A stretch of 64,000 nt of DNA from positions 682,001 to 746,000 of the forward strand of contig NZ_AQXQ01000012.1 of NCBI RefSeq assembly GCF_000376865.1. Reading direction: 5' to 3'. Below the pieces are notes generated by a model, which had not been told where the DNA came from, searched no databases, and saw only the letters and a program-made list of their open reading frames with translations. Both the position numbers and the translations under genes were made by a program. The stretch comes from Thioalkalivibrio sp. ALJ7 (GTDB lineage Bacteria > Pseudomonadota > Gammaproteobacteria > Ectothiorhodospirales > Ectothiorhodospiraceae). Within the stretch, counting starts at the first letter, position 1, and every line of letters starts with the position of its first letter. Positions 1 through 64,000 of this stretch are shown piece after piece.

Positions 1-747
1 TACCCCAAGTGCGGAAGGACCTGGCTCGTGCTGCTGATCGGCAAGTCCCTGCAACTGCACTACGGCCTGAAAAACCGCAACCTGCTCAAGTTGCGCGCCT
101 TTACCCGGCCCTGGCGGGACATCCCGTACATCCTGCAGCACCATGATGGAGGTCCCGAGTTCCTGCTTCCCGAGGAACTCAAGACGGACAAGTCCGCCTA
201 TCGTGGCCGCAAGGTCGTGTTCATGGTCCGCGACCCGCGCGATGTGCTGGTTTCCTCCTACTTTCAGAAGACCCGACGCAACCGGAACTACGAAGGCAGC
301 ATGGACCAATACGTGCACGAACGGCGTGGCAGCATCGAAACCATCGTGACGTTCTACAACATCTGGGCGCGCAATCGCGAAGTGCCGCGTGACTTCCTGA
401 TCATCCGCTATGAAGACCTACATGCGGATACCCCAGGCGAGTTGCGGCGCGTACTCGATTTCATTGGGCTGGACGCGATCGCCGACCCCACCCTCCAGGA
501 GGCCGTGGATTTCTGCCGTTTCGACAACATGCGCAAGCTGGAATCAAGAAATGCCCTGGGCACCAGCGCACTGTCAGCACGCGACCAGGACGACCAGGAC
601 AGCTTCAAGACCCGGCGTGGCGAAGTCGGCGGCTACCACGAACATCTGCACGGCGAGGCCCTGGAACACGTCAACGCGATCATCCGGACACGCCTGGACC
701 CTCTCTTCGCGAACTATATCAAGCCCGCACACGAGGACCGCGCATGA
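1..747 (+). CDS. Sulfotransferase (5' end outside window)
   Basis: Predicted PAPS-dependent sulfotransferase of the Sulfotransfer_1 type. The reading frame is open from base 1 and starts inside the 5'-phosphosulfate-binding loop (YPKCGRTW, first 8 visible residues), so only a short N-terminus is missing. The 3'-phosphate-binding motif VRDPRDVLVSSY lies at visible residues 76-87, and 248 residues are visible. It is followed after 40 bp by a second sulfotransferase on the same strand and lies in a glycan locus with glycosyltransferases, so an extracellular polysaccharide or LPS acceptor is likely. The Cys in the usual YPKSGTTW loop is a small departure from consensus. Family assignment is secure; the acceptor is unknown. 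Confidence 0.85.
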   Translation, partial: YPKCGRTWLVLLIGKSLQLHYGLKNRNLLKLRAFTRPWRDIPYILQHHDGGPEFLLPEELKTDKSAYRGRKVVFMVRDPRDVLVSSYFQKTRRNRNYEGSMDQYVHERRGSIETIVTFYNIWARNREVPRDFLIIRYEDLHADTPGELRRVLDFIGLDAIADPTLQEAVDFCRFDNMRKLESRNALGTSALSARDQDDQDSFKTRRGEVGGYHEHLHGEALEHVNAIIRTRLDPLFANYIKPAHEDRA

Positions 748-787
748 TGCTCCGCGCCAGCGGCCCCTGCCCGGCAAGGAGATCGCA

Positions 788-1693
788 ATGTCGCGTCCTC
801 CGGTAATCATCATCGGCATGCACCGCTCGGGCACCAGCCTGCTGACACGGGTGCTGCAACAGGCCGGGTTCTTCATGGGAACAGGCGCCAGCCGCAACGA
901 AGAGGCGGCCTTCACCAATGCGGTCAACGCATGGCTATTCCGCGAGGCCTCCGCCACCTGGGATCGGCCGGAATCCGTGGATTGGCTACTCGCGGACGAG
1001 GCCCTGAGACCCTGGCTGCTGGACTACATGCGCGACATGATCGAGGGCCCTGCCAGCCTGCGCTTCCTGGGTATTCGGCGGGGTTTGCGCGGCTGGGGGC
1101 TCGCCAAACAATCGACCCCCTGGGGCTGGAAGGACCCTCGCAACACGTTCACGCTGCCCTTGTGGCTGGAGCTCTTTCCCGACGCCCGGGTCCTCCATAT
1201 CGTGCGCCATGGCGCGGATGTCGCCGCGAGCCTGCGCAGCCGCCGTAGCGAAGTGTTCGACCAGCGCCGCGCGCGTTATCGGAAATACCGACCGGCACAC
1301 CGACTGGACCCTTTCGCTCCCCGGCGCCGGGGCTTCGCTCCCCAGGTTCGTTGCGGCACACTGGAGGGTGGGCTGGAGTTGTGGGCCCAATACGTCGCAA
1401 GGGCACGGCAGCATGTGCGGGCCCTGGACGAACGAGCTCTGGAGATTTCCTACGAGTCACTGCTCGCCGCACCAAAGGACACCCTCGATCAGGCCTTGCA
1501 GTTTTGCGACTGCCCCCTGGATACCGAACGACTGGCCATGACCGCCGCAACGTTTCGCCCGGACCGGGCCCATGCCTGGCACCGGGACCCGGAACTGCGT
1601 GCATTCGCCGAACGGCACCACAAAACACTGCAAGCCCAGGGATATGACGCTCACCCGCCGACGAGCCCGATTCCGGCGCCGCTCAGTCCGTGA
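788..1693 (+). CDS. Sulfotransferase family protein
   Basis: A 301-residue predicted sulfotransferase. The 5'-PSB loop GMHRSGTS is at residues 10-17 and the 3'-PB motif IVRHGADVAASL at 138-149; an internal GWKDPRNTF segment (113-121) is typical of the Sulfotransfer_3-like group. The ATG at 788 was chosen because it sits just before the first beta strand (VIIIGMHRSG) and has an AGGAGA ribosome site a few bases upstream; the frame is open further upstream but overlaps the previous gene. The 3' end overlaps the convergent sulfotransferase by 11 bp. It belongs to a different subfamily from its neighbour, so the two probably sulfate different positions. The acceptor cannot be told from sequence. 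Confidence 0.85.
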   Translation: MSRPPVIIIGMHRSGTSLLTRVLQQAGFFMGTGASRNEEAAFTNAVNAWLFREASATWDRPESVDWLLADEALRPWLLDYMRDMIEGPASLRFLGIRRGLRGWGLAKQSTPWGWKDPRNTFTLPLWLELFPDARVLHIVRHGADVAASLRSRRSEVFDQRRARYRKYRPAHRLDPFAPRRRGFAPQVRCGTLEGGLELWAQYVARARQHVRALDERALEISYESLLAAPKDTLDQALQFCDCPLDTERLAMTAATFRPDRAHAWHRDPELRAFAERHHKTLQAQGYDAHPPTSPIPAPLSP

Positions 1694-2432
1694 ACGAATA
1701 CTTGAAGTACTCGATCTCCCGACCGAACAGTTGCTGGACTTTCTCCTTCTCCTCCTCCTCCCCGTAATACTCCTGCCACGGCTTGGGATAGGCACGGCGC
1801 TTCTCCGATGCCAGGGCATCCACGCCTTCGACGCCGGCTAGAGACAACGCACGCTGGAAATCGGCCTCGAGGTTCTCGAAGCGCCCGACAAAATCGACAG
1901 CGACTTCGTCATCAATGGTGTACATCGGCCAGTTGTCATGCTTTTGCCGACCCGACCGGGCCTCCGCAAGGAGCTCGTCGAGAAATCCGTCGAAACTGGG
2001 AGGCGCATCCTCCTTGCGTGTGCGGTAGAGATAGTCCGATACAGCCCGCTCATAGGGATTGCGCACAAAACAAAACTTGAAGTACTCATGCCAGGCACCC
2101 GGCATGGCATCGCGCACCTCGACTGCGGGAGGATGCGCGGAGGAAGACAGTCCGAACTCCCGCTTGAAACGCTTCTTCACTGCCTTGTTCAGCGCAGACG
2201 CCCACCCCCGGCGCTTGAGCATTGCACTCCAGAGTTCGGAGACCCCCAGTGGCGTCAACAGCTGACGCCGCGCCCAGGGTTGCATGGGGCCTCCCGCCTG
2301 CAGGCTTTCATGGACACTGCCCAGCATCACATCGCCCCGTCCCATATGGGGCGAGAGCGCCACCTTCATCGAACTGCCGGCGACCTTACGGCAATGGATA
2401 AAGATGAAACGATGCTGATGACTAATGATCAT
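1683..2432 (-). CDS. Sulfotransferase (Sulfotransfer_2-like)
   Basis: A 249-residue protein with the layout of Golgi-type carbohydrate sulfotransferases (Sulfotransfer_2). An N-terminal strand leads into CRKVAGSS (14-21, 5'-PSB loop) and a 3'-PB motif FVRNPYERAVSDY occurs near residues 122-134. The start has the usual short strand (MIISHQHRFIFIH) before the loop, so the ATG at 2432 is credible. It is transcribed with the glycosyltransferase gene at 2487 just upstream on the same strand. There is no signal peptide or membrane segment, so sulfation would occur on the cytoplasmic side before glycan export. The substrate is unknown. Confidence 0.85.
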   Translation of the reverse strand: MIISHQHRFIFIHCRKVAGSSMKVALSPHMGRGDVMLGSVHESLQAGGPMQPWARRQLLTPLGVSELWSAMLKRRGWASALNKAVKKRFKREFGLSSSAHPPAVEVRDAMPGAWHEYFKFCFVRNPYERAVSDYLYRTRKEDAPPSFDGFLDELLAEARSGRQKHDNWPMYTIDDEVAVDFVGRFENLEADFQRALSLAGVEGVDALASEKRRAYPKPWQEYYGEEEEKEKVQQLFGREIEYFKYSFTD

Positions 2433-2486
2433 TTCTGTCTTCCTCCATGTGAACGGCCTGGCTCAGCGCGCACGGGTCCGCTGACT

Positions 2487-3581
2487 TCATGCCGTCTTGA
2501 GCCCCATTACCTGCAGGTACTGCAGCGCGACCCGATCGCTGCGAAACCGCTCCATGCCATCACGCAACGCCGCGTCCGCCGGTGGGGCACCGAGGGTCGC
2601 CTCCATCGCTTCACTCAATGCCCCAGGATCACCCACTGGCACCAGACGCCCCACGCGCCCATCCTGAAGGATCTCCCGCGGGCCGGACGGGCAGTCCGTA
2701 GCTACCACCGGGGCGCCCGCCGCCAATGCCTCGACGATCACGTTGCCCAAACCCTCGTAGCGGGACGACAACACGAACAACGCCGCACGGGCAAAGTACG
2801 GGATGGGGTCGGGAACATAGCCGGTCAAATCCACGTCTTCCGCCACGCCGAACGCCTGGGCCCGCTGTTGCAGCGAATCCCGCAGCGGGCCATCCCCCAG
2901 GATGACCAGGCGCGCCGATTGTCGCATCCGCAGCCGAGCAAAGGCCTCGATCAACGTGGCAAAGTCCTTCTGCCCGGTCAGCCGCCCCGCGCCCACAATC
3001 ACGGGTGGCCCCCCTCCCTGAAACCAGGGATGGTCGACGGGCTGCGCGGCACGCCCCGGAATACAAGGCGTCACGGTCGGGTTGTAGATCACCCGGATCT
3101 TGCCCGGGTCCATACCAAAATTTGCGATCAGATCGTCCCGCACCCCCTCGGAGATCGCGATGACACAATCAGCCTGGCGATACAGCAGGCGCGCCGTCCA
3201 GCGCTTGAAGCGCCGCCGCAGTGTCTGACTTGGGGTATTGGTAATCTTCACGAATATCGGGACCGGGCATCCCGATATTCGGCGTGCGATCACGGCGACC
3301 TTGGCGGCATGATCCTTGGCGGTCAGCAGGGCTGCGGGAGGATCTTCCCGCAGCAGGCGCGTCAGCTTGCGCACGCTGTCCAGCTTGCCACCGCTGGCCA
3401 GATCGATCACCTCAACTTCGGGTGGGAGTTCGTCCGGATACGGGACGACGCCACCTCGCGTCAGGATGATCTGCGGCTGCACACCCTGCGCCAGAAACTC
3501 CCGGCACAGGATCAGCACCTTGCGCTCGATACCGCCCCACGCCTTGAAGGGCGAGAGGATTGCGACCCGGGGTTTTCCCAC
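2487..3581 (-). CDS. Glycosyltransferase, GT4 family
   Basis: A GT-B fold glycosyltransferase of about 364 residues. The N-terminal Rossmann domain begins VAILSPFKAWGGIERK. The C-terminal nucleotide-sugar domain has a VGAGRLTGQKDFATLIEAF strand-loop and the GT4 donor motif EGLGNVIVEALAAGAPVVA (an E-x7-E pair). Two tandem GTG codons (3584 and 3581) follow a GGAGG site; the second gives better spacing and is annotated here. A longer frame reaches 3806 but would overlap the divergent sulfotransferase start. It lies in a head-to-tail minus-strand pair with the sulfotransferase at 1683. Donor and acceptor sugars are unknown. Confidence 0.85.
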   Translation of the reverse strand: MGKPRVAILSPFKAWGGIERKVLILCREFLAQGVQPQIILTRGGVVPYPDELPPEVEVIDLASGGKLDSVRKLTRLLREDPPAALLTAKDHAAKVAVIARRISGCPVPIFVKITNTPSQTLRRRFKRWTARLLYRQADCVIAISEGVRDDLIANFGMDPGKIRVIYNPTVTPCIPGRAAQPVDHPWFQGGGPPVIVGAGRLTGQKDFATLIEAFARLRMRQSARLVILGDGPLRDSLQQRAQAFGVAEDVDLTGYVPDPIPYFARAALFVLSSRYEGLGNVIVEALAAGAPVVATDCPSGPREILQDGRVGRLVPVGDPGALSEAMEATLGAPPADAALRDGMERFRSDRVALQYLQVMGLKTA

Positions 3582-3702
3582 CACCTGCCCTCCATTCGAC
3601 GCGCCCGATGATAGCGCAGACGTCGGCAGGGCTTCAGGCGCGGCGAACTCGTCGGGCACCTCCAAGATGGTTCCGAACAAAGGCGTGCTATATTCGCGCG
3701 CT

Positions 3703-4455
3703 ATGCATGCCACACGGTTATTCAGCGAGTGGTTCAACCCGTTGCTGTCCCACCTGGACGGGCGGGTCCAGAAGCATCGCGTCAATCCCCGCATCCTGGT
3801 ATCCACGTCGCAACGCTTCGTGTTCTACCGGATCCCCAAGGCTGGGCACTCGACCGTCGGGAACACCCTTCTGCGCTATGACCCGTCGATCACGGACGAG
3901 CAGCGAGAAGCAGTTCAGGCCTCCGGGGACAAGATCGGCGTTTACCGCCACCCCCGCGAGATCGGCCTGCGCCGCAGCCGCGAGGCCTGGCGTAATTACT
4001 TCCTGTTCACCTTCGTGCGTAACCCGTTCCAGCGCACGCTGTCGGCCTATCTCGACAAGATCATGCGTGACCGGCCACCCGCTGCCAAGAATCTCGGTGC
4101 ATCGCCGGCGCAGGACGGCTCGACCCCGAGTTTTTTTGACTTCTTGGAACGACTGGAAAACGAGGCGCTTTACCGCGGCCCTCACTGGGCCCCACAGGTC
4201 AGTCTGCTACCCCGTGACCGCGGCCGCCTGGATTTCACCGGCCATCTCGAGCACATCGATCGGGACCTCCCGGCGCTGGTGCAAAGACTTTTCGGAGACG
4301 GATCGCTCGTGGAGATACACAACTGGGATCCTCACCGTACTGGATCCGCCAGCAAGCTGGCGGAGTACTACGATGGAGCCGCGGTCGACCGCGTCCGCTC
4401 ACTCTATCGCGAGGATTTCGACGCCTTCGGCTATTCGCTGGATCCGAGCGACTAA
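3703..4455 (+). CDS. Sulfotransferase (Sulfotransfer_2-like)
   Basis: A 250-residue predicted carbohydrate sulfotransferase. The 5'-PSB loop IPKAGHST is at residues 44-51 and the 3'-PB motif FVRNPFQRTLSAY at 104-116. About 40 residues precede the first strand, longer than in the sulfotransferase at 1683. The ATG at 3703 is used because the frame upstream runs over the divergent glycosyltransferase. It is a single-gene plus-strand unit between two minus-strand units, and a TATATT box (3689-3694) just upstream could be a -10 element, though it leaves almost no leader. Closest in layout to the sulfotransferase at 4469, suggesting a local duplication. Acceptor unknown. Confidence 0.85.
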   Translation: MHATRLFSEWFNPLLSHLDGRVQKHRVNPRILVSTSQRFVFYRIPKAGHSTVGNTLLRYDPSITDEQREAVQASGDKIGVYRHPREIGLRRSREAWRNYFLFTFVRNPFQRTLSAYLDKIMRDRPPAAKNLGASPAQDGSTPSFFDFLERLENEALYRGPHWAPQVSLLPRDRGRLDFTGHLEHIDRDLPALVQRLFGDGSLVEIHNWDPHRTGSASKLAEYYDGAAVDRVRSLYREDFDAFGYSLDPSD

Positions 4456-4468
4456 TGCGCAGCAGGTC

Positions 4469-5269
4469 TCAGGGCCGCCAGTCCGGATCGTACCTGCCCA
4501 CCGCAAAGTCCTCCCGGTAAAGGGTCGCCACCCGCGAGTAAAGCGATTCGTCGTAGAACGACTCGAGCCGACGGGTCGCGCCCTGGACCTTCCCTTGGTA
4601 GCGACGCTCCAGGGCATGAGGCTTGCTCAAATCCAGTGAAGCAGGCAGGGACACACCAATCTCCGCGCACACCCGACTCAAGTCGTCCCGCAGATTCTCC
4701 AGCTGACCGATCTGGTCAAACTGATCCGGAGGCGCCATCAACAGATGGCACTGCGGCCAGAAATGCTTGTTCGCCCTCAGCCCGCCCGACTCGAGAAATC
4801 GGACAAAATCCGAAAATCCGGCCATATCCTGCTGCCCGGCCCCGGGGAAATGAGAATATCGCCGCTTCGCGGACGCCACCTTGTCCAGAAATGCTGAAAG
4901 GCAGCGAGCGTAAGGGTTTCGGAAGACGGTGAAGCGATAGTAGTGACGTGCCGCAAAGAGCTCTCGCAGCGACAGCTCATCCAGTCGCTTGCCTGCAGAC
5001 CGCGCATTCTTCAATTCCGACCGATAGTCCGCCCGCGTCATCGTCGAAACCGCTCCAGCGTCACTATCGCCACCACCAAACACCAGTTCGTTCAGGTAGA
5101 GCGAAATACTGGAGTTGCCCGATTTCTTGATCCGGTTGTAGATCAACCGCAGATCGGGGTAGACATGAGCCCGATCCATGGTGACGGCGCGCAATCCCTG
5201 TGTGCCCGTCAGCAACGCAACTCGGGAACGGGTCAACTGTTTTCGAAAACTCGGCGCGTTCTTTGCCAT
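4469..5269 (-). CDS. Sulfotransferase (Sulfotransfer_2-like)
   Basis: A 266-residue predicted sulfotransferase, convergent with its neighbour at 3703. The 5'-PSB loop IKKSGNSS is at residues 47-54 (reading from ATG 5269) and the 3'-PB motif VFRNPYARCLSAF at 115-127. A TTG codon six codons upstream (5287) is an alternative start; the ATG gives MAKNAPSF. It is the fourth Sulfotransfer_2-type or related enzyme in 5 kb and probably acts on the same glycan. No membrane segment is visible. The next minus-strand gene upstream (P-loop ATPase) is 98 bp away. Confidence 0.83.
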   Translation of the reverse strand: MAKNAPSFRKQLTRSRVALLTGTQGLRAVTMDRAHVYPDLRLIYNRIKKSGNSSISLYLNELVFGGGDSDAGAVSTMTRADYRSELKNARSAGKRLDELSLRELFAARHYYRFTVFRNPYARCLSAFLDKVASAKRRYSHFPGAGQQDMAGFSDFVRFLESGGLRANKHFWPQCHLLMAPPDQFDQIGQLENLRDDLSRVCAEIGVSLPASLDLSKPHALERRYQGKVQGATRRLESFYDESLYSRVATLYREDFAVGRYDPDWRP

Positions 5270-5367
5270 GGCGAGTAATGTTCTCAATTCTGGTCGTCAT
5301 TCGGCCGCGCCCGAGGCGTGCCCTCATGGCGTCCGTCCTTGGCCATAGGAACTGCCCGTCCCATGGG

Positions 5368-6117
5368 CTACTGTCGCAGCTTCATCAGGTTGTCCACGAG
5401 ATCGCGGGCTGACTTTTCAGGCGGCTCACGGGCATCCAGCTGCACAATCGGGATACCCCGGCCAGCGCAGATGCTCGCCGCCGTCTCGGTCATCTCGATC
5501 GCCGGCTCGACCATCTCGTGGAAGCGAGTCACATTCGGGTTGCGCTGGCGCAGGCGCTCATTGATGGCCTCGGGCGGGGCCGTCAACAGAACAAGCGCCT
5601 GGGGGGCCGGCATGCATTCCAGATAGGCCTGCACCTGCTCCCGTGGCGCCCCCAGTCCCAGACTGATCGCGCGCTGCGCCAACCCTTCGTCGAACGGAAT
5701 CCAGGCGTTCCCCGGTAGCCGATCCGTCGCGCTCGCTAGTGCCACGCTGCCGATAAAGCTTTGCATCCGCTCCAGCGTCAGCGCTTCGCTTTCACTCGGC
5801 TCACCGCCCCGGGTGAGCGCCAGGCGCAGGAACTCCGGCCAAGGTGCGTCGGCCTCCCGCAGGGACCTGAATTCGTGGCGCACCATCTCCTTTTCGAGCT
5901 TGGCGCGCATCCAGCGCTGCAGACCCTTGCGGGCATACAGGGCCGTCTCAATACGGCGCCGCAACGCACCGGTAGCCTGGCGTTCATGGGCCGCCCATAG
6001 CGGAAGCCAGCGCGGCGATGCACTCAGGACACCCCGGCGCTTCCATTCCGCCTGAAGCGGTCCGAGCAATGTGGTCTTGCCCACCCCCGGAGGCCCCATC
6101 AGCTCCAGTCGCCGCAT
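5368..6117 (-). CDS. P-loop NTPase of the glycan locus, function unknown
   Basis: A 249-residue protein starting almost directly with a Walker A loop, GPPGVGKTT at residues 8-16. A candidate Walker B-like strand ALVLLTAPPEAINERL lies in the C-terminal third and resembles the lid/R-x-R region of nucleoside-monophosphate and small-molecule kinases. It follows the kinase gene at 6121 with only 3 bp between them, so the two are surely co-transcribed. In this context it could phosphorylate a sugar or lipid precursor or act as a regulatory ATPase, but neither is shown. It is not an obvious APS kinase: the family's conserved segments were not recognised. Confidence 0.7.
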   Translation of the reverse strand: MRRLELMGPPGVGKTTLLGPLQAEWKRRGVLSASPRWLPLWAAHERQATGALRRRIETALYARKGLQRWMRAKLEKEMVRHEFRSLREADAPWPEFLRLALTRGGEPSESEALTLERMQSFIGSVALASATDRLPGNAWIPFDEGLAQRAISLGLGAPREQVQAYLECMPAPQALVLLTAPPEAINERLRQRNPNVTRFHEMVEPAIEMTETAASICAGRGIPIVQLDAREPPEKSARDLVDNLMKLRQ

Positions 6118-6120
6118 CGG

Positions 6121-7137
6121 TTACCCCACCTCGCAAGCATGTCGCAGTTTCTCGCTGGCACCCACCAGTTTTTCCCGGCGCTTGTCCGAGTCCGCGCTCG
6201 CGAACTGGGGGCGGAAGGCATGCGCGAGGGCCATCGAAAGCAGTGCCGCGACACGGTGATCGGGATACCATTCGCGGCCGGCCGAACGCCACAACGAGGA
6301 CAGCTCCGTATCGTATTTGCCGCGCAGATAGTCCGAACGCAGGGTCTCGTTCACCGGGGCCGTCCCGCGCAGGAGCGAAAGTGCGTCATAGAAGAAGGGC
6401 AGCGATTGCACCCGCTCCAGATCGATCAACACGACACGACCATCGGCGCGCACAAACACATTTCCGTTATGGCAGTCCCCATGGCATTCAAGAACGGGCG
6501 CTCCACGCAGGCACTGCTCGATCCCCATTTCGTGCTGACTCAACGCCCTGTGCAACCAGCCAGGAAGGCGCCACTGCCGAACCTCGCTCCATACCCGGCC
6601 CAGATCAAAGTGCCCATCGCAATACTGTACGTGGTGCTCGCAACTGGCGAGGAGCTGGCGAAAGGCCGGATCCCACTGATCGGCATCCGCGTCGCGAATG
6701 GGCACGCCGTCGACAAAGGATTCTCGAACGGCGAACGCCCCGAAAATCGCCACGGTGGCCGGATTGATTTCGGGGCAAGTATAGGATTGCGCCAGCCACT
6801 GCGCATGGCGAAGCAGCTTGTCGGTCTGTCCCGGGCGATTCGTCACCCGCAACATCCAGCGCCGACCTCGATCCACCAGCAAGGTCCAGTCGCTACGAGC
6901 GATCAGGGTGTCGCAAGAGGCCGAATCCAATCCCATCGACTCGCCGCACCGGACTTCGCGCGCCCCTCCGGAAGTCCGAAGCAGACGCTTCTGGTAAGCA
7001 TCCGGATGGGCCCCAGCGGCTGGGGAGTAGGCCACACCACCCGATATCCGCCATTCCCCCTGAACCAGTTCGCGCTCGGCCCAGTGCAACTGTTGCCGCG
7101 TCTGTCGACCCTGCTTCCAGCGCGCAAAGACTCCCAT
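6121..7137 (-). CDS. Phosphotransferase of kinase fold (APH/LPS-kinase-like)
   Basis: A 338-residue protein with an aminoglycoside-phosphotransferase or LPS-kinase type catalytic core. The Brenner motif HGDCHNGN is at 219-226 and the metal-binding strand LIDLE at 237-241; upstream strands (WTLLVDRGRRWMLRV) fit an N-lobe. The ATG at 7137 overlaps the stop of the upstream glycosyltransferase as TGATG, and the P-loop gene follows 3 bp downstream, giving a three-gene translationally linked unit. The likely role is ATP-dependent phosphorylation of a glycan (for example core heptose or Kdo), inferred from context. Antibiotic resistance is unlikely given the neighbours. Confidence 0.75.
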   Translation of the reverse strand: MGVFARWKQGRQTRQQLHWAERELVQGEWRISGGVAYSPAAGAHPDAYQKRLLRTSGGAREVRCGESMGLDSASCDTLIARSDWTLLVDRGRRWMLRVTNRPGQTDKLLRHAQWLAQSYTCPEINPATVAIFGAFAVRESFVDGVPIRDADADQWDPAFRQLLASCEHHVQYCDGHFDLGRVWSEVRQWRLPGWLHRALSQHEMGIEQCLRGAPVLECHGDCHNGNVFVRADGRVVLIDLERVQSLPFFYDALSLLRGTAPVNETLRSDYLRGKYDTELSSLWRSAGREWYPDHRVAALLSMALAHAFRPQFASADSDKRREKLVGASEKLRHACEVG

Positions 7138-8264
7138 CAACGCGACACCCCCCTTTTTTGGGATTCCAAACCAAAGAAGTCCAGATACGCGCGCGATGCC
7201 GTTTCCACTAGGAAGGGGCGTACGGCCTCCTCCTGCTCGAACACAGGGGCTTCGCCCCGTAGCGTCTGATCGATGGCACAGGCCAGGGCCTGCGGGTCCT
7301 GCATCGGCACCAGGAGGCCGTAGCGGCCGTGGGCAAGGATCTCGCGCGGGCCACTGGGGCAGTCCGTCGAGACCACGGGAACACCGAGCCCCAGGGCCTC
7401 CATGACCACATTCACCAGCCCCTCCCATCGCGAGGACAGGGCAAAGACGTCCGAACGCGCCATCCACGCATAGGGGTTTGAGACGAACCCCGGCAAGTCC
7501 ATGTCGTTTTCAATACCCAGCTCTTTCGCCAACGCGCGCAGAGCCCCTTCCTCGCGTCCCTTGCCCACAATGATCAATCGCGCCTCGCGGCGTTCCCGCA
7601 GACGCGCAAACGCGCGCAACAGGGTCGGGTAATCCTTTTGTGGCACCAGACGGCCGGCCGACAGGATGACGGGGCAAGTCTTGTCCGTTAACCAGGGGTG
7701 GTCCACCGGTTCGCTGGCCCGATCAAGCGTTCCCTGGGCCACCGATCCGCTATAGATGCGCTGCACGGTCACGCCCTTCAGACCCACCGTATCCACCAGG
7801 TCGTCGCGCACCCCGTCGGAGACCGCAATCACGCCGTCCGAACGCGGATACCACCGGCGAATTTGGCGAAACTTCTGCTCTCGCCGCCGGGGTTCAGCGG
7901 CGAGCTTTTCCGATTCGCCAAAGGTATTGGGCACACTCAGAAATCGCCTGGCACCAGTTTCCGGGAGCATCCCGACCTGGGCCAGGATCATGTTGGTAAT
8001 GTGGTTAACCGACAGGATAATCTGAGGTTGGCGCCGTCGCAGGTAACGCCACAAGGCCCAGGTCGTGGCAAGCTTGCCGCGGGTTCCAAGATGCACACAT
8101 GCAACCGAGGAAGGCATTTCGTCGGGGTAGAACATCTCGCCATCACGAAAGGTCACCAGTTCCACCGACCAGCCGTCGCGGGTCCAGACGTGGATCTGGT
8201 TCATCAGCCGACGATACGTCCCACCCCAGGGGCGAAACATGCCGAACAGGACGATATCCGGCAC
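7137..8264 (-). CDS. Glycosyltransferase, GT4 family
   Basis: A 375-residue GT-B glycosyltransferase. The N-terminus MPDIVLFGMFRPWGGTYRRL is a typical first Rossmann strand and glycine loop. The C-terminal domain has LSAGRLVPQKDYPTLLRAF and the donor-site motif EGLVNVVMEALGLGVPVVS. It is similar in plan to the glycosyltransferases at 2487 and 10665, including the shared segment DCPSGPREIL, so these are probably paralogues adding successive sugars. It lies 6 bp downstream of the O-antigen-ligase-like gene and overlaps the following kinase by one base, forming one operon. Confidence 0.87.
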   Translation of the reverse strand: MPDIVLFGMFRPWGGTYRRLMNQIHVWTRDGWSVELVTFRDGEMFYPDEMPSSVACVHLGTRGKLATTWALWRYLRRRQPQIILSVNHITNMILAQVGMLPETGARRFLSVPNTFGESEKLAAEPRRREQKFRQIRRWYPRSDGVIAVSDGVRDDLVDTVGLKGVTVQRIYSGSVAQGTLDRASEPVDHPWLTDKTCPVILSAGRLVPQKDYPTLLRAFARLRERREARLIIVGKGREEGALRALAKELGIENDMDLPGFVSNPYAWMARSDVFALSSRWEGLVNVVMEALGLGVPVVSTDCPSGPREILAHGRYGLLVPMQDPQALACAIDQTLRGEAPVFEQEEAVRPFLVETASRAYLDFFGLESQKRGVSR

Positions 8265-8270
8265 GTCGAT

Positions 8271-9665
8271 TCAGCCGCTTGTACGGGAGACGGTTACATG
8301 CCGGGCAAGGGCCGCGGCAATCATCGGGGCCAGGAACATCGTGTACAGATGGATCTGCCCGAATGAATCCAGGAAGTACGTGCCCAACATCGCCACCAGC
8401 ATAAAGGGCACGAAGCCGATGGTTGTGAACGCCAGGCCCAGCCCGAGACGATCCGAACGGGGTCGCTCACGCACCTGTCGAATCGCTTCCCAGATGATGG
8501 CCGCGAAGAGTGCGATCATCAGGGTATATCCAATACCCCCCAGACGCGCGATCAACTCGGCATGGGCATCGTGGAAATGTCCCGAGCGGCCCTGGAGGAT
8601 GGGTGGCAAGGGCCGCTCCTCCATCATGTGGTAAGGATCCGCAGGGCCCCACCCCGTCAACGGGCGATCAAGCCACAGCTGGATGGCGAACACCTTGTAC
8701 GCCCCTCTTGCCCCCACATTGCCATCTTCGAATTCCCAGGCATCGTCCAGCTTTTCCATGGCCAGTATTTCACCGATAGCGTCCACACGGTCCATTGCGC
8801 GGCGCTCGATCTCATCCCAAGCAAGGTAGAGCACAGAAGCGAACAACGCCGCCACAATGAGCAACGCAGCGATGACGTAAGGACGAAGAAGTTCGCGACG
8901 AAAATGCCAAACCAAAACGACGGCCAGCACCGCCAGAGCCACCGTCAGCGACAACCATCCCGTGCGCGACTTGGTTACGAAAACGGCCACCAGTAACGCA
9001 ATCGCAAGCAGTAATACGCCACCCGTCCGCAGCGCAATCAACCAGGAGACGGGCATACGGGACCGAGCCTGACCGCCCAGCAGCAGCGCGGGTGCCAGCA
9101 TCAGTAGAACGATCAATATGGAACCCATTGCCAGGGCGGACCGCGAGTGCCCCATACCGAAGATATAGCGAGAGGTACCCGTCAGCGCCTGATTGAAGTC
9201 TGCCCATGACCAGGTCGGCACAATTTCGAACAGAACGAACCCCAGTGCCATGGCGCCCAGTGCGCCTAGGGCATGACGCAACCAATCTCCAGTAGCCACC
9301 AAGGTCATGGCCAGGATCAGCACAGGTAAAGCGAGGATACGGATCCAGGTCCCGGTACCTTCCAGGTGTTCGCTGGCAAGCTCCGGCTGTTCAACGAAAG
9401 CAGCAGCCAGCCCCCGCATGAGCACGTAAACGATAAACGCCAGGGCAATCCAGAAGACCGGGGTACGAATCACCCCTTGCCAATGGCGTGCCACAACAAT
9501 GAGAGTGATGATCAGCATTCCGAACTGTGCAAGCTGCCCCAGCGTAATGCTGAGCGGCGACAGAAAGGCGAATGCATACACGAACGCTATGGCCGTATAA
9601 CTCAGCCAACAGGGTGGCGGCACGGTGGAGTTCAGGGACGCTGCACGTCCGTCGATTGTTGTCAT
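8271..9665 (-). CDS. O-antigen ligase/polymerase-like membrane protein
   Basis: A 464-residue integral membrane protein with roughly ten or more hydrophobic segments and one large central periplasmic loop (around residues 285-365) holding the family's conserved GWGPAD and HFHDAHAEL segments. This is the layout of the Wzy_C/WaaL O-antigen ligase superfamily. It would join a lipid-linked glycan to lipid A-core in the periplasm, or polymerise it; the sequence alone does not separate ligase from polymerase. First gene of a minus-strand operon (ligase, GT4, kinase, P-loop). It is divergent from the kdkA-like gene across about 200 bp that probably holds both promoters. Confidence 0.8.
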   Translation of the reverse strand: MTTIDGRAASLNSTVPPPCWLSYTAIAFVYAFAFLSPLSITLGQLAQFGMLIITLIVVARHWQGVIRTPVFWIALAFIVYVLMRGLAAAFVEQPELASEHLEGTGTWIRILALPVLILAMTLVATGDWLRHALGALGAMALGFVLFEIVPTWSWADFNQALTGTSRYIFGMGHSRSALAMGSILIVLLMLAPALLLGGQARSRMPVSWLIALRTGGVLLLAIALLVAVFVTKSRTGWLSLTVALAVLAVVLVWHFRRELLRPYVIAALLIVAALFASVLYLAWDEIERRAMDRVDAIGEILAMEKLDDAWEFEDGNVGARGAYKVFAIQLWLDRPLTGWGPADPYHMMEERPLPPILQGRSGHFHDAHAELIARLGGIGYTLMIALFAAIIWEAIRQVRERPRSDRLGLGLAFTTIGFVPFMLVAMLGTYFLDSFGQIHLYTMFLAPMIAAALARHVTVSRTSG

Positions 9666-9862
9666 GTAGATCCCGTTTAACGCGCATTATCCAATCGAGC
9701 CACAACCAAAGGGCGTACCACAGCATGGCTCCTCAAAAACGGTCGTCAGTATAATGGGTGCCCACCGGGGGTCCACCCCGCCAGCGTCCAGCACTACGTC
9801 CCTGCTCAAGGGTCCGGATCACAACCAGGGAAACCGGTGCGAGGCGCCTGTTGCAATGCTTA

Positions 9863-10675
9863 ATGCCAGACGATAACCGCGTTCACATTCCGAACCATCG
9901 CCCGGACGCCGGCTCATCGGCATCGCCCGCGAAGGACGGCGACCTTACACCAGTGGCCGAGCGTCTGGCGCACCCGGCGCGAAACCGATGGATTCTTCAC
10001 GATACGTCGCTACTCCCTGAAGCAGCGGAAGAACTGTTTCAGCCACATCGACTGCAACAACAGGGTTCCATCACAGAAACCCGTATCGGGCGCCGCGCGA
10101 CACATTTTCTAAACTACGATGGGTTGGACCTCGTGCTGCGCCACTACTGGCGGGGTGGCTGGGTCGCCAGGCTATCGGAGGACCGGTACCTGTGGACCGG
10201 GCGTACGCGCACGCGCCCTGTGCGGGAATGGAACCTAACCCGGATCCTGTACGAACAGGGACTGCCGGTTCCACGCCCCGTCGCAGCCCGGGTCATGCGC
10301 CACGGACTGGTGTATTCGGGGGACCTGGTCACTGCAACAGTGTCGGATGCGACGCCGCTGGATGAATGGATACAGCAGCAAGAGGACACTCCAACCCTGT
10401 GGCACGAGGTCGGCGCGACACTGGCGAGGTTTCACCAGTTCGGTGCCTGGCACGCCGATCTCAACGTTCGCAACATCTTGGTCCAGCCATCCGGGAAGGT
10501 CTGGCTCATTGACTGGGACCGGGGCCGCCTCAGCGTACAACGCGGACTGCAAGGCAATCTGGAGCGCTTGCGGCGATCGCTGGAAAAGTGGCCCGAGATC
10601 CGGGAACGAGGACGCACGGGATGGTCCGAGCTGCTCTCCGGCTACCGCAGCGCGAGGGGCGGCGATGGCGACTAA
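9863..10675 (+). CDS. kdkA: 3-deoxy-D-manno-octulosonic acid kinase (KdkA-like)
   Basis: A 270-residue member of the LPS-kinase family (Kdo/WaaP type). Catalytic residues are in HADLNVRNIL (197-206) and DWDRGR (217-222), both characteristic of Kdo kinase. An LRHYWRGGW segment at 92-100 matches the family's N-lobe. It would use ATP to phosphorylate Kdo at position 4 in the inner core on the cytoplasmic side. The ATG at 9863 is preferred over a longer frame from 9758 because the extra residues look non-coding, though even this start leaves about 65 unconserved N-terminal residues. The 3' end overlaps the next glycosyltransferase by 11 bp. Confidence 0.8.
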   Translation: MPDDNRVHIPNHRPDAGSSASPAKDGDLTPVAERLAHPARNRWILHDTSLLPEAAEELFQPHRLQQQGSITETRIGRRATHFLNYDGLDLVLRHYWRGGWVARLSEDRYLWTGRTRTRPVREWNLTRILYEQGLPVPRPVAARVMRHGLVYSGDLVTATVSDATPLDEWIQQQEDTPTLWHEVGATLARFHQFGAWHADLNVRNILVQPSGKVWLIDWDRGRLSVQRGLQGNLERLRRSLEKWPEIRERGRTGWSELLSGYRSARGGDGD

Positions 10676-11798
10676 ACGGCTGGCCGTGCTGATTGCCTAC
10701 ACCGGGGATGGCGGGGTCGAAAAGATGATGAACAACCTGCTCCGCGGCTTCGTGGATGCCGGCGTGGCCGTGGACCTGCTGTTGCTGAAGGCCCAGGGCG
10801 GGCACGTGCAGGAGATCCCCGAGGGCGTCAACGTGATTCGTCTGGATGTACGTACCTCCCTGCAGGCACTGCCTGCGGTATACCGATACCTGCGCAAGGT
10901 GCAGCCCCACGCGTTGCTCGCCGCCAAGGACCGCGCCGGCCGCGTCGCTCTGCTGGCGCGGCGGTTTGCGCGCGTGCCCACCCGCATCGTGCTGCGCATG
11001 GGCATGCACCTGAGTGGCTCGCTGGCCGAAAGGTCCTGGCTGCAAAGGAGCGCGCGCTACCTGCCCGTGCGCTGGCTGTACCCTTGGGCGTATAGAATCG
11101 TCACGGTGGCCCCGGCCGTGGCGGACGATCTGGCCTCCATCGCCCGGCTCCCCCGGGACCGATTCGAGGTCATTGCCAATCCGAGCATCAGCCCGGCCCT
11201 GTATCAGCAAGCCGAAGCGGCATCAGGGCACCCTTGGCTCGACGATGCCGAAACACTCTCCATGCCCGTCATCGTCGCCGCGGGTCGACTGCGACCGCAG
11301 AAGGATTTCGCCACGCTGATCCGGGCCTTCGCTGGTGTGCGCGAGAACCGCGAGGCGCGTCTGATCATCCTGGGTGAAGGCCCAGAACGCACGCATCTGG
11401 AACAACTGGCACGCGAACTCAGCGTCGAGGCGCAAATCGACCTGCCCGGGTTTCTCGACAATCCCTATGCGTTCATGCGTCGAGCAACCGTCTTCGTGCT
11501 GTCGTCGCGCTTCGAGGGCGCACCGAACGTGTTGGTGGAGGCCATGGCGCTCGGCACGCCGGTGGTCGCTACCAACTGCCCGAGCGGGCCCAGCACCATC
11601 CTCGAGGACGGGCTCCATGGCCCACTGGTACCGATGGCCGATCCGGAGGCACTGGCAGCAGGTATCCTTCAGGCTCTGGAGACCCCGGTGCGGGCCCGGC
11701 AACTCCGCCAAGCCGTCTCTGAGTACACTATCGAAGCCAGCACGCAGCGATACCTGGATGTCTTGGGTATCGAACCCCGGCGAACCGGAGAAACCTAG
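10665..11798 (+). CDS. Glycosyltransferase, GT4 family
   Basis: A 377-residue GT-B glycosyltransferase. The N-terminus MATKRLAVLIAYTGDGGVEK carries the first strand and acceptor loop. The C-terminal domain has VAAGRLRPQKDFATLIRAF and the donor motif EGAPNVLVEAMALGTPVVA. The ATG at 10665 lies inside the end of the kdkA-like gene, so translation is probably coupled. It ends 4 bp before the sulfotransferase at 11803. A paralogue of the glycosyltransferases at 2487 and 7137; substrates are not predictable. Confidence 0.87.
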   Translation: MATKRLAVLIAYTGDGGVEKMMNNLLRGFVDAGVAVDLLLLKAQGGHVQEIPEGVNVIRLDVRTSLQALPAVYRYLRKVQPHALLAAKDRAGRVALLARRFARVPTRIVLRMGMHLSGSLAERSWLQRSARYLPVRWLYPWAYRIVTVAPAVADDLASIARLPRDRFEVIANPSISPALYQQAEAASGHPWLDDAETLSMPVIVAAGRLRPQKDFATLIRAFAGVRENREARLIILGEGPERTHLEQLARELSVEAQIDLPGFLDNPYAFMRRATVFVLSSRFEGAPNVLVEAMALGTPVVATNCPSGPSTILEDGLHGPLVPMADPEALAAGILQALETPVRARQLRQAVSEYTIEASTQRYLDVLGIEPRRTGET

Positions 11799-11802
11799 CC
11801 GC

Positions 11803-12501
11803 ATGCTGATCTCGTATCGCAAGAATTTCCTGTTCATCCACATCGCCAAGACAGGCGGCACCAGCATCCGGGCCGCACTGCGGCCGTATCGCTGGGGAGG
11901 CTGGTACAGCATTCCGCTGTGGGCGGCCAGCCAGGTCAGCCAGTTGACGCGCCCCCGGCACAAACTGGGGCTGAAGTTTCCGCGCCACGCCAAGGCCATT
12001 GCAGCCAAGGAGATGCTGCCGGAGCCCGTCTACCGTGACCTGTTCAAGTGCGCGATTGTGCGTAATCCCTGGGACTTGCAGGTCAGCTCCTACCACCACA
12101 TACGGCGCGAGAAGCCGGCGATACTGGAGGGCGTGCGGGACTTCGGCGACTTCCTGCGGCTGAAATTCGATCCCGAACGGCCCTACGACTACATGCTGGA
12201 CACCTCGGCCGAGCTGCAGCACGAATACATCGTGGACCTGCAGGGCCGTGTGATTATCGACTTCATTGGCCGTTACGAACGTCTGCAGCAGGACTTCGAC
12301 ACCATCTGCCAGCGCATCGGCATTCCCACGCCACAACTGCCGCATCTGCGCCGCGCGCACAAGCGCGAGGACTACCGCCGGTACTACGACGACGCCCTGG
12401 CGGAGATAGTCGCGCAGCACTACCGGCGCGATCTCGAGGTGCTCGGCTACACCTTTGACCCGCCTGAACCAGCCGATGCGTCCACTACCGGAACCGGCTG
12501 A
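11803..12501 (+). CDS. Sulfotransferase (Sulfotransfer_2-like)
   Basis: A 232-residue predicted sulfotransferase. The 5'-PSB loop HIAKTGGTS is at residues 13-21 and the 3'-PB motif IVRNPWDLQVSSY at 85-97. It is the sixth sulfotransferase in the window. The start follows the preceding glycosyltransferase stop by 4 bp, and the 3' end overlaps the next kinase by 26 bp, so kdkA-like, GT4, sulfotransferase and kinase form one tight plus-strand operon. This links sulfation directly to a Kdo-kinase-containing LPS operon and is the best local evidence that LPS core or O-antigen is the sulfated product. Confidence 0.87.
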   Translation: MLISYRKNFLFIHIAKTGGTSIRAALRPYRWGGWYSIPLWAASQVSQLTRPRHKLGLKFPRHAKAIAAKEMLPEPVYRDLFKCAIVRNPWDLQVSSYHHIRREKPAILEGVRDFGDFLRLKFDPERPYDYMLDTSAELQHEYIVDLQGRVIIDFIGRYERLQQDFDTICQRIGIPTPQLPHLRRAHKREDYRRYYDDALAEIVAQHYRRDLEVLGYTFDPPEPADASTTGTG

Positions 12502-13795
12502 CCGCATCCCGCTCGCGGGCATTGGGGATCTCGTCCTCGAATGCCTGATCCACGAGTACCCCGGGAAGCGGAGGATTTTTCGCGCCACGCTGAACGGTAG
12601 CGACCCGGTTGTGGCCAAGTTCTACCTGGGCTCGATACAACAGTGGCCCGAATGGCGCCGGGGCGTGCGTGGAGCTCTCCGACTCCAGTCGGCCGGGATC
12701 GCAGCCCCGGCGCTACGGCATGCGGGATTCGCGAAGCGGTATCGCGCCTGGCTGTGCGTGCTGGACTGGATCGAGGCCGACGAGCCGTGGCCGCCCGAAG
12801 CCCTGCCCGAACAGCTGCATCACCTCCTGCTACGCACACTGGCCGAACACCACCAGGCTGGCCTTCGCCAGCACGACTTGAACTGGCTGAACTTCATCCC
12901 GCACGACCGGAAGCTGTACGCGATCGACGGAGACCGGGTCCATTGGCAGCGGCGGGCACTGAACCGCCGCAAGGCACGCGCCCACCTGCTGCGCCTGTAT
13001 GCCTCGAAATCCCGCCTGCCGGAATCCGAGGTCGCAGGGGGCTACGCGTACTACTGCCGTTTACGTGAATGGCCGTGCACGGAAGACGACATACAGGCCT
13101 TTGTGCAGGCCGTGCGGATCGCTCGCCTGCGGCAAGCGAAAAAGGTCGCGGCACGCGCCAGCCAAGGCTGGAAGCACTACCCCCGCAAGCGATACGGACA
13201 CATCCGGACGATACGGGACCGACGCCACCTGGAAGCCGATACTGTCGAATGCCTGGCAAAGGCGCTCCACGCTAAAGGGACCACGGATGGCTACCCGGAT
13301 CCTGACACGATCCGGGCGTGCCGCATCGATCTGCCCGCAGGCCCCATGCCCTCCCTGCTGCGTCCCTGGGTCACACGACAGTTGGCATTGCGCACCTGGC
13401 GGCATGCGCTGATCCTGCAGCGCCTGGGCATGCCTGTCCTACGGCCTCTCGCGATCACATGGTCCAACGACGGGCTCGGCTGGCTGATCCAGCGAAATCC
13501 GCCCGGGCTCCGACCGCTGAGCGCCCGAACCGAGCAACCGCACGAAGCTCAGGACGGAGGGACCATCCTGGAGCAAGCGGACCGCTCCTGGGGCGAGCTT
13601 GCCAAGGCGGGCCTGGCGCTGTCACTCGATTCACCGGAAACGCTCGGATGGGACGGGGAACGCGTGTGGTTCATGGATCCACAGGGGCTGAACTTCGGAC
13701 GCCCGGATTCGCCCCAACTCAGGCAGAGCGTCGAGCGGGCAGTCAGGGCGCTTCGGGCGCGCCTGAATCCGAACGTGCCTGAATCCGGCCCATGA
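12476..13795 (+). CDS. Two-domain LPS-kinase-like protein
   Basis: A 439-residue protein with two kinase-like halves. The first half has a VAKFY strand (46-50, likely ATP-site Lys48), the catalytic HDLNWLNF (133-140) and DGDRV (151-155), as in LPS core kinases. The second half (from about residue 235) repeats the pattern loosely and ends in VWFMDPQGLNFGRP, which resembles a metal-binding loop, but no H-x-D-x4-N loop is visible, so it may be a pseudokinase. It overlaps the preceding sulfotransferase by 26 bp and the convergent hldE by 53 bp. An LPS core heptose kinase role is plausible. An in-frame start 7 codons upstream is possible. Confidence 0.7.
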   Translation: MRPLPEPADRIPLAGIGDLVLECLIHEYPGKRRIFRATLNGSDPVVAKFYLGSIQQWPEWRRGVRGALRLQSAGIAAPALRHAGFAKRYRAWLCVLDWIEADEPWPPEALPEQLHHLLLRTLAEHHQAGLRQHDLNWLNFIPHDRKLYAIDGDRVHWQRRALNRRKARAHLLRLYASKSRLPESEVAGGYAYYCRLREWPCTEDDIQAFVQAVRIARLRQAKKVAARASQGWKHYPRKRYGHIRTIRDRRHLEADTVECLAKALHAKGTTDGYPDPDTIRACRIDLPAGPMPSLLRPWVTRQLALRTWRHALILQRLGMPVLRPLAITWSNDGLGWLIQRNPPGLRPLSARTEQPHEAQDGGTILEQADRSWGELAKAGLALSLDSPETLGWDGERVWFMDPQGLNFGRPDSPQLRQSVERAVRALRARLNPNVPESGP

Positions 13796-15194
13796 CCGCG
13801 CTGGTCGAGCAGCCATCCAGGAATTCCAGCACTCGCACCTCGCCTCCGTTCGCCACCACCGCATCGTGTCCGGCGATGGCCTCGGGCCGATAGTCGCCAC
13901 CCTTGACCAGTACGTCCGGCAAGATCTCGGCAATCAGGTCGGCCGGGGTGTCGTCGGAAAACGGGACCACCCAGTCCACCGCACCCAGCGCCGCCAGCAC
14001 GGCCATGCGCTGATCCACCGGGTTGACCGGGCGCCCTTCGCCCTTCAGGCGCCGTACCGAGTCATCGTCGTTGACGGCCACCAGCAAGCGATCGCCCAGA
14101 GACCGGGCCTGTGAGAGGTAGGCGACGTGTCCCGCATGCAGGATGTCGAAGCAGCCATTGGTCACTACGATGCGTTCGCCCGCAGCCCGCGCCTCCCGTA
14201 ATACCTGCTGCAATTCGGGATAGTCCAGCACACCCTGTCCGGCGGACTCCGGCGCGTACAGCATGCGCTGGAGTTCGACCAGCGACACCGTGGCCGTACC
14301 CAGCTTCCCCACTACGATACCGGCGGCCAGGTTGGACAGGTGCATCGCCTCCTCCAGCGGGGCCCCCGCTGCAAGGGCCCCGGCAAGGGTGGCAATAACC
14401 GTGTCACCAGCGCCGGTCACGTCGAAGACTTCGCGCGCCCGGGCCGGCTGATGCACGGTGGCCTGCCCCTGCCGAAAGAGAGTCATCCCCGCCGCGCCGC
14501 GCGTAACCAGCAGGGCCTTGATCCCACACTCGTCCAGGATTTGGTGGGCAGCCTGTTCCAGGCTGGCGTCATCCGGGCAGGGGCCCGCCACCCCCTCCAG
14601 TTCGGTTAGGTTCGGGGTTACCAGGTCGGCGCCACGGTAGGCCGAAAAATCGCGGCCCTTGGGATCCACCAGCACCGGCACACCGGCCGCGCGGGCGGCC
14701 TGAATCAACGGCTGGGGGTCGCGCAGCGCGCCCTTGGCGTAGTCGGACAGAACGACCACGCCACAGTTAGGCAGCAAGGGTTCGATCTGCGACAGCAGAT
14801 CGTGGGCGATGGCACCGGGGAAGCCGTCCTCGAAGTCGAGACGAATCAGCTGCTGATGTCGGCTGATCACGCGCAGCTTGGTGATCGTGGCCGCCCCCGG
14901 CTTGCAATGAAAATGACAGCTCACCCCCGAACCTTCCAACAGGCCCGCCAGTTCTTCGGCCGCCGCGTCATCGCCTGTCATACCGACCAGGTCGGCATGA
15001 CCACCGAGGGCCGCCAGGTTCAATGCCACGTTGCCGGCACCACCGGGGCGCTGCTCAATCTCGCGCACGTGGACGACGGGCACCGGGGCCTCCGGCGAGA
15101 TACGGTCCGTACCGCCATGCCAGTAACGATCGAGCATCAGGTCACCCGCGACGAGTACGCGTGCCTGGTCAAATGGGGGGAGGGAGAGTTTCAT
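13743..15194 (-). CDS. hldE: Bifunctional heptose 7-phosphate kinase / heptose 1-phosphate adenylyltransferase
   Basis: A 483-residue bifunctional enzyme making ADP-heptose for the LPS inner core. The N-terminal ribokinase-family half has RPGGAGNVALNLAALGG and the C-terminal anion-hole motif DVTGAGDTV. The C-terminal nucleotidyltransferase half has TNGCFDILHAGHVAYL, with the HxGH motif. Length agrees with the usual 470-485 residues. Its 3' end overlaps the convergent kinase gene by 53 bp, unusual for a housekeeping gene. Position next to kinases and glycosyltransferases fits its role in supplying core heptose, the likely target of the kinases. Confidence 0.96.
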   Translation of the reverse strand: MKLSLPPFDQARVLVAGDLMLDRYWHGGTDRISPEAPVPVVHVREIEQRPGGAGNVALNLAALGGHADLVGMTGDDAAAEELAGLLEGSGVSCHFHCKPGAATITKLRVISRHQQLIRLDFEDGFPGAIAHDLLSQIEPLLPNCGVVVLSDYAKGALRDPQPLIQAARAAGVPVLVDPKGRDFSAYRGADLVTPNLTELEGVAGPCPDDASLEQAAHQILDECGIKALLVTRGAAGMTLFRQGQATVHQPARAREVFDVTGAGDTVIATLAGALAAGAPLEEAMHLSNLAAGIVVGKLGTATVSLVELQRMLYAPESAGQGVLDYPELQQVLREARAAGERIVVTNGCFDILHAGHVAYLSQARSLGDRLLVAVNDDDSVRRLKGEGRPVNPVDQRMAVLAALGAVDWVVPFSDDTPADLIAEILPDVLVKGGDYRPEAIAGHDAVVANGGEVRVLEFLDGCSTSAVMGRIQARSDSGAPEAP

Positions 15195-15261
15195 TGGGAA
15201 TGACTGCCACCGGGGGCGGCCGGAAGCCCCCCGGAGGGTACGCTGTCAAAGTCCAACGGGA

Positions 15262-15486
15262 TCAGGCGTCGTCCTTGAGGACGTACTGCGTGCCGCAATA
15301 GGGGCATAGATAGCGGCCGTCGTCCGTCTCGTCGATTGGCAGGAAGACCCGCGGATGCGAGGCCCACAGCGCCATCTTCGGCATGGGGCAGTGCAGCGGA
15401 AGATCCTTTTGGGTAACCGTGATTTCCGTCTGCGCGTTAGCGGTCTCGTACTGTTCCTGGTGATGAGCGGTATCGGGGTTGGCCAT
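15262..15486 (-). CDS. Small zinc-finger domain protein (zf-CHCC)
   Basis: A 74-residue protein with a C-x(n)-H-x(n)-C-x2-C arrangement: CPMP near residue 33, a His in ASHPRVFLPI, and CPYC near residue 62. This matches the zf-CHCC family related to mitochondrial NDUFS6. Homologues commonly sit next to ilvE in gammaproteobacteria, as here (ilvE begins 28 bp upstream on the same strand). Function in bacteria is not established; it probably binds one zinc ion. Confidence 0.85.
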   Translation of the reverse strand: MANPDTAHHQEQYETANAQTEITVTQKDLPLHCPMPKMALWASHPRVFLPIDETDDGRYLCPYCGTQYVLKDDA

Positions 15487-15514
15487 GGTGATGTTCTCGC
15501 GTGTTGGTCCGAGC

Positions 15515-16435
15515 TTAGACGTAGGTCAGCCAGCTATCGTGACGGCTGTCGCGGCCCTGTACGACATCAAAATAGCGCGATTGAAGGCGTTCGGTAATCG
15601 GCCCGCGCGTACCGGAACCGATCGGGCGGTCGTCCACTTCGCGAATCGGGGTCACCTCGGCGGCGGTGCCGGTAAAGAAGGCCTCGTCGGCGATGTAGAC
15701 CTCGTCGCGAGTAATGCGCTTCTCCACCACCTTCAGGCCTTCTTCCTCGGCCAGGGCAATGACCGTGCGGCGGGTAATGCCGTCCAGCGCAGAGGTCAGG
15801 TCCGGCGTGAACAGCACGCCATCATTCACGATGAAGATGTTTTCGCCACTGCCCTCGGCCACGTAGCCCTCGGTATCCAGCAGCATGGCCTCGTCGTAGC
15901 CGCAGCGGGTCGCTTCCTGCAGGGCCATCATCGAGTTCATGTAGTTGCCGTTGGCTTTGGCCTTGCACATGGTCACGTTCACGTGGTGACGGCTGTAAGA
16001 CGAGGTACGGATGCGGATGCCCTTCTCCATGCCCTCGTCGCCTAGATAGGCGCCCCAGTGCCAGGCCGCGACCATCGCGTGCACCTGAAGGTTGTCGGCG
16101 CGCAGGCCCATGCCCTCATCGCCCAGAAAACACATCGGACGCAGATAGGCGCTCTCCAGGCCATTGTCACGGACGGATGCGATCTGCGCGTCGTTCAGCG
16201 CCTCGGCGGTATAGGGGATGGTCATACCCAGGATCTTGGCCGAGTTGAACAGGCGCCGGGTATGGTCCTGCAAGCGGAAGATCGCGGGCCCACGTTCGGT
16301 CTTGTAGGCGCGGACGCCCTCGAACACACCCATCCCGTAGTGCAAGGTATGGGTAAGCACGTGGGTCTTCGCCTCGCGCCAGGGCACCATCTGCCCGTCC
16401 AGCCAGATCACCCCGTCGCGGTCGGCCATCGACAT
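15515..16435 (-). CDS. ilvE: Branched-chain amino acid aminotransferase
   Basis: A 306-residue class IV PLP aminotransferase for the last step of Val, Leu and Ile synthesis and for their breakdown. Seen: the start DGVIWLDGQMVPW; LHYGMGVFEGVRAY; the substrate-site RTSSYSRHH region; the PLP-lysine neighbourhood CKAKANGNYMNSM; and the phosphate-binding TRRTVIALAEEEG. Length matches E. coli IlvE (309). It lies 12 bp downstream of glnE on the same strand, an arrangement also found in Pseudomonas, so the two are probably co-transcribed. Confidence 0.96.
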   Translation of the reverse strand: MSMADRDGVIWLDGQMVPWREAKTHVLTHTLHYGMGVFEGVRAYKTERGPAIFRLQDHTRRLFNSAKILGMTIPYTAEALNDAQIASVRDNGLESAYLRPMCFLGDEGMGLRADNLQVHAMVAAWHWGAYLGDEGMEKGIRIRTSSYSRHHVNVTMCKAKANGNYMNSMMALQEATRCGYDEAMLLDTEGYVAEGSGENIFIVNDGVLFTPDLTSALDGITRRTVIALAEEEGLKVVEKRITRDEVYIADEAFFTGTAAEVTPIREVDDRPIGSGTRGPITERLQSRYFDVVQGRDSRHDSWLTYV

Positions 16436-16447
16436 CGTCTTGTTCCT

Positions 16448-19375
16448 CTATGCGTTCTGGTTCGCGGCCGTCTGCGGCTCGCCGAACACGTCAACCCAAG
16501 CTTCGATCACACGATCGCGCACGGCACAAAGCTCGTCGTCGGGTTCCTCGACCCGGGCGTCGCTCCCCGCCAGTGTCAGACGGTGAATACGATTGCGCAG
16601 ATCCCGATAGGCATCCGCCAGCGCCTCGCTGAGCGCCGTGTCGATCACCCCTTCGCGCCCCAGCATTTCCAGCGTGCGGATCTTGTCCGGCCAGTCACAG
16701 ACGGCGGGATGATCGTGAGCCGACACCAAAACCCAGTATTGAACCATGAATTCGATATCAGTGATACCGCCACGATCGCGCTTGAGATGGAAGCCACGAC
16801 CCTTTTTCGAGGCGTGCTCGGAGAGCATGCGATCGCGCATTTCCACGACCTCGGCACGCAGAGCCGCAACGTCACGTTCGCGGGTCAGGACCTCGCGGCG
16901 CAGGGTATCGAACCGTTCGCCCAGCTCCGCATCCCCGGCAACAAACCGCGCGCGGACCAGCGCCTGGTGTTCCCAGGTCCAGGCGGATTCGTCCTGGTAA
17001 CGCCGAAACGCCTGCAAGCCACTGACCAGAAGGCCGGCCGTGCCACTGGGGCGCAGCCGCGTATCCACCTCGTACAAGCGACCCGCCGGGGTGAAGGCCC
17101 CCAACAGGTGGACCACGCGCTGGGCCACGCGGGCGAAGAACTCACCGTTGTCGATCACCTTGGGGCCTTCGGTCTGGGCCTCGTCGCCCTCGCTGTCGTG
17201 CAGGAAGACCACGTCCAGGTCCGAGCCGTAGCCCAGCTCGAATCCCCCGAGCTTGCCGTAGCCGATCACCGCGAAACGCGCCGCGCGCCGACCATCCGGA
17301 GAGCCGCACTGCGGCTCTCCATGGCGCTCGATCATCTTCTCCCATGCCAGTTGCAGCACCCGCTCCAGCAAGACTTCGGCCAGCCAGGTCAGGTGGTCGG
17401 ATACCTTCATCAGGGGCAGAAAGCCCATGATGTCGGCGGCCGCCACCCGCAACGTCTGCACCTGCTTGAACTGCCGCAACCGATCCAGCATCTGCTCGTG
17501 GTCCTGCTCGGGAAACTGCGCCAGCTCGGCCTCCAGCTCCTCGCGCAGCCCGTCACGATCCGGGGGTGCGTACAGCGCACGCGGGTCCAGCAGCTCGTCT
17601 AGCAGCACCGGGTGCCGGGTGAGCTGCTCGTTGATCCACGGGCTGGCCGCCACCAGCTTGACCAACTGCGACAACGCCAGCGGGTTTTCCACCAGGAGCG
17701 ACAGGTACACCGAGCGTCGGGCGATGGTGCGCACCATCTGCAGCGCCCGTGGCAACACCGCATCCGGCGTATCCATTTCGGCGATCGCCCCGATCAGCAA
17801 CGGCATCAGGCGATCCAGACGCTGGCGACCGGTCACGCTCATCGCGCGCACACCCGGGCTCTCGCGCAGATCGGCGATCCCGCTCAGGGCCGCCTCCACA
17901 TTCTGGAACTCCATGGCCTCCAGCACCGCGCGGGCAGCCGGCTCCGCCAGCGCGCCCTGCCACAAACGGTTGAGCTGCTGCTCGCGATCGGTCTCCGGCG
18001 AGGCTTCCATCGCCTCCCCGTCCGCCCGCTGTGGCGCTGTGAAGACCTGGTCGAAGTGCGCATGCACCCGCCGCTGCTCGCGCAGCAAGGCCATTTCAAA
18101 GGAGGCCTCGTCATCGAACCCAAGCGACAACGCCAAGCGATGACGGTCGTCGCCATTGGATGGCAGCCGGTGGGTCTGCTGGTCATGCAGCATCTGCAGG
18201 CGATTCTCGACGCGTCGCAGAAAACGGTAGGAACGCTCCAGCTGCTCCACGGCATAGCCGGGCAAGAGGTCGCGCTCCCGCAAGACGGCCATGACGCCCA
18301 ACAGGTCGCGCCGCTGCAGGGCTTGATCACGACCGCCGCGAATCAACTGGAACGACTGGGCAATGAACTCGATCTCGCGGATCCCGCCCTCGCCGTGCTT
18401 GACGTCCTCGAAGCGGCCGCGACGCGCCGATTCATCGTTGATCATCTGCTTCAGCTCACGCAGATTCGCGAGCGTGCCGTAGTCCAGGTAGCGCCGATAG
18501 ATGAACGGACGGAGCCGGCGCATCAGCCGCGCCCCGGCCTCGGGGTCCCCCGCCAACGGGCTCGCCTTGATCAGGGCATAACGCTCCCACTCGCGGCCGT
18601 GAGCCTGGTAGTAGTCCTCCATCGCATCGAAGTGCATGACCAGGGGCCCGGAATCACCGAACGGTCGCAGGCGCATGTCCACGCGGTAACAAAAGCCATC
18701 GGCCGTCACGTCCGACAGGGCCGCGATCAACTGGCGCCCCAGACGCTGGAAGAACTCCTGGTTCTCGATCGTACGTTCGCCATCGGTCTCCCCCGCCTCC
18801 TCGAAGGCAAAGATCAGATCGATATCGGACGAAAAATTGAGTTCACCGCCACCCAACTTGCCCAGCCCCAGAACCACCATGGACTGGGGCTCGCCCTGTG
18901 GACCGCGTGGCTGCCCATAACGCGTCTGCAGATGGCGATCAATCCATTGCAGACCGCCTTCGATGAGGGAACGAGCCAGCCGACTCAGGTCGTGCATGAC
19001 CTCATCAAGACCCGCTTGCCCGGAAAGGTCGCGCCACGCAACACGGATCATCTCGCGATGCCGCGTCTCGCGCAGGGCGCGGCGCAAGCCGGCATCGTCC
19101 GTGGCACGTTCAAGACGCGACTGCAGCAGGCGGTCAAATTCCTCATCACCACAGGCCGCCACCCGGCCATCCGCGTCCAGCGCCTCCAGCAGGTAATCCG
19201 GATGCTGGCGCACCGTCTGGACCAGATAGTGACTGAAGGCGAACGGGGTGGCCGCCGACGCCAGGAAGGCCTCTGGCCAGACAAGCTTGTCGCCGAGCTC
19301 GGCCAACAGGTCGCCCACCTCCTGCTGCAGCGTTGGCGGCAGACGGGTGGGTACATCGGGCAATGGTTTGTCCAT
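16448..19375 (-). CDS. glnE: Bifunctional glutamine synthetase adenylyltransferase/adenylyl-removing enzyme
   Basis: A 975-residue enzyme that adenylylates and deadenylylates glutamine synthetase in response to PII. Two nucleotidyltransferase domains are recognisable: FSSDIDLIFAFEE in the N-terminal half (deadenylylase) and YGSDLDVVFLHDSEG in the C-terminal half (adenylylase), joined by an all-helical linker. Length is as expected (about 950). The start MDKPLPDVPTRLPP is the first ATG of the frame. First gene of the minus-strand glnE-ilvE-zinc protein unit. Confidence 0.96.
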   Translation of the reverse strand: MDKPLPDVPTRLPPTLQQEVGDLLAELGDKLVWPEAFLASAATPFAFSHYLVQTVRQHPDYLLEALDADGRVAACGDEEFDRLLQSRLERATDDAGLRRALRETRHREMIRVAWRDLSGQAGLDEVMHDLSRLARSLIEGGLQWIDRHLQTRYGQPRGPQGEPQSMVVLGLGKLGGGELNFSSDIDLIFAFEEAGETDGERTIENQEFFQRLGRQLIAALSDVTADGFCYRVDMRLRPFGDSGPLVMHFDAMEDYYQAHGREWERYALIKASPLAGDPEAGARLMRRLRPFIYRRYLDYGTLANLRELKQMINDESARRGRFEDVKHGEGGIREIEFIAQSFQLIRGGRDQALQRRDLLGVMAVLRERDLLPGYAVEQLERSYRFLRRVENRLQMLHDQQTHRLPSNGDDRHRLALSLGFDDEASFEMALLREQRRVHAHFDQVFTAPQRADGEAMEASPETDREQQLNRLWQGALAEPAARAVLEAMEFQNVEAALSGIADLRESPGVRAMSVTGRQRLDRLMPLLIGAIAEMDTPDAVLPRALQMVRTIARRSVYLSLLVENPLALSQLVKLVAASPWINEQLTRHPVLLDELLDPRALYAPPDRDGLREELEAELAQFPEQDHEQMLDRLRQFKQVQTLRVAAADIMGFLPLMKVSDHLTWLAEVLLERVLQLAWEKMIERHGEPQCGSPDGRRAARFAVIGYGKLGGFELGYGSDLDVVFLHDSEGDEAQTEGPKVIDNGEFFARVAQRVVHLLGAFTPAGRLYEVDTRLRPSGTAGLLVSGLQAFRRYQDESAWTWEHQALVRARFVAGDAELGERFDTLRREVLTRERDVAALRAEVVEMRDRMLSEHASKKGRGFHLKRDRGGITDIEFMVQYWVLVSAHDHPAVCDWPDKIRTLEMLGREGVIDTALSEALADAYRDLRNRIHRLTLAGSDARVEEPDDELCAVRDRVIEAWVDVFGEPQTAANQNA

Positions 19376-19441
19376 ATGCCAAGCCTATCAGCGTTACGCC
19401 CTGGGGAGGCCAGCCGCAACCCCAAACTCGGTCATGGGGTA

Positions 19442-19477
19442 TTGACTTGGATGAAAACACAAATAACAATCGTTCTC
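19442..19477 (+). promoter_or_regulatory. Candidate promoter with Fur box upstream of fbpA
   Basis: A TTGACT -35-like hexamer (19442-19447) and a weak -10-like TAACAA (19464-19469), 16 bp apart, precede fbpA. An imperfect Fur-box match covers 19459-19477: by hand, 12 of 19 positions agree with the classical GATAATGATAATCATTATC consensus. The overlap with the -10 element is where Fur would repress. Regulation of iron(III) importers by Fur is well known; this particular site is an inference. Confidence 0.45.
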
Positions 19478-19524
19478 GTCCAATAAAGCCGCAGTGCGTT
19501 TATTCACCCATCAAGGACCGTGTT

Positions 19525-20562
19525 ATGACCTTTCGCCCCTTTGCCTGGCTAATCGCAACCGCCGCCGCCATCGCCGTCAGCATGCCCCTGGTCGGCTGCA
19601 GCCCGGCCGACGAGGATGAGGTCAACCTCTACTCCGCACGGCAGGAAAACCTGATCAAGCCCTTGCTCGATGATTTCACCGACCAAACCGGCATCAAGGT
19701 GAACCTGGTGACCGGCGGAGCGGACAGCCTGCTGCAACGCCTGCGCCAGGAAGGACGCAATTCACCGGCAGACGTCTTCATCACCGTCGATGCCGCGCGC
19801 CTGCATCATGCCCGCGAAGCCGGCGTTTTGCAGAGCACCGAATCAGATCTGCTCAGCGAGAACATCCCGGAACGCTATCGCGACCCGGACGGGCTGTGGT
19901 TTGGCCTCTCGTCCCGTGCCCGACCCATCCTTTACCACAAGGACCGGGTTGATCCGGATGACCTCTCCACCTACGAGGCCCTGACCGACGAGAAGTGGGA
20001 AGGCCGGATCTGCATCCGCTCCTCCGACAATGTCTACAACCAGTCGCTGGTCGCCGCGATGATCGCCACCGAGGGCGCCGAACACGCCCAGGAATGGGCC
20101 AACGGGATCGTGACCAACATGGCGCGCCCGCCGCAGGGTGGGGATCGCGACCAGATCCGCGCAGTGGCGGACGGGGTCTGTGATATTGCAGTGGCCAACA
20201 CCTACTACTTGGGCCTGATGCTCGACGGCGAAGGGCGTGACCGCGAGGTTGCCGAACAGATTGGTGTGTTCTGGCCCAACCAGGATGACCGCGGAACCCA
20301 TGTCAACATCAGCGGTGCCGGCGTCACTGCCCATGCCCCGAACCGCGAGAATGCGATCCGCCTGCTCGAGTTCATGACCTCCAGCGAGGCCCAGGAGTGG
20401 TACGCCGAGGTCAACCAGGAATACCCCATCCGCGACGACGTGCCCGCCAGTGAAATCCTGCAAGGGTTCGGCGAGTTCAAGTCCGATGACATCGAGCTCT
20501 ATCGTCTGGGCGACAACAACGCGGAGGCAGTCCGCATCATGGACCGCGCGCGCTGGCGCTAA
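19525..20562 (+). CDS. fbpA: Iron(III) ABC transporter, substrate-binding lipoprotein
   Basis: A 345-residue periplasmic ferric-ion-binding protein of the FbpA/FutA family. A signal peptide with lipobox LVGC (Cys25) indicates a lipoprotein. The mature start VNLYSARQENLIKPLLDDF and the ANTYYLGLML segment with the tandem tyrosines that ligate ferric iron are diagnostic. ATG 19525 was chosen for the signal peptide; the frame extends upstream without support. Followed by a strong terminator (20588-20621) and then repeats, so the permease and ATPase genes, usually directly adjacent, are 552 bp away. Confidence 0.92.
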   Translation: MTFRPFAWLIATAAAIAVSMPLVGCSPADEDEVNLYSARQENLIKPLLDDFTDQTGIKVNLVTGGADSLLQRLRQEGRNSPADVFITVDAARLHHAREAGVLQSTESDLLSENIPERYRDPDGLWFGLSSRARPILYHKDRVDPDDLSTYEALTDEKWEGRICIRSSDNVYNQSLVAAMIATEGAEHAQEWANGIVTNMARPPQGGDRDQIRAVADGVCDIAVANTYYLGLMLDGEGRDREVAEQIGVFWPNQDDRGTHVNISGAGVTAHAPNRENAIRLLEFMTSSEAQEWYAEVNQEYPIRDDVPASEILQGFGEFKSDDIELYRLGDNNAEAVRIMDRARWR

Positions 20563-20587
20563 CGCTCTAATTCAAGTGCAATGCCTG

Positions 20588-20621
20588 ACGCCCCCGGTCC
20601 TCCCGGGGGCGTATTGTTTTT
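20588..20621 (+). terminator. Rho-independent terminator after fbpA
   Basis: A perfect 10-bp G+C-rich stem (ACGCCCCCGG at 20588-20597 and its complement at 20603-20612) with a 5-nt loop is followed by a T-rich tract (20614-20621). It begins 25 bp after the fbpA stop and should end or strongly attenuate fbpA transcription before fbpBC. Confidence 0.85.
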
Positions 20622-20659
20622 CACCACGAAGCGCTCGCAGGACACGAAGCGAGAGTTAA

Positions 20660-20939
20660 GGAGACGCTGATTGAATCGCACGTCCGCGTTGGCGCCCCCT
20701 GTTTCCCGAGACAAGGCGCGTCGTGCAGCGGGTAGTGGTTCTACCCGTAAGCGGCGCAACGCAGGATCGGGGAACAGGGGGCACCAACCCCACAAGCCAT
20801 TGAAAGCAGGGGCTCGGCCGCTTTTGCGCGCGCACAGCGTTGCGGTTTCCTTGTGCAGAGTGACTGCACGGCAGTCACCGCGCCTTGTTCGCACGCAAAA
20901 GCGACTCGAGCGCGGACGTGCGATTCAATCAGCGTCTCC
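20660..20939 (+). repeat. Nested inverted-repeat element, copy A (280 bp)
   Basis: The outer arms are a perfect 29-bp inverted repeat (20660-20688 and 20911-20939), extended to 33 bp by flanking TTAA on both sides (20656-20659 and 20940-20943). Inside are a second inverted pair (20689-20708 and 20768-20787), a perfect 7-bp hairpin with a 5-nt loop (20729-20747), a perfect 8-bp hairpin with a 3-nt loop (20860-20878), and CGCTTTTGCG-type arms flanking it. An open frame runs rightward from 20671 to 20943 (90 codons from TTG) with no ribosome site. No transposase is encoded. Related copies are at 24057-24368 and 47942-48238. The TTAA flanks could be a target duplication, but the other copies lack them. 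Role unknown: non-autonomous mobile element or structured RNA/DNA. Confidence 0.85.
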
Positions 20940-20968
20940 TTAAGGAGACGCTGATTGAATCGCACGTC
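20915..20968. repeat. 54-bp perfect palindrome (right arm of copy A plus a solo left arm)
   Basis: The right arm of copy A runs through a central TTAA (20940-20943) into a second, solo left arm ending at 20968. The result is a perfect palindrome with 25-bp arms around the TTAA. Such sequences extrude as cruciforms and are usually unstable in vivo, so its persistence is notable. Confidence 0.9.
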
Positions 20969-21114
20969 GGCATCGACACCCCCCGCGAAACCTTTTCTGA
21001 CGTTCTCTGAGCCCTCCTTGCTCTGTGGTGAAAAAACCAAGGGCACAGGCAATCCGCCAACCGGAGAGCGGCCATAGTGGTATTCGAAAAAAGAACCTTT
21101 ATTATTCGCACTCC

Positions 21115-22878
21115 ATGAGTGCCCAGCCCTCCATTCCCGCTGCCGCAACGGCCCACCCGGATCGGCGACGCCTGCCATTCAGTCCCTGGTCGGCCGTCGC
21201 CATTCTGGTAGCGCTCACGCTGGCTCTGCCGATTCTGGTGATCTTCGGCCACGTGTTTATTCCGGCTGGCGAAGTCTGGCAGCACCTGCGCGAGACGGTC
21301 CTGGCGGACTACGTGACCAATTCCCTGGCGCTTCTGGTCGGTGTGGGCATCGGGGTGCTGCTGATCGGCGTGCCGGTCGCCTGGCTCGTCAGCGTTTGCG
21401 AATTCCCCGGGCGCGGCATCTTCCAGTGGGCGCTCATGCTCCCGCTGGCAATGCCGGCCTACATCATCGCCTACACCTACACCGGCATGCTGGATTTCAG
21501 CGGCCCGGTCCAGAGTCTGATCCGCGACCTCACGGATTTGGGATACGGCGAATACTACTTCCCCGAGATCCGCTCCCTCGGCGGCGCGATGGCCATGCTC
21601 ACCCTGGTGCTGTACCCCTACGTGTACCTGCTAAGCCGAGCCGCCTTCCTGGAACAATCGGTCTGCGTGCTGGAGGTCTCCCGCACCCTGGGCGCCGGCC
21701 CGTTCGGGGGCTTTCGCCGGGTCGCTCTGCCGCTGGCGCGGCCGGCGATCATCGCGGGTCTGACCCTGGCTCTGATGGAGGTGCTGGCGGACTACGGCAC
21801 GGTGGCCTACTTCGGCGTCAGCACCTTCACCACCGGGGTATTCCGGACCTGGTATGGGCTGGGCGATCCAGCCGCCGCCGCCCAGCTCTCGGCGGTACTG
21901 CTCACCTTCGTGTTCGTGCTGATCGTGCTCGAGCGCTGGTCAAGGGCCAAGGCGCGCTTCCATCACACCAGCCGGCGCTACTCCACCCTGCCCCGCTACC
22001 AACTGCGCGGCTGGAAGGCCACCGCCGCCTTCCTTGCGTGCCTGCTGCCGGTACTGCTGGGCTTCCTGCTGCCCGCCTTCCAGCTCACACTGTGGACCCT
22101 GCAGACCACCGACCTGTGGATGAATGCGAGCTTCGCGCGGCTGGTCTTTAACAGTTTCTGGCTGGCGATCGCGGCAGCCGTGATCGCGGTGGTCCTGGCA
22201 CTGATCCTGGCCTATGCCCGACGCATGGAGGGTGGCCGTTTCACCACGGTCGCGGTGCGCGTGGCCGGCATGGGCTACGCCGTCCCGGGGACCGTCATCG
22301 CCATCGGGGTCATGATCCCGTTCGCCGCCTTTGACAATGCCCTGGACAGCTTCATGCGCGACACCTTCGGCTTGAGCACCGGCCTGCTGCTGTCCGGGAC
22401 GGTATTCGCCCTGCTGTTTGCCTACGCCGTGCGCTTCCTCGCGGTCTCGCTGCAGACGGTGGAGGCCGGGCTAGGCAAGATCCAGCCCAGCATGGACGAT
22501 GCCGCACGCTCGCTCGGGATGCGCCCGCTGCAGACGCTGACCCGGGTGCACCTGCCGATCATGCGCGGGACCCTGCTGACCGCGTTGTTGCTGGTCTTCG
22601 TCGACGTCCTCAAGGAGCTGCCGGCGACCTTGATCCTGCGCCCATTCGATTTCAACACCCTTGCCGTGCGCGCCTTTGAACTCGCCGGCGACGAACGCCT
22701 GGCCGAATCCTCGAGTGCGGCACTTGCCATCGTGCTGGTCGGACTGGTTCCCGTTATCCTGCTGTCGATGACCATCGGTCGCTCCCGTCCTGGCCAGCAG
22801 GGCCAACCCCGTGCGACGGAGGAAGAACCGCCGTCCAAACCCCTCGCCATGCCCGCAGGCACGACGAATACGCCATGA
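21115..22878 (+). CDS. fbpB: Iron(III) ABC transporter, permease
   Basis: A 587-residue permease of the fused FbpB type, with about twelve membrane segments in two homologous halves. Each half carries the EAA-type cytoplasmic loop: LEVSRTLGAGPFGGFRRVALP in the first, DDAARSLGMRPLQTLTRVHLP in the second. It moves iron released by FbpA across the inner membrane. ATG 21115 precedes a short cytoplasmic N-terminus. The stop overlaps the start of the ATPase gene by 4 bp. The intergenic repeats upstream mean it needs its own promoter or read-through; an AT-rich stretch at about 21083-21110 could serve. Confidence 0.92.
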   Translation: MSAQPSIPAAATAHPDRRRLPFSPWSAVAILVALTLALPILVIFGHVFIPAGEVWQHLRETVLADYVTNSLALLVGVGIGVLLIGVPVAWLVSVCEFPGRGIFQWALMLPLAMPAYIIAYTYTGMLDFSGPVQSLIRDLTDLGYGEYYFPEIRSLGGAMAMLTLVLYPYVYLLSRAAFLEQSVCVLEVSRTLGAGPFGGFRRVALPLARPAIIAGLTLALMEVLADYGTVAYFGVSTFTTGVFRTWYGLGDPAAAAQLSAVLLTFVFVLIVLERWSRAKARFHHTSRRYSTLPRYQLRGWKATAAFLACLLPVLLGFLLPAFQLTLWTLQTTDLWMNASFARLVFNSFWLAIAAAVIAVVLALILAYARRMEGGRFTTVAVRVAGMGYAVPGTVIAIGVMIPFAAFDNALDSFMRDTFGLSTGLLLSGTVFALLFAYAVRFLAVSLQTVEAGLGKIQPSMDDAARSLGMRPLQTLTRVHLPIMRGTLLTALLLVFVDVLKELPATLILRPFDFNTLAVRAFELAGDERLAESSSAALAIVLVGLVPVILLSMTIGRSRPGQQGQPRATEEEPPSKPLAMPAGTTNTP

Positions 22879-23984
22879 CTCAGCCAACTGAAGACGCCCT
22901 GCAAGTCCCGCACACACCGCTGATCGCTCTCGACGAGGTCGACATCGGCTACGACGGAACGGCTGTGGTCCATCAGGTGTCCCTGGCCTTGCCCAAGGGG
23001 CAGATCGGCTGCCTGCTCGGACCATCCGGTTGCGGCAAAACCACGCTTCTACGCGCCATCGCGGGATTCGAACCCCTAATGTCCGGGGCCATTCAGCTCG
23101 ACGGACGTACCGTCTCGGATGCCCAACGCACGATCCCACCGGAGAAACGCGGCGTCGGCATGGTGTTCCAGGACTTTGCCTTGTTCCCGCACCTCAGCGT
23201 GAAGGACAACATCGCGTTCGGCATCCGCCACTGGAGTCGGACGGACCGCGAGGAGCGCATCCTCGCGCTGCTCAAGCTGGTGGGGCTGTCCGGGTATGGC
23301 GAGTCTTTCCCTCACGCTCTATCCGGCGGCCAACAGCAGCGTATCGCCCTGGCCCGCGCCCTCGCGCCGCGTCCCAAGCTACTGCTGCTGGACGAGCCGT
23401 TTTCAAGCATGGATGTGGAGCTCCGGAGCGAACTCGCACGCGAAGTGCGCCGCATCCTGCGCGCGGAACACACCACAGCCATCCTGGTGACGCACGACCA
23501 GCACGAGGCCTTCGCCTTTGCCGATCGCATCGCGGTCATCCACCAGGGCCGCGTGGCGCAGTGGGATACCGCCTACAATCTCTATCACCGTCCGGCGGAT
23601 CGCTTTGTTGCGGACTTTGTCGGCGAGGGGACCTTGATCCCCGGAATGGTCTGCGCCGAGCACGTGGTCGATACCGCCTTCGGACAGATCGAAGGTGCCC
23701 TGTCGGAGCAGCTACCGCCGGGCACGGCCGTGGATGTCCTGGTACGCCCGGACGACATCGCCATCGACAACGAAGAGGGCACGATCCGCACCGAGATCCT
23801 CGACAAGGCCTTCCGCGGGGCTGACTTCCTCTACACCCTGCGCCTGCCGGACGGGATCAGCGTACTGTGCCTGGCCCCCAGCCACGACAACTTCGTGATC
23901 GGCGAGCACGTGCGCCTGCGCCTGGATTTTACCCACCTGGTGGTGTTCTCTCGCGGCAGTGGCGTCGACTGTCCCAGCGCCTGA
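22875..23984 (+). CDS. fbpC: Iron(III) ABC transporter, ATP-binding protein
   Basis: A 369-residue ABC ATPase. Seen: Walker A GPSGCGKTT, the Q-loop in MVFQDFALFPHL, signature LSGGQQQR, Walker B LLLLDEP, the switch histidine in VTHDQHEAFAFADR, and a C-terminal TOBE-type domain (VDVLVRPDDIAIDNEEG). Such C-terminal domains are typical of the FbpC/PotA/MalK group. Its ATG overlaps the fbpB stop (ATGA), so the two are translationally coupled. Confidence 0.93.
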   Translation: MTQPTEDALQVPHTPLIALDEVDIGYDGTAVVHQVSLALPKGQIGCLLGPSGCGKTTLLRAIAGFEPLMSGAIQLDGRTVSDAQRTIPPEKRGVGMVFQDFALFPHLSVKDNIAFGIRHWSRTDREERILALLKLVGLSGYGESFPHALSGGQQQRIALARALAPRPKLLLLDEPFSSMDVELRSELAREVRRILRAEHTTAILVTHDQHEAFAFADRIAVIHQGRVAQWDTAYNLYHRPADRFVADFVGEGTLIPGMVCAEHVVDTAFGQIEGALSEQLPPGTAVDVLVRPDDIAIDNEEGTIRTEILDKAFRGADFLYTLRLPDGISVLCLAPSHDNFVIGEHVRLRLDFTHLVVFSRGSGVDCPSA

Positions 23985-24056
23985 GCCGCTACCCCATCCG
24001 GCAGCGCCCGGAACTCCCGTGAGTTGACGTGTTCCGATACCCACACCCGCCCCTCA

Positions 24057-24368
24057 GGGAAACACGGATCAATGTACCCGCTCGCGTTGGCACCCCAGGT
24101 TTTCCGAAACAAGGCGCGACGTGCAGCGGGTAGTGGTTGTACCCGCCCGTTTCGGATGAATTCGGGGCGCAACGCAGGATCGGGGAACCTGGGGTGCCAA
24201 CCCCAAAATCCAATTAACGAAGGGGCTTGCCCACCCGTATTTGACAAAAACGGGCGGTCGCTCGGCGTCGCGGCTCCCTTGTGCGCGGTGACTGCACGGC
24301 GGTCACCGTGCCTTGTTCGTACGCATAAGCGACCCGAGCGCGAGCGTGTACATTAACCAGTGCTTCCC
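24057..24368 (+). repeat. Nested inverted-repeat element, copy B (312 bp)
   Basis: The outer arms (about 24057-24086 and 24339-24368) match at 25 of 30 positions by hand. The second inverted pair is a TTGGCACCCCAGG-type arm and its complement, agreeing at 18 of 20. The GTGACTGC hairpin is kept with one T:G wobble. The open frame continues through the copy (94 codons from an ATG in the left arm), ending ERERVH just inside the right arm. Compared with copy C it carries one 15-nt (5-codon) in-frame insertion. It occupies most of the 403-bp gap between fbpC and tamA and ends 19 bp before the tamA ATG, so it probably contains the tamA leader. The remaining 72 bp after fbpC show nothing else. Confidence 0.85.
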
Positions 24369-24387
24369 TAACCGTTATCATCGTTTC

Positions 24388-26166
24388 ATGGCCCAGCGTC
24401 GCGCCCTTGCCACTTATCAGAGCCTGCGGGAAGCGCTAGGCGCGTTCGCCATGGCTTTGTGTCTGGCACTGGCGGGAATCGGCACCGCCAGTGCGGACAA
24501 CGGCGCCAGCCCCGGCCTGCAGATCGAGGGCGGGACCTCCACCCAGCGCGACAACATCCGTAACAGCATCAATCTGGCGCGCCAGCCCTGCGACCTCCCC
24601 CCGTTTCGCGAGCGCCGAGTGTTGCGTGATACCGAGCAACGGGCGGCCAATGCCCTGCGCGCAATCGGCTACTACGACCCCGAGTTGGCGCTGGACTTCG
24701 AGCGCGACGAGGACTGCTGGTCCATCCACATCACGCTGGAGCCGGGGCCACCAACCACCGTCGAGCAGGTGGACATTCAAATCACCGGCGCGGGGATCGG
24801 CGATCTGGGCTTCGAGGCAGTACTGAGCCAGACCACCATCCGCGAAGGCGACACCCTGCGCCACGATCACTACGAGGCCCTACGCAACCGGATGACGCGG
24901 ATCGCGGCCGATCGGGGCTATTTCGATGCTGATCTCCACACCCGCCGTATGGAAGTGGATCGCGATGCCCGCACCGCTACCATCCGCCTGCACATGGAGA
25001 CGGGCGAACGCTACCGCATGGGGCGCGTCCACATCGAACAGGAGTTCCTCTCCGACGCCTTCGTGCAGCGCATGATCCCGTTCGAGGAAGGCGATCCCTA
25101 CAGTTCCGCACAAATCATCGCCCTGCAGCGCAATCTGAACGACAGCGGCTACTTCGGCGGTGTGCGCGTGCGGCCGGAGCGCGAGGCCGCCGACGGGCTC
25201 AACGTCCCGATCCGCGCCGAACTGGAACCGCGCAAACGCCATAGCTACGAGGCGGGTATCGGCTACTCCACCGATATCGGCCCCCGCGTCCGACTTCGTT
25301 ACGAGCATCGCTATGCGAACCAACTTGGCCACCGCTACCAGGCCGAAATCGAGGCCTCTCCGGTACGCTCCGGCGTCGGGTACAACTACGAAATCCCGCT
25401 GCGTGATCCGCTGCGCGAACGCCTGAACCTGTTCACCACCTACCGCACGGAAACGACCGACACGCAGGAGTCCGACCGCTTCCAGATCGGGGCCAACCGT
25501 GTCCTCCAACGCAGCGGCGGCTGGCAGACCACGGAAGGCCTGCGCTACGAATACGAGAACTACACCGCAGGCGACGACAGCGGCCGTAGCCGCCTGCTGA
25601 TCCCGTCCTACCGCATCAGCCGGATGGACGCGGACGACCCGATGACCCCGCGCCGTGGCTACCGCTTCGAGACCACCGTGCAGGGGGCACAGGAAGCGAT
25701 ACTGTCCAGCACCTCCTTCGCCCAGATCCTGGCGAGCGGCAAGGTCGTCCGCGGCATCGGAACCGGTCGGGTGCTGGCCCGCCTGGAGGCCGGATTCACC
25801 GAGGTGGATTCGGTCCATGATCTACCCACTTCCCTGCGCTTTTATGCCGGGGGCGACGCCAGCATTCGTGGCTACGGCTACCAAAGGGTGGGACCGCGCA
25901 ACGAGGACGGCGACGTGATCGGGGGGCGCCACAAGGTAGTGGGCAGCCTCGAATATGACTACCCCGTCGTCGGCAACTGGAGTGCCGCCGCCTTCGTCGA
26001 CGCCGGCAATGTCGTCAACGAGTGGGACGAGTTCGATCCGGTCTACGGCGTCGGCTTCGGCGTTCGCTGGCGTTCCCCGGTGGGCCCGATCCGCGTGGAC
26101 CTGGCCCACGGTCCGGATTCGGACGATGACTTCCGCATCCACTTTTCCATGGGTCCGGACCTGTGA
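24388..26166 (+). CDS. tamA: Outer-membrane autotransporter/assembly protein TamA
   Basis: A 592-residue Omp85-family protein. A signal peptide (cleavage near residue 35, after GTASA) is followed by three POTRA-like repeats (about residues 45-270, e.g. VEQVDIQITGAG and YRMGRVHIEQEF) and a C-terminal beta barrel. The family's RGY-type L6 loop is seen as FYAGGDASIRGYGYQRVGP. The barrel ends in the usual aromatic-terminal strand region. With TamB it helps insert outer-membrane proteins and move lipids. ATG 24388 gives the signal peptide. The stop overlaps the tamB GTG start. Confidence 0.93.
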   Translation: MAQRRALATYQSLREALGAFAMALCLALAGIGTASADNGASPGLQIEGGTSTQRDNIRNSINLARQPCDLPPFRERRVLRDTEQRAANALRAIGYYDPELALDFERDEDCWSIHITLEPGPPTTVEQVDIQITGAGIGDLGFEAVLSQTTIREGDTLRHDHYEALRNRMTRIAADRGYFDADLHTRRMEVDRDARTATIRLHMETGERYRMGRVHIEQEFLSDAFVQRMIPFEEGDPYSSAQIIALQRNLNDSGYFGGVRVRPEREAADGLNVPIRAELEPRKRHSYEAGIGYSTDIGPRVRLRYEHRYANQLGHRYQAEIEASPVRSGVGYNYEIPLRDPLRERLNLFTTYRTETTDTQESDRFQIGANRVLQRSGGWQTTEGLRYEYENYTAGDDSGRSRLLIPSYRISRMDADDPMTPRRGYRFETTVQGAQEAILSSTSFAQILASGKVVRGIGTGRVLARLEAGFTEVDSVHDLPTSLRFYAGGDASIRGYGYQRVGPRNEDGDVIGGRHKVVGSLEYDYPVVGNWSAAAFVDAGNVVNEWDEFDPVYGVGFGVRWRSPVGPIRVDLAHGPDSDDDFRIHFSMGPDL

Positions 26167-29100
26167 AACACCTGCTGCGCATGACGCTGTGGGGACTCTC
26201 CACGGTCCTGACCCTGGTGATCATCCTGCTGGGCACCATCGGGGGCTTGCTGACGACCGAATCCGGGACCCGCTGGCTGGTCGAACAGGGCGAGCGCATC
26301 GCACCCTTGGAATTACGCATCGACCATGTGGAGGGCACGCTGTTCACCGAGCTCGAGCTGCGCGGGCTGCACCTGGTGGCCCTGCCCGATGGCCCAGTCA
26401 TCGATCTGGAGCAAGGCCGGATCGGCGTCCGCGCCCGCAGCCTCCTTCGCGGCGAACTGAATGTGCAGCTTCTGGCCGCCTCGGGACTGCGCGTAGACCT
26501 GCCCCCAGCGGACCCGGACGAGCCGCCCGCCGAAGAGCCTTTCGCCCTGCCCGAATCGGTTCGCCTGCCTCTGGCCGTGCGGCTTGGCCAGCTCGAGGTG
26601 GAAAACGTCGAGATCTTGATGGCCGGTGAACCTCTCACGTCGATCACGCGACTGACGGCCAGCGCGCGCGCCAGCGGCACACAGATTGAGCTCCAGGCCT
26701 TCGAGCTGGACATGCCGGAGATCCAGGCGCAGCTGGCGGGCAAGATCGAAGCCGACGACGACTACCCTCTAAACCTGCACGGTCAATGGCAGGCGCCCCT
26801 GCCCGCGGACGTCGCCGAGGGCCTGGGCGTCGATACGGCCCGGGGCACGCTGGCCATTACCGGCGCGCTGCTGGAGCGGGTCGCGCTGGAACACGACCTG
26901 GACGCCGGCATCCGGCTGCATCTGCAAGCCGGCGCCCGCGAATTGTTCACCGCCCCGGAGCTGGATCTGGTGGCGCGCTGGGAGCCGTTCACCTACCACC
27001 TGGACCCGGAGCAGGCACTCGCGGCGGAGGGCGGGCACCTTGACCTGCAGGGCACACCGGACGACTGGGCCCTGACCCTGGAGACGGCGGCGCAGCTGGA
27101 ACCCTGGCCCCGCGTCACGCTGGCGACCCGAGCACGCGGCAGCCTGGAGGCCCTGGAACTCGAGACCCTGGACCTCGACTCCGAGGCCGGCCGGATCGCG
27201 CTCGCAGGGCCGGTGCGCTTCGCTGAAACGCTCGAGTGGGACCTGACGCTGGCGGCCGAGGGCCTGGACCCGAACGCGCTGGGCATGGAACTGGATGCGG
27301 GTATCGAACGCCTGCAGGCTCAGCTACAAGGCACGCTACCCCTGACCGACGACACCCCTCCCCTGGCCGCCCTGGAGGCCCGTGCCATCATCGACGAGCT
27401 GGCGGGGCACTTCGAGGACCACCCCATCACGGGCGGCTTGAGCGCTCGCTTGGCCGATGGCGAAGCCCATCTGGAAGACACCCGCCTGGCGATCGGCGAC
27501 CTTGCGCAGCTGGAGCTCACCGGTTGGGCCACGGGCCTCGACGGGGACCTGACGAACCCGGACCACCGCCTGGCTTTCGATGTTGGACTGGCGCTTCAGG
27601 TACCCGACCTGGCACGCTTGAACCCGGAGCTGGACGGCGCCCTGGACGAACTCCGACTCGCACTGGAGGGGGATTACACGCCCGCTAGCGGAGCCCTGAC
27701 CGCGCAGGCGAACCTGGACCCGCTGCGAGCCGACCTGCGCGGAATCGGCATCACCGGTGTTGCACAAGTCGCCATCAACGAACGCGACGGCCGCATCGAA
27801 CGGTTTCGCCTGACAACCGATGCGGGTGCCCGGCTTTCCCTGAGCGGCGATCTCGACTGGGCGAAAGGGCTCGGCTGGGATCTGGTACTGGAGGCCGAGG
27901 GCCTGGACCCGTCGTTGTTCGTCGCCGAAGCCCCCGGCAATCTCGCCCTGGCGCTGGACAGTCGCGGCCAAGTGGATGCCGACGGCACGCCCCGGCTCGA
28001 GGCGCACCTGCGACGGCTGGAAGGAACCCTGAGGGACCAAGCCGTATCCGGACAGGGTCAGGTGCATCTGGAAGGCGCGCACCTGACCCTGAACGACCTG
28101 CAACTCGCACTTGGCCAAAACACCCTGTCCGCCAGTGGCGACTGGACCGACACCCTGGACTTCAATCTGCGACTGGAGGCCCCAGCGCTCGATCAAGCCT
28201 GGCCGGATCTCGCCGGGCGCCTGGAACTCGAGGCCCATGTAACGGGCGAGCCCGAGCGCCCGCGCCTGGCCGCCCGCGGCGATGGGGCGGGCCTACGGTT
28301 CGCGGATCTGGCCCTGGAACGACTGGAGCTGGAGGCAAACGCGGGACTAGACGCCACCGCCCCGGCCGAGGTCGATGTGCGCCTGACGGGCCTGGATCTG
28401 GCCGATGGGGCACGGGTGGAACGCCTGCGCCTGGACGCCTCCGGGGTGATGGAGGACCACCGCCTGTCGCTGGAGGTCGACGCCGCGGATCTGGGGTCGG
28501 TGGACCTTGGGATACAAGGCGGGCTGGACGCCGACGCCTTGCACTGGAGCGGTCGCCTGACCCGACTGGAGCTGGATCAGCCCGCCGCCGGGCCCTGGAA
28601 GCTGGCCGCGCCCGTGGCATTGGAAGGGGGACCAGAGTCCGCTCGCCTGGAACGCCTGTGCCTGACACGCGACGACGGCCGCCTGTGCGCGCAAGGACGC
28701 TGGAGCGCGGCGGAGGGTGCACAGTTCTCGGCGGACCTGGATGCCGTGGATCTCGCTTGGCTAGAACCCTTCCTGCCCCCGGAACTGTCCATCGCGGGCC
28801 AACTGAATGCGGAGGTCAGCGGCCGCCTGGATGCCGAAGGGATCCTGACGGCGGATCTCGACATCCGCCCCAGTGATGGCCATCTGGTGCTACGCGACGA
28901 GGAGGGCGATCTGGAAGAGTTCCCCTATCGGGATGTCCGCCTGACCGCCCAGGTGCGGGATCGTGATGTAGATGCCGCCCTGCGTCTGGACTTTCTCGAC
29001 GGCGGGACGGCCCGCAGTGATATCCAGCTGCGGCCCGAAGGAGACGACCTGCGTCTGGACGGCGACTTCGTCGCCCGACTCGACAACCTCGCCTGGCTGG

Positions 29101-30317
29101 CCGCCCTGAGCCCGGAAATCGAGCGCCTGCGCGGCGAGCTGGATGCGCGCCTGGTGTTTGGCGGCCGCGTCGACGCCCCGCTGGTGGAGGGTGCGGTCCG
29201 GTTCCGTGACGGCGGGGTTCTGATCCCCGAAGCGGGGATTGATGTGGTGATCCCGGAGATCACCGCGGACGTGATCTCCGCCGAGCGCCTCGATCTGTCG
29301 GGGCGACTGGAGTCCGGGGATGGGGGTATCGACTTGTCCGGCCAGGTGGACCTGAGTGGCGACGAGCCGCGCGCCGAGATGAACCTGATCGGCGAGGACT
29401 TCCTCATCGTGAACCGGGTGGACGCCGAAGCACGCATCACGCCCGACCTGCAACTGGCCTTCACCCCGTCCGACGGCATTCGAGTGCGCGGCGAGGTATT
29501 CCTGCCCTGGGCCCGCATACGACCACCGGATTTGCCACCCGGCGCCATCCGCGTCTCCGGTGACGAGATCATTCTGGGGGAGGAGCTCGAGGAGGCACAG
29601 GGCCTGAAGACCGATATCCGCATCCGCATCCGCCTCGGTGATGACGTGCGCTTCGATGGCTTCGGCCTGACCGCCCGCTTCGCCGGCGAAGTGGATGTGC
29701 AGGAAATCACCGGGCAGCCCACGCAACTCTTCGGCGAGATCACGATCCCCGAGGGCCAGTACAGCGACTACGGCCAGGACCTGCGGGTAGAGCGCGGCAG
29801 CCTGGCCTTCCAGGGTCCGGCGGAGACCCCGGAACTCGACCTGCGGGCCGTACGCACCGTACGCGAGTACAACGTGACGGTCGGCCTGGAGATCCGCGGC
29901 ACGCCGGACAACCTGCGCTCGCGGGTCATCTCCGATCCGCCCATGGACGAGACCGAAGCGATGTCTTACCTGCTGACCGGGCGCCCTCTGTCCGGTGCCT
30001 CGCAATCCGACGGCAACATGATTGCCGCCGCGGCGGCGGCCTACGGGCTGGAACAGGGCGCGGTCATTACCGAACGCATCGGTCGCGAACTGGGCCTGGA
30101 CGAGGTGGAACTGGATACCGAGGGCGGACTGGACGAGAGCGCCCTGACGCTCGGACTCTACCTCTCGCCGCGCCTGCTGCTGCGCTACTCCATCGGGCTA
30201 TTCGACAACACCTCGAAGGTCCTGCTGCGCTACGAGCTGACCCGCAACCTCAGCGTGGAGACCTCATCGGGCACCACCGAACAGGCGGTGGATCTGATCT
30301 ACCGCATCGAGCGCTGA
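26163..30317 (+). CDS. tamB: Translocation/assembly module protein TamB
   Basis: A 1384-residue periplasm-spanning protein of the AsmA-like/TamB family. It has an N-terminal membrane anchor (residues about 1-30), a long repetitive beta-rich groove domain and a C-terminal DUF490/TamB domain containing YLLTGRPLSGASQSD. Translation starts at GTG 26163, overlapping the tamA stop (GTGA). The protein is slightly longer than E. coli TamB (1259) and very rich in Asp and Glu, in keeping with a halophilic or alkaliphilic lifestyle. It forms a two-gene operon with tamA; it bridges inner and outer membranes. Confidence 0.93.
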   Translation: MKHLLRMTLWGLSTVLTLVIILLGTIGGLLTTESGTRWLVEQGERIAPLELRIDHVEGTLFTELELRGLHLVALPDGPVIDLEQGRIGVRARSLLRGELNVQLLAASGLRVDLPPADPDEPPAEEPFALPESVRLPLAVRLGQLEVENVEILMAGEPLTSITRLTASARASGTQIELQAFELDMPEIQAQLAGKIEADDDYPLNLHGQWQAPLPADVAEGLGVDTARGTLAITGALLERVALEHDLDAGIRLHLQAGARELFTAPELDLVARWEPFTYHLDPEQALAAEGGHLDLQGTPDDWALTLETAAQLEPWPRVTLATRARGSLEALELETLDLDSEAGRIALAGPVRFAETLEWDLTLAAEGLDPNALGMELDAGIERLQAQLQGTLPLTDDTPPLAALEARAIIDELAGHFEDHPITGGLSARLADGEAHLEDTRLAIGDLAQLELTGWATGLDGDLTNPDHRLAFDVGLALQVPDLARLNPELDGALDELRLALEGDYTPASGALTAQANLDPLRADLRGIGITGVAQVAINERDGRIERFRLTTDAGARLSLSGDLDWAKGLGWDLVLEAEGLDPSLFVAEAPGNLALALDSRGQVDADGTPRLEAHLRRLEGTLRDQAVSGQGQVHLEGAHLTLNDLQLALGQNTLSASGDWTDTLDFNLRLEAPALDQAWPDLAGRLELEAHVTGEPERPRLAARGDGAGLRFADLALERLELEANAGLDATAPAEVDVRLTGLDLADGARVERLRLDASGVMEDHRLSLEVDAADLGSVDLGIQGGLDADALHWSGRLTRLELDQPAAGPWKLAAPVALEGGPESARLERLCLTRDDGRLCAQGRWSAAEGAQFSADLDAVDLAWLEPFLPPELSIAGQLNAEVSGRLDAEGILTADLDIRPSDGHLVLRDEEGDLEEFPYRDVRLTAQVRDRDVDAALRLDFLDGGTARSDIQLRPEGDDLRLDGDFVARLDNLAWLAALSPEIERLRGELDARLVFGGRVDAPLVEGAVRFRDGGVLIPEAGIDVVIPEITADVISAERLDLSGRLESGDGGIDLSGQVDLSGDEPRAEMNLIGEDFLIVNRVDAEARITPDLQLAFTPSDGIRVRGEVFLPWARIRPPDLPPGAIRVSGDEIILGEELEEAQGLKTDIRIRIRLGDDVRFDGFGLTARFAGEVDVQEITGQPTQLFGEITIPEGQYSDYGQDLRVERGSLAFQGPAETPELDLRAVRTVREYNVTVGLEIRGTPDNLRSRVISDPPMDETEAMSYLLTGRPLSGASQSDGNMIAAAAAAYGLEQGAVITERIGRELGLDEVELDTEGGLDESALTLGLYLSPRLLLRYSIGLFDNTSKVLLRYELTRNLSVETSSGTTEQAVDLIYRIER

Positions 30318-30343
30318 GAGCCGGAAGAAAGGCAAAGGCACTT

Positions 30344-30404
30344 TTCACCACGAAGCACACGAAGCCACGAAGCCACGAAGCCACGAAGCCACGAAGCCAC
30401 GAAG
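30344..30404. repeat. CCACGAAG tandem repeat
   Basis: Five perfect tandem copies of the 8-mer CCACGAAG (30365-30404) are preceded by imperfect units (CACCACGAAG, CACACGAAG) starting at about 30345. It lies between the convergent tamB gene and the thioredoxin-fold gene. The leading TTTTCACCACGAAG is shared with the repeat left of copy A (about 20620). Repeat number may vary between strains. Confidence 0.85.
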
Positions 30405-30514
30405 TATGGCGAGTGCAAAACGGATTGCACCAGGGAGGGAACAGAGGACAGGGAGATTGAGGGGAAGTCCTGTGGGACAACCGCGTGCCGGTTGCTTCCC
30501 CGCTTAAAAGAACC

Positions 30515-30550
30515 GTCATCGCGAGGAGCGAAGCGACGTGGCGATCTCCC
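30515..30550. repeat. REP-like GAGCGAAGCGA repeat
   Basis: The sequence GTCATCGCGAGGAGCGAAGC plus the following GACGTGGCGATCTC belongs to a dispersed short repeat type seen in many bacterial genomes (GTCATTGCGAGG...GAAGCAATCTC). It is imperfectly palindromic. With the tandem repeat at 30344 it fills most of the 318-bp gap between tamB and the next gene; the rest shows no gene. Confidence 0.7.
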
Positions 30551-30635
30551 GATGCGCCCCAAGCTGTGTGCAGGGACTAGGCCCGGCAGTCGTGGCGGCC
30601 CTTTCCGAGAATCAAACCTCGATCGGATTCAGCAA

Positions 30636-31145
30636 TTAGCTGGGAGTATCGCGGCTGCCGTTACGCGCCGCGTCGATGCGTACGCGAATCTGGCTGCGGT
30701 AGAGCTGTTCGTTGGGGATCCCCACTAGCGGGCGCCCCACCGGCTGGCCTTCGGCGTCGAAGGCCATGATGGTCGGCACCACTCGCACGCCGTAGGCCCG
30801 GCCCAGTTCGTTCCCCCGCATGGTTTCACCATCGAAGTCGCGTACTTCATCGCGATCCAGCATCACCTTGCGAATATTCACGCCCTCGAAGTCCGGATCC
30901 TCGGCCATCGGCCCGAGGAAGCGCTGCTCGGCGCGATCGCAGTACGGGCAGCTGCGCGAAGCGAACATGATCACCGTCGCTTTGCCATCACCATTGGCGG
31001 CCAAGGACTGGAGATCCGTGACCCGTTCAACCTGGCCGGCCGCTGCGGTGGCGGCGAAGATCATGCCCACCACGCCTCCCACAACCCATCCCAGGGCCGT
31101 GGCCAGAGCGTTGCGCGACGGTTGAGCGTTCGGAATCATTCGCAT
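30636..31145 (-). CDS. Thioredoxin-fold exported protein
   Basis: A 169-residue protein with an N-terminal hydrophobic segment (LGWVVGGVVGMIFAATAAAG, residues about 19-38) serving as signal peptide or anchor. A thioredoxin-like domain carries the active site SRSCPYC near residue 67 and a cis-proline region VRVVPTIMAFD. CPYC is the glutaredoxin-type redox pair. ATG 31145 is preferred because a GGAG site lies 8 bp upstream. Probably a periplasmic disulfide reductase or SoxW/DsbE-like protein; the partner is unknown. Confidence 0.75.
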   Translation of the reverse strand: MRMIPNAQPSRNALATALGWVVGGVVGMIFAATAAAGQVERVTDLQSLAANGDGKATVIMFASRSCPYCDRAEQRFLGPMAEDPDFEGVNIRKVMLDRDEVRDFDGETMRGNELGRAYGVRVVPTIMAFDAEGQPVGRPLVGIPNEQLYRSQIRVRIDAARNGSRDTPS

Positions 31146-31228
31146 GACGGTTTCTCCAGAATTTGGAACCAGTCTAGGGGGCATACATTAACCGCTGCTT
31201 AACCGCTTCCCAGAGGCTACGCACGCAC

Positions 31229-31255
31229 AAAAAAGGCCCCGCCGAAGCGGGGCCC
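31229..31255 (-). terminator. Rho-independent terminator of the OmpA-like gene
   Basis: On the minus strand an 8-bp GGCCCCGC stem with a TTCG loop is followed by a run of T residues (the A run at about 31229-31234 on the plus strand). It sits about 55 bp downstream of the OmpA-like stop. Confidence 0.85.
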
Positions 31256-31308
31256 TGGGTTCCGGACCGCCGGTACAAGACCGATGGCCGGCTACCGACG
31301 AGTGGACC

Positions 31309-31947
31309 TTAGTCGGCGCGCTTGCGCACGTCGGAGGTCACTTCCACGCGACGGTTGGCCTCACGGCCTTCCTGGGTGGAGTTGTCGGCGGTCGGGCGGT
31401 CTTCGCCGTAGCCGACGGTGCGGATGTCGCTTTCACGCACGCCTTCGCTGGCCAGGAAGTCGGAGACAGCCTGGGCACGACGCTCGGACAGGCCCTGGTT
31501 GTAGTCGGCCGGGCCGATGGTGCAGGTGTGACCTTCGACCAGCACCGAGCTGTACTCGGCATCGTCGGCGGTCAGGCTGCGGGCCAGGTCACGCAGGGCG
31601 GAACGGCCTTCGGAGCGCAGTTCAGCGCTGTCGAAGTCGAACAGGGCCTGGGCGCTCAGCGTGGTGGTGGTGAATTCCGGCTCCGGCTCCGGCTCCGGCT
31701 CTGCAGCCGGCTCGGGCGCAGGGGCCTCGGCGGTTTCCACGTAGCCCGCGCAATGCGGGAACTTCACGTTTTCCGGGGTCCAGGAGCGGGTACGTACGCA
31801 CTCGCCAGAGCGATCCACAACCACCTTGCCACTGCGGTCGGTGACGTTCGCCGCCGGCGGTTCCTGCGCGACTACCTGACCGGCAGCACCCAGCACCAGC
31901 GAGGCCACGGACGCGGCCAGAAGATTCTTAACCAGCTTATGATTCAT
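31309..31947 (-). CDS. OmpA-family outer-membrane protein
   Basis: A 212-residue exported protein with a signal peptide (MNHKLVKNLLAASVASLVLG, cut after VVAQ). A short N-terminal region with two Cys residues is followed by a Pro/Glu linker (EPAAEPEPEPEPEF) and a C-terminal OmpA/MotB peptidoglycan-binding domain (FDFDSAELRSEGRSAL, VEGHTCTIGPADYNQGLSERRA, NRRVEV). There is no 8-strand barrel, so it anchors to peptidoglycan as in Pal or short OmpA-like proteins but lacks a lipobox. A GGAGGC ribosome site precedes ATG 31947. Its own terminator follows. Confidence 0.9.
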   Translation of the reverse strand: MNHKLVKNLLAASVASLVLGAAGQVVAQEPPAANVTDRSGKVVVDRSGECVRTRSWTPENVKFPHCAGYVETAEAPAPEPAAEPEPEPEPEFTTTTLSAQALFDFDSAELRSEGRSALRDLARSLTADDAEYSSVLVEGHTCTIGPADYNQGLSERRAQAVSDFLASEGVRESDIRTVGYGEDRPTADNSTQEGREANRRVEVTSDVRKRAD

Positions 31948-32332
31948 TGCATAGCCTCCTTGAAATGACAATCGACATCGGACCCGGGATTCCGCCGCGC
32001 GGGATGGTATTTCGCACAACGACCGAAAACCAAAGCAGCGAGCTCCATGCTCCAAGCCCTCTACAGTACCACTGATAGTGGCACACACTTTCGGGTTTTG
32101 CACGCAATAGAGTGCAATTTTTGTGTCAGCATCACAACGCTGTCACATGCCGCAAACCATCGCAGATCCAGGCACTTCGGATTGGCTGTCCCCAGATTGC
32201 AACAGCCGAGCCCGCGATCCGCACGGTGCGCCCCAAAAAAGTGTCCACTGGAAGACACACACGATGAGCGAGGGTTCCACCCACCGGTGCCGGGCGGCAT
32301 CGCCCCGCTACGCGACAAAACGGGTTCCGAAC
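31948..32332. other. Intergenic region upstream of the OmpA-like gene
   Basis: No gene is evident in this gap between groEL and the OmpA-like gene. It contains the OmpA-like ribosome site (GGAGG, just upstream of 31947) and an inverted repeat TTGCAC-N8-GTGCAA (32098-32117), flanked by T-rich sequence, that could be an operator. The rest is unremarkable. Confidence 0.5.
32098..32117. promoter_or_regulatory. TTGCAC-N8-GTGCAA palindrome, possible operator
   Basis: A perfect 6-bp inverted repeat with an 8-bp spacer lies about 150 bp upstream of the OmpA-like start. Its form fits a dimeric helix-turn-helix regulator site, but no regulator can be named. Confidence 0.3.
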
Positions 32333-32357
32333 AAAAAGACCCCGCCGTAGCGGGGTC
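32333..32357 (-). terminator. Rho-independent terminator of groEL
   Basis: Reading on the minus strand, the 8-bp stem GACCCCGC (with complement) and a 4-nt loop are followed by TTTTT. It lies about 35 bp past the groEL stop. Confidence 0.88.
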
Positions 32358-32392
32358 CCGGGGTACATCAGGGATGTACGGGGTACGACGGC

Positions 32393-34084
<1,692 letters not shown>

Positions 34085-34106
34085 TTAAACGGACGCGTTC
34101 GGGGCT

Positions 34107-34397
34107 TCAGCCCTCGATGACGGCCATGATGTCGTCTTCGCGCATCACCAGGACTTCGTCGCCATCGACCTTGACCTCGGTGCCGGAATACTTGCCGAAC
34201 AGGACCTTGTCGCCGGCCTTCACGTCCAGAGGACGGGCCTCGCCGTTGTCCAGAATCTTGCCGTTGCCTACAGCGACCACCTCGCCACGGACCGGCTTCT
34301 CGGCCGCTGAATCCGGGATCACGATGCCGCCGGGGGTGGTGCGCTCTTCTTCCATACGCTTCACGATGACTCGATCGTGCAAAGGCCGCAGGTTCAT
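34107..34397 (-). CDS. groS: Co-chaperonin GroES (10 kDa)
   Basis: A 96-residue co-chaperonin: [20 protein letters not shown], the mobile loop [15 protein letters not shown], and the typical C-terminus [15 protein letters not shown]. It caps the GroEL ring. A CIRCE operator lies about 65 bp upstream, so the operon should be repressed by HrcA. Confidence 0.98.
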
Positions 34398-34459
34398 GGT
34401 GCGAACTCCTTATTAAAGTGTCTTCAACAGGAAAATTGGTTTGTCGGGCAGATGCCCTG

Positions 34460-34486
34460 TTAGCACCCACCCCTGACGAGTGCTAA
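34460..34486. promoter_or_regulatory. CIRCE operator (HrcA binding site)
   Basis: The sequence TTAGCACCC-N9-GAGTGCTAA matches the CIRCE consensus TTAGCACTC-N9-GAGTGCTAA at 17 of 18 arm positions. It sits between fxsA and groES, upstream of groES. CIRCE is the binding site of the heat-shock repressor HrcA; hrcA itself is not in the window. Confidence 0.93.
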
Positions 34487-34583
34487 TAATAGGGGCGCGC
34501 AAAGGCGAGTCAAGGGCGTGCGTTACAAATATTTGCGGCGCGGGCTCTCGGTGGTGTCGAGGAAGGGGCCGATCGGGACGGAA

Positions 34584-35066
34584 TCAGCGGCGGTCATCGT
34601 GATCCAACCGGTCGTCTGGCGACTCGCGGCCTTCATCGTGGTGCCGGAACTCGCCCTCAATCGTGTCACTGTGCTGCCCGCCACCGGGACCTCCAGTCCG
34701 TGCCCGCACCATGCCGCGACGCAGGATGCCGTTCGCGGCCCAGCGCCGCAGCGGCGGTACCAGCAACACGAAGCCGGCGGCATCGGTGAAGAACCCCGGT
34801 AACAGCAGCAACACGGCGGCCGACATCAACAGCCAACCTTCGACCAGCCCTCGCGCCGGAACCTCGCCGCGGGCCAGACTTTGCTGCAGCCGCCGCCAGT
34901 GGTAGAAACCCTGAAGCCGGAACAGCAACAACCCGGTCGCGGCCGTGATGATGACCAGTGCCACCGTCATCAGGGCCCCGACGGCGTCGCCCACCCAGGC
35001 GAAACCGAAGATCTCAAGCAGCACCAGGCCAAGAAAGACGAAGAGAGGAAAGAGAGGGTTACGCAT
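34584..35066 (-). CDS. fxsA: FxsA-family membrane protein
   Basis: A 160-residue inner-membrane protein with four hydrophobic segments in two pairs (residues about 1-50 and 75-105), including the family segments EIFGFAWVGDAVGAL and LLLLPGFFTDAAGFVLLVPPLR. The cytoplasmic tail is charged and His/Asp-rich. In E. coli FxsA relieves phage F exclusion when overproduced; its natural role is unclear. ATG 35066 is preferred (MRNPLFPLFVF), with an upstream in-frame ATG at 35093 possible. Location next to groES is conserved in gammaproteobacteria. Confidence 0.88.
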   Translation of the reverse strand: MRNPLFPLFVFLGLVLLEIFGFAWVGDAVGALMTVALVIITAATGLLLFRLQGFYHWRRLQQSLARGEVPARGLVEGWLLMSAAVLLLLPGFFTDAAGFVLLVPPLRRWAANGILRRGMVRARTGGPGGGQHSDTIEGEFRHHDEGRESPDDRLDHDDRR

Positions 35067-35283
35067 CAAGGGGGTTCCGGAGATCAGGCCCATTCATTGG
35101 AACATGCACCTCGAGTGGTGTCGATTGGAACCCTAATGATGCAATAGCACTCCAACATTGCGACCATTAGGAAACGCAGGAAAGGCTCACCCAGTTTTCC
35201 TTGCGGCCCAAAGGGAATTAAGCCAACCTCCTGCCCGTCATTGGTGCATACGGCTATCGACATATTCCGGAGAGTGATCAACC

Positions 35284-35823
35284 ATGCTGCGCAACCCGAT
35301 CCTGCTATTGGCCCTGCTGGCTTTACTTGTTCCCGCCCTGGCCACCGCCGCGGTGGAAGATCCCCGCGACCCGGAACACCACTTCTTTGACCCGACCTTC
35401 GGCGAGTTCCCGGAAGAACTGGAAGAAGCCCGCGCGGCCGGCAAGAAGGGCATCCTGATCTTCTTCGAAATGGCCGACTGCCCCTTTTGCCACCGCATGA
35501 AGAACCAGGTGTTGAACCAGCCCGAGGTCCAGGAATACTTTAGCGAACACTTCCTGGTATTCAGCGTTGACGTCGAAGGCTCCATTGAGATCGTGACCTT
35601 CGACGGCGAAACCAAGACCCAGAGGGAGTGGGCCACTCGTGACTACCGGGTACGCGCCACGCCCGTGTTCCAGTTCTTCGACCTGGACGGCGAACCCATT
35701 GCGCGCTTCACCGGCGCGACCCGCGACACCCGGGAATTCCTGCAGTTGGGGGAGTTCGTAGCCGACGGGCACTATAAGGATCAGAATTTCACCCGCTTCA
35801 AGCGCGAGCAAGACGGGCGTTAG
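35284..35823 (+). CDS. Thioredoxin-fold periplasmic protein (SoxW-like)
   Basis: A 179-residue protein with a signal peptide (LLLALLALLVPALATAA, cut near residue 23) and a thioredoxin-like domain containing FFEMADCPFCHRM (active CPFC near residues 66-69) and the cis-proline loop VRATPVFQFFDL. This resembles SoxW/thioredoxin-like proteins of sulfur oxidisers, which keep periplasmic Sox proteins reduced. It is followed at 33 bp by tolC. Electrons would come from a DsbD-type membrane reductase such as the one encoded at 38390. An exact SoxW role is inferred. Confidence 0.78.
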   Translation: MLRNPILLLALLALLVPALATAAVEDPRDPEHHFFDPTFGEFPEELEEARAAGKKGILIFFEMADCPFCHRMKNQVLNQPEVQEYFSEHFLVFSVDVEGSIEIVTFDGETKTQREWATRDYRVRATPVFQFFDLDGEPIARFTGATRDTREFLQLGEFVADGHYKDQNFTRFKREQDGR

Positions 35824-35855
35824 CCCCTCTCCACCCCCCCGAGGATCGACGCTCC

Positions 35856-37223
35856 ATGCCGCCGATGCACTTTCGCTCGTCTCGCGCCCGCCGCGGGCCT
35901 CTTGGCTGCCTGCTGCTCGCGGGACTGATCTTGTGGCCCCTGGCCGGGCCGGCAAGTGCGCAGGATTCGACCTCTGAACTCGGGCCATTGCCCAACCCGA
36001 TGCGCGTGGGCGATGCCCTCGAACGCGTCGACGCCCTGCACCCCACCGTACGTCGGGCGCGGGCCGAACGCGAACAGGCCCGCGCCGCGCTCGAGGCCAC
36101 CCGCGCCGAGCGCGACGTCACCGTGAATGCCCGGCTGGAGGCACGCTGGATCGAGCCCAACGATCTGGTTGCGGATCGCAGCCGAGATGATTCCCGCGCC
36201 TCCATCGTCGCGCGCAAGCTGCTGAGCGATTTCGGCCAGTCCCATGCCCGCGAATCCGCCAGCGAACAGCGTCTCGAGGCGGCGCTGCGGCAAGAAGAAC
36301 TGGCCCATGCGCGCCACCGCATCCACGTCCTTGAGCGCTATTTCGACGTCCTGCTCGCCGATCTGGCCTTCGCCCGCGACACCGAGGCAATGGCCGCGGC
36401 CTACGTCTCCAAGGAACGCGCCGAGGAACGCAATCAACGCGGCCAGGTCTCGGATATCGAGGTCTTCCGCCTGGAATCCGAGTATCAGACCCTGCGCGTT
36501 CAGCGCACCCGCGCCCTGCAAAACCAGGAACGCACCCGAGCCGCACTGGCCGAGGCCCTTAACCGCCCGGATCGACGCGTGCGAACCGTACTGGCGCCCG
36601 CGCTACCCCTGGAGCTGCCCGAGCTTCCCGGGCTGGACGCCCTGATCGCCGAGCTCGACAACACCAGCCCGCGGCTGATGGCCGAACGGCGGCACGTCGA
36701 GGCGGCTACCCGCGAAGTCGCCGCCTCCCGCGCGCAGCGCCGCCCACGTCTGTACGCCGAGGCCGAATCCGGCTGGTGGAGCCGCGACCTCGGCGGCAGT
36801 GATCGCAACCCTTTCGCCGCGGGCCTGGTCCTCGAAATCCCGCTGTACGAAGGACGGCGCCAAGACGGCCGGGTCGGCCAGGCGGTTGCCGCACGGCACC
36901 GGGCCGAGGCCGAACTGGGCCAGGCGCGCATTGAAGCCCGCAACCGCCTGCGCGAACTTCACGACGAGATCCGCGCACTGCGCATCCAGCGCGACGAGGC
37001 CACCTGGCGCATGGATTACCGCGAGTTGTACATTGACCGCGCCCGCTACCTGTACGACATCGAAGACCAGGCCGACCTGGGTGACTCGATGGTCCAGCAA
37101 AGCGCGGCCGCGCATTTCAATGCGAGTACCGAATTCCAACTAGCCCTGGCCTACGAACGCCTCGCCCTGCTGACCGGTCGTGACGAGCTGAGCCCGTTCC
37201 GCGCCAACGACGAGAACCCTTGA
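35856..37223 (+). CDS. TolC-family outer-membrane efflux protein
   Basis: A 455-residue outer-membrane factor with a signal peptide (cut near residue 36, after GPASA). Two homologous long coiled-coil halves (about residues 50-245 and 250-440) include ALEATRAERDVTV and EVAASRAQRRPRLYAE. It forms trimeric trans-periplasmic channels. It is followed by the adaptor gene at 37262, but no inner-membrane pump is encoded here, so a pump elsewhere, or a divergent system, must be served. Confidence 0.85.
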   Translation: MPPMHFRSSRARRGPLGCLLLAGLILWPLAGPASAQDSTSELGPLPNPMRVGDALERVDALHPTVRRARAEREQARAALEATRAERDVTVNARLEARWIEPNDLVADRSRDDSRASIVARKLLSDFGQSHARESASEQRLEAALRQEELAHARHRIHVLERYFDVLLADLAFARDTEAMAAAYVSKERAEERNQRGQVSDIEVFRLESEYQTLRVQRTRALQNQERTRAALAEALNRPDRRVRTVLAPALPLELPELPGLDALIAELDNTSPRLMAERRHVEAATREVAASRAQRRPRLYAEAESGWWSRDLGGSDRNPFAAGLVLEIPLYEGRRQDGRVGQAVAARHRAEAELGQARIEARNRLRELHDEIRALRIQRDEATWRMDYRELYIDRARYLYDIEDQADLGDSMVQQSAAAHFNASTEFQLALAYERLALLTGRDELSPFRANDENP

Positions 37224-37261
37224 GCCGCCGGCCCTCCGGCGACCAAACGGGAGACCTGCCC

Positions 37262-38056
37262 ATGCCCCGCGCCTTTCACACGCTTTCCCTGCTGACCACC
37301 GGTGGCCTGCTGGCCCTGCTGGCTCTGGCACCCACGCCCGTGCTGGCGGAGGAAGGCTTCGCCGCCCAGCTCGACTGGGGTGAGCGCTACCGCATCACGG
37401 CCCCGGTTGCCGGGCGCATTGAGGCGGTGGAGATCCGTCCCGGCGACCCGGTCGCCGCCGAGGACGTCCTGTTCCGGCTGGATACCCGCCGCACCGATGC
37501 CGATCTGCGCGCGGCCCGAGCCAACATCGAGCGCCTGCAAATGGAGCTGGACGAAGCCGAACGCGAGCGCGACAAGGCACAGGATCTCTACGACCAAACC
37601 CTGATCGCCGCCCGCGAGCTGGAATTGGCGCGGATCGACTACGCGACATCCGCCGCCCGTCTGGCGGAGGCCCGCGCGCAGCGCGACCGCATCCGCGCCG
37701 ACCTCGAAGATGCCACCATCCGCGCCCCGGCGAGCGGGCGCGTGGTCCGGGTCGAGGCCAATGCCGGGCAGTATGTGAATCCGGCGATGTTCCCGCCGGT
37801 GCTGGCGACCCTGGGCACCACCGATCCGATGCGCGCCATTGGGATCGTGCCAGCCGCCACCGCGGCCACACTGGAACCCGGGGAGACCGTCACGGTCGTA
37901 GTCGGCGATCAGCGCCTCTCCGGTACGATCGCGGCCGTGGGCTGGGAGCCAACCGGTGAAGAGCCGGAACGCGGCTACCGCGTCGAGGTGGAGTTCTCGC
38001 CGGAAGACACGGCCCTGCGCCCGGGTCAGAATGCACAGATCGAACGGCAGCGCTAA
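37262..38056 (+). CDS. HlyD/RND-type periplasmic adaptor subunit
   Basis: A 264-residue membrane-fusion protein. A cleavable signal peptide (after PTPVLA) is followed by a split biotinyl-lipoyl domain (ITAPVAGRIEAVEIRPGDPV and ATIRAPASGRVVRVEANAGQYV), an alpha-helical hairpin between them (about 85-155) and a short beta-barrel domain. It is smaller than usual adaptors (350-400), lacking the last membrane-proximal domain. Directly downstream of the TolC homologue and 4 bp before cutA. Function follows from the family; substrate unknown. Confidence 0.8.
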   Translation: MPRAFHTLSLLTTGGLLALLALAPTPVLAEEGFAAQLDWGERYRITAPVAGRIEAVEIRPGDPVAAEDVLFRLDTRRTDADLRAARANIERLQMELDEAERERDKAQDLYDQTLIAARELELARIDYATSAARLAEARAQRDRIRADLEDATIRAPASGRVVRVEANAGQYVNPAMFPPVLATLGTTDPMRAIGIVPAATAATLEPGETVTVVVGDQRLSGTIAAVGWEPTGEEPERGYRVEVEFSPEDTALRPGQNAQIERQR

Positions 38057-38060
38057 ACCC

Positions 38061-38402
38061 ATGAGTACGCCTTCTTCCGAGGCCAGCGCCAGCGCCTGGC
38101 TGGTGATCACCACCCTGGACGAGCCCGCCGCGGCAGACGCCCTGGCGGGCACCCTGGTCGAGCAAGGCCTGGCCGCCTGCGTGCACATCCTGCCGCCGGG
38201 CCGCTCGGTCTACGCCTGGAAAGGGAATATCGAGATCGATTCCGAGGTCACACTGTTAATCAAGACCTCGCCAGCGCGCCTGGACGAACTCCAGACGCGG
38301 CTGGCGGACCAACACCCCTACGAGACGCCCGAGATCATCGCGCTGCCGATTGAGCACGGACTCCCTGATTACCTGGACTGGATAACGCAATGCACCTCAT
38401 GA
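38061..38402 (+). CDS. cutA: Divalent-cation tolerance protein CutA
   Basis: A 113-residue trimeric CutA1 family protein: WLVITTLDEPAAADALAG, GLAACVHILPPGRSVYAWKG, and the C-terminal HPYETPEIIALPIEHGLPDYLDWI are diagnostic. The long N-terminus (MSTPSSEASAS) is not conserved. The gene overlaps dsbD by 13 bp; cutA-dsbD adjacency is conserved in gammaproteobacteria and was first linked to copper tolerance through dsbD. Confidence 0.93.
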   Translation: MSTPSSEASASAWLVITTLDEPAAADALAGTLVEQGLAACVHILPPGRSVYAWKGNIEIDSEVTLLIKTSPARLDELQTRLADQHPYETPEIIALPIEHGLPDYLDWITQCTS

Positions 38403-40759
38403 ACCCGCGCACCTGGCTGGCGAGTCTGCTACTCGCCCTGATGCTGCTCCCGACTCTGGCCCAGGCCATCTTCGAGGATGACCTGCTGGATCCGGATGAC
38501 GCCTTCGCCCTGAGCGCCGAGGCCATCGATGCCGATACCGTCCGACTCACCTGGGACATCGCGGATGAGTACTACATGTACCGCGAACAGTTCGAGTTCG
38601 AGCCCGAGAGCGACGGCCTGGAGCTGGGCGAAGCCCGGATCCCGGACGGCGAGATCAAGGAGGACGAGTTCTTCGGGCGCGTCGAGACCTATCGAGGACA
38701 GGTGCAGGTTGAACTGCCGATCAAGGCGGCCGAGAGCACCACGATTGAGCTGACGGCCCGCTCCCAGGGCTGCGCAGATCTCGGGGTTTGCTATCCCCCG
38801 CACTTCCAGACCGTCTCCATTGAGCTGCCGGGCCTGCCGGGTGGCAATGGCGAGGCCGCCGAAGAGGACGAGGCCCGGGACGAAGACGATGAAACCGAGG
38901 AAGGCAGCGCTCTGGACGAACTCGGCGGCCTTTCCGGCGATCTCGGCGCGACCGACGACCTGCTGGAGCCGGAACAGGCGTTCGCCGCCTCGTTGGAGGC
39001 GATCAGCCAGAACGCAGTGATCCTGCGCTTCGACATCGCGGAGGACTACTACCTCTATCGCGACCAGCTGGATGTCCGCATCGCCGAAGGCGACGGCATT
39101 GAGTTGGGGCCGGTGAATCCGCCGGAAGGCGAGCTTCATGAAGACGAGTTCTTCGGCGAAACCGCAATCTACCGCGACCAGGTCGAGATCCTGGTGCCGG
39201 TGCTGCGCGACGAGGATGACGTCTCCGAAATCACCCTGGCGATCGATTACCAGGGCTGCTGGGACGGAGGTGTGTGCTATCCGCCGCTGACCCAGGAGGT
39301 CTCGGTCAGCTTCGACTCCGACCTGGCGACCGAAGTCGACGAGGACGCCCTGCCGGAGACCGGCGACGAATCGCTGGACGAAATCGAGACCACCGCGGCC
39401 CCCACCGAGGAGGACGACGACGCCGCGGCCCCGGTCACGCAGCAGGATCGCATCGCGGCCCAGCTGGCGGACGGCCAAATCTGGCTCGTGGCCCTGGCCT
39501 TCTTCGGCTTCGGGTTGCTGCTGACCTTTACCCCCTGCGTGTTCCCGATGATCCCGATCCTGTCGAATATCATCATCGGGCAGAAGAACCTGACCACGCG
39601 CAAGGCGTTCCTGATCTCGCTGGTGTTTGTGCTCGCGATGGCGCTGACCTACACCATCGCCGGCGTGTTCGCCGGCCTGGCGGGCGCCAACTTGCAGGCG
39701 GCGTTCCAGAACCCCTGGATCATCGGCACCTTCGTGGCGATCTTCATCGCGCTCGCGATGTCGATGTTCGGCTTCTACGAGCTACAGATGCCGGCGAGCG
39801 TGCAGAGCAAGCTGTCGCAGATCAGCAACCGCCAGGAAGGCGGCACCTACGTCGGCGCCGGGATCATGGGCTTCCTCTCTGCCCTGATCGTCGGCCCCTG
39901 TGTGACGGCACCGTTGATCGGGGCGCTGCTCTACATCAGCCATACCGGTGATGCCGTGCTGGGCGGGATCGCGCTGTTTGCCCTGAGCATGGGCATGGGC
40001 GCCCCGCTGCTGGCGATCGGCACCTCGGCCGGACGCCTGCTGCCAAAGGCCGGACCGTGGATGGATACCATCAAGGCGGTGTTCGGGGTCGGCCTGCTGG
40101 GTATTGGCATCTGGCTGCTCGAACGGGTCATCCCGGGCGAGGTGGCCATGTTCCTTTGGGCCATCCTCCTGATCGTGACCGCCGTCTACATGGGCGCACT
40201 GCGCACCCTGCCGGAGGGCAGTTCCGGCTGGTACAGCCTGTGGAAGGGGTTGGGCGTGGTGATCCTGATCTACGGCGTGCTGCTGATGCTGGGCGCGGCC
40301 ACCGGCGGCAAGGACGTCTTCCGCCCACTGGCCACGTTCAATCAGCCGAGCGTCTCGGCCACTGGCGAACAGGCGGGTCCGACGGAGATGGAGTTCACCT
40401 ACGTCGACAGCCTGGAGGATGTAGAGCGCGAGGTCGCCCGAGCCGGCGAGAACGGACAGCCGGTGTTCCTCGACTTCTACGCCGACTGGTGCGTGGACTG
40501 CGTGCGCCTGGACCGCACGACCTTTCAGGATCAACGCGTAATCAACGCCATGGCCAACGTGCATCTGATCAAGGCCGATGTCACGGACAACACCTCCGAG
40601 CATCGCAACCTGATGCGTCACTTCAACCTGTTCGGGCCGCCAGCGATGATCTTCTGGGATACCGACGGCAACGAGCTGCGTAACTACCGCAATGTCGGCT
40701 ACCTGAACGCCGACCGCTTCCTGGCCCACGTCGAAAGCGCCATCGGGGTGACCCCATGA
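38390..40759 (+). CDS. dsbD: Thiol:disulfide interchange protein DsbD with duplicated N-terminal domain
   Basis: A 789-residue inner-membrane reductase that passes electrons from cytoplasmic thioredoxin to the periplasm. Signal peptide (about 1-25); a first nDsbD domain (about 26-143, with GCADLGVCYPP); an acidic linker; a second nDsbD domain (about 183-310, with GCWDGGVCYPP); another acidic linker; eight membrane segments (about 361-600, with TFTPCVFPMIPIL and VGPCVTAPLIGALLY); and a C-terminal thioredoxin domain with FYADWCVDCVRL. E. coli DsbD (565 residues) has one N-terminal domain. It overlaps cutA (13 bp) and the TlpA-like gene (ATGA). Likely electron source for the SoxW/TlpA-like neighbours. 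Confidence 0.94.
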   Translation: MHLMNPRTWLASLLLALMLLPTLAQAIFEDDLLDPDDAFALSAEAIDADTVRLTWDIADEYYMYREQFEFEPESDGLELGEARIPDGEIKEDEFFGRVETYRGQVQVELPIKAAESTTIELTARSQGCADLGVCYPPHFQTVSIELPGLPGGNGEAAEEDEARDEDDETEEGSALDELGGLSGDLGATDDLLEPEQAFAASLEAISQNAVILRFDIAEDYYLYRDQLDVRIAEGDGIELGPVNPPEGELHEDEFFGETAIYRDQVEILVPVLRDEDDVSEITLAIDYQGCWDGGVCYPPLTQEVSVSFDSDLATEVDEDALPETGDESLDEIETTAAPTEEDDDAAAPVTQQDRIAAQLADGQIWLVALAFFGFGLLLTFTPCVFPMIPILSNIIIGQKNLTTRKAFLISLVFVLAMALTYTIAGVFAGLAGANLQAAFQNPWIIGTFVAIFIALAMSMFGFYELQMPASVQSKLSQISNRQEGGTYVGAGIMGFLSALIVGPCVTAPLIGALLYISHTGDAVLGGIALFALSMGMGAPLLAIGTSAGRLLPKAGPWMDTIKAVFGVGLLGIGIWLLERVIPGEVAMFLWAILLIVTAVYMGALRTLPEGSSGWYSLWKGLGVVILIYGVLLMLGAATGGKDVFRPLATFNQPSVSATGEQAGPTEMEFTYVDSLEDVEREVARAGENGQPVFLDFYADWCVDCVRLDRTTFQDQRVINAMANVHLIKADVTDNTSEHRNLMRHFNLFGPPAMIFWDTDGNELRNYRNVGYLNADRFLAHVESAIGVTP

Positions 40760-41331
40760 AACATCGCTGGAACCGAGCCGCTGGCTTGGCCATCGCCGCG
40801 GCCAGCGCCTTCGCCCTGGCGGCCTGTGGCGACCCCGAACCCGAAATGGATACCGGAGCCGAGACCGCAGCCAATAACAATGGGGCCACCGAGGTCGCCG
40901 CGGAGGAGGCCCAAGGGGCCCAGCGGATCGACTTTACGCTGCCGGATCTCGAGGGGAACGACCGCCAGCTCAGCGAGTGGGATGGCGATTTGATCGTCCT
41001 GAATTTTTGGGCGACCTGGTGTCCGCCCTGCAAGAAGGAGATGCCGCTGTTCCAGGACACCTTTGAAGCACACAAGGAAGACGGCTTCACCATCGTCGCG
41101 GTCGCGGTGGACGAACAGACGGCAACCCAGCACTTTGTCGACGACTTCGGGATCGAGTTCCCGATCCTGATCGGCCAGGACGAGGCCGTCGCAGTTGGAC
41201 GCGAATACGGCAACCGCATCGGCGCCTTGCCCTACACCGTCCTGATCGCCCGCGACGGGACCATCCTCGACACCCATCGCGGCGAGGTCGAACCGGAAGA
41301 CCTGGACGCCTGGCTGGACGCTCACCTGTAG
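40756..41331 (+). CDS. TlpA/ResA-like thioredoxin lipoprotein
   Basis: A 191-residue protein. Signal peptide with lipobox LAAC (Cys near 24), an acidic spacer, and a TlpA-type domain with VLNFWATWCPPCKKEMPLF (CPPC pair) and the cis-proline loop GALPYTVLIARDG. It probably reduces disulfides in the periplasm, for example for cytochrome c maturation, using electrons from the adjacent DsbD, with which it overlaps by 4 bp. The TAG stop is part of the terminal TAGGG of the miniature palindrome at 41329. Confidence 0.9.
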   Translation: MKHRWNRAAGLAIAAASAFALAACGDPEPEMDTGAETAANNNGATEVAAEEAQGAQRIDFTLPDLEGNDRQLSEWDGDLIVLNFWATWCPPCKKEMPLFQDTFEAHKEDGFTIVAVAVDEQTATQHFVDDFGIEFPILIGQDEAVAVGREYGNRIGALPYTVLIARDGTILDTHRGEVEPEDLDAWLDAHL

Positions 41332-41361
41332 GGAGACGCTGATCCAATCAGTGTCTCCCTA
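41329..41361. repeat. Miniature palindromic element (core-deleted relative of copies A-C)
   Basis: Two 13-bp arms (41331-41343 and 41347-41359) with a single G:T-type mismatch flank a 3-nt centre, with TA on both sides. The arm sequence GGGAGACGCTGAT matches the ends of the large elements. It supplies the TAG stop of the upstream gene and lies 8 bp before the ubiA ATG. It could act as a weak hairpin between the two genes; no T tract follows. Confidence 0.8.
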
Positions 41362-41368
41362 AGCCGCC

Positions 41369-42238
41369 ATGACCGAACGCGAACGCCTTTGGGAACTTGC
41401 CCGCCTGATCCGACTGGATCGCCCGGTGGGCATCTACCTGTTGCTGTGGCCGGCCTTCTGGGCCCTGTGGGTGGCGGCCGAGGGCTGGCCGCCCGGCTAC
41501 CTGATCTTCATCTTCGCCGCTGGCGTGATCCTGATGCGTTCGGCTGGCTGCGCCATCAATGACTACGCCGACCGCGACTTCGACGGCCATGTGGCGCGCA
41601 CCCGCGACCGGCCGCTGGCAATCGGCACCATCACCCCGCGCGAGGCGCTGGGCACCTTCGTAGCGCTCAGTGTGGTCGCCTTTGTGCTGGTGCTGTTTAC
41701 CAATGTCCTGACCATTCTGTATTCCCTGGTGGCGGTGGCGCTGGCGGGCACCTACCCCTTCTCCAAACGTTTCCACCACTTCCCGCAGGTCCACCTGGGT
41801 GCGGCCTTTGCCTGGGCCGTGCCTATGGCCTTCACCGCCGTCACCGGAGAACACCCGCCACCCGTGGCCTGGCTGCTGTTCGTCACCGTACTGGCCTGGA
41901 CCGTGGTCTACGACACCTTTTACGGCATGGTGGACCGCGAAGACGACTTGAAGATCGGGGTGAAATCGACGGCCATCGCCTTCGGCGAACTCGATCGACT
42001 GATCACCGGCGGGCTGCAAGTGCTGGTCTGGCTGGGGCTTTACCTCGTTGGCGAACACGCCGGATTCGGCGGGTATTACACCGCCGGCCTGGTCATCGTC
42101 GCGATCCTGATGTTCTACCAGCAGTTCCTGATCTTCGAACGCGAGCCATCCGACTGCCTGCGTGCCTTCAAGAACAATCACTACCTGGGGGTCGTGGTTC
42201 TGCTGGCGATGATTGCCGACCACCACCTGGGCGCCTGA
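41369..42238 (+). CDS. ubiA: 4-hydroxybenzoate octaprenyltransferase
   Basis: A 289-residue membrane prenyltransferase that attaches the polyprenyl tail in ubiquinone synthesis. The family's two Asp-rich motifs are present: NDYADRDFDGHVARTRDRPL and YDTFYGMVDREDD. The N-terminal RLDRPVGIYLLLWP and eight to nine membrane segments fit. Length equals E. coli UbiA (290). ATG 41369 directly follows the miniature palindrome, so its promoter must lie inside or upstream of the TlpA-like gene. Confidence 0.95.
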   Translation: MTERERLWELARLIRLDRPVGIYLLLWPAFWALWVAAEGWPPGYLIFIFAAGVILMRSAGCAINDYADRDFDGHVARTRDRPLAIGTITPREALGTFVALSVVAFVLVLFTNVLTILYSLVAVALAGTYPFSKRFHHFPQVHLGAAFAWAVPMAFTAVTGEHPPPVAWLLFVTVLAWTVVYDTFYGMVDREDDLKIGVKSTAIAFGELDRLITGGLQVLVWLGLYLVGEHAGFGGYYTAGLVIVAILMFYQQFLIFEREPSDCLRAFKNNHYLGVVVLLAMIADHHLGA

Positions 42239-42244
42239 TCCCCA

Positions 42245-42271
42245 GGGAAACGCTGATTGAATCGCACGTCC
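42245..42271. repeat. Solo left arm of the nested inverted-repeat family
   Basis: A 27-bp match to the terminal arm of copy A (GGGAAACGCTGATTGAATCG and the following CACGTCC) without a partner arm. It fills most of the short gap between ubiA and the convergent comF stop. Confidence 0.75.
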
Positions 42272-42272
42272 C

Positions 42273-43055
42273 TCAGGCACGCGCGAGGACCAGGCCCTCA
42301 ACGCGCACGGCACCGGCCCGGCGCAGCACACCGGACAGCGCAGACAGCGTCGCACCGGTGGTCGCCACATCGTCCACCACCAGCACATGCCGTCCCGCGA
42401 GATCATCGCCTTCCCAGGCGAACGCCCCCTTCACGTTATTCCGGCGCGCCTTGCGCCCCAGTGTCTGCTGCGAATCGGTCGCCCGGATTCGCCGCAACCC
42501 GCGCGCCTCCAGCGGCACCTCCATACACGCCGCCACCTGCCGCGCCAGGTAATCCGCCTGATTGAAGCCCCGCTCGCGCAACCGCTTACTATGCAGCGGC
42601 ACCGGCAGGACGAGATCGGGCAGACCGTGACCTTGCTGCACCAGGCGCTGTGCCATCTGCTCCGCCAGTGCCGCCAATATTCGCTCGGCACGTGCGTTCG
42701 CGCCGTTCTTGTAGGCAAGAATCAACTGATCCAGGGGCCAGGCATAGACCCAGCCGGCATGCAGCGCGTCCAGAACCGGGGTCTTGCGGACACAGGACGG
42801 ACAAACCCCGGCGATGGGCAGGGGCAACGCACAGGTTGGGCAGGGATGCTCCAGCGGCGGCAGGTCCGCGCGGCACCCGGCGCAGATCGCCTGGCCGGGC
42901 GCCAGGCAAAGACCGCAATGGGTCGGATACAGAACCTCACCCAGCCACTCGGTCCACGCCACCGCCCGCGCCGGCCAACGCAGGCCCGCGGCGGGCATGA
43001 AGAAGGGGTTCGATGAAGGGTCCCGGGCCATAATGCTATGCTTCGCCTTTTGCAT
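42273..43055 (-). CDS. comF: ComF-family phosphoribosyltransferase-like protein
   Basis: A 260-residue ComF/GntX family protein. The N-terminal double zinc finger has C-x2-C pairs (CGLC, CAGC, CPTC, CPSC), and a PRPP-binding loop [14 protein letters not shown] lies near the C-terminus. In competent bacteria ComF takes part in DNA uptake; GntX supports gluconate use or iron-sulfur delivery. The start may be ATG 43055 or the in-frame ATG at 43031. It is divergent from the membrane-protein gene at 43068 with a very short gap. Confidence 0.9.
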
Positions 43056-43067
43056 GCAGGGTAGACC

Positions 43068-43526
43068 ATGGCCACCAGGACCGTCTCCGGGCGCAGTTCG
43101 CGGCGCGCCGCATCGATGTTCGATATCGGCAACCTGATCAGCGTATCCATCGCCGGCATTCCGCTATTCGTGGTCAGCAGCGAGGGGGTCGGGGTCGGCT
43201 TCATTATCGCCGCGATCATGGGCATCGTCCCACTCGTGCTGTGGTTTGGCGGCTCCATGCTGGTCTATGCCCTGAACAAGCACCACCCCGATCCGCGGGT
43301 CGGCCACCATACCCAGTGGGCCGCCTATCGCTACTACGCCCTGATGGGCGCACTGATCGGGGTCGCCACCTTTTTCCCGCCGGATCTCAACTACTACCGC
43401 GCCTATTGGGCGGTCTCGGCCGCCATCCTGCTGCCCTGGACGGTTTACGCCCTGTACACGATCTACCGCGAACCCTGGGCCGACGTCGAGATCCCAGCCG
43501 AAGCCGACAAGGACCATCATCTATGA
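43068..43526 (+). CDS. Four-TM membrane protein of unknown function
   Basis: A 152-residue protein with four hydrophobic segments: [56 protein letters not shown] and [18 protein letters not shown]. No family was recognised. The start ATG is 12 bp from the divergent comF start, and the stop overlaps the bioB start as ATGA, so it is co-translated with the biotin operon. A role tied to biotin synthesis is possible but only on positional grounds. Confidence 0.7.
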
Positions 43527-44518
43527 GCACGCCCCGCCACGACTGGAACACCGACGAGGTCGAGACCCTGCTCGACCTGCCGCTGAACGACTTGATCTTT
43601 CGCGCGCAGACGGTACACCGCGAGCACTTCGACCCGAACGCGGTACAGGTCAGCACGTTGCTGTCGATCAAGACCGGGGCCTGCCCCGAGGACTGCGCCT
43701 ACTGCCCGCAGAGCGCGCACCACGAAGTGGAGATCGAACGCGAGCGCCTGCTGCCACTGGACGAAGTGCTGGAGGCGGCACGCAACGCCCGCGCCCAGGG
43801 CGCGACCCGCTTCTGCATGGGGGCCGCCTGGCGGAACCCGACCGACAAGAATCTTGAACGCGTAATCGAGATGGTCCGTGCGGTCAAGGAAGAAGGCCTG
43901 GAGACCTGCATGACTCTGGGCATGCTGAAGGCCGAGCAGGCCCGACGCCTGTCCGAGGCGGGGCTGGACTACTACAACCACAACCTCGACACCTCGCCGG
44001 AGTTCTACGGGCACATCATCTCGACGCGCACCTACGAAGACCGCCTGGAAACCCTGGAACACGTACGCGAAGCGGGCATGAACGTCTGCTGCGGCGGCAT
44101 CCTCGGCATGGGCGAATCGCGCCGTGACCGTGCGCGTCTGCTGCAGCAGATGGCCAACCTGCCGAAGCACCCGGAGTCGGTGCCGATCAACCAGCTGATC
44201 CAGGTCGAGGGCACCCCACTGCACGGGATCGAACATCTCGATCCACTGGAGTTCGTGCGCACCATCGCCGCGACCCGCATCCTGATGCCGGCCTCCTACG
44301 TGCGCCTGTCCGCCGGGCGCACCGAGATGTCCGACGAGATGCAGGCCCTGTGCTTCCTCGCCGGCGCCAACTCGCTGTTCTACGGCGACACCCTGCTGAC
44401 CACGCCGAACCCCGGCGAGAACCACGACCTCGCGCTGTTCGAACGCCTCGGCCTGCGCCCGGAGACTGGTCCGGAAAGCCCTGCGGAATCGGACTGGCCC
44501 GCCTCCGCATCGGCCTGA
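43523..44518 (+). CDS. bioB: Biotin synthase
   Basis: A 331-residue radical-SAM enzyme that inserts sulfur into dethiobiotin. The radical-SAM cluster ligands are in [14 protein letters not shown] (C-x3-C-x2-C). The second cluster segments ([38 protein letters not shown]) and the C-terminal [15 protein letters not shown] are canonical. The short C-terminal tail is variable. It overlaps the preceding membrane protein by 4 bp and is followed by a methyltransferase and bioF. Confidence 0.97.
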
Positions 44519-44530
44519 GCTAACCGGCCG

Positions 44531-45283
44531 GTGGCGGGCGCCTTTCCCGATCATTTTTCGGCGGTGTCGGTGGCGTATGCCCGCCACCGCCCGGACTACC
44601 CCGCCGAGCTGTTTGACTGGCTGGCCGCGCACACCCCGCACCACGAACGCGCCTGGGACTGCGCCAGCGGCAACGGCCAGGCCGCACAGGGCCTGAAGCC
44701 GCACTTCCCGCAGGTTGTCGCGACGGATGCCGCCCCGGCCCTGCTAGCCGCCCTGCCGGCAACCACCGGGGTCGACCGCATCGCCTGCGCCGCCGAGGCC
44801 TGCGCACTGGCCGATGCCTCGGTGGATCTGGCCTGTGTCGCCCAGGCCGCACACTGGTTCCGCCACACCGAGTTCCATGACGAGGTCGCACGCATCCTGC
44901 GTCCGGGCGGCCTGCTGGCGATCTGGGGCTACGGCATCCTGCGCGCCGAGGACCCGGCGCTGGACCGCCTGCTGACCGACTTCCACGACACCACCCTGGC
45001 CCCCTGGTGGCCGGAAGAGCGCAACCACATCCGCAGCCACTACCGCGACCTGCCCTTCCCCTGGCCGGAGATCGAGACGCCCGAGTTTCGGATCGACCGC
45101 GAATGGGACCGCGACACCCTGCTCGGCTATCTCGGCACCTGGTCGGCCATCCGCCGCGCGCAGGCCGCCGGCCAGGATCCGCTGGCCGCACTGGAGCCGG
45201 CCCTGCGCGCGCTGTGGCCCAATGCGGACATCACCGCCCGCGTGCACTGGCCCATCTTCCTGCGCGCGGGGCGGCGGCCATGA
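44531..45283 (+). CDS. SAM-dependent methyltransferase in the biotin operon (possible BioC analogue)
   Basis: A 250-residue class I methyltransferase. Motif I is seen as AWDCASGNGQAAQGL, an acidic post-I residue in VATDAAPALL, and motif II/III as VDLACVAQAAHWF with RILRPGGLLAIWGYG. It starts at GTG 44531, 12 bp after bioB, and its stop overlaps bioF by 4 bp. In this position bioC (malonyl-ACP methyltransferase) would be expected, but the sequence resembles the general Methyltransf_11 group with the extended PWWPEERNHI region more than typical BioC. It may replace BioC. Confidence 0.7.
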   Translation: MAGAFPDHFSAVSVAYARHRPDYPAELFDWLAAHTPHHERAWDCASGNGQAAQGLKPHFPQVVATDAAPALLAALPATTGVDRIACAAEACALADASVDLACVAQAAHWFRHTEFHDEVARILRPGGLLAIWGYGILRAEDPALDRLLTDFHDTTLAPWWPEERNHIRSHYRDLPFPWPEIETPEFRIDREWDRDTLLGYLGTWSAIRRAQAAGQDPLAALEPALRALWPNADITARVHWPIFLRAGRRP

Positions 45284-46461
45284 GCGACTCGCTGGATCGG
45301 TATCTGCAAGAGCGACTGCAAGCCCGGCGCGATGCCGGGCGATGGCGGCACACACGAACCCTGGACGGCCCACAACGACCGGAGCAGGTGATCGATGGCC
45401 GCCCCGTGGTGGCCTTCTGCTCGAACGACTATCTGGGTCTGGCCGGCGACCCCGCCGTCGCCGCCGCGGCCCGCGAAGCCATCGACCACTACGGCGTGGG
45501 CGCGGGCGCGGCCCACCTGATCAACGGCCACACCCGCGCCCACGACGAGCTGGAAGAGGCGCTGGCCCGCTTCACCGGGCGCGAGCGCGCCCTTTTATTC
45601 TCCACCGGCTACATGGCCAACCTGGCCCTGGTGCAGACCCTGGTCGGGCGCCACGACACGGTCTTCGAGGACCGCTGGAACCATGCCTCGCTCATTGATG
45701 CGGTCCGCCTGTCCGGCGCTCGCAGCCAGCGCTACCGCCATGCCGACCCGGATCACCTGCGCGAGCGAATGGAGAAGGCCGGGGCCACTGGGCATCGCCT
45801 GATTGTCACCGACGGCGTGTTCTCCATGGACGGCGACATCGCCCCCCTCTCGGAATTGGCCGATCTGGCGCGCGAATTCGACGCCGGGCTGATGGTGGAC
45901 GACGCCCATGGCCTGTCGGTTCTGGGAAAAACCGGCGGCGGCAGTTGTCAGCATTTCGGCCTCGGTCACGATGCGGTCCCGATCCTGATGGGGACGCTAG
46001 GCAAGGGCTTCGGTACCGCCGGGGCCTTCGTGGCGGGCTCCGAGGCCCTGATTGAGACCCTTATCCAGACCGCTCGCCCATACATCTACACCACCGCGAT
46101 GCCCGCCGCCCTGGCCGCCGCGACCCTCGCCTCGGTGCAGATCGCCGAAGGCGCGAACGACCGCCGCGAACACCTTCAGCGCCTGTTGCTGCAGCTGGGG
46201 AAGGGCCTGGACGAACTCGGCCTGAGCCACCCGCCACCCCTGACACCGATCCAGCCCGTGCATATTGGTGACGCCCGGCGCGCCAGTGCCGTGGCCGAAC
46301 GCCTCCTGGATGCCGGCTTTCTGGTGCCAGCCATCCGCCCGCCTACCGTTCCCGAAGGGCAGGCCCGCCTGCGCATCACCCTGTCTGCTGCTCATACCGA
46401 GGCCCAGGTTGGCGCCCTTCTGCGCGCGCTGGAGCGGGCCCTTGATCAGACCCCGACGTGA
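45280..46461 (+). CDS. bioF: 8-amino-7-oxononanoate synthase
   Basis: A 393-residue PLP enzyme condensing pimeloyl-ACP (or CoA) with alanine. Recognised by SNDYLGLAGDPAV, GAGAAHLINGHTRAH, VDDAHGLSVLGKTGGG and the PLP-lysine loop GTLGKGFGTAGAF. ATG 45280 overlaps the methyltransferase stop. Length is normal (about 385). bioA and bioD are not in the window. Confidence 0.96.
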   Translation: MSDSLDRYLQERLQARRDAGRWRHTRTLDGPQRPEQVIDGRPVVAFCSNDYLGLAGDPAVAAAAREAIDHYGVGAGAAHLINGHTRAHDELEEALARFTGRERALLFSTGYMANLALVQTLVGRHDTVFEDRWNHASLIDAVRLSGARSQRYRHADPDHLRERMEKAGATGHRLIVTDGVFSMDGDIAPLSELADLAREFDAGLMVDDAHGLSVLGKTGGGSCQHFGLGHDAVPILMGTLGKGFGTAGAFVAGSEALIETLIQTARPYIYTTAMPAALAAATLASVQIAEGANDRREHLQRLLLQLGKGLDELGLSHPPPLTPIQPVHIGDARRASAVAERLLDAGFLVPAIRPPTVPEGQARLRITLSAAHTEAQVGALLRALERALDQTPT

Positions 46462-46582
46462 CACGATGCGCATTGCCGGCTTGATGCCGTTCACGTTTCT
46501 CGCAAGATCCACCACCGGTTAAAGATCTGTTCAGCCGATCCAGGCGAGGCTTGCGCCAGATCCGATCGAGAGGAGACGGACC

Positions 46583-47160
46583 ATGGCACGGAATCGCACC
46601 CCATCCCGCAGTGGACTGCCCACCCATCTGAAGATACTGGCCGCCGCCCTGCTGTTCGGCTTCACCGCCGAAACCCTGGCCTCGCCACCCCCTGGGCCCC
46701 GGCCCATGGTTGGCGCGCGCAGAACGACCCCGGGTATCACGGCTACCAGGGTTACAGCCACGATCGCTGGGGACACGACTACGGCGTGATGGACGGCCGC
46801 TGCAACCGCGATGCCATCGGCGCCGCCATCGGTGGAGGCACCGGCGCGGTCATTGGGCACCGTGTCGGTGATGGCGATCCAGTGGCGGTCCTGATCGGTG
46901 CCGCTGGCGGGGCGGTGCTCGGTGGGCTGATCGGCCGCCAGATGGATCGCAACGACCAGGCCTGCGTAGGGCACGCGCTGGAGCTAGCCGATACGGGCCA
47001 CACGGTGCATTGGGAAAACGCCCACGGCCAGCCGGTACACCTCACGCCGAGAAGGAATCGCGATGGTGGTTGCCGCGACTTCGAGATGACCATCGACGGC
47101 CAGCACCACACCGGCACCGCCTGCCCGACCGAGCCCGGCCACTGGGAGATCCGCGGCTAG
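46583..47160 (+). pseudogene. Glycine-zipper surface protein gene with a frameshift in a C run
   Basis: A signal peptide frame (MARNRTPSRSGLPTHLKILA...FTAETLASPPP) starts at 46583. The mature region is in another frame: WAPAHGWRAQNDPGYHGYQG, then MDGRCNRDAIGAAIGGGTGA, a glycine zipper. Adding one C to the five-C run at about 46688-46692 joins the two into one continuous protein with SPPPWAPAHGW at the junction, typical of exported 17-kDa/glycine-zipper proteins. Either a sequencing error, a recent null mutation, or a phase-variable run. As given, the second part alone (ATG 46786, 124 residues) would lack a signal peptide. A GGAGA site precedes 46583. Confidence 0.8.
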
Positions 47161-47219
47161 CGATCCCAATCTCCGGAGTCGCCACGGATCAACGGCAAGA
47201 CCCGGGTAATCGAGGGATC

Positions 47220-47891
47220 CTACAACTCGCCGCGCTCGGCCAGGGACACGACCTCGTCGGCCACGATCAGATGATCCAGCACGCGCACGTCGATCAGCCC
47301 CAATGCATCGGTCAGCCGACGAGTGATGGAGACATCCGAACGCGAAGGCTCGGCGACGCCCGAAGGGTGATTGTGAGACAGGATTACGGCCGCTGCGTTG
47401 TGATGCAGGGCGCGGCGCACCACCTCGCGCGGGTGCACGCTGGCCCCGTCGATCGTTCCACGAAACAACTCCTCGAAGGCGATCACCCGGTGGCGATTGT
47501 CCAGGAACAGGACACCAAAGACCTCGAAGGGATAGTCGCGCAGACGCGCCGCGAGGAACTTCCGGGTCGCGGCTGGCGACGTGAGTGCATCACCGTGTTC
47601 CAGATCAGCCGCCAGGTGGCGGCGCCCCATCTCCAGCACCGCCTGCAGCTGGGCATACTTGGCCGCGCCCAGCCCCGGCGCCGCACAGAACCCGGCCTGG
47701 TCGGCCTGCAACAGGGGCCGCAACCCACCGAAACGGCTGAGCAGGTCCCGCGCCACGTCCACCGCGCTCTTGCCCGCCACGCCCGTGCGCAGAAAGATCG
47801 CCAGCAACTCCGCATCGGACAAGGCGTCCGCCCCGCGCTCCAACAGCTTTTCCCGCGGACGCTCGGCCGCGGGCCAGTCAGTAATCGCCAT
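47220..47891 (-). CDS. radC: RadC-family JAB/MPN-domain protein
   Basis: A 223-residue protein with an N-terminal helix-hairpin-helix region ([41 protein letters not shown], given here in parts) and a C-terminal JAMM metalloprotease-like motif, [15 protein letters not shown]. Function is unsettled; the family is linked to DNA processing. Three tandem possible starts (GTG, GTG, ATG) follow GGAGG; ATG 47891 is used. Copy C of the inverted-repeat element lies 50 bp upstream. Confidence 0.93.
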
Positions 47892-47941
47892 CACCACCTC
47901 CCTGTGGTTCAGTCGTATCGCGTTTTAGGGTGCTGGACTTA

Positions 47942-48238
47942 GGGAAACACTGATTAATGTACACGCTCGCGCTCGAGTCGCTTTTGCGTGCGAACAAGGC
48001 GCGGTGACTGCCGTGCAGTCATTCTGCACAAAGGAGCCGCAACGCTGTGCGCGCGCAAAAGCGGCCGAGCCCCTGCTTTCAATGGTTTGTGGGGTTGGCA
48101 CCCCAGGTTCCCCGATCCTGCGTTGCGCCCCGAATCCATCAGAAACGGGCGGGTAGAACCACTACACGCTACGCGACGCGCCTTGTCTCGGAAAACCTGG
48201 GGTACCAACGCGAGTGTGTACATTAATCAGCGTTTCCC
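47942..48238 (-). repeat. Nested inverted-repeat element, copy C (297 bp)
   Basis: Same family as copies A and B, in the opposite orientation. The outer arms (47942-47971 and 48209-48238) agree at 28 of 30 positions. The second inverted pair (TTGGTACCCCAGG type with its complement) and the hairpins are conserved. The internal open frame runs on the minus strand from about 48220 to 47954 and ends ERERVH, as in copy B. Flanking sequence shows no clear target duplication. It is located between radC and the second repeat family at 48295. Confidence 0.87.
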
Positions 48239-48294
48239 TTGATACCGTTTCGACCAATGAGGCGCAAGGGCCAGTCTTTAGGGGTCCGCTTCTA

Positions 48295-48389
48295 GCCACC
48301 GAGGACACGGAGAGCACAGAGAAAATCGATCGAAACCGACGTGAAACCTCCTTCGATTTTCTCCGGGTCCTCTGCGCACTCTGTGGTGC
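48295..48389. repeat. Inverted repeat of the CACCACAGAG/GGAGAAAATCGA type
   Basis: Two imperfect inverted arms (48295-48329 and 48352-48389) share GAGAAAATCGA and a CAGAG/GGAC-rich outer part. The right arm resembles, in sequence and orientation, the 20990-21035 region. Non-coding; it lies between copy C and the ilvD stop. With copy C it fills the 559-bp gap between radC and ilvD. Confidence 0.65.
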
Positions 48390-48450
48390 AATCAACCCAC
48401 GTACCCACGCCGCAAAGCGTCACCCAAATCGCGCCTTGCCCCTGCTAAGG

Positions 48451-50304
48451 CTAGTCCTCGTAGGGCGAGATGTCGCGCACCGCACCGAAGGCGGCGGAGG
48501 TCGTCATCAGGGCGTAGGCGCGCAGGGCCTGGGTGACCGGGCGGTTGCGCGCTTCCGGCTTCCAGGCCTTCGGCCCGCGGGCCTCCATGGCCGCGCGGCG
48601 CGCCGCCAGGGTGGCGTCGTCGACGTCGATGCGGACCTCGCGGCCGGGGATGTCGATCACGATGGTGTCACCCTCCTCGACCAGAGCAATCGCGCCGCCC
48701 TGCGCCGCCTCCGGCGAGACGTGGCCGATGGACAACCCGGAGGTGCCACCAGAGAAGCGCCCGTCGGTGATCAATGCGCATTCCTTGCCCAGCCCCTTCG
48801 ACTTCAGGTACGAGGTCGGGTAGAGCATCTCCTGCATGCCCGGGCCGCCCTTCGGGCCCTCGTAGCGAATGATTACCACGTCACCTGGCCGGATCTGATC
48901 ACCCAGGATGGCCTCCACCGTGGCGTCCTGGCTCTCGAAGACGCGGGCGGGGCCGGAGAATTTCAGGATGCTCTCGTCGACGCCCGCAGTCTTCACGATG
49001 CAACCGTCGGGGGCCATGTTGCCGTAGAGCACAGCGAGGCCGCCGTCCTTGGAGTAGGCGTGTTCGATATCGCGGATGCAGCCGTTCTCGCGATCGATGT
49101 CCAGGCTGTCCCAGGTCTTGTCCTGGCTGAACGCGACCTGTGTGGGCACGCCGCCCGGCGCCGCCTTGTACAGGGTCTCGGACTCGGCGGCATGCCGCAT
49201 CACGTCCCACTGTTCCAGGGCCTGGCCCATGGTGTCGGCGTACACGGTAGGAATGTCGCGATGGATCAACCCACCGCGGTCGAGCTCGGCGAGGATGCCC
49301 ACCACCCCGCCGGCGCGGTGAACGTCTTCCATGTGGTAGAGCTGGGTAGCCGGGGCCACCTTGCACAGGTTCGGGACCTTGCGCGAAAGGCGGTCGATGT
49401 CAGCCATGGTGAACTCGACCTCGCCCTCGCGCGCAGCCGCCAGCAGGTGCAGCACGGTATTGGTGGAGCCGCCCATCGCGATGTCCAGGCTCATCGCATT
49501 CTCGAACGCCTCGAAGGTGGCGATGGAACGCGGCAGCACCGAGGCATCGTCCTGCTCGTAGTAGCGCTTGGCCAGCTCGACCACGCGCCGCCCGGCCTGC
49601 TCGAACAGCGACTTGCGCCCGGCATGGGTGGCCAGCAGCGAGCCGTTGCCCGGCAGCGACAGGCCCAGGGCCTCGGTCAGGCAGTTCATCGAATTGGCGG
49701 TGAACATACCGGAGCAAGAGCCGCAGGTCGGGCAGGCGGAACGCTCGATGGCCTCCACCTCTTCGTCCGAGGCGCTGGAGTCGGCCGCCTTGACCATCGC
49801 GTCCACCAGGTCCAGGTGAATCACCTTGTCGGTGCCCGGCTGCTTCACCTTACCGGCCTCCATCGGGCCGCCGGATACGAACACCACCGGGATGTTCAGG
49901 CGCATCGCGGCCATCAGCATGCCGGGGGTGATCTTGTCGCAGTTGGAAATGCACACCAGGGCATCGGCGCAGTGCGCGTTGACCATGTATTCGACCGAGT
50001 CGGCAATGATCTCGCGCGAGGGCAGCGAGTAGAGCATCCCGCCATGACCCATCGCGATGCCATCATCCACCGCAATGGTATTGAACTCCTTGGCCACACC
50101 GCCGGCCTGCTCGACCTCGCGCGCCACCAGCTGGCCGAGATCCTTCAGGTGGACATGGCCCGGAACGAACTGGGTGAAGGAGTTGGCGATCGCGATGATC
50201 GGCTTGCCGAAGTCGCCATCCTGCATGCCGGTGGCACGCCACAGGGCGCGGGCACCGGCCATGTTGCGGCCGTGGGTAGTGGTGCGGGAACGGTAGGCGG
50301 GCAT
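48451..50304 (-). CDS. ilvD: Dihydroxy-acid dehydratase
   Basis: A 617-residue iron-sulfur dehydratase of branched-chain amino acid synthesis. Key segments: [39 protein letters not shown] (cluster Cys), [20 protein letters not shown] (cluster Cys residues), and the C-terminal [26 protein letters not shown] 50304 gives the standard [20 protein letters not shown] start and a length equal to the E. coli enzyme (616); the frame runs on upstream but without homology. Divergent from the metal-chaperone gene at 50387. Confidence 0.97.
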
Positions 50305-50386
50305 GGTCGGGTCTCGTGAACGTTTATGCAGAAGCGGAATCGTACATAATGAGCGATACAAACCCCAGTATTCCGAGGTATCCGCA

Positions 50387-50659
50387 ATGAAAATCGAAGT
50401 CGAAAACATCAAGTGCGGCGGCTGCGCCAGCTCCATCCGCAAGGGCCTGCTGCAGGTCGAGGGCGTAACCGGCGCCGAGGTGGACGTGGAAGGCGGCGCC
50501 GTCGAGGTCCAGGCCCCGGACAGCGCCCGCGAGGCGGTCGCCGCGAAGCTGGCCAGCATGGGCTACCCCGAGGTCGGCTCGGTCTCCGGCTGGCGCTCCA
50601 CCAGCGCCAAGGCCAAGTCCTTCGCCAGCTGCGCCGTCGGGCGCATGAGCGGCGAATAA
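50387..50659 (+). CDS. Heavy-metal-associated domain protein (copper-chaperone-like)
   Basis: A 90-residue protein whose first 65 residues form an HMA ferredoxin-like domain ([20 protein letters not shown]; metal ligands Cys10 and Cys13 in [15 protein letters not shown]). The extra 25-residue tail with another Cys is not part of the usual domain. Probably carries Cu(I). It is followed 3 bp later by a DUF192 gene. A TACATAAT box at about 50343-50350 could be its -10 element. Confidence 0.85.
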
Positions 50660-50662
50660 TCC

Positions 50663-51136
50663 GTGACCGCTGCGCTGCGGGGTCGGGCATTCCTCGGCCT
50701 TGCCGGGCTGCTACTGCTGTTCGTCCTCGGCGCGAGCCTCGCGCACGCGTACGACAAGTTGCCGACCGCCGAGCTGAGCCTCGGTGAGCAGACCCTCACC
50801 ATCGAAATCGCCGCCACCGACCGCAGTCGCCGCCTCGGTCTGATGCACCGCGACCACCTGCCCGATGACCACGGCATGCTGTTCATCTGGTCGCGCCCGG
50901 CGGAATACGGCATGTGGATGCAGAACACTCGCATCCCGCTGGACGTGGCCTTTATCGATGCGGATTTCACCATCACCAACATCGCCAGCATGACACCGCA
51001 CTCCACCCGCATTCACAGCGCCAAGCGACCCGTGCTCTACGCGCTGGAGGTCAACGCCGGCTGGTTCGAGGAACACGGGATCACACGCAACGATACCGTC
51101 CCGGACCTCGAACGCCTGGTCAACACGAGCCAATAG
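50663..51136 (+). CDS. DUF192 exported protein
   Basis: A 157-residue protein with an N-terminal signal peptide (AFLGLAGLLLLFVLGASLAHA) and a DUF192 domain carrying the family segments RRLGLMHRDHLPDDHGMLFI, GMWMQNTRIPLDVAFID and ALEVNAGWFEEHGI. GTG start at 50663, 3 bp after the HMA gene, suggests co-expression. Function of DUF192 is not known; it is common in halophilic and alkaliphilic bacteria and archaea. Confidence 0.85.
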   Translation: MTAALRGRAFLGLAGLLLLFVLGASLAHAYDKLPTAELSLGEQTLTIEIAATDRSRRLGLMHRDHLPDDHGMLFIWSRPAEYGMWMQNTRIPLDVAFIDADFTITNIASMTPHSTRIHSAKRPVLYALEVNAGWFEEHGITRNDTVPDLERLVNTSQ

Positions 51137-51168
51137 CGGCCAGTGACACAAGACCGGGTCCTTCAGGC

Positions 51169-51197
51169 CCGCGTGTACATTGATCCGAGTTTCCCTA
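51169..51197. repeat. Solo right arm of the nested inverted-repeat family
   Basis: The sequence CCGCGTGTACATTGATCCGA followed by GTTTCCCTA matches the right arms of copies B and C, including the CCCTA end. No partner arm lies nearby. Located between the DUF192 gene and argA, where it probably contributes to the argA leader. Confidence 0.7.
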
Positions 51198-51237
51198 GAC
51201 TGTCCGCTCAGGACACCGACAGGAAACGGAAAGCGCC

Positions 51238-52608
51238 GTGACCAACGCACCTCCACCATTCCCAGGACCGCACACGCCCTCGCGGCGAGCCCCGCAGCTC
51301 GGGGAGCTTGCATGGTTCCGCGACGCCGTGCCCTACATCGCGGCGCATCGCGGGCGCACTATGGTGATTGCGCTGGCGGGCGAGGCGGCCCTGGCGCCGG
51401 AGTTCCCTGCGCTGATGCGCGACATCGCCAAGCTCAATGCGCTGGGGATTCGAGTCGTCCTGGTCTACGGGGCGCGGCCGCAGATCGAGGCGCGCATGGG
51501 CGAGCGCGGCCTGACCCCGGCCTATGCCAACGGCCTGCGCGTCACCGACGCCCAGGCCCTGGAAGCGGTACTCGACGCGGTCGGACGGCTGCGCCTGCAG
51601 ATTGAAGGCCTGCTCTCGCGCAGCCTGGGGCAGCCAGGAACGGGCAACGCTCGCTTGCGGGTGGCCAGTGGCAACTTCGTCACCGCGCGCCCACTGGGTG
51701 TGCGCGACGGCGTGGACTTCCATTACACCGGCGAGGTCCGCGGGATCGATACCGCCGCACTCACCGCTTTGCTGGACCGGGAGCAGGTCGCATTGGTCTC
51801 GCCACTGGGCTACTCGCCCACCGGCGAGGTCTTCAATCTCTCCGGCGAGGACGTCGCCACCCAGGTGGCGATCGCGCTGGATGCCGACAAGCTGATCTTC
51901 CTGACCGAAGCGGGCGTATTGCGTGACCCGGAACATGGGGTGTTCGACCAACTCACCGTTCCGGCCGCCCAGGAACTGCTGGAGACCGGAGCCGATCTGC
52001 CGCAGGAACTGGCGAATCACCTGAGGAGCGCAATCGACGCCTGCCATGCCCGCGAGATGCGAGTACACCTGGTGGACCGGCGCGACGACGGCGGCCTCCT
52101 GACCGAGCTCTTCACCCGCCAGGGGATCGGCACGCTGGTCTCACGCGAACCGCTGGAGCGCCTGCGCCAGGCGACCCTCGACGATGTGGGAGGCATTCAT
52201 GCATTGCTGGAGCCACTGGAAGCGGAAGGGGTCCTGGTCCACCGCGCTCGCGAGCATCTGGAGCTGGAGATTGATCGCTTCCAGGTGTTGGAGGCCGATG
52301 GCCTGATCATCGGCACCGCGGCGCTCTATCCCTTCGAGTCAGATGCGGCGGAGATCGCCTGTCTTGCCCTGCACACGGATTATCGCGGGAGCGGGCGCGG
52401 CGATCGGCTGCTGCAGGCGATGGAAGGGCTGGCGCGGGACCAGGGTATCCGGCGCGTATTCGTGCTCACCACGCGCACCGCGCAGTGGTTCCAGGAGCGC
52501 GGCTACACGCTGGGCAAGGTGGACGACCTGCCCGCCGGCCGCCAGGCTCGCTACAACCAGGCCCGAAACTCGCGGGTCTTCACCCGCACGCTGTCAGACG
52601 AAGGGTAA
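51238..52608 (+). CDS. argA: N-acetylglutamate synthase
   Basis: A 456-residue enzyme for the first step of arginine synthesis. The N-terminal amino-acid-kinase fold (GELAWFRDAVPYIAAHRGRT, VLVYGARPQIEARM) acts as the arginine-binding regulatory domain. The C-terminal GNAT acetyltransferase domain has CLALHTDYRGSGRGDRLLQA. GTG start 51238. Length agrees with classical ArgA (443). It is convergent with the DksA-like gene, 16 bp apart. Confidence 0.95.
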   Translation: MTNAPPPFPGPHTPSRRAPQLGELAWFRDAVPYIAAHRGRTMVIALAGEAALAPEFPALMRDIAKLNALGIRVVLVYGARPQIEARMGERGLTPAYANGLRVTDAQALEAVLDAVGRLRLQIEGLLSRSLGQPGTGNARLRVASGNFVTARPLGVRDGVDFHYTGEVRGIDTAALTALLDREQVALVSPLGYSPTGEVFNLSGEDVATQVAIALDADKLIFLTEAGVLRDPEHGVFDQLTVPAAQELLETGADLPQELANHLRSAIDACHAREMRVHLVDRRDDGGLLTELFTRQGIGTLVSREPLERLRQATLDDVGGIHALLEPLEAEGVLVHRAREHLELEIDRFQVLEADGLIIGTAALYPFESDAAEIACLALHTDYRGSGRGDRLLQAMEGLARDQGIRRVFVLTTRTAQWFQERGYTLGKVDDLPAGRQARYNQARNSRVFTRTLSDEG

Positions 52609-52624
52609 GCCTACCCGTGGCGAA

Positions 52625-53050
52625 CTACTGTTCGTACCGAGCCTCGTTGCGTTCGTGGGCTTCCTGGGCGGCGACACTCAGCGTGGCAATCGGTCGGGCC
52701 TCCAGCCGGGCGATCCCGATGGGTTCGCCGCTCTCCTCGCAGTAGCCGTATTCCCCCCGGTCGATGCGCGCCAGCGCCGCGTCGATCTTGTTCAGAAGCT
52801 TGCGGTAGCGATCCCGCGTACGCAGTTCCAGGCCGGCGTCGGTTTCATGGCTGGCGCGGTCGTTCGGGTCCGGCTCCTGCCAGCTCTCCGTGCGCAGATG
52901 CTCCAGGGTCTGTTCCGATTCGTCGATCAGCTCGGCACGCCAGGCCTCGAGCTTGGCACGAAAGTAGTCCAGTTGGCGCGGATTCATGTAGGGTTCGTCC
53001 TCGGACGGACGATACCCGGAATCCGGGCGGATCTTGGCTTCTTGGCTCAT
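52625..53050 (-). CDS. DksA/TraR-family regulator with degenerate zinc site
   Basis: A 141-residue DksA-like protein with the coiled-coil domain (MNPRQLDYFRAKLEAWRAEL) and the tip residues DPNDRASHETDAGLELRTRDR, including the Asp pair that reaches RNA polymerase. The C-terminal finger reads YGYCEESGEPIGIARLEARP followed by IATLS: only one of the four zinc Cys positions is Cys (pattern C-x2-S ... S-x2-A). Such Cys-poor DksA forms are known to act without zinc. ATG 53050 gives MSQEAKIRPDSG; the frame extends upstream. A full-Cys DksA may exist elsewhere. Regulates transcription with ppGpp. Confidence 0.88.
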   Translation of the reverse strand: MSQEAKIRPDSGYRPSEDEPYMNPRQLDYFRAKLEAWRAELIDESEQTLEHLRTESWQEPDPNDRASHETDAGLELRTRDRYRKLLNKIDAALARIDRGEYGYCEESGEPIGIARLEARPIATLSVAAQEAHERNEARYEQ

Positions 53051-53216
53051 CTCGGACCCCTCGCCAGCCCCCTCCCGCCCCATGCGGAAAAGGCCCCGGC
53101 GCGATATGCGGTACACCCGATCGAGTATAGGGCAATAACCGGGGCGGGCGGCAACAATGGTGGCGCGCCCCAGCACACATTCCGAGCACACGAACCACAA
53201 CAGCGACACGCCTTGC

Positions 53217-53996
53217 ATGCAACGCATCTTCCAGATCAGCGATACCCACCTGGGCCTCGAACCAGGACCGATCCGGCCGGGCTACCCGGACAGCGATCAA
53301 CAGCTCGCCCGTGTACTCGCCGCCCTGCAACAGCGCGAGGAAGAGCCCGACCTGCTGTGGCTCACCGGTGACCTGGCAGAGACGCCCACCCCGGAGGTCT
53401 ACACCCGCATCCTCGGGCTGCTCGACGAACACCTGGAGGGCTGGACACTGGCTGGACTGGCGGGCAACCACGATTCACGACACCTGCTGCAGCAGGCCTT
53501 CGCGGAAGCCGGTCACGCCGTGGATGGGCACCAAGAGCTGGGAGACTGGCTGCTCGTGGGGCTCAACTCCGCCATGCCGGATCAGGCGTCCGGAACCCTG
53601 ACCGTGGAAGAACTGGAACGACTCGACCAGGTACTCGGTGACCACCCGGCGCATTGGGCGATGATTGCGGTCCACCATCCGGTGGTGCCGATCGGCAGCG
53701 CCTGGATGGACCGTATCGGACTCACCAACCCCGCGGCTTTTTTCGCGGTACTGGACCGTCACCCGCACGTACGCGCTTGCCTGTTCGGGCACATCCACCA
53801 GGACTTCCGCGCCGTGCGCGGTGGCGTGGAACTACTCGGATGCCCCTCCACCTGCATCCAGTTCGCCCCGGGCTCCGCGGCCTTCGCCCTGGACGCTGAA
53901 CATGCTGGATACCGCGTGCTGGAACTGCACCCCGACGGCCGGATCACAACCCGCGTGGAGCGGGTGCCCGGCGACCTACCCGAGATCCGCACATGA
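53217..53996 (+). CDS. cpdA: 3',5'-cyclic-AMP phosphodiesterase CpdA-like
   Basis: A 259-residue class III metallophosphoesterase. The metal-binding motifs DTHLG, LWLTGDLAE, AGNHDSR, AVHHP and FGHIHQDF occur in order. It hydrolyses cAMP or a similar cyclic nucleotide. ATG 53217 starts MQRIFQISDTHLG, the family's usual N-terminus. The stop overlaps amgK (ATGA). Substrate is inferred from family; other phosphodiester substrates are possible. Confidence 0.88.
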   Translation: MQRIFQISDTHLGLEPGPIRPGYPDSDQQLARVLAALQQREEEPDLLWLTGDLAETPTPEVYTRILGLLDEHLEGWTLAGLAGNHDSRHLLQQAFAEAGHAVDGHQELGDWLLVGLNSAMPDQASGTLTVEELERLDQVLGDHPAHWAMIAVHHPVVPIGSAWMDRIGLTNPAAFFAVLDRHPHVRACLFGHIHQDFRAVRGGVELLGCPSTCIQFAPGSAAFALDAEHAGYRVLELHPDGRITTRVERVPGDLPEIRT

Positions 53997-55000
53997 TCCC
54001 GGACGACGTCCGCAGCAAGCAGATCTTGTCCTGGCTAGAGGGCCAGCCGGGGACGTTCACGGACCTCGCCCTGTTGCGCGCAGACGCCAGCTTCCGGCGT
54101 TACTTCCGCCTGCGCCGCGACGCCGAGCCCATGGTGCTGATGGACGCGCCGCCGGAACGCGAGGCGACCGATCCGTTCGTGCGCATCGCGCGGCTGCTGG
54201 AGACCCTCGGGCTGCGCCCACCCCATGTACACGTCCACGACTCGGCGGCCGGCTTCGTCCTGCTGGAGGACCTCGGCGATCGGACCTTCACCCAAGCCCT
54301 GGCCGACGGGGCCGCAGTAGCGCCGCTCTATGACCGGGCAATCGACACCCTGATTCAACTGCACCAGGCCTGGCCGCAACACGCCGCCGAGGCGGCGGAC
54401 CTGCCCACCTACGACGTTCAGCGGCTGCTGGACGAGGCGGCCCTGTTCGCCGACTGGTACTGGCTGGAACAGCAGGGCGCGTCGATACCGAGCGCGTCCC
54501 GGGCGGCCTTTCTGAACGCCTGGCAGGACGTTCTCGAAAACCTGCCTGCGCTGCCCGACACTCTGGTGCTGCGCGACTTCCATGTCGACAACCTGATGCT
54601 GCCACCCGACTCGTCCACAGACTGTGCCGTCCTCGACTTTCAGGATGCCGTGCTCGGCAGCCCGGCCTATGACGTGGTCTCGCTGCTGGAGGACGCCCGG
54701 CGCGACGTATCACCCGCCACCGTGGAGCGCGCCGTGGAACGCTACCTCGCGAGCACCGCCTGGGATCGAGAGGCCTTCCGCCAGCACTATCGTGTGCTCG
54801 GCGTCCAGCGCACCACGAAGATCCTGGGGATCTTCGTGCGCCTGGCACGCCGGGATGCCAAACCCCGCTACCTCGAGCACCTGCCGCGCCTGCACCGGTT
54901 GCTGGCACAAGGGCTGTCGCACCCTGAACTGGCGCCCGTCGCCGAGTGGTTCCGCGAGCACATGCCCGAACGCATGCCCAAGCAGAGGCAAAGGGACTAG
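53993..55000 (+). CDS. amgK: N-acetylmuramate/N-acetylglucosamine 1-kinase AmgK
   Basis: A 335-residue APH-fold sugar kinase for peptidoglycan recycling: ADASFRRYFRL in the N-lobe, catalytic LRDFHVDNLMLPP, and metal-binding VLDFQDAVLGSPAYD. In Pseudomonas AmgK phosphorylates the anomeric position of MurNAc, and MurU then makes UDP-MurNAc, bypassing de novo synthesis and conferring intrinsic fosfomycin tolerance. The adjacent murU supports this assignment. Translation is coupled to the cpdA-like gene by 4 bp overlap. Confidence 0.93.
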   Translation: MIPDDVRSKQILSWLEGQPGTFTDLALLRADASFRRYFRLRRDAEPMVLMDAPPEREATDPFVRIARLLETLGLRPPHVHVHDSAAGFVLLEDLGDRTFTQALADGAAVAPLYDRAIDTLIQLHQAWPQHAAEAADLPTYDVQRLLDEAALFADWYWLEQQGASIPSASRAAFLNAWQDVLENLPALPDTLVLRDFHVDNLMLPPDSSTDCAVLDFQDAVLGSPAYDVVSLLEDARRDVSPATVERAVERYLASTAWDREAFRQHYRVLGVQRTTKILGIFVRLARRDAKPRYLEHLPRLHRLLAQGLSHPELAPVAEWFREHMPERMPKQRQRD

Positions 55001-55003
55001 AAC

Positions 55004-55678
55004 GTGCGCGCAATGATCCTGGCCGCCGGGCGCGGCGAACGCATGCGCCCCCTGACCGACCACTGCCCCAAACCCTTGCTGGAGGCGGGCGGACGCCCCC
55101 TGATCGCACACACGCTGGACCGCCTGGCGGCCGCCGGATACCGCGATGTGGTGATCAATCTCGCACATCTGGGCGAGCAGATCCGTGCGGCCCTGGGCGA
55201 GCAGCACCAAGGGATCACCCTCCACTACTCGCCGGAGCCCGAGGGCGCCCTCGAGACCGCAGGCGGCATCCGCCAGGCCCTGCCGCTCCTGGGCGACGCA
55301 CCGTTCCTGGTCGTCAATGGCGATGTCTGGTGTGACCACCCTCTGACTCCGCCAGCCAACATGTCCACGGCGTCCAGCGGTGCGCTCGCGCACCTAGTAC
55401 TGGTGGCTAACCCCGGGCATCACGCACAGGGCGACTTCGGCCTGAAAGGGAGATCGGTCGTGCTGGAAGGCGGCGAGCGCCTGACCTTCAGCGGCATCGG
55501 CTGGTATAACCCGCAGCTGTTCCAGGATCTGCCGCCCGGGCGTCACGCCCTGGGGCCGCTGCTACGCGAGGCCATCGCGGCCGGACGGGTTACCGGCGAG
55601 CACTACACGGGCGACTGGCGCGACATCGGCACCCCGGAACGTCTGTCCACACTGGATACCGAGCTCGGCCAGCGTTGA
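55004..55678 (+). CDS. murU: N-acetylmuramate alpha-1-phosphate uridylyltransferase MurU
   Basis: A 224-residue nucleotidyltransferase. The N-terminal signature MILAAGRGERMRPLTDHCPK, the LEAGGRPLIAHTLDRL segment and VVNGDVWCDH are typical of sugar-nucleotide pyrophosphorylases. With AmgK, 3 bp upstream, it forms UDP-MurNAc from recycled MurNAc-1-phosphate. GTG start at 55004 leads directly into the first strand. Confidence 0.93.
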   Translation: MRAMILAAGRGERMRPLTDHCPKPLLEAGGRPLIAHTLDRLAAAGYRDVVINLAHLGEQIRAALGEQHQGITLHYSPEPEGALETAGGIRQALPLLGDAPFLVVNGDVWCDHPLTPPANMSTASSGALAHLVLVANPGHHAQGDFGLKGRSVVLEGGERLTFSGIGWYNPQLFQDLPPGRHALGPLLREAIAAGRVTGEHYTGDWRDIGTPERLSTLDTELGQR

Positions 55679-55702
55679 ACGCGGCGCGGCTATGCGTCGG
55701 GC

Positions 55703-56191
55703 TCAAGGCTTGATGTAGGTATAGCCGCCACGTTGCAGCCGCGTCAGCTCGCCGATCCCGTTTGAAACCACATCCTCCTTGGCCACCTCGTACAGATCAC
55801 TGCGCGAGAGACCGCGCGAGTCCAGCGTGTTACCACAGACCAGAAAGCGCACGTCCTGCAGCTTGAGGGTATTCACGGTGCTACGCAGGTCAGGGTCCTC
55901 CGCAGCGTGCTGCAAAAGACTGACGCCACTGCCGTGGGTCAGCACCTTGATCTCCAGCACCACATCTGCAGGGCTACCGTCGATATGGTTCTGGAGATTG
56001 CGCAGGGCATTCAGGTGCAGCTCCGGGTCATCGGTGTTGATGTGATAGACCACCCGCAGCGGCTCGTCGGCCGCCGGTGCCTCGGAAACGGTTCCAAACA
56101 GCAGCGCGGTGGCACCACCAGCCACCAGCATCAACAAGAACGCCCCGGCCAGAAGCCAGCCGGGGCGCGCAACGCGTAGATAAGGGATCAT
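55703..56191 (-). CDS. Membrane-anchored DsrE-like protein
   Basis: A 162-residue protein with one N-terminal membrane segment (WLLAGAFLLMLVAGGATALLF in part) and a DsrE/YchN-like domain from about residue 45: LRVVYHINTDDPELHLNALR, EIKVLTHGSGVSLLQ, VRFLVCGNTLDSRGLS and the C-terminal GGYTYIKP. A single conserved Cys (in FLVCGNTL) is in the position of the reactive Cys of DsrE-like proteins. The domain is clearly paralogous to the C-terminal half of the anti-sigma factor at 56214, 22 bp upstream on the same strand. Probably periplasmic. Not a classical cytoplasmic DsrE of DsrEFH. Confidence 0.78.
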   Translation of the reverse strand: MIPYLRVARPGWLLAGAFLLMLVAGGATALLFGTVSEAPAADEPLRVVYHINTDDPELHLNALRNLQNHIDGSPADVVLEIKVLTHGSGVSLLQHAAEDPDLRSTVNTLKLQDVRFLVCGNTLDSRGLSRSDLYEVAKEDVVSNGIGELTRLQRGGYTYIKP

Positions 56192-56213
56192 CGGAATTCC
56201 CGGCGCGCCCGGA

Positions 56214-57032
56214 TCAGACCTTGATGTAGATCCAGCCCTCGGCCTGACGGCGGGCCGCCTCGGCGACGCCGGAATCGATCAGCTCGGCCTGCGGCAGGAT
56301 GTCGACCGTCTTGCCCTCCTCGCGCGCCAGACGGTTAAGGGTCTGGGCACAGGCGGTGAACCGCAGCGTGGGATACGCCTCCGCCATGCTGGCCACCCGT
56401 TCCGGGTAGGGCGCGCTGTCGGCGCGCAGCAGATTCATTGCATTGTTGTGCACCACGACCTGCACGTTCAAGTCGCGCCCGACCGTCGCCGCCTCTCGGT
56501 ACATGCTCTCGATATCATCCAGGAGCTCTGCCATCGCACGGGTGTCGCCCTCATTGATGTGCAGCAAAATCTGGTCGGTCTCGGTGGCCGAAAACACCTG
56601 CTGCGGGGCCGCGGCGCCACCCGCCGTATCCCGACTGGCAGCGACCTGCGCCAGGGCGCCGGCATCCTGCCCATTCGCGGCCGAATGCTGGCCACTGAAG
56701 AACCCGGCATCGCGGGTGATCTCGTACCCGCCCAGCGAACCCACGACCAGTGCCAGGACGCCGGCGGCGACGGACGGGAACCAGGCCGAACGGCCCCCGC
56801 GCGAGAGACGGCAGCGACCGGTGCTGGCGCGCCCGGCCGGGACGTCCTCGTAGGCCATATTGACCAGCTCCTTGAGCTGGTGCATGTCACAGACTTCCCG
56901 GCTCAGGTGCTCACTGGAGGAAATCGTCTTCAGGGTGTGCAGGCGGTCCTCGGGGGAGAATTCACCATCCACGAAGGCGTTGAGAATCTCCTCGCTAGGC
57001 CGGTTCTTTGCACTCAGTCGTTCATTCGACAT
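56214..57032 (-). CDS. Transmembrane anti-sigma factor fused to a DsrE-like domain
   Basis: A 272-residue protein with three parts. (1) A cytoplasmic anti-sigma domain (residues about 10-60: PSEEILNAFVDGEFSPEDRL, then SREVCDMHQLKELV, resembling the zinc anti-sigma fold but with an incomplete Cys/His set). (2) One membrane segment (about 84-104, WFPSVAAGVLALVVGSLGGY). (3) A C-terminal DsrE-like domain (about 145-272) with QILLHINEGDTRAMAELL, VQVVVHNNAMNLL, LRFTACAQTL holding the conserved Cys, and the end GWIYIKV. It overlaps the sigma gene by 11 bp, the normal arrangement for a sigma/anti-sigma pair. The external domain presumably senses a thiol or sulfur signal and releases the sigma factor; this is inference. 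Confidence 0.8.
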   Translation of the reverse strand: MSNERLSAKNRPSEEILNAFVDGEFSPEDRLHTLKTISSSEHLSREVCDMHQLKELVNMAYEDVPAGRASTGRCRLSRGGRSAWFPSVAAGVLALVVGSLGGYEITRDAGFFSGQHSAANGQDAGALAQVAASRDTAGGAAAPQQVFSATETDQILLHINEGDTRAMAELLDDIESMYREAATVGRDLNVQVVVHNNAMNLLRADSAPYPERVASMAEAYPTLRFTACAQTLNRLAREEGKTVDILPQAELIDSGVAEAARRQAEGWIYIKV

Positions 57033-57585
57033 GCCGATTCCTCACTACCTTGAGATAGGGTGTATCGGCCGCTTTCCCCGTGTCGGCCTGCTGCTCCAGC
57101 AGCACCTTTTTCAACTGTGCCCGAGCCCGGCTCAGGCGACTCATCACCGTGCCGATGGGTACATCCAGCACCTCCGAGACCTCGGAATAGGCAAAGCCTT
57201 CCAGGTCCACCAGCGCGACCACCTGCCGGTGATCGGTACTCAGTTCGGCCATCGCCCGGTGGACATCCGCGATCATGCGGTTGCGTTCAGTTTGCTGCTC
57301 CGGGCAGTCCTCGCAGGGCAGCTCCATGCTGTCCACATCCACCGTGTCCTTCTGCCGCCGCCCCCAGTCCCGGTAGCAGTTGGTCATAATCCGAAACACC
57401 CAGGCCTTCAGGGCGTTCTCGTCTTGCAACGACTTCAGCCGGGTCAGGGCCTTCATCATTGCCTCCTGCACCAGATCGTCCGCCAGCGCCGCGTCATGAC
57501 ACCACGCAAATGCCATGCGATACATCTGGGGCCGCAGGTCGCACACCTTCTGACGCAGCCTGCGCTGCGCGAACCAGGTCGCCAT
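57022..57585 (-). CDS. ECF-family RNA polymerase sigma factor
   Basis: A 187-residue group IV sigma factor. Region 2 (about residues 15-80) has DAALADDLVQEAMMKALTRL and NALKAWVFRIMTNCYRDWGR; region 4 (about 120-170) has LSTDHRQVVALVDLEGFAYS, EVSEVLDVPIGTVMSRLSRA. ATG 57585 (MATWFAQRRLRQKV) has a GGAGG ribosome site 10 bp upstream and is preferred to a longer frame. The co-encoded anti-sigma overlaps its end. A GGAAT-N17-CGTCC promoter-like element upstream suggests autoregulation. Confidence 0.92.
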   Translation of the reverse strand: MATWFAQRRLRQKVCDLRPQMYRMAFAWCHDAALADDLVQEAMMKALTRLKSLQDENALKAWVFRIMTNCYRDWGRRQKDTVDVDSMELPCEDCPEQQTERNRMIADVHRAMAELSTDHRQVVALVDLEGFAYSEVSEVLDVPIGTVMSRLSRARAQLKKVLLEQQADTGKAADTPYLKVVRNRHVE

Positions 57586-57645
57586 GTTGTTGCTTCCTCC
57601 ATCCGCAGGCCGTACGTGCGGCCTTGCTTGTTCTTGTACCCTGTA

Positions 57646-57672
57646 GGACGCTACCGGGCGGCGGGCTATTCC
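57646..57672 (-). promoter_or_regulatory. Candidate ECF-type promoter of the sigma operon
   Basis: On the minus strand a GGAAT -35-like element (57668-57672) is followed after 17 bp by CGTCC (57646-57650). Autoregulated ECF promoters commonly show GGAAC-N16/17-CGTC-like elements. It lies 60 bp upstream of the sigma ATG; a small GGCCG/CGGCC hairpin (57608-57623) lies in the predicted leader. Confidence 0.45.
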
Positions 57673-57727
57673 GGTCCGGTCGTTCATATGAGTCGCTCAC
57701 CCTCGACTCCTGCGCTCAGGATACCCA

Positions 57728-58180
57728 ATGCCATTCGATCCGCAAAAACTCGAGCGCTCGTTCGCCTTTGACCCCGCGACCGTCGCGGACCTGCGCGAAC
57801 GCTGGGCACGCCTGATCACCGATGCCGTCTGGGGCGACCTCAAGACCGGCACCATCGGAGCCGTTCCGCGCCTGCGCAAGCGCCTGCTGGAGCTGGGCGA
57901 GAACCTACGCTCCATGCTGTCGGACCGCGCCTGGATCCCGCATGAGCGCGAGCGCGTCAAGGGCGCGATGGCCACCAGCCTCAACCTGCGCGACAGTCTG
58001 CAGCAGACCGACCGGGCCGCCAAGCTGCTGAACGGCGGGGCCGATTTTGAGGCCTTCGAGACCGACTACCTCGCGTTCCGCAAGGGCCTTCTGACCTTCA
58101 TCGAACAGCACGAACAGATCTGGGGCGATTTACTCGAGAGCCTGTACGACGAAGCACCCGACGACCGGGACGAGGATTAG
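57728..58180 (+). CDS. Helical protein of unknown function
   Basis: A 150-residue, highly charged, predicted all-helical protein (e.g. LRERWARLITDAVWGDLKTG and FLTFIEQ-type helices) with a very acidic tail ending DDRDED. No signal peptide or membrane segment, and no family was recognised. It is divergent from the sigma operon and 39 bp upstream of the GCS2-like gene, with which it may be co-transcribed. Start ATG is the first of the frame and begins MPFDPQKLERSFAF. Confidence 0.65.
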   Translation: MPFDPQKLERSFAFDPATVADLRERWARLITDAVWGDLKTGTIGAVPRLRKRLLELGENLRSMLSDRAWIPHERERVKGAMATSLNLRDSLQQTDRAAKLLNGGADFEAFETDYLAFRKGLLTFIEQHEQIWGDLLESLYDEAPDDRDED

Positions 58181-58219
58181 TGGTGGTCCTGCCATGAATA
58201 TAACGAGGAACCACTAGCC

Positions 58220-59659
58220 TTGGGTCAGGAGATCCGCGAGGAGCATTTTGGGGCGCAAGACTTCGAGCGCTTTCGCCGTGTCCTCGCCGACGAAACCGCC
58301 TGGCTGTTGGACTGGCTAAAGACTGCGCCCCCCTTGGAAACACCCCCACCGCCCCGTCTAGGCTTTGAGATCGAGGCCTGGCTGTGCAATACGCACGGGC
58401 GCCCGCTCCCGGTGAACGACGCCTTTCTCGAAGCGATGGACAGCCCGCTGGCCACCCCGGAGCTGGCACAGTTCAACATCGAGCTGAACAGCAGCGTGTT
58501 TCATACCGGGCACGGCTGTTTCGGTGCCATTCTCGACGAATTGAACGAGACCCTGCGCCAGGCGCGCCGCGCCGCTCGGCATGCCGGCGCCGAACTGCTC
58601 ATGGCCGGCAGCCTGCCCACCCTGGAGCCCGGCGATCTGGGCCTCCACCACATGTCGCACCAGGCCCGCTACCGGGCCCTGAACAGCGCCATTCTGGAGC
58701 AGCGCGCCCAGCGTCCGCTGGAGGTCGATATTGTCGGCCACGAACACCTCCAGCACCGCCACGCGGACGTGATGCTGGAGGCCGCCGCCACCTCGTTCCA
58801 GATACATATCGAGACACGCCCGGCGATCGCCCACCGCACCTACAACGCCACCATGGTCGCGACTGCGCCGGTACTGGCCGCTGCGGGCAACACGCCTTAT
58901 ATCTTCGGCCACGACCTGTGGGCCGAGAGCCGCATCCCGCTTTTCGAGCAGTCTGTGGAGGTCGGCGGATTCGCCAACTCGGCACGCGGACCGATCCGCC
59001 GCGTCACCTTCGGAACCGGTTACCTGCACGACTCCATCGGCGAGCTGTTCACCGAAAACCTCGAACACTTCCCGGTGCTGCTCCCTGTGGACCTGGACGA
59101 AACACCCGACCGGCTGGCGCACCTTGCCTTCCACAACGGCACGATCTGGCGCTGGAACCGCCCCATTGTCGGCTGCGACGCCGATGGCCGGCATAGCCTG
59201 CGGCTCGAGTTTCGCTGCCTTCCGGCCGGACCGTCGCTGATCGACATGCTGGCCAATACGGCCTTTGCGCTGGGGCTTATCGAGTACCTGGTGGCCGAAT
59301 CGCCCGATGGCACACTGGAGACCCCGTTTTCCGAGGCACGCGACAACTTCTACAATGCGGCGCGCCACGGTCTCGATGCACGTCTGCGCTGGGGACACCG
59401 GGATCCAATGCCTGCACCCCGCCTGATTACCCGCGAACTGCTACCCCGGGCCGCCGAGGGGCTGGAACGCCTGGGCATCGATGCCAGTGAACGCAATACC
59501 CTGCTCGGCATCATCGCCGCACGGGTCGCCAGCGGCCAGACCGGCGCCCAATGGCAACGCGCCTGGGTCGCGCGACATGGACGCGACTGGCCAGGCCTGG
59601 TCCGGGCCTACCGTGGCTGGCAGAACACCGGTGCAGCCGTTCACACTTGGGGACTCTAA
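58220..59659 (+). CDS. GCS2-family carboxylate-amine ligase (glutamate-cysteine ligase-like)
   Basis: A 479-residue member of the glutamine-synthetase-fold GCS2/YbdK superfamily. The N-terminal metal-binding strand GFEIEAWLCNTHGRPLPV, QFNIELNSSVFHTG and the later RLEFRCLPAGPSLIDMLANT (parts shown) supply the acidic/Arg residues of the active site. It makes an ATP-dependent amide bond; glutathione synthesis or a gamma-glutamyl metabolite are both possible. Annotated start is TTG 58220, with AGGA upstream. The AstE-like hydrolase gene follows 6 bp downstream, so ligase and hydrolase form one unit. Confidence 0.8.
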   Translation: MGQEIREEHFGAQDFERFRRVLADETAWLLDWLKTAPPLETPPPPRLGFEIEAWLCNTHGRPLPVNDAFLEAMDSPLATPELAQFNIELNSSVFHTGHGCFGAILDELNETLRQARRAARHAGAELLMAGSLPTLEPGDLGLHHMSHQARYRALNSAILEQRAQRPLEVDIVGHEHLQHRHADVMLEAAATSFQIHIETRPAIAHRTYNATMVATAPVLAAAGNTPYIFGHDLWAESRIPLFEQSVEVGGFANSARGPIRRVTFGTGYLHDSIGELFTENLEHFPVLLPVDLDETPDRLAHLAFHNGTIWRWNRPIVGCDADGRHSLRLEFRCLPAGPSLIDMLANTAFALGLIEYLVAESPDGTLETPFSEARDNFYNAARHGLDARLRWGHRDPMPAPRLITRELLPRAAEGLERLGIDASERNTLLGIIAARVASGQTGAQWQRAWVARHGRDWPGLVRAYRGWQNTGAAVHTWGL

Positions 59660-59665
59660 TTACTT

Positions 59666-60676
59666 GTGACCACGATAACCGAATACTTTGAACTGCCCGA
59701 CGGCTTCCTCGAGGCTACGCCCACCACTTTGCACCAGTGCGTACCCGGCCCGGCACTGATCCACCTGGAAGGCCAGCGCGAGCCGGCCGTGGCCGTGGTC
59801 CTGTTGTTGCACGGCAACGAGCCGGTGGGCCTGCACGCCGTCCAGCAGCTCCTGCGTCAGTACACCGGGCGGCCGCTACCTCGGGCGCTCACCCTGATCG
59901 TGGGCAACCCGCAGGCCGCGGCGCTCAATCAGCGGCACCTGGACCATCAGCCCGACTTCAACCGCATCTGGCCGGGGACCGAGCAGGGCGGCTCGCCCGA
60001 GGCCGACCTCTTTGCCGAACTCTGCCGACGTCTGGAGGGGCGCGGCCTGTTCGCCGCGATCGACCTGCACAACAACACCGGGCGCAATCCGCATTACGCC
60101 TGCATCAACCGTCTGGATGCACCATTCCTGCACCTGGCCGCGCTGTTCGGACGTACGGTGGTGTACTTCACCCGACCCCGCGGGGTCGCCTCCATGGCGC
60201 TGGCGCGCCTCGGGCCGTCCGTCACGCTGGAATGCGGCCATCCTGAGGACGCGGCCGGCGTGGATCACGCCCGTGAGATGATTGATGCCGTGCTGCACTT
60301 GGACCATTTCGCCGAAGAGCCGCCCCGGAAAGGCGCCATCGAGATCTTCCACACGGTGGCCCAGGTTCGGGTTCGGGCGGGACTACAGGCGGGACTGGAT
60401 GCGCAGCACCACGTGCGCCTGGAGCCCGACCTGGATGGCCTGAACTTCCAGTTACTGCCTGCCGGCTCGCGCCTGGTCAACGTCCACGCAGACGCCCGGG
60501 ATCCGCTGATCGCGATCGCAGAGGACGGCTCCGAGGTCACCGACGAGTATCTGGAACGTACTGGCCAGGAGATCCGACTCAAGCGCCAGGCCATGCCGTC
60601 CATGCTCACGCTGGATACCCGCGTGATCGCCCAGGACTGCCTGTGCTACCTGATGGAGCCACTGACACTGCCCTGA
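59666..60676 (+). CDS. AstE/aspartoacylase-family zinc hydrolase
   Basis: A 336-residue M14-like zinc deacylase. Zinc ligands are in LLLHGNEPVGLHAV (H-x2-E) and AIDLHNNTGRNPHY (His); QPDFNRIWPG and the LECGHPED segment with the catalytic Glu fit succinylglutamate desuccinylase or aspartoacylase. It starts at GTG 59666. No other arginine-succinyltransferase pathway genes are nearby, so AstE proper is unlikely; partnership with the GCS2-like ligase suggests it cleaves an acyl-amino acid or peptide in that pathway. Confidence 0.82.
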   Translation: MTTITEYFELPDGFLEATPTTLHQCVPGPALIHLEGQREPAVAVVLLLHGNEPVGLHAVQQLLRQYTGRPLPRALTLIVGNPQAAALNQRHLDHQPDFNRIWPGTEQGGSPEADLFAELCRRLEGRGLFAAIDLHNNTGRNPHYACINRLDAPFLHLAALFGRTVVYFTRPRGVASMALARLGPSVTLECGHPEDAAGVDHAREMIDAVLHLDHFAEEPPRKGAIEIFHTVAQVRVRAGLQAGLDAQHHVRLEPDLDGLNFQLLPAGSRLVNVHADARDPLIAIAEDGSEVTDEYLERTGQEIRLKRQAMPSMLTLDTRVIAQDCLCYLMEPLTLP

Positions 60677-60690
60677 CCCGATACACCACC

Positions 60691-60716
60691 GCGGGCGTCT
60701 CGGCCAGGGCGCCCGC
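60691..60716. terminator. Hairpin between convergent genes
   Basis: A 7-bp GCGGGCG stem (60691-60697 with complement 60710-60716) and a 12-nt loop directly abut the stop of the tubulin-like gene. There is no T tract in either direction, so it is only a possible terminator. Confidence 0.35.
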
Positions 60717-62966
60717 CTACTTCTTGCTGCTGGTGCGGCGCTTCGGCGCGGATGTGGCTGTCTTGCCGGAGTCGTTCAGGCTGATGATCTGCGTCTTGCT
60801 GGTGCGATGACGGTAGATCTCGCGCAGATAGCGGATCGCCTGCTTCACGTTCTCGCGACTCAGGCGGATGTCGTTGATCGAGACAAAGCTCTTCTCGTTG
60901 CTGCACATCTCGCGATACTTCTTCTCGTACATCGGCTTGATCGCGTACCAATTGGTATCGAGGATGCGCGTCGGGTTTTCGTGCTCGTTGAGCATCTCGT
61001 CGATGCGGGCCTCGTCGAACTCTTCGGCCCGTATCAGCTCCAGCACCGCGTGATCCAGCGTGTCGTCAAAGCGCGTCTTGTCATTGGCGAAGCAGCGCTT
61101 GATGTAGGCGACAAACAGGGTCAGGAAGTCGTCCGACAGGCAGGGGCTCTTCACCACCAGAGTGGTCAACGAGAGGTTGGCCGAGGCACCGATCACCAGG
61201 GCGTAGCGCTTGAGCGTGGTATTCGGGAACAGGCCGTTCAGGTGCGACTTCAGCCGATTCAGGTCCATGTAGGACAGCTTGTAGTCCTTCGGTAGCGACA
61301 GGATCGTGACGATGGACGAGCAATTCTTGAAGAAATGCAGATCGCGCAGGTGCGTCGCGTCCATGTCCGATTCCTTGTACCCCTTCAGCGCCTCGCGATA
61401 ACGCGGGGCATCGATCGGCAGCAGGCTGATCCCCTCGATGGCCTCGGTCTGCTTGTTGAAGTGGGGCAGGTCGATGGAACGGAAGAACAGGTCGTCGATA
61501 TCCAGCGCAGTGCTCTTGGATGCCGCGTCCTCGCTGGTTGCCACCTCCGATTCCGCGTAGGCAACCGCAACCGGGCCGGCCAGGCTCATGAACAGGTCGT
61601 TGGCATCCAGGCGAATGGTTTCTCCGATATCCACCCCGGCACGCCGGAAATAGTCCTCGTCGTAGTCGGTGGTCACCGCCTGCGCGGTCAGGATGTTGAA
61701 GATCTGCTGGGAGATGTACTGGTTGGCATAGCGCTCCATCGCGTTCACGTCGACGTGACGGATGTTGCCGTCGTCGGTCTCCTCCGCGTAGCGCATGATG
61801 TCGTTGGAGATCAGCATCATCGCGTTCCACGGACGGATGCGATGCATCATGTCCTCGTCACGCGTCTCCTCGGCCTCGAAGTTGTAGGAGAAGTCCCATT
61901 CCTCCGCCAGGTACTTGCACAGCAGACGCCCCGCGTTGATGTGCAGCGCCTCGGACATCTCGACCCGGTTGTCCTGGATGTTCGGCAGGATGCAGATCCC
62001 CGCCGCGAAGATCGGCTCGAACACGAACGAGTGATCACGGTTGGCGGCTTCGCGCTTCTCCAGCTTGGGATCGAAGGTCTTGCGCATGTAGGAATACTGC
62101 TGCGCCAGCCCGAATTCGGAGGCCATGCCGGAGCCGGTGCCACCCCCTGCACTGAAGATGTAAAAGTACAGCCGCGACTGGTTCGCCTTGATCCCGCAGG
62201 AATCGATCAGATAGGAATGGATGAACTTCCAGTCCTCGTTGGCGAACTGGTCGGTGTCCTTGTTCAGGATGATGCGCGCCAGGTACTGGCCCAGGATGGG
62301 GGCATTACCCGCGCCGCCCGCATGCACCTCGGACAGGTCCATGATCTTCATCTTGTTGTAGTTGTCGATGAAGTTGTTCTGCCCCGCCCGGTTGGAGAAG
62401 CGAATGCGACCCTCGATGTCCTTGTCCAGATCGCCCAGCATCACCATCGGCTCGATCAGGAAGACCGGCTTCACCGCATTGGCCGGCGGCAGGTTCAGGC
62501 TCTTGCGGATCCAGCGCAGGGGGCGTCCTTCCTTTTCGCGCCCGCCCGCCTCTTCGTTATCCAACTCGCGCAGGTAATTGGAGCGTGCACTGTGCACGAG
62601 CGCAGCCACATCCAACGCGATGTTCGACCCGCAGCGGCCCACGCCAATCAGACACACCGACGGGAAGAATTGCTGCTTGTGCTCCTCCGACTGGCTGCCC
62701 TTGGTCAGGCGCGGGAATACCGAATTGCGCAGGTGATCAAGGTTCTCCAGGATGCGGTCGAGATCGCGCTCGGTGAAGTAGTGCGGTTCGCCACCCCGCT
62801 CGAGCTTGCCCTCCAGGACATTCGACCGGGCCGCGTTGCGCGGCTGCGTCGCGCGCGCGGCCCTTGATGGAGTGGGGCTCAGCGTCTCGATCTCCCCGCC
62901 CTCGGGCACCTCCGGCTCAGCCCGCACCTCGTGGTCCATGTTTTCGTTAGAATTGTTTGTCGGCAT
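60717..62966 (-). CDS. Divergent tubulin/FtsZ-superfamily GTPase, 749 residues
   Basis: Four nucleotide-site signatures of the tubulin/FtsZ fold occur in order: T1 GVGRCGSN (108-115), T4 GGGTGSG (274-280), a T6-like MMLISNDIMRY (383-393; FtsZ has VIPND), and a T7-like IRLDANDL (451-458; FtsZ has NLDFADV). Residues 1-60 look disordered, and the C-terminus (from about 720) is rich in Lys, Arg and Ser. At 749 residues it is about twice FtsZ length, so it is not FtsZ itself; it fits the poorly known prokaryotic tubulin-like families. ATG 62966 has an AGGAG site 9 bp upstream. GTP-dependent polymerisation is predicted from the intact T4 and T7 motifs. It is transcribed alone; no clear partner gene. 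Confidence 0.85.
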   Translation of the reverse strand: MPTNNSNENMDHEVRAEPEVPEGGEIETLSPTPSRAARATQPRNAARSNVLEGKLERGGEPHYFTERDLDRILENLDHLRNSVFPRLTKGSQSEEHKQQFFPSVCLIGVGRCGSNIALDVAALVHSARSNYLRELDNEEAGGREKEGRPLRWIRKSLNLPPANAVKPVFLIEPMVMLGDLDKDIEGRIRFSNRAGQNNFIDNYNKMKIMDLSEVHAGGAGNAPILGQYLARIILNKDTDQFANEDWKFIHSYLIDSCGIKANQSRLYFYIFSAGGGTGSGMASEFGLAQQYSYMRKTFDPKLEKREAANRDHSFVFEPIFAAGICILPNIQDNRVEMSEALHINAGRLLCKYLAEEWDFSYNFEAEETRDEDMMHRIRPWNAMMLISNDIMRYAEETDDGNIRHVDVNAMERYANQYISQQIFNILTAQAVTTDYDEDYFRRAGVDIGETIRLDANDLFMSLAGPVAVAYAESEVATSEDAASKSTALDIDDLFFRSIDLPHFNKQTEAIEGISLLPIDAPRYREALKGYKESDMDATHLRDLHFFKNCSSIVTILSLPKDYKLSYMDLNRLKSHLNGLFPNTTLKRYALVIGASANLSLTTLVVKSPCLSDDFLTLFVAYIKRCFANDKTRFDDTLDHAVLELIRAEEFDEARIDEMLNEHENPTRILDTNWYAIKPMYEKKYREMCSNEKSFVSINDIRLSRENVKQAIRYLREIYRHRTSKTQIISLNDSGKTATSAPKRRTSSKK

Positions 62967-63168
62967 GGTCAACGACTCCTGCAGTCCGAGCGGGCGGATA
63001 AGGACCAAAAAATGTGATGTAATTCCGTTCGTGCCCCGCACTTAAGCACGCGGGGGGGCACGTTTCAACCACGGGAAACACATCTAATGGTGCGAGGGGC
63101 GCCCATTCCGCCGGGAAGGGGCGGTCACACAAGGGCCAGCCGGGCGGCCAGCCGGGCAGAAGGGGGCG

Positions 63169-63378
63169 TCAGCCGTCGCGTTCGACGCGTTCCAACACCT
63201 GGGCAATATGGTCGCCCTTGCGGTAGTTCGGGAGGTCGCGTTGCATGTCGGCCAGGGCTTCTTCGCGCGCGGCCTCGGTGTCGTACCAGCGATAGGATTC
63301 CCAGTCGGGACCCAGCAGGTGCGGCATGGCCATGGTGCTGCCTTCTGGCAGACGGATGCGGATTCCGTATCGTTTCAT
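63169..63378 (-). CDS. Small conserved-looking protein of unknown function
   Basis: A 69-residue protein starting MKRYGIRIRLPEGSTMAMPH and containing WESYRWYDTEAAREEALADM. No signal peptide or metal-binding motif. A short strand-turn plus helix layout is likely. It lies between the tubulin-like gene and the dipeptidase gene on the same strand, 202 bp upstream of the former. An upstream in-frame start (63426) is possible but poorly supported. Confidence 0.55.
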   Translation of the reverse strand: MKRYGIRIRLPEGSTMAMPHLLGPDWESYRWYDTEAAREEALADMQRDLPNYRKGDHIAQVLERVERDG

Positions 63379-63500
63379 GGGACTCGTCCGAGATTGTTCG
63401 GGGGTGGCCCGCGTTGCGACACACAACGCTGGCCGGCGCGCAGTCTAGCCGAGGGTCTCGCAGGCGGCAATATGACACGCTCGGGTGCAATGTGTGACTA

Positions 63501-63530
63501 GAAAGACATGGATCAATCTACGCGCTCGCG
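63501..63530. repeat. Solo arm of the inverted-repeat family overlapping the dipeptidase 3' end
   Basis: Matches the left arm of copy B at 24 of 30 positions. It encodes the last residues (RERVD) and the stop of the dipeptidase gene on the minus strand, much as the frames in copies B and C end RERVH at their arms. Confidence 0.6.
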
Positions 63531-64000
63531 GTCGACCAAAAAATCGAAGTAGGTTTCAGGGAACGGCTCAGCAGCCAGGGTGAAATGCCACCACTCCTGA
63601 TCGTAAGGTTCGAAGCCGGCCTCCACCATCAGGCGCTGCAGCAGCATGCGATTGGCGCGTGGCTGGGGCGCAACATCGGCGCGAGGCCACGAGGTCGGAC
63701 TGAATCGATCGAAGCCCGTCCCCATATCCAGCTCTTCACCGGATTCGGCGTCGATCAGCGTCAGATCCACCGTCGACCCCCGGGAATGACTGGAGCGTTC
63801 AGCAATATAGCCCTGCTCGAACAAATCCTCCTTGGCGACATCCGGGTAGTACCGATCCTGCATCCGAGTGTCTTCGAGGTCCTCGGCCCAGCGCACGAAG
63901 TGCGCGACCGCCCGCTGCGGCCGGTAGCAGTCGAAGACCTTGAGACCCAGCCCAAACCCGGCCAGGCGCTCCTGCACCTGAGCCAGCGCCTTCGCCGCCG
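63513..64000 (-). CDS. D-alanyl-D-alanine dipeptidase (5' end outside window)
   Basis: The visible 162 residues belong to the VanX/DdpX (M15D) family. Zinc and catalytic residues are in SSHSRGSTVDLTLID (S-x-H-x6-D) and the C-terminal EWWHFTL (Glu and zinc His); DCYRPQRAVAHFVRWA is the conserved upstream segment. The frame is open to the window edge, so the N-terminus is cut off. The enzyme hydrolyses D-Ala-D-Ala, probably for peptidoglycan turnover rather than vancomycin resistance, since no vanHA genes are seen. Its last residues lie in a repeat arm. Confidence 0.9.
   Translation of the reverse strand, partial: AAKALAQVQERLAGFGLGLKVFDCYRPQRAVAHFVRWAEDLEDTRMQDRYYPDVAKEDLFEQGYIAERSSHSRGSTVDLTLIDAESGEELDMGTGFDRFSPTSWPRADVAPQPRANRMLLQRLMVEAGFEPYDQEWWHFTLAAEPFPETYFDFLVDRERVD

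Follow-up and report, generated by a model that had tools for sequence, protein, structure and literature searches.

A stand-alone tubulin/FtsZ-superfamily gene in Thioalkalivibrio sp. ALJ7, almost certainly a member of the FtsZ-like 2 family

The FtsZ-like 2 family (FtsZl2) was described by Makarova and Koonin in 2010, with PFL_1302 of Pseudomonas fluorescens Pf-5 as its type; it was found through a GGGTG(S/T)G motif and was limited to Proteobacteria (PMC2875224). Its members keep the T1, T4, T6, and T7 loops and helix H7, carry family-specific inserts between T1 and T4, and include a C-terminal region of approximately 300 amino acids without relatives, while they coexist with FtsZ and have no associated genes (PMC2875224). 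The same study saw no contextual clue for FtsZl2, proposed membrane remodelling for another new family, FtsZl1, and did not include Thioalkalivibrio among the species in its Figure 1 legend (PMC2875224). A 2023 survey of the superfamily put divergent FtsZ-like (Tubulin_2) sequences aside. Experimental work on FtsZl2 was not found in a literature search, and an occurrence of the name in PMC7327170 was a text match to FtsZL272E.

The window analyzed here is a stretch of 64,000 nucleotides from Thioalkalivibrio sp. ALJ7, where a 2250-bp frame on the minus strand (60717..62966) encodes an FtsZl2-type protein of 749 amino acids plus the stop. Its ATG at 62966 is preceded, 9 bases on the 5' side, by a ribosome-binding-site-like AGGAG (62976..62980, minus strand). 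The frame also offers an upstream GTG at 63041, but the spacing of the AGGAG fits the ATG. A search of GTDB contigs identified 559 homologous stretches that encode relatives of this protein, and among the matches listed the closest were named Thioalkalivibrio strains with 88-95% identity. Comparisons of the gene with four Thioalkalivibrio homologues gave dN/dS values of 0.06-0.13, and the gene is under strong purifying selection. Upstream of the start, a GC-rich inverted sequence (GTGCCCC...GGGGCAC, approximately 63026-63060) was observed, with a similar one in the closest strain and none outside the genus among the upstream regions compared. These regions were alike within a genus only and yielded no shared regulator motif, and no Rfam match was found within positions 60000-64000 of the window.

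The motifs of the superfamily were identified along the protein in their expected order, as had been claimed in the initial annotation for T1, T4, T6, and T7. The T1 loop GVGRCGSN comprises residues 108-115 (62622..62645, minus strand, as are all features of the protein below), and its GxGRCGSN form was present in 112/112 distinct homologues. The T3 loop GGAGNAPILG (residues 217-226; 62289..62318), a further motif absent from that earlier list, was aligned with GAGADPSVG of FtsZ and SGAGNNWAKG of tubulin. The T4 signature GGGTGSG occupies residues 274-280 (62127..62147), and T6 was located by motif scan and alignment as ISND at residues 386-389 (SND, 387-389, at 61800..61808). A candidate helix H7, YANQYISQQIFNILTAQ, was assigned by inspection to residues 413-429 (61680..61730; YANQYISQQIFNILTA being residues 413-428). 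T7, likewise assigned by inspection, reads IRLDANDL at residues 451-458 (RLDANDL, 452-458; 61593..61616). An unsupervised MAFFT alignment matched T1, T3, T4, and T6 with those of FtsZ, while its placement of T7 at LNIDDLF (residues 488-494) was rejected, as that segment comes after a variable loop and shows lower conservation, whereas RLDANDL is universal.

Conservation of these motifs was complete or nearly so: T1, T3, T4, T6, and the H7 segment ANQYISQQIFN were found in all 112 distinct homologues by motif scan, and T7 as [IV]RLDANDL was also found in each, 106 of them with IRLDANDL and the variant form reading VRLDANDL. In 200,000 shuffles of the window protein the GGGTG[ST]G pattern did not occur, nor did the whole motif series, which is not a product of chance. 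In the host genome, patterns coding for GGGTG[ST]G occurred four times, with one in FtsZ and one in the window gene. The other two (G000:C10:182970 and G000:C12:461835) are possibly chance matches.

While the order of the motifs held, the spacing, which had been called correct for a tubulin-fold GTPase, did not. The T1-T4, T4-T6, and T6-T7 distances are 166, 114, and 69 residues, compared to approximately 88, 60, and 47 in the FtsZ of the same genome, that is, 1.5-1.9 times longer because of inserts. At the N-terminus, a low-complexity tail (residues 1-60; 62787..62966) varied in the family alignment; the previously noted tail is real, and its length ranges from 34 to 73 amino acids across homologues. 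The basic C-terminal tail, in contrast, is not a family feature, as a net charge of at least +2 was found in only 16% of the homologues' tails. Downstream of T7, residues 459-749 had no family match above cut-off, and the alignment delimited a highly conserved C-terminal region of approximately 260 amino acids (residues 480-737; 60756..61529). Within it, residues 550-607 possibly represent S8-H9-S9-S10 of the FtsZ/tubulin C-terminal domain type, as judged by eye and from the MAFFT alignment.

The published traits of FtsZl2 that could be compared all fit the window protein, and nothing contradicted membership. These include the GGGTG(S/T)G motif with T1, T6, T7, and H7 in order (H7 and T7 by inspection), the lengthened T1-T4 interval, the roughly 300-residue C-terminal region without known matches, the coexistence with FtsZ in the own genome and in 15/15 carriers, and, in the lineages examined, the lack of associated genes. 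The restriction to Proteobacteria also agrees, as the 80 matches listed (of 559) were all Gammaproteobacteria by name, phyla beyond Proteobacteria being covered by a pattern scan of GTDB contigs only. Hence, the protein is almost certainly an FtsZl2 member, an assignment based on the published description, the host genus, and a motif scan rather than on an alignment to PFL_1302. In one 6.96-Mb genome of the Pseudomonas-type genus, the FtsZl2 gene lies at 1.46 Mb, presumably near the expected place of locus tag 1302. Because FtsZl2, with its hundreds of homologues, was described in Proteobacteria in 2010, it is no novelty in an organism of this type, for which the initial annotation had expected a new role, and the novelty of the present interpretation is only partial. 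What is new here is the distribution counts, the presence or absence of the one gene, the trees that point to its horizontal transfer, its co-occurrence with FtsZ, and the invariant arginine in T7.

The protein is distinct from the FtsZ of cell division, in agreement with the initial annotation: the 2.71-Mb host genome encodes a separate, single, normal FtsZ on another contig. Similarities to bacterial FtsZ include the T1, T3, T4, and T6 loops in order and the two T7 acids, as D454 and D457, whose retention in the window protein had been noted and which every member keeps, occupy by inspection the positions of D209 and D212 of FtsZ (E. coli numbering). Differences include the length (749 amino acids, compared to approximately 385-420 in FtsZ) and the C-terminal peptide of FtsZ (DIPAFLRxQAD), which is absent here. 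Additionally, the invariant R452 stands, by inspection, at the position of FtsZ N207, which is an asparagine in both FtsZ and tubulin; this replacement could alter or abolish hydrolysis.

In profile searches, the Pfam Tubulin family (PF00091) matched 18/18 members scanned, with a best E-value of 0.003, and Tubulin_2 (PF13809) matched 17/18, with a best E-value of 0.0047. The window protein itself remained under both gathering cut-offs: it scored 16.9 bits for PF00091 (cut-off 33), where the own FtsZ scores 172 bits, and 11.8 bits for PF13809 (cut-off 27). With the score under the PF00091 cut-off and no DIPAFLRxQAD, it does not belong to the division FtsZ class. Weak DUF6562 and Imm42 matches in the family scan were taken as chance. 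For NCBIfam, PADLOC, and PHROGs, no convincing family was found for the window protein (NCBIfam has no model), and sequence and profile searches of the PDB returned nothing relevant and no tubulin-fold chain.

The FtsZl1 family (Tubulin_2, PF13809) shares the GGGTG signature with FtsZl2, and the weak Pfam matches in 17 of the 18 members belong to this family. However, FtsZl1 has a coiled coil, no recognisable T6-H7, and operons with vWA and OmpA genes (PMC2875224). In the window protein, by contrast, T6-H7 is recognisable and the PF13809 score is under cut-off, while a vWA/OmpA operon was not seen.

In letters, the T1 (xCGxxI), T3 (GAGN), and T4 (GGGTGSGM) loops are closer to those of beta-tubulin than to those of FtsZ. 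For example, the xCGxNI form of T1 resembles the beta-tubulin QCGNQI more than the FtsZ GGGGGN. A local alignment with beta-tubulin (reference sequence confirmed against PDB 5gon_B) ran through T1, T3, and T4 with a z of 3.1, and 9 of 1000 shuffles scored as high; with T4 masked, z fell to 0.3 and was not significant. The corresponding local alignment with FtsZ was not significant (z of -0.3), and a profile-profile comparison with gammaproteobacterial FtsZ matched the T4 loop alone. The nearness of T1, T3, and T4 to beta-tubulin is thus a lead only, with an alignment score that depends on T4. No convincing similarity to beta-tubulin was found outside T1-T4, and the window protein differs from it by large inserts and another C-terminal half. 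AlphaFold2 gave no confident model, either for residues 56-738 (683 residues, 44-row alignment, mean pLDDT 39.4) or for the GTPase domain at residues 96-480 (71-row alignment, mean pLDDT 32.9). The underlying alignments were shallow (Neff 1.6), with a mean column identity of 72% and 87%, respectively, and contained little covariation because the FtsZl2 family is so conserved.

The occurrence of FtsZl2 varied among taxa. It was found in 195/299 genomes of the Pseudomonas-type genus (taken to be Pseudomonas) and 6/30 Thioalkalivibrio genomes, but in only 12/397 sampled genomes of the phylum and 2/369 of the class. In the family of G387, 11 of the 12 genomes had the gene, with one copy broken in G367 (C1, approximately 2486898-2489729), where frameshifts and a stretch of approximately 0.94 kb including a GDSL-hydrolase-like frame were observed; this copy indicates that the gene can be lost. 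Exactly one FtsZ was present in each of the 15 carrier genomes tested. Over 16 carrier genomes, FtsZl2 is more conserved than FtsZ, with a mean identity of 75% versus 69%.

In Thioalkalivibrio, a segment at 60670..63167 of the window, flanked by two conserved genes, is either there as a whole or missing as a whole (blastn to L151-L154), and it contains only the FtsZl2 gene and short flanks. The flanking genes are approximately 38 bp apart in four relatives without FtsZl2, and the mobile unit is therefore a single gene. At another Thioalkalivibrio site (L155, G793), approximately 150 bp rather than 38 bp separate the flanking genes, which may be the remnant of a lost FtsZl2 copy. The gene was described as standing alone, and indeed operon partners were not found; neighbours common to FtsZl2 loci did not extend beyond close kin in the lineages examined. 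The neighbour is aspartoacylase-like in the window and, by inspection, 3-hydroxyisobutyrate-dehydrogenase-like in Pseudomonas and pfkA-like in the family of G387.

Phylogenies of the two proteins from the same 16 carriers disagreed. The FtsZ tree grouped the Pseudomonadales together (support 100/98), whereas the FtsZl2 tree grouped Thioalkalivibrio with Marinobacter and Halomonadaceae (support 100/100). In AU tests, FtsZl2 rejected the Pseudomonadales grouping (p-AU 1.5e-4) and FtsZ rejected the Thioalkalivibrio grouping of the FtsZl2 tree (p 0.006); a larger tree had long branches flagged. The simplest reading of this disagreement is a horizontal transfer of FtsZl2 between the Thioalkalivibrio and the Marinobacter/Halomonadaceae lineages, in either direction.

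Taken together, the one-gene unit, the intact loops, the T7 acids, the coexistence with FtsZ, and the purifying selection point to an autonomous accessory GTPase that most likely acts as a filament. The explanation favoured with reasonable confidence is that this FtsZl2 member is a large soluble GTPase of the tubulin/FtsZ superfamily, encoded by a stand-alone accessory gene beside FtsZ and forming filaments; its tubulin fold, GTP binding, and polymerisation are those we infer from sequence. The intact T1, T3, T4, and T6 loops and the two T7 acids suggest the mechanism of the superfamily, where GTP would be bound in one subunit, the T7 loop of the next would complete the GTP site, and head-to-tail protofilaments would form and turn over by hydrolysis. 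The protein would act without dedicated partners, as a single gene makes up the transferred unit and none of its neighbours recurs across lineages, and a non-essential cytoplasmic or cell-shape filament would be the default guess for its role. A more ambitious version, held tentatively, sees a self-sufficient mobile one-gene cytoskeleton of Gammaproteobacteria, with loops nearer to tubulin, an arginine in T7, turnover rules of its own, and a role new to bacteria.

Among the alternatives, a tubulin-fold GTP-binding scaffold or switch, which would form no dynamic filaments and would have its function in the inserts and the C-terminal region, is rather unlikely. Such a protein would account for the lengthening of every inter-loop distance by inserts, the invariance of R452, and the conservation of approximately 260 C-terminal residues without a known match. 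However, every member has both T7 acids, and T1, T3, T4, and T6 are intact, while non-polymerising relatives in the superfamily usually lose the T7 residues. It is improbable that the protein modulates division by co-polymerising with FtsZ or by being recruited to the Z ring: although FtsZ accompanied it in every carrier tested, its gene was not linked to the division cluster in the lineages examined, the FtsZ-type C-terminal peptide (DIPAFLRKQAD) is absent, and most genomes of the phylum do without FtsZl2. A component of a membrane-remodelling machine, as proposed for FtsZl1 in the same paper (PMC2875224), is very unlikely for FtsZl2, since its neighbours include no recurring gene of the vWA, kinase, GTPase, or OmpA-like type and that paper saw no context for this family. 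A DNA-segregating filament of the plasmid or phage type (TubZ, PhuZ), which the patchy and horizontally transferred distribution might recall, is extremely unlikely, as there were no matches in 72,556 plasmids, 50,697 phages, or, by peptide patterns, viral contigs, no adjacent DNA-binding or other partner gene travels along, and no centromere or iteron-type repeats were found by the gene; like the vWA-type remodelling, it is disfavoured by the absence of partners.

The favoured autonomous filament concerns a superfamily protein that roughly two thirds of the sampled Pseudomonas-type genomes encode and that apparently has had no assigned function since 2010. As FtsZl2 travels as one gene between conserved neighbours, deleting it cleanly and transplanting it alone should both be easy, and its role is directly testable in laboratory strains of Pseudomonas.

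Elsewhere in the window, an ECF sigma factor (57022-57687, minus strand) with the Pfam sigma-70 r2 and r4 domains is followed by a protein of 272 amino acids, the two together covering 56214-57687. The latter had no Pfam match at an E-value of 0.01. The next gene encodes a DsrE-family protein (55703-56191, minus strand; PF02635). The start of the 272-residue protein is anti-sigma-like and its C-terminal half resembles this DsrE-family neighbour, which suggests, though only as a suggestion, an anti-sigma/DsrE fusion.
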